Origin: an uncultured Lacticaseibacillus sp.
Lineage (GTDB): Bacteria; Bacillota; Bacilli; Lactobacillales; Lactobacillaceae
Assembly (NCBI GenBank): GCA_934293835.1
Contig: CAKQZO010000041.1
Span: 1 to 11,890 of the forward strand
Direction of reading: 5' to 3'
DNA: 11,890 nucleotides
The notes beneath the pieces were generated by a model, which made no database searches, was not told where the DNA came from, and saw only the letters and a list, made by a program, of their open reading frames with translations. The first letter of the stretch is position 1; each line of letters opens with the position of its first letter. A program made the position numbers and the translations under genes. Positions 1 to 11,890 of this stretch are shown piece after piece.

Positions 1-1697
1 ATCTTGGCATCACGAGTCTGGCCTTGATAAAGCTCAACGAGTGAATAGCTGTCGGCGGTTGCTTCTGTTGGTACGCTGGTAAGACTGAGTTGACCGGGAT
101 CTTCGGTAATTTTTAGGGTTGCATAATTGGACATGTAAGTCAAAGTCTGATTATCAATTGTGGTTGTGAAAGTGAGACGTAAGGCGTAAGGTGTCCCAGC
201 CTTTGTGGCTTTGACTGCTTCTGTGGTGAATTTACCAGTAGGAGAAATATTAATCTTTACGTCATTATCGGTCGGATCTTTCTTTCCGGTTCCCGAGCTA
301 TTTGTGACACCTGATTCACTGGCGCTGAGATTATATTCATTACTTAATGCACCACTTGCAGGGTCATATTTGAAAGCTGTCCATTTATAGCTCCACGTTT
401 GTCCCTTCGGCAGTGAATTTGAAGCATTGATTGAGTGTAACAATCCCGTAGGCTCAATGGCCGACTTCTCTATTTCAATAGCCTTTAGTCCACCGACTGC
501 GATTGCTTTACGTGCAGTCAAGGATGTCGTCGCTGTGGGCATGGAGGCTTCAATGTAGCCGCTTGCTAGTCCTGACTGGTCAACTAATTCGTTGACTGTA
601 TTTTGCTCGGGTGCTGAATATAGTGTGGAAATTCCTGTTGAATGCGCGTCGTCGATCTTGATCTTGCTTCCATCAGAATGCCAACTTACCGTCGTATTAG
701 CCGCAGCAGGGGTGACAGTGGCCTCTGCTGGGTAGGATCCTTGACTTGACATCAAGATTGGAGTTTGCGCGGTAATGTCAAGAGTATCGGGATAAATTGT
801 GTGAGGCGATACAATTACTTTGACCATTGAACTTGCCGAAACAATTGGTGATTGGAGTAATCTGTTCGCGGTTCCGACAAATTGAAAGTAATAGACGCCT
901 TCATCGGCAAATGTGTGCGTTGTAGTGCCGTTGACGTAAGAACGTATGGTCGATGATACAGTTGTAGTAGTGTACGAGTTGGCAGTACCGCTTAATCCAT
1001 CCGCACTTAAGTCGATTTTCCATACTCGAAGAGTGACCGTTCCGTTTTGGAGTAAGTGCGTCCAAAACTCTTTGGCATAGCTATATGGAATCGTCAACGG
1101 AACGTCTTCTTGGGCACCCATTGCTGGGACAGACGGTGTAGGAGGCATGAAACCAGTCTTTGATCCAAAAATCCATGCATTATCACCATCGTCCGTCCGA
1201 CTCACATACCTATTTGCATCACTACCAAAGTTCACATTCCCTAGTTCGAGTGCTTCGCCCAGCTTTGAGTTATTTTGCTGTCCTTCCTTAGAATCCACGA
1301 CATTACTTTCTGATTCAGAGGAGGTTTGTGAGTTACGTTCGGTTTCGGGATTAGTTTGCTTCGATGAAGCTTCTTTTGAAACATCTACTGATTCTTGACT
1401 GGATCGATTCGAGTCTGAAATGCCTGTGCCTGTGTTTGTGACAGGTGTCTCGGTAGTACCGGTGGACGATTCTTCCAAATTCAGATTTTGGTTCTGCTTA
1501 TTCTCGTCTGTAGGCATAGGGGATTCTTGGAGATTATTTGTATTCGAGGCCGATGAGTCATCCTCTTCTGTTGCGGCTTGCTGCACTTGGGTTTCAGTTT
1601 GACTCTCGTCAAGTGCGTGAACTTGGGTAAGCGGGACTGCCGTTGCGCCGACAAGAATCGTTGCAATCAGCGCGTAGTGCCAACACCTCTTAAGCAT
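1..1697 (-). CDS. Large secreted Ser/Thr/Asn-rich surface protein of a WxL cluster (3' end outside window)
   Basis: An open frame of 565 codons starts at ATG 1697 and continues without a stop to the left edge, so the C-terminus is missing. Residues 1-28 form a signal peptide (KR near the start, a hydrophobic core, VHA before the cleavage point). Residues about 30-140 are a low-complexity linker rich in E, S, T, N and Q. The rest looks like beta-rich extracellular domains with many T, S, N and aromatic residues. No WxL motif is visible in the part present; in comparable clusters a large WxL or surface protein occupies this slot and the motif would be C-terminal. The start overlaps the stop of the preceding gene by 8 bp, and the ribosome site GGAGGTGG lies inside that gene's last codons, which implies translational coupling. 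It is probably a surface-displayed adhesin or polymer-binding component; the ligand cannot be predicted. The frame is secure and the function is inferred from context. Confidence 0.85.
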   Translation of the reverse strand, partial: MLKRCWHYALIATILVGATAVPLTQVHALDESQTETQVQQAATEEDDSSASNTNNLQESPMPTDENKQNQNLNLEESSTGTTETPVTNTGTGISDSNRSSQESVDVSKEASSKQTNPETERNSQTSSESESNVVDSKEGQQNNSKLGEALELGNVNFGSDANRYVSRTDDGDNAWIFGSKTGFMPPTPSVPAMGAQEDVPLTIPYSYAKEFWTHLLQNGTVTLRVWKIDLSADGLSGTANSYTTTTVSSTIRSYVNGTTTHTFADEGVYYFQFVGTANRLLQSPIVSASSMVKVIVSPHTIYPDTLDITAQTPILMSSQGSYPAEATVTPAAANTTVSWHSDGSKIKIDDAHSTGISTLYSAPEQNTVNELVDQSGLASGYIEASMPTATTSLTARKAIAVGGLKAIEIEKSAIEPTGLLHSINASNSLPKGQTWSYKWTAFKYDPASGALSNEYNLSASESGVTNSSGTGKKDPTDNDVKINISPTGKFTTEAVKATKAGTPYALRLTFTTTIDNQTLTYMSNYATLKITEDPGQLSLTSVPTEATADSYSLVELYQGQTRDAK

Positions 1698-2031
1698 AGG
1701 CGGCCACCTCCCATGTACGTAGGCGACGACCGAGAACGATGCCACCGTTAACGCCGATGACCAATACCCCTAGCCACATCAGATAGCTGCCAGAGGACCC
1801 GAATCCGGGGATGCGGTCATTTTCGGTCTTGTTTACCGGATAGGTGATAACTGGACCGCTAATGCCATTATCGGGATCGACGTTCGTGTCAGGCAAGTTG
1901 TTGTGCGTGCCAGAAATTGTGAGTGTTAGCTCGCTAGTGGGTGTGTCACTAGCAGCTACTGACTGTGATGGTAAACGAGAAAATGCAATGAAGCCAATAA
2001 AAAGGAATGCCCAGAGCCATTGGTGTTTCAT
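1690..2031 (-). CDS. Small surface protein with C-terminal anchor-like tail (CscD-type position in WxL cluster)
   Basis: A 113-aa protein. It has an N-terminal signal or membrane segment (residues about 5-27), a short beta-rich central part, then a Gly-rich stretch (IPGFGSSG, residues 74-81), a hydrophobic segment (83-100) and the positive cluster RRLR (102-105). This is the layout of a sortase sorting signal, and WxL (csc) clusters typically encode a small LPxTG protein at this place. No canonical LPxTG is present, however. The closest candidate is IPGFG or a site nearby, so the protein may simply be membrane-anchored. The start ATG at 2031 overlaps the stop of the upstream WxL-interacting protein gene (ATGA, 4 bp). 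The last codons (W-E-V-A-A-Y-A) carry the ribosome site for the next gene. It is likely a wall-proximal member of the complex formed by the cluster's products. The gene is well supported; the anchoring mode is uncertain. Confidence 0.82.
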   Translation of the reverse strand: MKHQWLWAFLFIGFIAFSRLPSQSVAASDTPTSELTLTISGTHNNLPDTNVDPDNGISGPVITYPVNKTENDRIPGFGSSGSYLMWLGVLVIGVNGGIVLGRRLRTWEVAAYA

Positions 2032-3032
2032 GAGGCTGCTCCTTTCTTCTTGCGGGTAACGACGATGAGGGCGACTAAGAGTGTGATGGTGACGGCGAGG
2101 AGACCGGCAATCAACCAGATCAGCCAGTTACGGTCAGTCGATTGGTTCGTGTCGGTTTTGAGTTCGCGCACTGTACTTGCTTTGACGACGAAGGTATCCG
2201 TCAGGTGGTAAGTTTTCTTTCCGGAGGTTAATTTCGTCTTGACCGTGTATTTACCTGCCTTTAGGCTGTCTGCTTTGACTGGGATGTTGTGTGCCATGAC
2301 GGCTGCAGGCGCCATTTCAATATCCTCCAGCGTTGTGTTTGCGATGTTGTTCCCGGCAGCATTCACGACCTGTGTTTTCATCGTGATGTGACCAAAGAAG
2401 CGTGCGGCTGCGTTTGTTAACTTGGTGACCACCATGGTGTCCCCGCCAGTTTTGGTTACCTTGGCATCACTGAGTTTCAGCTTGGGCATGATACTCTTTT
2501 GGTCGCTACCATAAAGATGAATTGGCATGGACATGGCAAAGGCGTTTTGAACACCGATCCCTTTTTGTTTCTCGGCGTCCAATGATTTGTGGACATATAG
2601 CGCACCGAGGACGTCACCGGAGATACCATCTGCCGGACTTTTGATCAGGTAATCGACTGTTTTGCTTTGTTTGGCAGGCACTGTCACCGTTTGTTTCTTA
2701 GGTGTCAGCATGTCTGGCAGCTGTGGCTGAAAAATATTGACAGTCGCCATTTTCGGTGAGTAAAGGGTCGTCCCGGTACTTGAGGTTCCGGCCTTTACCG
2801 CCGTAACCTCGTATTTTTGGGTAGTCGCTTGCCGGTTGTTGATGGTTAGTGCAATCTTTTTTTGTTCGTTTGCCTTGAGTTGATATTGGACATACGTCTT
2901 TTCCTCGGAATCAGGGGCGTTAATGCCGATGGTGAAGCCTGCACCAGCTTCACTGTTAGCGGCATGTGTCGGATTGAGTGGGGTACAGAGCAAGGCGACG
3001 AGGGCGCCAAAAAACAAGTAAAGTTTGTGCAT
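2028..3032 (-). CDS. WxL-interacting protein, DUF916/DUF3324, C-terminal membrane anchor (CscA-type)
   Basis: A 334-aa protein matching the WxL-interacting protein family (DUF916 peptidoglycan-binding domain followed by DUF3324 host-binding domain). It has a signal peptide (residues 1-24, THA before the cleavage point), an N-terminal immunoglobulin-like domain opening with GFTIGINAPDSEE, and the conserved middle stretch GDVLGALYVHK. A second beta domain spans roughly residues 170-290, followed by one transmembrane helix (about 304-327) and the cytoplasmic tail RKKKGAAS. In the family this protein sits in the membrane and helps hold WxL proteins at the peptidoglycan surface. I chose ATG 3032 because GAGGTG lies just upstream and a proper signal peptide begins there. 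An upstream in-frame TTG at 3083 would add residues encoded by the hairpin and has no good ribosome site. It lies second in the operon and overlaps the next gene by 4 bp. Confidence 0.93.
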   Translation of the reverse strand: MHKLYLFFGALVALLCTPLNPTHAANSEAGAGFTIGINAPDSEEKTYVQYQLKANEQKKIALTINNRQATTQKYEVTAVKAGTSSTGTTLYSPKMATVNIFQPQLPDMLTPKKQTVTVPAKQSKTVDYLIKSPADGISGDVLGALYVHKSLDAEKQKGIGVQNAFAMSMPIHLYGSDQKSIMPKLKLSDAKVTKTGGDTMVVTKLTNAAARFFGHITMKTQVVNAAGNNIANTTLEDIEMAPAAVMAHNIPVKADSLKAGKYTVKTKLTSGKKTYHLTDTFVVKASTVRELKTDTNQSTDRNWLIWLIAGLLAVTITLLVALIVVTRKKKGAAS

Positions 3033-3050
3033 CGCATTCACCTCATAAAT

Positions 3051-3076
3051 AAAAGGGTGTTGCAAAGGCAACACCC
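3051..3076 (-). terminator. Intergenic hairpin with T-run inside the WxL operon (partial terminator or attenuator)
   Basis: Read on the minus strand, a perfect 9-bp stem (GGGTGTTGC / GCAACACCC, arms 3068-3076 and 3055-3063) with a 4-nt loop is followed by TTTTATTT. It begins about 16 nt after the WxL gene stop and ends just before the ribosome site of the DUF916/DUF3324 gene. The T-run is short, so read-through is expected. It probably sets a high WxL to low anchor ratio or stabilises the upstream mRNA. Confidence 0.7.
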
Positions 3077-3091
3077 TGAGCAACTTAATTT

Positions 3092-3739
3092 TTATAATGA
3101 TCCAGCGCGACCGCTAGAACGGGCAAGGTTCCATGTAACGGTGGAAGAGAAAATGTCACTTGCGTTAACCGTCAATTCCGTCCGTGGTTGATCTAAGTTG
3201 GCAGTCGGCAATTCTGCGGTTTGGATACGCTTGGTTGTACTCAAATCATCTGTAGTTTTTGAAATTTCGACGGGGGTGCCTGTTCCAATCGGATTGTTAG
3301 CAATCGTCAATGTGTCATTTGCTCCAGCATTGTTGAGCTTCAATGTAACACTATCAGCCAATTGCTCATCAGAGGTGTTCTTGAAAGCAGTCATCGATGC
3401 ATTCAAGGTCCAACCCTTGTAGTCGGCAGCGTCGCCGTCATAGCCATCGATCACTTCTAAGTTTTGTTCTTCTTCTTCAAGGTAATTAGTGGTGTCAGGA
3501 CCTTCTGAGCGGGTAAAGCCATTGCTGATATCAATTTGATCTACTGTGCCAAAGTTGTAGTTGGGAACCGCGGTGAGAACCAGGTCAGCTTTATCTGGAT
3601 CGTTTGCTTCAACGTTCAGCTTCAGGTCTGACTGATTGTTATCAACATCGGCTGAAACTGGAGCTGTTCCCATCAGTAATGCACCGCCGGCAGTCGCAAG
3701 GGTGGCTACGAGGGATGTCATCAAGATACGCTTTGTCAT
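3092..3739 (-). CDS. WxL-domain cell-surface protein (CscB-type)
   Basis: A 215-aa secreted protein. Residues 1-30 are a signal peptide ending PVSA. The mature part begins with the family pattern DLVLTAVPNYNFGT (residues 52-65), followed by the first WxL motif GWTLNASMTAF (W110-x-L112). The second motif VTWNL (W203-x-L205) is near the C-terminus. WxL domains bind peptidoglycan non-covalently and display proteins on the outer surface of low-GC Gram-positive bacteria. Between the two motifs is a beta-rich Thr/Asp/Asn region. The start ATG at 3739 is preceded by AGGAGG at a normal distance. It is the first gene of the four-gene operon and is followed by a hairpin that may lower expression of the downstream genes. 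The ten residues after the second WxL (ARSSGRAGSL) are unlike the short, often Pro-containing ends usual in this family. Confidence 0.95.
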   Translation of the reverse strand: MTKRILMTSLVATLATAGGALLMGTAPVSADVDNNQSDLKLNVEANDPDKADLVLTAVPNYNFGTVDQIDISNGFTRSEGPDTTNYLEEEEQNLEVIDGYDGDAADYKGWTLNASMTAFKNTSDEQLADSVTLKLNNAGANDTLTIANNPIGTGTPVEISKTTDDLSTTKRIQTAELPTANLDQPRTELTVNASDIFSSTVTWNLARSSGRAGSL

Positions 3740-3870
3740 AATAGAACCTCCTGTAAGTTGGCTTGTGTCCTTATCAACAATTTAAGCATAGCAAGTTGCT
3801 CGCAGAGGTAGCAGCAATAACGTATGTTGTTAATAAGCTTTTTTGTATGAATATCACGGTTATATTAGGG

Positions 3871-3891
3871 CATATATAGTGGTTACTGAAC
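3871..3891 (+). repeat. Left terminal inverted repeat of the IS
   Basis: Pairs with 5432-5452 in inverted orientation at 17 of 21 positions. The mismatches are at position 2 and at three of the four bases between the conserved outer TATATAGT and inner ACTGAAC blocks. Confidence 0.8.
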
Positions 3892-3899
3892 ATTAGCAA
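3871..3899 (-). promoter_or_regulatory. Candidate outward promoter at the IS left end, reading into the WxL operon
   Basis: On the minus strand TTGCTA (3894-3899) is separated by 17 bp from TATATG (3871-3876), which lies in the terminal inverted repeat. Both hexamers match the consensus at 4 of 6 positions. The direction is toward the WxL gene at 3739. I found no clearly better promoter between 3740 and 3870; a weak alternative is TTAACA followed 17 bp later by TACCTC. This is inference from sequence only. Confidence 0.3.
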
Positions 3900-3936
3900 T
3901 CTTGCGTTTTTTCGCCCCACATCGAGAGCAAAGCGG

Positions 3937-3942
3937 TATAAT
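3937..3942 (+). promoter_or_regulatory. Consensus -10 box for the transposase
   Basis: A perfect TATAAT lies about 72 nt before the chosen transposase start, inside the IS. No good -35 box is found at 16-18 bp upstream (the region reads GCCCCA), so the promoter is probably weak, as is common for transposase genes. Confidence 0.4.
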
Positions 3943-4013
3943 TAATGCACAAGAATTCTGCGATTTCGCCACTTTCTCGTGCATCTCACTTTGCTCAGCG
4001 GAGGAATTTATCC

Positions 4014-5432
4014 ATGGTTTATCGTCATGTGGACGTTCAGCTCTCATTTCAGTCCTTTGATTGCGGGCTAGGCACGTCGCTTAGCCCTGACAACGAATGG
4101 GTTCAACTTGCGTCCATGATTCCTTGGCAGAAACTGGACGAGGCATACCAATCCGTCTTTAATCTGGAGGCTGGTCGGGCTGCTAAGCCATTCCGGATGC
4201 TCTATGGCGCAGAATTGATCAAGCAACGTACCAAATTCTCTGATCAAAAACTCGTTGAAGCAATCCGTGATACCCCCGCCTTTCAATACTTCATGGGCAT
4301 GACGCAGTATGAAGCAAAGCTGCCCTTCAATGCCTCAACGATGACGTACTTTCGCCGTCGAGCGTTCAAAATCTCAGATTTAATTCGTAACATCATCAAC
4401 GACGAGGTGCGAGAAAAGCTGGAAGCAATTGTCCCCAATAGCCACGTCTTGATTGCGGATGCCACGGCGATGCCAATTCAAATTCAGTTCCCGCAAGATG
4501 CATCTTTGCTCAATCGCTCCCGACTTAACCTTGAAGAGATGATTGCGGATATGGCACATGGCGCGGGCATCAAGATTCCGCGGACTTACAAGCGAGAAGC
4601 TAAGGCAAAGTGGACTGACTTTTCTCGCCATCCAGGCCGGCAGGCCAAAACTCGCCGCAAACAAATCAAGGCCCAATTGCAATATGTACGCCGCGACTTG
4701 CGTTACGTTGATGAACTGTTAAGCCAAGCCGGCGAACAATATTTGAGCGACTGGCAGATTGGCCGACTCGCCGTGATTCGCAAAGTCTATGACCAGCAGC
4801 GCTACATGTACGACAACAAGACTCATCGCGTTGAAGACCGGATTGTCAGCTTGAGCCAGTCGTATATTCATCCGATTGTGCGTGGTAAGGCCAAGGCTCG
4901 CGTAGAGTTTGGGGCTAAACTGGACTGTTGTGTCGTCGATGGCATCATTGACCTGATTCGATTTGACTTCAATAGCTTCAACGAAAGTGTCGATCTACCG
5001 GAGATTATTGACCACTACTGGGACACGTATGGGTGTTACCCCGATGAGATTCTGGTGGACACCTTGTATCGAACTCGAGCTAATATCGCGCTGTGCAAGG
5101 AGCTTGGTATCAAGCTGAGCGGGCCAAGGCTTGGCCGCCGACCGAAGAACGTCAGCGCAGCCCAACGCAAGATTGATACGGACGCTGAGAATCGGCGAGG
5201 CGAGATAGAGCGCAAGTTTGCCTTCTTGAAGGGCTCGCTTGGGCTAGATTTGGTAAACACCAAAACGGCTGAATCACTAGTCGTTGAGGTAGACACCGCA
5301 ATCGTGTTGGCGAATTTGATGCTTCTCATGAGGCTGTTTCGTATACCAATTTCCATTGTGGTCACTCGCGGCGGCGAAACCTATCAGATTAACTATAAAG
5401 TTACTTCAGAGTTCGGGAAGCCGGTGGCCTAG
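4014..5432 (+). CDS. IS5/IS1182-superfamily DDE transposase
   Basis: A 472-aa intact transposase that would catalyse cut-and-paste or copy-paste movement of the surrounding IS. The N-terminal part (residues about 25-130) resembles the DUF772/InsH N-terminal DNA-binding domain. The catalytic triad can be placed as D149 (LIADATAMP), D349 (ILVDTLYRT) and E399 (RRGEIERKFAFLK), with a long Arg/Lys-rich insertion between the two aspartates (about 165-300). The family signature around PRLGRRPK (371-378) is present. I chose ATG 4014 because GGAGG lies 9 nt upstream. An in-frame ATG at 3945 is open but begins immediately after the TATAAT box and lacks a ribosome site. No frameshift or internal stop is seen, so the element may still be active. 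The exact IS subgroup is not resolved. Confidence 0.93.
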   Translation: MVYRHVDVQLSFQSFDCGLGTSLSPDNEWVQLASMIPWQKLDEAYQSVFNLEAGRAAKPFRMLYGAELIKQRTKFSDQKLVEAIRDTPAFQYFMGMTQYEAKLPFNASTMTYFRRRAFKISDLIRNIINDEVREKLEAIVPNSHVLIADATAMPIQIQFPQDASLLNRSRLNLEEMIADMAHGAGIKIPRTYKREAKAKWTDFSRHPGRQAKTRRKQIKAQLQYVRRDLRYVDELLSQAGEQYLSDWQIGRLAVIRKVYDQQRYMYDNKTHRVEDRIVSLSQSYIHPIVRGKAKARVEFGAKLDCCVVDGIIDLIRFDFNSFNESVDLPEIIDHYWDTYGCYPDEILVDTLYRTRANIALCKELGIKLSGPRLGRRPKNVSAAQRKIDTDAENRRGEIERKFAFLKGSLGLDLVNTKTAESLVVEVDTAIVLANLMLLMRLFRIPISIVVTRGGETYQINYKVTSEFGKPVA

Positions 5433-5452
5433 TTCAGTGCCGACTATATAGG
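5432..5452 (+). repeat. Right terminal inverted repeat of the IS
   Basis: Inverted copy of 3871-3891 with 17 of 21 positions identical. It overlaps the last base of the transposase stop codon. Confidence 0.8.
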
Positions 5453-5561
5453 ATGAGACTTAACCTTGCAATAATAATTATTTTTGATAAAAATTAAAGT
5501 ATGTATTTTAAAACAAGTGATAGATTTTGTATTATTTAATTTAGTAGCAACGAATTGGTGC
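5453..5561. other. AT-rich intergenic spacer beside the IS
   Basis: About 110 bp of strongly AT-rich sequence with many A and T runs lies between the IS right end and the terminator of the SPFH operon. It contains no credible gene; open frames crossing it are antisense to the SPFH gene. Its composition contrasts with the GC-rich genes on its right. It may be the original distal upstream region of the WxL operon, separated by the IS, or the remnant of an earlier insertion. Confidence 0.5.
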
Positions 5562-5612
5562 AAAATAAGACCTCACGTAGGAATGCCGAACGGCTACGTG
5601 AGGTCTTATTTG
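5562..5612 (-). terminator. Strong rho-independent terminator of the nfeD-SPFH operon
   Basis: A perfect 18-bp stem (arms 5563-5580 and 5594-5611, reading AAATAAGACCTCACGTAG and its complement) has a 13-nt loop. On the minus strand it starts about 20 nt after the SPFH stop codon and ends in TTATTTT. The A/T-rich base of the stem also gives a T-rich tail on the plus strand, so it may work in both directions and insulate the operon from the IS. Confidence 0.9.
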
Positions 5613-5631
5613 GTGATGCACATATTAATAT

Positions 5632-6546
5632 TTATGCTTTCTTGGCGTTCAACACCTGGCCGATGGCCGGGATCTGGCCCAGCGAATCCACGGCGGTGCT
5701 TGGCAAGACGACGGTGTTGCTGTCGCCTTTGGCTAGTTCTTCTAGGGCTTCGACGTTCTTATACTTCAGGTATAAGTCGCCGTTGTTGATGAGCCCGGCG
5801 TTGATCGAGTCAATCTGGTCTTTGACCGCGGCCGCGAACAGGCGCTGCGATTCGGCGCGGCCTTGCGCCTGCAGAATCTGGGTCTGCTTGTTGGCCTCGG
5901 CCTCTAAGATCGCAGCTTGCTTCTCCCCTTCAGCCTTGGCGATGGCGGCTTGCTTGTGGCCTTCTGCTTCCATGATGTTTGCTTCTTTTTCCCGTGATGC
6001 CCGCAGGAGCTTGTTCATCGAGTCTTGGATCGTGGTGTCGACTTGGATCGAGTCGATGTTGACGCGATCGACGTTCAGACCATAGCCGGCGGTGGTTTCG
6101 GCGATCTGGGAGAACAGGGTCTGGTTGATCGTCTCGGTGCCGTTCAAGACATCGTTCAAGTCCATGTTACCGATGATGCCCCGCAGGTTGGCGCGAGTGT
6201 CTTGGACCATCGACAAGACCGAGTCCTTGTTCTGGTAGACATAGGCGTTCACGTCGGTGATGTGATACTTCAAGGTCTCGGAGATGCGCACGACGACGTT
6301 ATCTTTGGTGATGACCTCTTGTTCGTCGACCTTCAGCGGAATCTGCTTCATGTTGACGATCTCGGTGATGCGGTAGATGAGTGGTGGCACCACGTGGAAG
6401 CCTGGATGCAGGGTCTGGACGTATTTACCGAGTCGCTCGACGATGCCGACCTCCCCGGTATGAATGATGGCGACACTCGTGAAGATGATGACGCCGACCA
6501 CCAAGATTAATAAAATGACGACGATGCCGATCACAATTGAAAACAT
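5632..6546 (-). CDS. SPFH/band 7 membrane scaffold protein (QmcA/paraslipin type)
   Basis: A 304-aa protein of the stomatin/prohibitin/flotillin/HflK-C superfamily. It has an N-terminal transmembrane helix (residues about 3-27), then the SPFH domain with family features such as GEVGIVERLGKY, HPGFHVVPP and the ANLRGIIGNMDLNDVL region. A long alanine/glutamate/lysine coiled coil with repeated EAxxKQAAI units (about 190-245) follows, then a C-terminal assembly region ending VLPSTAVDSLGQIP. Members form large membrane-bound oligomeric cages that organise membrane microdomains and influence membrane proteases. The start ATG at 6546 has GAGGAGG just upstream. It lies 12 bp after the short NfeD-like gene; SPFH and NfeD genes are classically adjacent. 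A strong terminator follows. No odd features are seen and the length is normal. Confidence 0.95.
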   Translation of the reverse strand: MFSIVIGIVVILLILVVGVIIFTSVAIIHTGEVGIVERLGKYVQTLHPGFHVVPPLIYRITEIVNMKQIPLKVDEQEVITKDNVVVRISETLKYHITDVNAYVYQNKDSVLSMVQDTRANLRGIIGNMDLNDVLNGTETINQTLFSQIAETTAGYGLNVDRVNIDSIQVDTTIQDSMNKLLRASREKEANIMEAEGHKQAAIAKAEGEKQAAILEAEANKQTQILQAQGRAESQRLFAAAVKDQIDSINAGLINNGDLYLKYKNVEALEELAKGDSNTVVLPSTAVDSLGQIPAIGQVLNAKKA

Positions 6547-6558
6547 ATTTTCTCCTCC

Positions 6559-6750
6559 TCAGTAAACGAGCTGGTTATCTGCGCTAACGACGGTCAATCC
6601 CAACGCGCCGACAGCGACGACGACAACGATGCTTCCGGCCGGGCTGGCATCGGCGACGCGATAATGGTAATGGATCCCATATAATACGATCTCGCCTTTG
6701 GTTGCCTGCGGAAGGGTGAAGCGGGTGTTGATGAGTCGTTCATCTAACAT
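6559..6750 (-). CDS. Minimal NfeD-like OB-fold protein, SPFH partner
   Basis: A 63-aa protein. Its central part reads like the C-terminal OB-fold of NfeD proteins: a glycine-led strand (GEIVLYG), an aromatic/charged strand (IHYHYRVAD), a G-S turn, the valine-rich strand IVVVVAVG, then LTVV near the end. In NfeD proteins this beta barrel follows transmembrane helices and pairs with an SPFH protein; here the helices and any protease domain are absent. The assignment rests on pattern and on the immediate SPFH neighbour 12 bp downstream. The valine-rich strand could instead be read as a single weak membrane segment. I chose ATG 6750 (GAGGAGG 6 nt upstream) over an in-frame TTG two codons earlier, which lies too close to the ribosome site. 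Confidence 0.75.
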   Translation of the reverse strand: MLDERLINTRFTLPQATKGEIVLYGIHYHYRVADASPAGSIVVVVAVGALGLTVVSADNQLVY

Positions 6751-6783
6751 GGCCAACCTCCTCTTGCCTTGCGCCTTAACTTC

Positions 6784-6812
6784 ATCTTAGGCGAAAATCC
6801 AGGCGATAGCAA
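6784..6812 (-). promoter_or_regulatory. Promoter of the nfeD-SPFH operon
   Basis: On the minus strand TTGCTA (6807-6812) and TAAGAT (6784-6789) are exactly 17 bp apart, about 34 bp before the NfeD-like start. Each hexamer matches the sigma-A consensus at 4 of 6 positions. Confidence 0.5.
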
Positions 6813-6861
6813 TTCCAATCGTAACCGTTTTCCCAGCGCTTACCGCAGGTCGTTTGACAAC

Positions 6862-6877
6862 GTGACAATTTTGTCAC
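6862..6877. promoter_or_regulatory. Inverted repeat (possible operator) between divergent promoters
   Basis: GTGACAA and TTGTCAC are perfect 7-bp arms separated by TT. A related half-site, TTGACAA, lies just to the left (6854-6860). The repeat is immediately upstream of the expected -35 position of the GH25-like gene and within about 60 bp of the nfeD-SPFH promoter. This suggests a dimeric regulator, but I cannot name it. Confidence 0.45.
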
Positions 6878-6898
6878 CTTTTCAGGTCTGAGATGCGC

Positions 6899-6904
6899 TA
6901 CAAT
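6899..6904 (+). promoter_or_regulatory. -10 box for the GH25-like gene
   Basis: TACAAT lies 24 bp before the start codon. The hexamer 17 bp upstream is ACCTTT, a poor -35, and it abuts the 6862-6877 inverted repeat. This fits an activator-dependent promoter. Confidence 0.45.
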
Positions 6905-6928
6905 ATGGGAATGTTGGAGGTGAGTGCT

Positions 6929-7639
6929 ATGCGAGGCAAACGCCCGATCTATGCAGATACATATGCGCGCCGCCACCGCGCGCTTATTGTGAGCATTCTG
7001 GTGGTGGCTTTGGTGGTGATCGCCGGTGGCGCCTGGTGGTGGCGCCACAAGAACCCGCGGCCCAGCACCAGTCGCTATCCGTTCATGGGCGTGCGCGTCG
7101 ATCAGTCACTCGGGGCGCTCAACGCTTCGACCTTGCAGGCTGGAGGCGCGACGTTCGTCTATCTCAAAGCGACGCAAGGGGCGAGCTTCGTCGACGATAA
7201 CTTCGCCACAAATTACGCGCGCGCCGTCGGGCTGACCGTCGGCGTCTACCATTATTTTAGCTTCGACTCGACCCCGCAGGCTCAGGCCACCAACTTCATT
7301 GACCATGTGCAAGGCGATATCGGGACGCTCCCGGTTGGTATCTACCTAACCGCTTACACCACGCCGCCAAAACGATTGGCGCAGAAGGTGAAGACGTTCG
7401 TGGCCTTGGTGCAGCAGCATTATGCCTGTTCGGTGGTGTTGATGGGGACGCCCAAGATGTTAGCGCGGGTGCAGGCGGTAGCGCCTGCGAGCCCGCGGTG
7501 GGTGATTAGCGCCAAGCGGCCAAGCAACGGGCAGTTCTGGGAGTATGCCGACGCGAAGCTGCCGCACAACGCGGCAGAGCAGACGTATCCAAGCGCCGTT
7601 TTCACAGGCACAGAGGCGGCCTTCAAGCAGCTTCAGTAG
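6929..7639 (+). CDS. Membrane-anchored GH25 lysozyme-like protein, probably catalytically inactive
   Basis: A 236-aa protein with a basic N-terminal tail, one transmembrane helix (residues about 18-38) and an extracellular GH25-type (Chalaropsis lysozyme) fold. Recognisable family elements are GVRVDQSLG (54-62), FVYLKATQGASFVDDNF (76-92), GLTVGVYHYF (101-110), QAQATNFI (117-124) and the late WEYAD (204-208). GH25 muramidases cleave peptidoglycan using Asp/Glu residues in a first GxDvS motif and a DxE motif after LPP. Here the first motif has Arg where Asp is expected, and the second region reads LPVGIYLTAY with Tyr and Thr in place of Asp and Glu. It may therefore bind rather than cut the wall. 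ATG 6929 has GGAGGTG 6 nt upstream; an in-frame ATG at 6893 lies upstream of the -10 box and is rejected. It is divergent from the nfeD-SPFH operon. Confidence 0.85.
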   Translation: MRGKRPIYADTYARRHRALIVSILVVALVVIAGGAWWWRHKNPRPSTSRYPFMGVRVDQSLGALNASTLQAGGATFVYLKATQGASFVDDNFATNYARAVGLTVGVYHYFSFDSTPQAQATNFIDHVQGDIGTLPVGIYLTAYTTPPKRLAQKVKTFVALVQQHYACSVVLMGTPKMLARVQAVAPASPRWVISAKRPSNGQFWEYADAKLPHNAAEQTYPSAVFTGTEAAFKQLQ

Positions 7640-7706
7640 CGACCTTACAAGAGTGTTCGCGTATTAACTGCGCTGGTTTGGCATAATATGAGGTGAGGTG
7701 ATTCAG

Positions 7707-8063
7707 ATGAGGCGATTTTTGATAGGGCTTGTGATGCTTGCAGTGATCGTGTTCGGCGGCTTGAAGGTGTTCACCGCGTTCAACTACGGCGGCACGGCGT
7801 ATTACACCAAGATCACGACGGTGGGCACCAAGATCGCACCGCAAGACGACAAGGGGAATGTCTATATCGACTATCGCTACGACCAGGCGGCCTATACGGC
7901 TGATGGGGCGCACAAGAAGCTGGTGTTCAATGCCAACAAGTCGCGACCGTTGCGGCTCGGCGCTTATCTCAAGTTGACCGTCAATCCGAAAAAAGGGGTG
8001 ACGAGCTGGGAAGCTGTCGGGCCCAAGGCGGTGCCACAGCCGGCGAAGCGCCAGCTCGATTGA
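7707..8063 (+). CDS. YxeA-family (DUF1093) exported protein
   Basis: A 118-aa protein. It has an N-terminal signal or anchor segment (residues about 3-22), then the family patterns YYTKI near residue 32, a Y-x-Y strand followed by YDQAAYTADGAHKKLVF, and LRLGAYLKL, ending in a W-E-x-V strand. YxeA proteins are small extracytoplasmic proteins of Gram-positive bacteria with an OB-like fold; their role is not established. I chose ATG 7707 with GAGGTG 6 nt before it; an in-frame GTG at 7698 falls within the ribosome site. It lies 67 bp after the GH25-like gene. A CATAAT box at 7683-7688 could be its own -10, but the -35 is weak, so co-transcription with the GH25-like gene is possible. A terminator-like hairpin follows. 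Confidence 0.88.
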   Translation: MRRFLIGLVMLAVIVFGGLKVFTAFNYGGTAYYTKITTVGTKIAPQDDKGNVYIDYRYDQAAYTADGAHKKLVFNANKSRPLRLGAYLKLTVNPKKGVTSWEAVGPKAVPQPAKRQLD

Positions 8064-8070
8064 GCAGATC

Positions 8071-8103
8071 GTCGCGTCTTAGGCGCCGAGCGACACGTTT
8101 TTT
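8071..8103 (+). terminator. Probable terminator after the YxeA-family gene
   Basis: A short stem GTCGC/GCGAC (8071-8075 and 8090-8094) is followed 3 nt later by six T residues (8098-8103). The stem is only 5-6 bp and the loop is 14 nt, so efficiency is uncertain. Confidence 0.45.
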
Positions 8104-8142
8104 CGATTGCGGCGAGATTATCGGGTGGGTCCAGGCGTTGTG

Positions 8143-8151
8143 TGCTAAGAT
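8143..8151 (+). promoter_or_regulatory. Extended -10 promoter for the DsrE-family gene
   Basis: TGCTAAGAT contains the TGn extension followed by TAAGAT, about 30 bp before the start codon. No clear -35 box is visible, which is usual for extended -10 promoters. Confidence 0.45.
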
Positions 8152-8181
8152 AAAGGCAAATCGATCAGGGGGCACACAATC

Positions 8182-8511
8182 ATGAACGTGATTTTTCACA
8201 TCGACGATCTGGCCAAATGGCCGACACTGCTCAGTAACGTCCAGCATTTTCACGAGTGGTTACTTGCACAAAGCGACAACTCGACGATGGAAGTGTTGAT
8301 CAACGGCGAGGCGGTGCAGGCCGCGGTCACCGATTCCGAGGTAGACCTCAGCCTGCTGGCGCGAACCGTTAATATCGTGGTGTGTGCCAACTCGCTGCGC
8401 CAACGCGATATCACCAAGGCCCAGCTGCAAGACGGACTGACCACCGTTCCTTCAGGCGTGGTCGAACTCGCACAGCGCCAGCACCATGGTTTTGCTTATA
8501 TCAAGCCGTAG
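8182..8511 (+). CDS. DsrE/DsrF-like family protein (COG1416 type)
   Basis: A 109-aa cytoplasmic protein with the layout of the small DsrE-like alpha/beta family. It opens with the strand VIFHIDDLAKWPTLLSNVQH, has a middle MEVLINGEAV strand, then the conserved cysteine stretch IVVCANSL (Cys about residue 68) and the family ending VPSGVVELAQRQHHGFAYIKP. DsrE-type proteins are linked to sulfur transfer or form small oligomers; members of this branch are mostly uncharacterised, so the reaction is unknown. The start ATG has the purine run AGGGGG about 9 nt upstream. It appears to be a single-gene transcript with an extended -10 promoter. No signal peptide or membrane segment is present and the length is usual for the family. 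Confidence 0.88.
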   Translation: MNVIFHIDDLAKWPTLLSNVQHFHEWLLAQSDNSTMEVLINGEAVQAAVTDSEVDLSLLARTVNIVVCANSLRQRDITKAQLQDGLTTVPSGVVELAQRQHHGFAYIKP

Positions 8512-8523
8512 CGAGGCAGATTA

Positions 8524-8553
8524 TTAGGTGATCGAAGGCGACGGTGTTATCCT
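8524..8553 (+). promoter_or_regulatory. Weak candidate promoter of the structured RNA
   Basis: TATCCT (8548-8553) with TTAGGT (8524-8529) 18 bp upstream. Both are imperfect. The predicted start, about 7 nt after the -10, falls at 8560-8561, directly where the RNA's closing helix begins, which is the main support. Confidence 0.3.
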
Positions 8554-8559
8554 TAGGTT

Positions 8560-8816
8560 AGGACATGGCGTTAGTCATGCCTGTACGGCTCTCTCGTCTA
8601 GTAGGCGGCCAGGATTGGCTGGCCTTAGACAGCGGCACCCAGGGGGCCAAATCATCGTACCGGCGGGAATCGCCTTGGCGGTTCCCGTACATAGGTAAGC
8701 AGTCAGTCCATCATGTTGGGAACAGCTTCTTGTTAAGTGATGTTAACCGACATGTCGATCCAGTCAATTGAACAACCACTCACACGCCTTCCAGCCTGTC
8801 GCTGGGAGGTTTTTTT
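8560..8816 (+). ncRNA. Candidate structured non-coding RNA of about 255 nt, family unidentified
   Basis: The region has no credible protein gene but folds extensively on paper. A closing helix joins GACATG (8562-8567) plus GTTA (8570-8573) to TAAC (8744-8747) plus CATGTC (8751-8756). A second helix joins CCTGTACGG (8580-8588) to CCGTAC (8685-8690) and AGG (8693-8695). Inside it is a hairpin with nested stems GTCTA/TAGAC (8596-8600, 8626-8630) and GGCCAG/CTGGCC (8607-8612, 8619-8624). A near-perfect hairpin CGGGAATCGCC/GGCGGTTCCCG lies at 8664-8687. A further stem CATCA/TGATG pairs the region around 8709 with 8738. The transcript ends in a textbook terminator. I could not match it to tmRNA, RNase P, SRP RNA or a known riboswitch. 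No gene follows on the same strand, which argues for a standalone RNA. Base pairing was worked out by eye. Confidence 0.6.
8787..8816 (+). terminator. Rho-independent terminator ending the structured RNA
   Basis: A 9-bp stem CCTTCCAGC/GCTGGGAGG (8787-8795 and 8801-8809, one G-T pair) with a 5-nt loop is followed by seven T residues (8810-8816). It is more than 270 bp after the DsrE-family stop, so it more likely ends a separate transcript. Confidence 0.9.
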
Positions 8817-8819
8817 ACT

Positions 8820-8859
8820 GCTGTGCTTATCGGGGTACAGCTGTGCTTATCGGGGTACA
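8820..8859. repeat. Perfect tandem duplication, two 20-bp units
   Basis: GCTGTGCTTATCGGGGTACA occurs twice head to tail (8820-8839 and 8840-8859). GGGATACA at 8861-8868 may be a decayed third fragment. It starts 3 bp after the terminator T-run. Confidence 0.95.
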
Positions 8860-8882
8860 AGGGATACAGACGCTGGTCCGGT

Positions 8883-8931
8883 CTCCGTCCGGTCACGCTT
8901 CTTGAAATACGGATTTGAAGACCAGACGGAG
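8883..8931 (-). repeat. 12-bp inverted repeat (possible hairpin) downstream of tRNA-Arg
   Basis: CTCCGTCCGGTC (8883-8894) and GACCAGACGGAG (8920-8931) pair at 11 of 12 positions; the one exception is a C-A mismatch on the plus strand but a U-G pair on the minus strand. The loop is 25 nt. No T-run follows, so it is not a normal terminator. Confidence 0.6.
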
Positions 8932-8953
8932 TGAATTCCCCAACCTTTCCCCA

Positions 8954-8981
8954 AAACAAAAACGCCTATTTCTAGACGTTT
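8954..8981 (-). terminator. Terminator of tRNA-Arg
   Basis: On the minus strand AAACGTCTA, a GAAA loop and TAGGCGTTT (8960-8981) form a 9-bp stem with one U-G pair, followed by TTGTTTT. It lies 34 nt after the tRNA 3' end. The U-G pair is favourable only on the minus strand, which supports this orientation. Confidence 0.75.
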
Positions 8982-9015
8982 GTTGTTCCTTGCTTTTCCC
9001 TAAATCGGTTAAAAA

Positions 9016-9089
9016 TGCAACGGGAGAGACTCGAACTCTCTACCTATGGTTTAGGAAACCATTGCTCTATCCAGGTGAGCTACTATCGC
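9016..9089 (-). tRNA. tRNA-Arg (anticodon CCU, reads AGG)
   Basis: A complete 74-nt cloverleaf. The acceptor stem is GCGATAG/CCGTTGC with discriminator A. The D-arm is GCTC/GAGC, the anticodon arm ATGGT-TTCCTAA-ACCAT with anticodon CCT, the variable loop 5 nt, and the T-arm GAGAG-TTCGAGT-CTCTC. The acceptor stem has an A6-C67 mismatch and two G-T pairs. CCA is not encoded (TTTTT follows) and must be added by the CCA-adding enzyme. Confidence 0.95.
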
Positions 9090-9099
9090 AGACTAACCT

Positions 9100-9128
9100 A
9101 TTATACGGGGTATTGCGGTTGCTTGCAA
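9100..9128 (-). promoter_or_regulatory. Strong sigma-A promoter of tRNA-Arg
   Basis: On the minus strand TTGCAA (9123-9128) and a perfect TATAAT (9100-9105) are 17 bp apart. The -10 lies 10 bp before the tRNA 5' end, and the -35 starts only 2 bp after the DUF3284 stop codon. Confidence 0.85.
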
Positions 9129-9130
9129 GA

Positions 9131-9550
9131 TTAGGCCTGCGTGTAGCTGGCGACGATCTGATCGAGCATCGCGATCAGCTGCTTCTTGCGGCTGTGGCCC
9201 AGCAACAACACCATCAGCTTCTGATTCCAGTCACGCACAGTGCTGGCGAAGTGACTGGCTTCTTCGTAGGTCACCTCGACTTGACCATCTTGCGTCTCTT
9301 GCAGGTCGTAAGAGACGAGGTACTTACCGCCAACCATGTCGGTTTCGAAAGCGTACGTGCGGTTGATGACATTCTTCGTGATCTTGACGCGCCCAGTCAT
9401 CTTGCCCATCGGCTTGCGGTACTCATAGCCTTGAAGTGCTTGTGGGCGCAGGGTTTCGCCAGTGTTTTGCTTGATGTCGTAAAGCACCGAGTCGATCACC
9501 TTCGTGTAAAAATATGCTGCTGGTACGGCCAGTGTCCGTTTGATTTTCAA
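9131..9550 (-). CDS. DUF3284 family protein
   Basis: A 139-aa soluble protein that fits the DUF3284 family of lactic acid bacteria. It has an FYTKVIDSVLYDIKQNTGE start, a GYEYRK segment, alternating beta strands (GRVKITK, YLVSYDL, VEVTYEE) and a lysine-rich C-terminal helix after LLLGHSRKKQLIAML. Its length is normal for the family and its function is unknown; the fold resembles START-like lipid or ligand binding domains, which is only an inference. The start codon is TTG at 9550, preceded by GGGGGGAAG about 5 nt upstream; there is no in-frame ATG nearby. It is the last gene of the oxidoreductase-helicase operon, 21 bp after the helicase stop, and no terminator separates it from the tRNA gene. 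Confidence 0.82.
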   Translation of the reverse strand: MKIKRTLAVPAAYFYTKVIDSVLYDIKQNTGETLRPQALQGYEYRKPMGKMTGRVKITKNVINRTYAFETDMVGGKYLVSYDLQETQDGQVEVTYEEASHFASTVRDWNQKLMVLLLGHSRKKQLIAMLDQIVASYTQA

Positions 9551-9571
9551 TCTGCTTCCCCCCGGAAAAGA

Positions 9572-10816
9572 TTATTTTTGGCGCCGTTTGCCTTTGTTCT
9601 TCTGGTCGCGCAGGCGCTTTTTCTTACGCTTGGGCTGTGGTTTCTCGGCCAGTGGCTTGGCTGCAGGTTTCACGACCGGCTTGGGTTCGGGCTTGGCGAC
9701 TGGTTCCTTGCGCTCAGGTGCAACCGTCGTCAACTTGCCATCGACCAAATAGCCGCGCCGGATGTCATATTGCGGCACCAGCTTCTTGAGGTCGCGGCGG
9801 TCGTGATCGTCGCCGAGTGTGACGACGTAGCCGCTGGCTCCCATCCGCCCAGTCCGGCCAGCACGATGGATATACGCCTCGGCGCGCTTAGGCGCAGCGT
9901 AGTTGACGACCGCCGGCAGCTTCTTCAAGTCCAGGCCGCGGCCGGCCAGGTCGGTGACCAACAGTAGGGTCACCTTGTGCTTGCGGAACGCGGCCAAGGC
10001 GTTGGCGCGGTTGATCGACCGGTCATTGCGCGACAATACCGCGAACTTCACGGCCTGGTGGTGCAGGATGCTGGCGACCTTCTCCAAGGTGCCGTTGTTG
10101 TTGAAGAACACAAGCGCTTGGAAATCGTCGAGGTGGGCCAAGGCCCGCAGCCATTCGACGCGGTGGGCGTTGTCGGTTTGGACGAACAGGTGCTGGACTT
10201 CGCCTTGGGTCTTGTCTTGGGCACGCACGTCGATGGTCGTCACCGTGATGCCGAACCACTTATCCAGCTCGTTGAAAATCGGGCTGGCCGTCGCCGAGAA
10301 AAAGCCCATCTGCACGTCGGCCGGGCTGGCCATCGTCAACGCCCGCACCTGGTCTAGGCCAGGCTCGCGCAGAAGCTCATCGGCTTCATCGACGACGATC
10401 GTCTGCAAGGTGTGCAGTTTCAGCGTGCCGGCGTTCACCAGCTCGAGCAGGCGGCCGGCAGTGCCGACGATCACTTCCGGATGTTTTTTGAGCTGTTCTT
10501 TTTGCCGCTTGACGTTGGCATTACCGGTCACGCCGACGGTACTCAGATTCACCGCCTTGGCGTATGGCTGCAAGACGTTGCGCGTCTGGATCGCTAGCTC
10601 TTGAGAAGGCGCCAGGATCAGCAGTTGCAAGCCGACGCCAGGCATCAGCTTGGCGAGCAAAGGCAGGCCGAACGCCAGGGTTTTACCGGAGCCGGTCGGC
10701 GCCAGGCCGATCACGTTCTCATCGGCTTGCAGCGGCGCGGCCACCGCTTGTTGGATCAAGGTTTGGTCGCCAAAGCCGGCGGCCTGCCACAAAGGGCGGA
10801 ATGGTTCTGCTATCAA
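9572..10816 (-). CDS. DEAD-box ATP-dependent RNA helicase with basic C-terminal tail
   Basis: A 414-aa superfamily 2 helicase that would use ATP to remodel RNA, probably in ribosome assembly or mRNA turnover. Motifs in order are Q-motif IQQ (21-23), I APTGSGKT (39-46), Ia PSQELA (70-75), Ib TAGR (119-122), II DEAD (143-146), III SAT (174-176), V TDLAGRGLD (288-296) and VI HRAGRTGR (317-324). Ia and Ib differ from the usual PTRELA and TPGR, but the ATPase residues are intact. Residues about 367-414 are a Pro/Lys/Glu-rich linker then a very basic tail, as used for RNA binding. Its compact core resembles the small helicases of the YfmL type. The start is TTG 10816 with AGGAG 7 nt upstream; the first downstream ATG would remove motif I. 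It lies 10 bp after the oxidoreductase gene. Confidence 0.93.
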   Translation of the reverse strand: MIAEPFRPLWQAAGFGDQTLIQQAVAAPLQADENVIGLAPTGSGKTLAFGLPLLAKLMPGVGLQLLILAPSQELAIQTRNVLQPYAKAVNLSTVGVTGNANVKRQKEQLKKHPEVIVGTAGRLLELVNAGTLKLHTLQTIVVDEADELLREPGLDQVRALTMASPADVQMGFFSATASPIFNELDKWFGITVTTIDVRAQDKTQGEVQHLFVQTDNAHRVEWLRALAHLDDFQALVFFNNNGTLEKVASILHHQAVKFAVLSRNDRSINRANALAAFRKHKVTLLLVTDLAGRGLDLKKLPAVVNYAAPKRAEAYIHRAGRTGRMGASGYVVTLGDDHDRRDLKKLVPQYDIRRGYLVDGKLTTVAPERKEPVAKPEPKPVVKPAAKPLAEKPQPKRKKKRLRDQKNKGKRRQK

Positions 10817-10826
10817 AAATTTTCTC

Positions 10827-11807
10827 CTATTCTGGATCGGTGTCGTAATGCAGGCCGCTACCTTGGCGCAAGGTGCCCATCACGTGGTGGACTTGCTTGG
10901 CCAGCGCCCATTTCATCGCGAAGGCGCCGCGGTCGTCAGTCGTGATCGCGTTGGCGAAGAAGGCGGCCTCTTCGGTCATGGGATTGGCAGCGTGGGCGAC
11001 GCTGAGCGGTTCGGTCTTCGTATCGGTGTGCAGTTCTAGGCGATTCAACTCGCCTGGCGAATCAAAGCTCAAGGTGTCGCGGCCAAAATACAGCTCGGAA
11101 GCGGCTTGTGAGTTGGTTGTCTTGCCCATTCGCAAGACGACGGCGAAGTCTTGGTAATCAAGCTGGGCGACCCCGTCGCCGTCGACTCCGCTGGCCAACA
11201 GGTGCGGCAGGTAGGTGGCACGCTTTGGACTGCCGAACCAGGCCACCGCGGCATAGACAAGGTAGATGCCCAGATCCATCAGCGCGCCGCCGGCAAACTT
11301 GGTGGTGAAGATGTTCGGCGTTTTGCCGGCGAGGTAGTCGTCGTAGCGCGAAGAGTATTTCATATAGTTGAGTGTGGCTCCACTGATATGATGCGTGAAC
11401 AGGTAGTTGGCGATGACTTGGAAGTTAGGGTCGTAAAGGTGGCGCGCCGCTTCAAAGACCATGGTCTCTGGATGGGCATCGAGCGCGGCTTGAATCGCGG
11501 CCAGCTGGCTCGGATGGGTCACCATCGGCTTTTCGACCAGCACGTGCTTACCGTGGTTGAGAGCCTGCACCGTTTGGGTCGCATGCAGGCTGTTCGGGCT
11601 GGCGATGTACACCACGTCAATGTCGCTGGCCAAGAAGGCCGCCATGTCGGTGAACACCTGGGCGGCGGAAGTGTCCTCAACGAAGGCCTGTGCGGTTGCT
11701 TCATGGCGCGAATACACCGCCGCCAAGGTGTACTGGTCGGTGCCGAGCGCCGCTTGAACGAACTGCTTTGAGATCCAGTTGGTCCCAATAATTCCCAATC
11801 GTAACAT
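10827..11807 (-). CDS. Gfo/Idh/MocA-family NAD(P)-dependent oxidoreductase
   Basis: A 326-aa cytoplasmic dehydrogenase. The N-terminal Rossmann fold begins LRLGIIGTNWIS (nucleotide-binding GxxGxxxxS, residues 5-12), continues with VYIASPNSLHATQT and the diagnostic EKP (92-94), whose lysine is catalytic in the family. The C-terminal substrate domain has FEAARHLYDP (118-127) and GGALMDLGIYL (173-183), with Asp178 in the usual active-site stretch. Such enzymes oxidise or reduce sugars, inositols or related polyols; the substrate here cannot be inferred. The start ATG 11807 has GAGGAGG upstream and a promoter about 20 bp before it. It is first in a three-gene operon with the helicase and DUF3284 gene; the pairing with a helicase looks like positional co-expression rather than a pathway. 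The length is normal for the family. Confidence 0.94.
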   Translation of the reverse strand: MLRLGIIGTNWISKQFVQAALGTDQYTLAAVYSRHEATAQAFVEDTSAAQVFTDMAAFLASDIDVVYIASPNSLHATQTVQALNHGKHVLVEKPMVTHPSQLAAIQAALDAHPETMVFEAARHLYDPNFQVIANYLFTHHISGATLNYMKYSSRYDDYLAGKTPNIFTTKFAGGALMDLGIYLVYAAVAWFGSPKRATYLPHLLASGVDGDGVAQLDYQDFAVVLRMGKTTNSQAASELYFGRDTLSFDSPGELNRLELHTDTKTEPLSVAHAANPMTEEAAFFANAITTDDRGAFAMKWALAKQVHHVMGTLRQGSGLHYDTDPE

Positions 11808-11821
11808 CTAGATTTCCTCCT

Positions 11822-11849
11822 CGTATAGTAAAAGTTGTATCAAGTTCAA
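11822..11849 (-). promoter_or_regulatory. Promoter of the oxidoreductase-helicase-DUF3284 operon
   Basis: On the minus strand TTGAAC (11844-11849) and TATACG (11822-11827) are 16 bp apart, about 14 bp before the start codon, so the 5' leader would be very short. Remaining bases 11850-11890 show nothing recognisable. Confidence 0.5.
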
Positions 11850-11890
11850 AGTTGTTCAGTCGACTTGAGTGCTACGTGATATCCTCTAGT

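Follow-up and report, generated by a model that had tools for sequence, protein, structure and literature searches.

Between a dsrE-like gene and a tRNA-Arg gene of an uncultured Lacticaseibacillus sp. lies a stretch of 257 bases that closes with a terminator, and the question is whether this is an RNA gene in its own right. We refer to the whole DNA analyzed, 11,890 nt in length, as the window. An initial annotation had described the stretch as a highly structured standalone RNA with its own terminator, for which a divergent 6S-like RNA or a new lactobacillus RNA family were options. The features of the locus are as follows.

8143..8151, + strand: extended -10-like site TGCTAAGAT (pattern TGNTANNNT), probable dsrE promoter
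8182..8511, + strand: dsrE-like gene, 109 aa (Pfam DsrE PF02635, E 1.8e-6)
8545..8553, + strand: extended -10-like site TGTTATCCT, one of three TGNTATNNT sites on the + strand, with a predicted transcript start at ~8560
8560..8816, + strand: the studied stretch, non-coding, possibly transcribed and lineage-specific as far as searched (from folding and the lack of an Rfam match)
8816..8855, strand not applicable: two 20-nt repeats, head-to-tail (sequence comparison)
8876..8928, strand not applicable: repeat block resembling a block at locus L043, possible integrase arm sites
8934..8991, - strand: block downstream of tRNA-Arg including a terminator-like hairpin, common to tRNA-Arg genes of other genus genomes
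9015..9090, - strand: tRNA-Arg(CCT) (ARAGORN; Rfam coordinates 9016-9089)

The stretch begins 48 nt 3' of dsrE and lies on the same strand. As first described, no same-strand gene follows directly downstream, but the dsrE gene upstream had been passed over. A dsrE match at E <= 1e-8 is present in 25 of 30 genus genomes, the best being 83% identical, and the best loci belong to three Lacticaseibacillus species and to a MAG labeled 'Lactobacillus sp.'. Among relative proteins the nearest seen is one 89% identical to the DUF3284 protein of the window, named Lacticaseibacillus sp. GG6-2 by a source. To the left of dsrE in the window there is a block running from a 304-aa ORF (5632-6546) to a DUF1093 gene. 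In the loci of two relatives (L001 and L002) the same block lies beyond an oxidoreductase gene and on the opposite strand, a rearrangement adjoining the locus; the segments compared were window 5725-8017 with L001 10477-12327 and L002 10029-12327.

Folding of the stretch gives four main elements, all on the + strand.

8587..8648, + strand: branched hairpin, 8587-8594/8641-8648 around 8596-8630 (pair probabilities 0.53-0.89)
8663..8688, + strand: 11-bp hairpin with a loop of 4, 8663-8673/8678-8688 (pair probabilities 0.82-1.0)
8712..8754, + strand: imperfect hairpin, 8712-8727/8736-8754 (pair probabilities 0.56-0.83)
8786..8816, + strand: intrinsic terminator, 10-bp stem 8786-8795/8801-8810, loop of 5 and T run (pair probabilities 0.91-1.0)

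The strong 11-bp hairpin, a nested hairpin (8607-8611/8616-8620, pair probabilities 0.71-0.88) and the terminator with T residues after its stem had all been proposed initially, and all three are borne out by the calculated pairing. Long-range helices, likewise proposed initially, are present in the minimum-energy fold at 8561-8584/8691-8709, but in the ensemble every one of their pairs lies below 0.5, with 8580-8584/8691-8695 at 0.30-0.37, and they compete with a local hairpin 8564-8569/8574-8579 (pair probabilities 0.52-0.58). About 30 bases before the terminator had been taken to be unpaired; this holds for 8772-8785, whereas 8755-8771 form a small hairpin in the minimum-energy fold.

The full stretch folds with z = -2.76, and 1 of 200 shuffles was equally good. 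The opposite strand gives z = -2.66, and the stretch without its terminator z = -1.80. When the window was tiled into 234 segments of 200 nt on both strands, 15 (6.4%) had z < -2.5 and none of these overlaps the stretch; the + strand tiles that do overlap it have z values of 0.0, -1.6, -1.1, -2.4 and -1.3. Of 1000 shuffled versions of the stretch, 27 contain an 11-bp hairpin, but such hairpins are near chance across the window, with 5 entries (3 sites) where 20 shuffles average 2.5 entries. Between 8100 and 9150 the terminator scan finds two terminator-like sites, where shuffles average 1.0. The folding of the stretch is modest, and unremarkable within the window. The term highly structured was overstated in view of the tiling, the ensemble and the window-wide hairpin count. 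Hairpin and terminator are predicted to be good locally, which is no demonstration of a single designed global fold.

The view that the stretch contains no credible gene stands. None of the ten six-frame peptides of at least 30 aa in 8500-8960 matched Pfam up to E 1, and one matched a PHROG, at E 0.42. A search by 5-residue words with the 68-aa ORF found none among 5.8 billion proteins with three words in common. A protein remnant was rejected on these three results. With Rfam at the gathering score only the tRNA was found in the window, and up to E 10 in 8500-9020 there was only a 14-bit JPX_1 match at 8949-8984, outside the stretch. The covariance search proposed with the initial annotation was thus negative for the stretch even at E <= 10, in agreement with its failure to assign a family. 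RNase P, tmRNA and SRP RNA were rejected, since Rfam was negative for them on the window and ARAGORN was also negative for tmRNA.

In this genus the 6S model of Rfam has little power, with 0 of 30 genomes above its cut-off, and a 6S RNA could therefore go overlooked. At E <= 0.001 RF00013 matched 8 of the 30 genomes, all below the model cut-off, with the other 22 unmatched, and the model seems too weak for this genus. The 6S-like RNAs at L069-L074 run from position 1501 to ~1690, full-length yet scoring below the cut-off. Six of the eight matches were aligned, with a mean column identity of 79%. As a control, these RNAs recover each other by BLAST with E 2e-67 to 7e-4; this was run on six of the eight, in a local database of small size with E values scaled to a single genome, and with a tool different from that of the genus, family and order searches. 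The full-length sub-threshold matches lie away from dsrE wherever both were located, on different contigs in G358, G003 and G202 and ~45 kb apart on one contig in G183; the other four of the eight genomes have no dsrE match. A profile of the six sequences had two matches in the window, at 11859-11882 (E 0.16) and at 860-882 (E 1.2), and did not match the stretch. The 6S covariance model has no match in 8500-9020 up to E 10, and the minimum-energy fold of the stretch is branched, not a rod. With covariance model, genus profile and branched fold all against it, 6S identity was rejected: the 6S-like RNA of the genus has another sequence, elsewhere. That the stretch is a divergent form of any known housekeeping RNA such as 6S is extremely improbable.

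Sequence searches gave no convincing relative of the stretch. With 8512-9015 as query, none of the 30 genus genomes gave a match inside 8512-8830; ten matched elsewhere, all in 8934-8991 and one also in 8876-8928, and recovery of the 8934-8991 flank in 10 of 30 provides a control for the same DNA search. At E <= 0.05, BLAST of 8512-8830 matched 15 genomes among the 397 of the family, where ~20 would be expected by chance (best E 0.0014), and at E <= 0.001 it matched none of the 395 order genomes, with at most two candidates per genome scored among the matches listed. Weak family matches clustered at 8709-8757 first looked like a conserved motif, which was set aside as the total match count is that of chance. 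Four near genomes gave chance matches only, with a best E of 0.43. A covariance model of 8584-8712, built from one sequence, matched a single genome among the 30 of the genus (E 0.024), where ~0.7 would be expected by chance, and 0 of 397 family genomes at E <= 0.01 under stricter filters. Run on the window and seven related loci (L001, L002, L046, L047 and three others), it found only the window itself, besides an E 6 match in L048.

An RNA conserved in the manner of 6S-like RNAs would probably have shown up in the genus. A fast-evolving RNA, or one found in very close species, could have been missed with one genome sampled per species, and with the nearest dsrE 83% identical a very near relative probably lay outside the comparison. 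The blanks in these searches are weak evidence because no searched genome is a known carrier and, in the family and order BLAST searches, no more than two candidates per genome were scored among the matches listed. With no convincing relative in the genomes searched, a new lactobacillus RNA family finds no support here by sequence or structure.

We compared the same locus in relatives. The dsrE and tRNA-Arg(CCT) neighborhood is kept in L044/L001, L045/L002, L046 and L047 and not in L048; the tRNA scan took in these five of the 25 dsrE loci. In the four relatives that keep it (L001, L002, L046 and L047) the stretch is missing from between dsrE and tRNA-Arg(CCT). Measured from the dsrE stop, the first terminator-like hairpin begins at 3 nt in L046, at 5 nt in L047 and at 31 nt in L050, compared with 274 nt in the window and 294 nt in L063. 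With loops of up to 8, the terminator scan finds no hairpin within 450 nt of dsrE in 21 of 25 loci, including the closest, L044 and L045. Longer-looped hairpins can be seen by eye within ~60 nt of dsrE in L045 and L049.

The locus bears traces resembling those of prophages. In L001 the gap between dsrE and the tRNA contains a frame of 94 aa that matches Phage_integrase (E 9.8e-7), a C-terminal integrase remnant. The 8876-8928 block is 80% identical over 53-54 columns to the L043 site in genome G307 (E 3.4e-4 for that genome), which follows tRNA-Arg(CCT) and adjoins a GH25 lysin-type gene. A 33-nt piece ending ACAAGGGATACAG (within 8816-8872) is 79% alike at the L043 site, inverted relative to the adjoining repeat block. 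Of the 397 family genomes one has the repeat GTCCGGTCNNCGTCCGGTC, at the L043 site. Six viral contigs of 61-68% G+C carry it too, and these have only the repeat in common with the window apart from one 18-nt match (E 0.94, L076). The presence of element-like sequence at the 3' end of the tRNA in the window is modestly supported by this resemblance to one site in one genome. The 8934-8991 block adjoins tRNA-Arg in 10 of 11 loci, with anticodon CCG in nine and CCT in one. At the eleventh, L039, no tRNA was found; there the block belongs to one of two copies of a 97-nt repeat. This repeat occurs twice and identically in G160 (L039 and L042), ~37.6 kb apart, and includes the 3' end of tRNA-Arg and the tRNA terminator. 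Such an arrangement would be expected of the attL and attR sites of a prophage, and the tRNA-linked copy adjoins tRNA-Arg and a GH25 gene.

Integrase remnant, lysin genes and repeats at these loci make the tRNA-Arg genes look like prophage attachment hotspots. In Latilactobacillus sakei, prophages are on record at tRNA-Arg (PMC9641780), and Lactobacillus rhamnosus phage BH1 is described as using a different tRNA gene, tRNA-Ser (PMC6950654). A search of the window for another copy of the tRNA 3' end (12-18 bases, 2-4 mismatches) found none, and the other end of a scar is therefore not seen. Phage and plasmid records have no match to 8512-9015 at E <= 0.01, and an origin argued from similarity of the stretch to such records was rejected. 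At E <= 10, 8816-9014 matched 30 phage records, the best 15 of the 30 covering 16-19% of the query with E 2-8. Window positions 1-8000 have no match among plasmids in near mode, and an exact 20-mer of the hairpin is found in zero viral contigs.

The terminator at 8786-8816 implies that some transcript ends at ~8816, which may start at dsrE or at 8560. The pattern TGNTANNNT is rare, with 10 sites on the + strand of the whole window. The 8545 site has a poor -35 or none when judged by eye; as a promoter of an RNA starting at ~8560 it is suggestive, a post hoc find. A consensus scan gave zero + strand promoters between dsrE and 8626, and so none just before 8560, and one weak + strand site inside the stretch at 8626-8655. 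It found none before dsrE either, and a scan that misses dsrE too is insensitive.

The reading that we consider marginally probable is that the stretch is the 3' tail of the dsrE mRNA, lying in a prophage-attachment scar; its transcription, the promoters and the origin of the extra DNA we infer from the sequence. The stretch would be lineage-specific non-coding DNA in that scar between dsrE and tRNA-Arg(CCT). Transcription from the dsrE promoter would cross it as far as the 8786-8816 terminator, so that the dsrE mRNA would carry a structured 3' tail of unusual length (~300 nt). Alternatively the product may be a 257-nt small RNA of the 3'-UTR type, started at the 8545 site or cut from the dsrE tail. 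We prefer the 3'-tail reading because the stretch is missing from the kept dsrE-tRNA-Arg(CCT) locus in four relatives, because the dsrE terminator-like hairpin is 3-31 nt away in L046, L047 and L050 compared with 274 nt here, and because the consensus scan is without a + strand promoter between dsrE and 8626. The scar is part of the best explanation because of the integrase remnant in L001, the G307 block, the G160 repeats and the Latilactobacillus sakei tRNA-Arg site. Against the 3'-tail reading, the 8545 site has the position expected of a separate promoter that would drive an RNA beginning at 8560, an early hairpin after dsrE is found in only 3 of 25 loci (loop up to 8), and a weak + strand site exists at 8626-8655 in a promoter scan that is insensitive.

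A rival reading is a standalone, lineage-specific regulatory small RNA of ~257 nt, perhaps prophage-borne, running from the 8545 promoter to the 8816 terminator and base pairing through weakly paired segments such as 8755-8785. TGTTATCCT at 8545 and the terminator bracket the stretch, the 11-bp hairpin is infrequent in shuffles of the stretch and the full-length z is low, and an absence of relatives is common among small RNAs here (PMC8220740). Yet the 8545 site has no good -35, the folding is unexceptional for the window with such hairpins near chance, the ensemble has no settled long-range fold, and no convincing relative was found; we regard such an RNA as possible but tentative. That it would be a young regulatory RNA gene borne by the prophage scar, with the 8545 promoter, a 257-nt structured RNA and the 8816 terminator, restricted to this lineage and wedged between dsrE and the former terminator position, is doubtful. 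The prophage-like traces, the lack of relatives and of a recognizable frame would also fit a decayed mobile-element or gene remnant, not usefully transcribed, whose hairpins are leftovers. This is quite unlikely, as no parent gene is visible in the six-frame peptides (no Pfam match, one PHROG at E 0.42), phage and plasmid records are unmatched, and the terminator is intact. Most likely the stretch is ordinary.

If the stretch is a long 3' tail of dsrE it would be an example of insertions beside tRNA genes displacing terminators. Should it prove a real small RNA, it would be one more lineage-specific RNA in a genus rich in them, with mild extra interest from its origin at a prophage attachment site. 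Either outcome would be of little surprise to a specialist.

6S RNA (RF00013) is likewise a stand-alone RNA of similar size, but the stretch matches neither Rfam nor the genus profile and its fold is branched. Lactobacillus casei BL23 belongs to the same genus as the window by current naming. Its reported small RNA candidates include, among others, 86 intergenic and 107 UTR-derived. Of all candidates, 76-81 have homologues in L. casei ATCC 393 and L. rhamnosus GG, and 9 have them in the other family members tested; the same source adds that conventional RNA-seq over-assigns 3'-UTR-derived small RNAs (PMC8220740). Unlike the stretch, which is known from sequence alone, those RNAs were seen by sequencing and some by Northern blot; the 3'-UTR-derived and orphan intergenic RNAs described there resemble it in being short, mostly without an Rfam match and poorly conserved beyond close relatives (PMC8220740). 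Compared with the tRNA-Arg prophage attachment sites of Lactobacillaceae, as described in PMC9641780, the window is without an integrase, a lysin gene in the gap or a second att copy, but the target is of the same kind, and in its relatives tRNA-Arg is adjoined by repeats and by genes, or gene remnants, for integrase or lysin.
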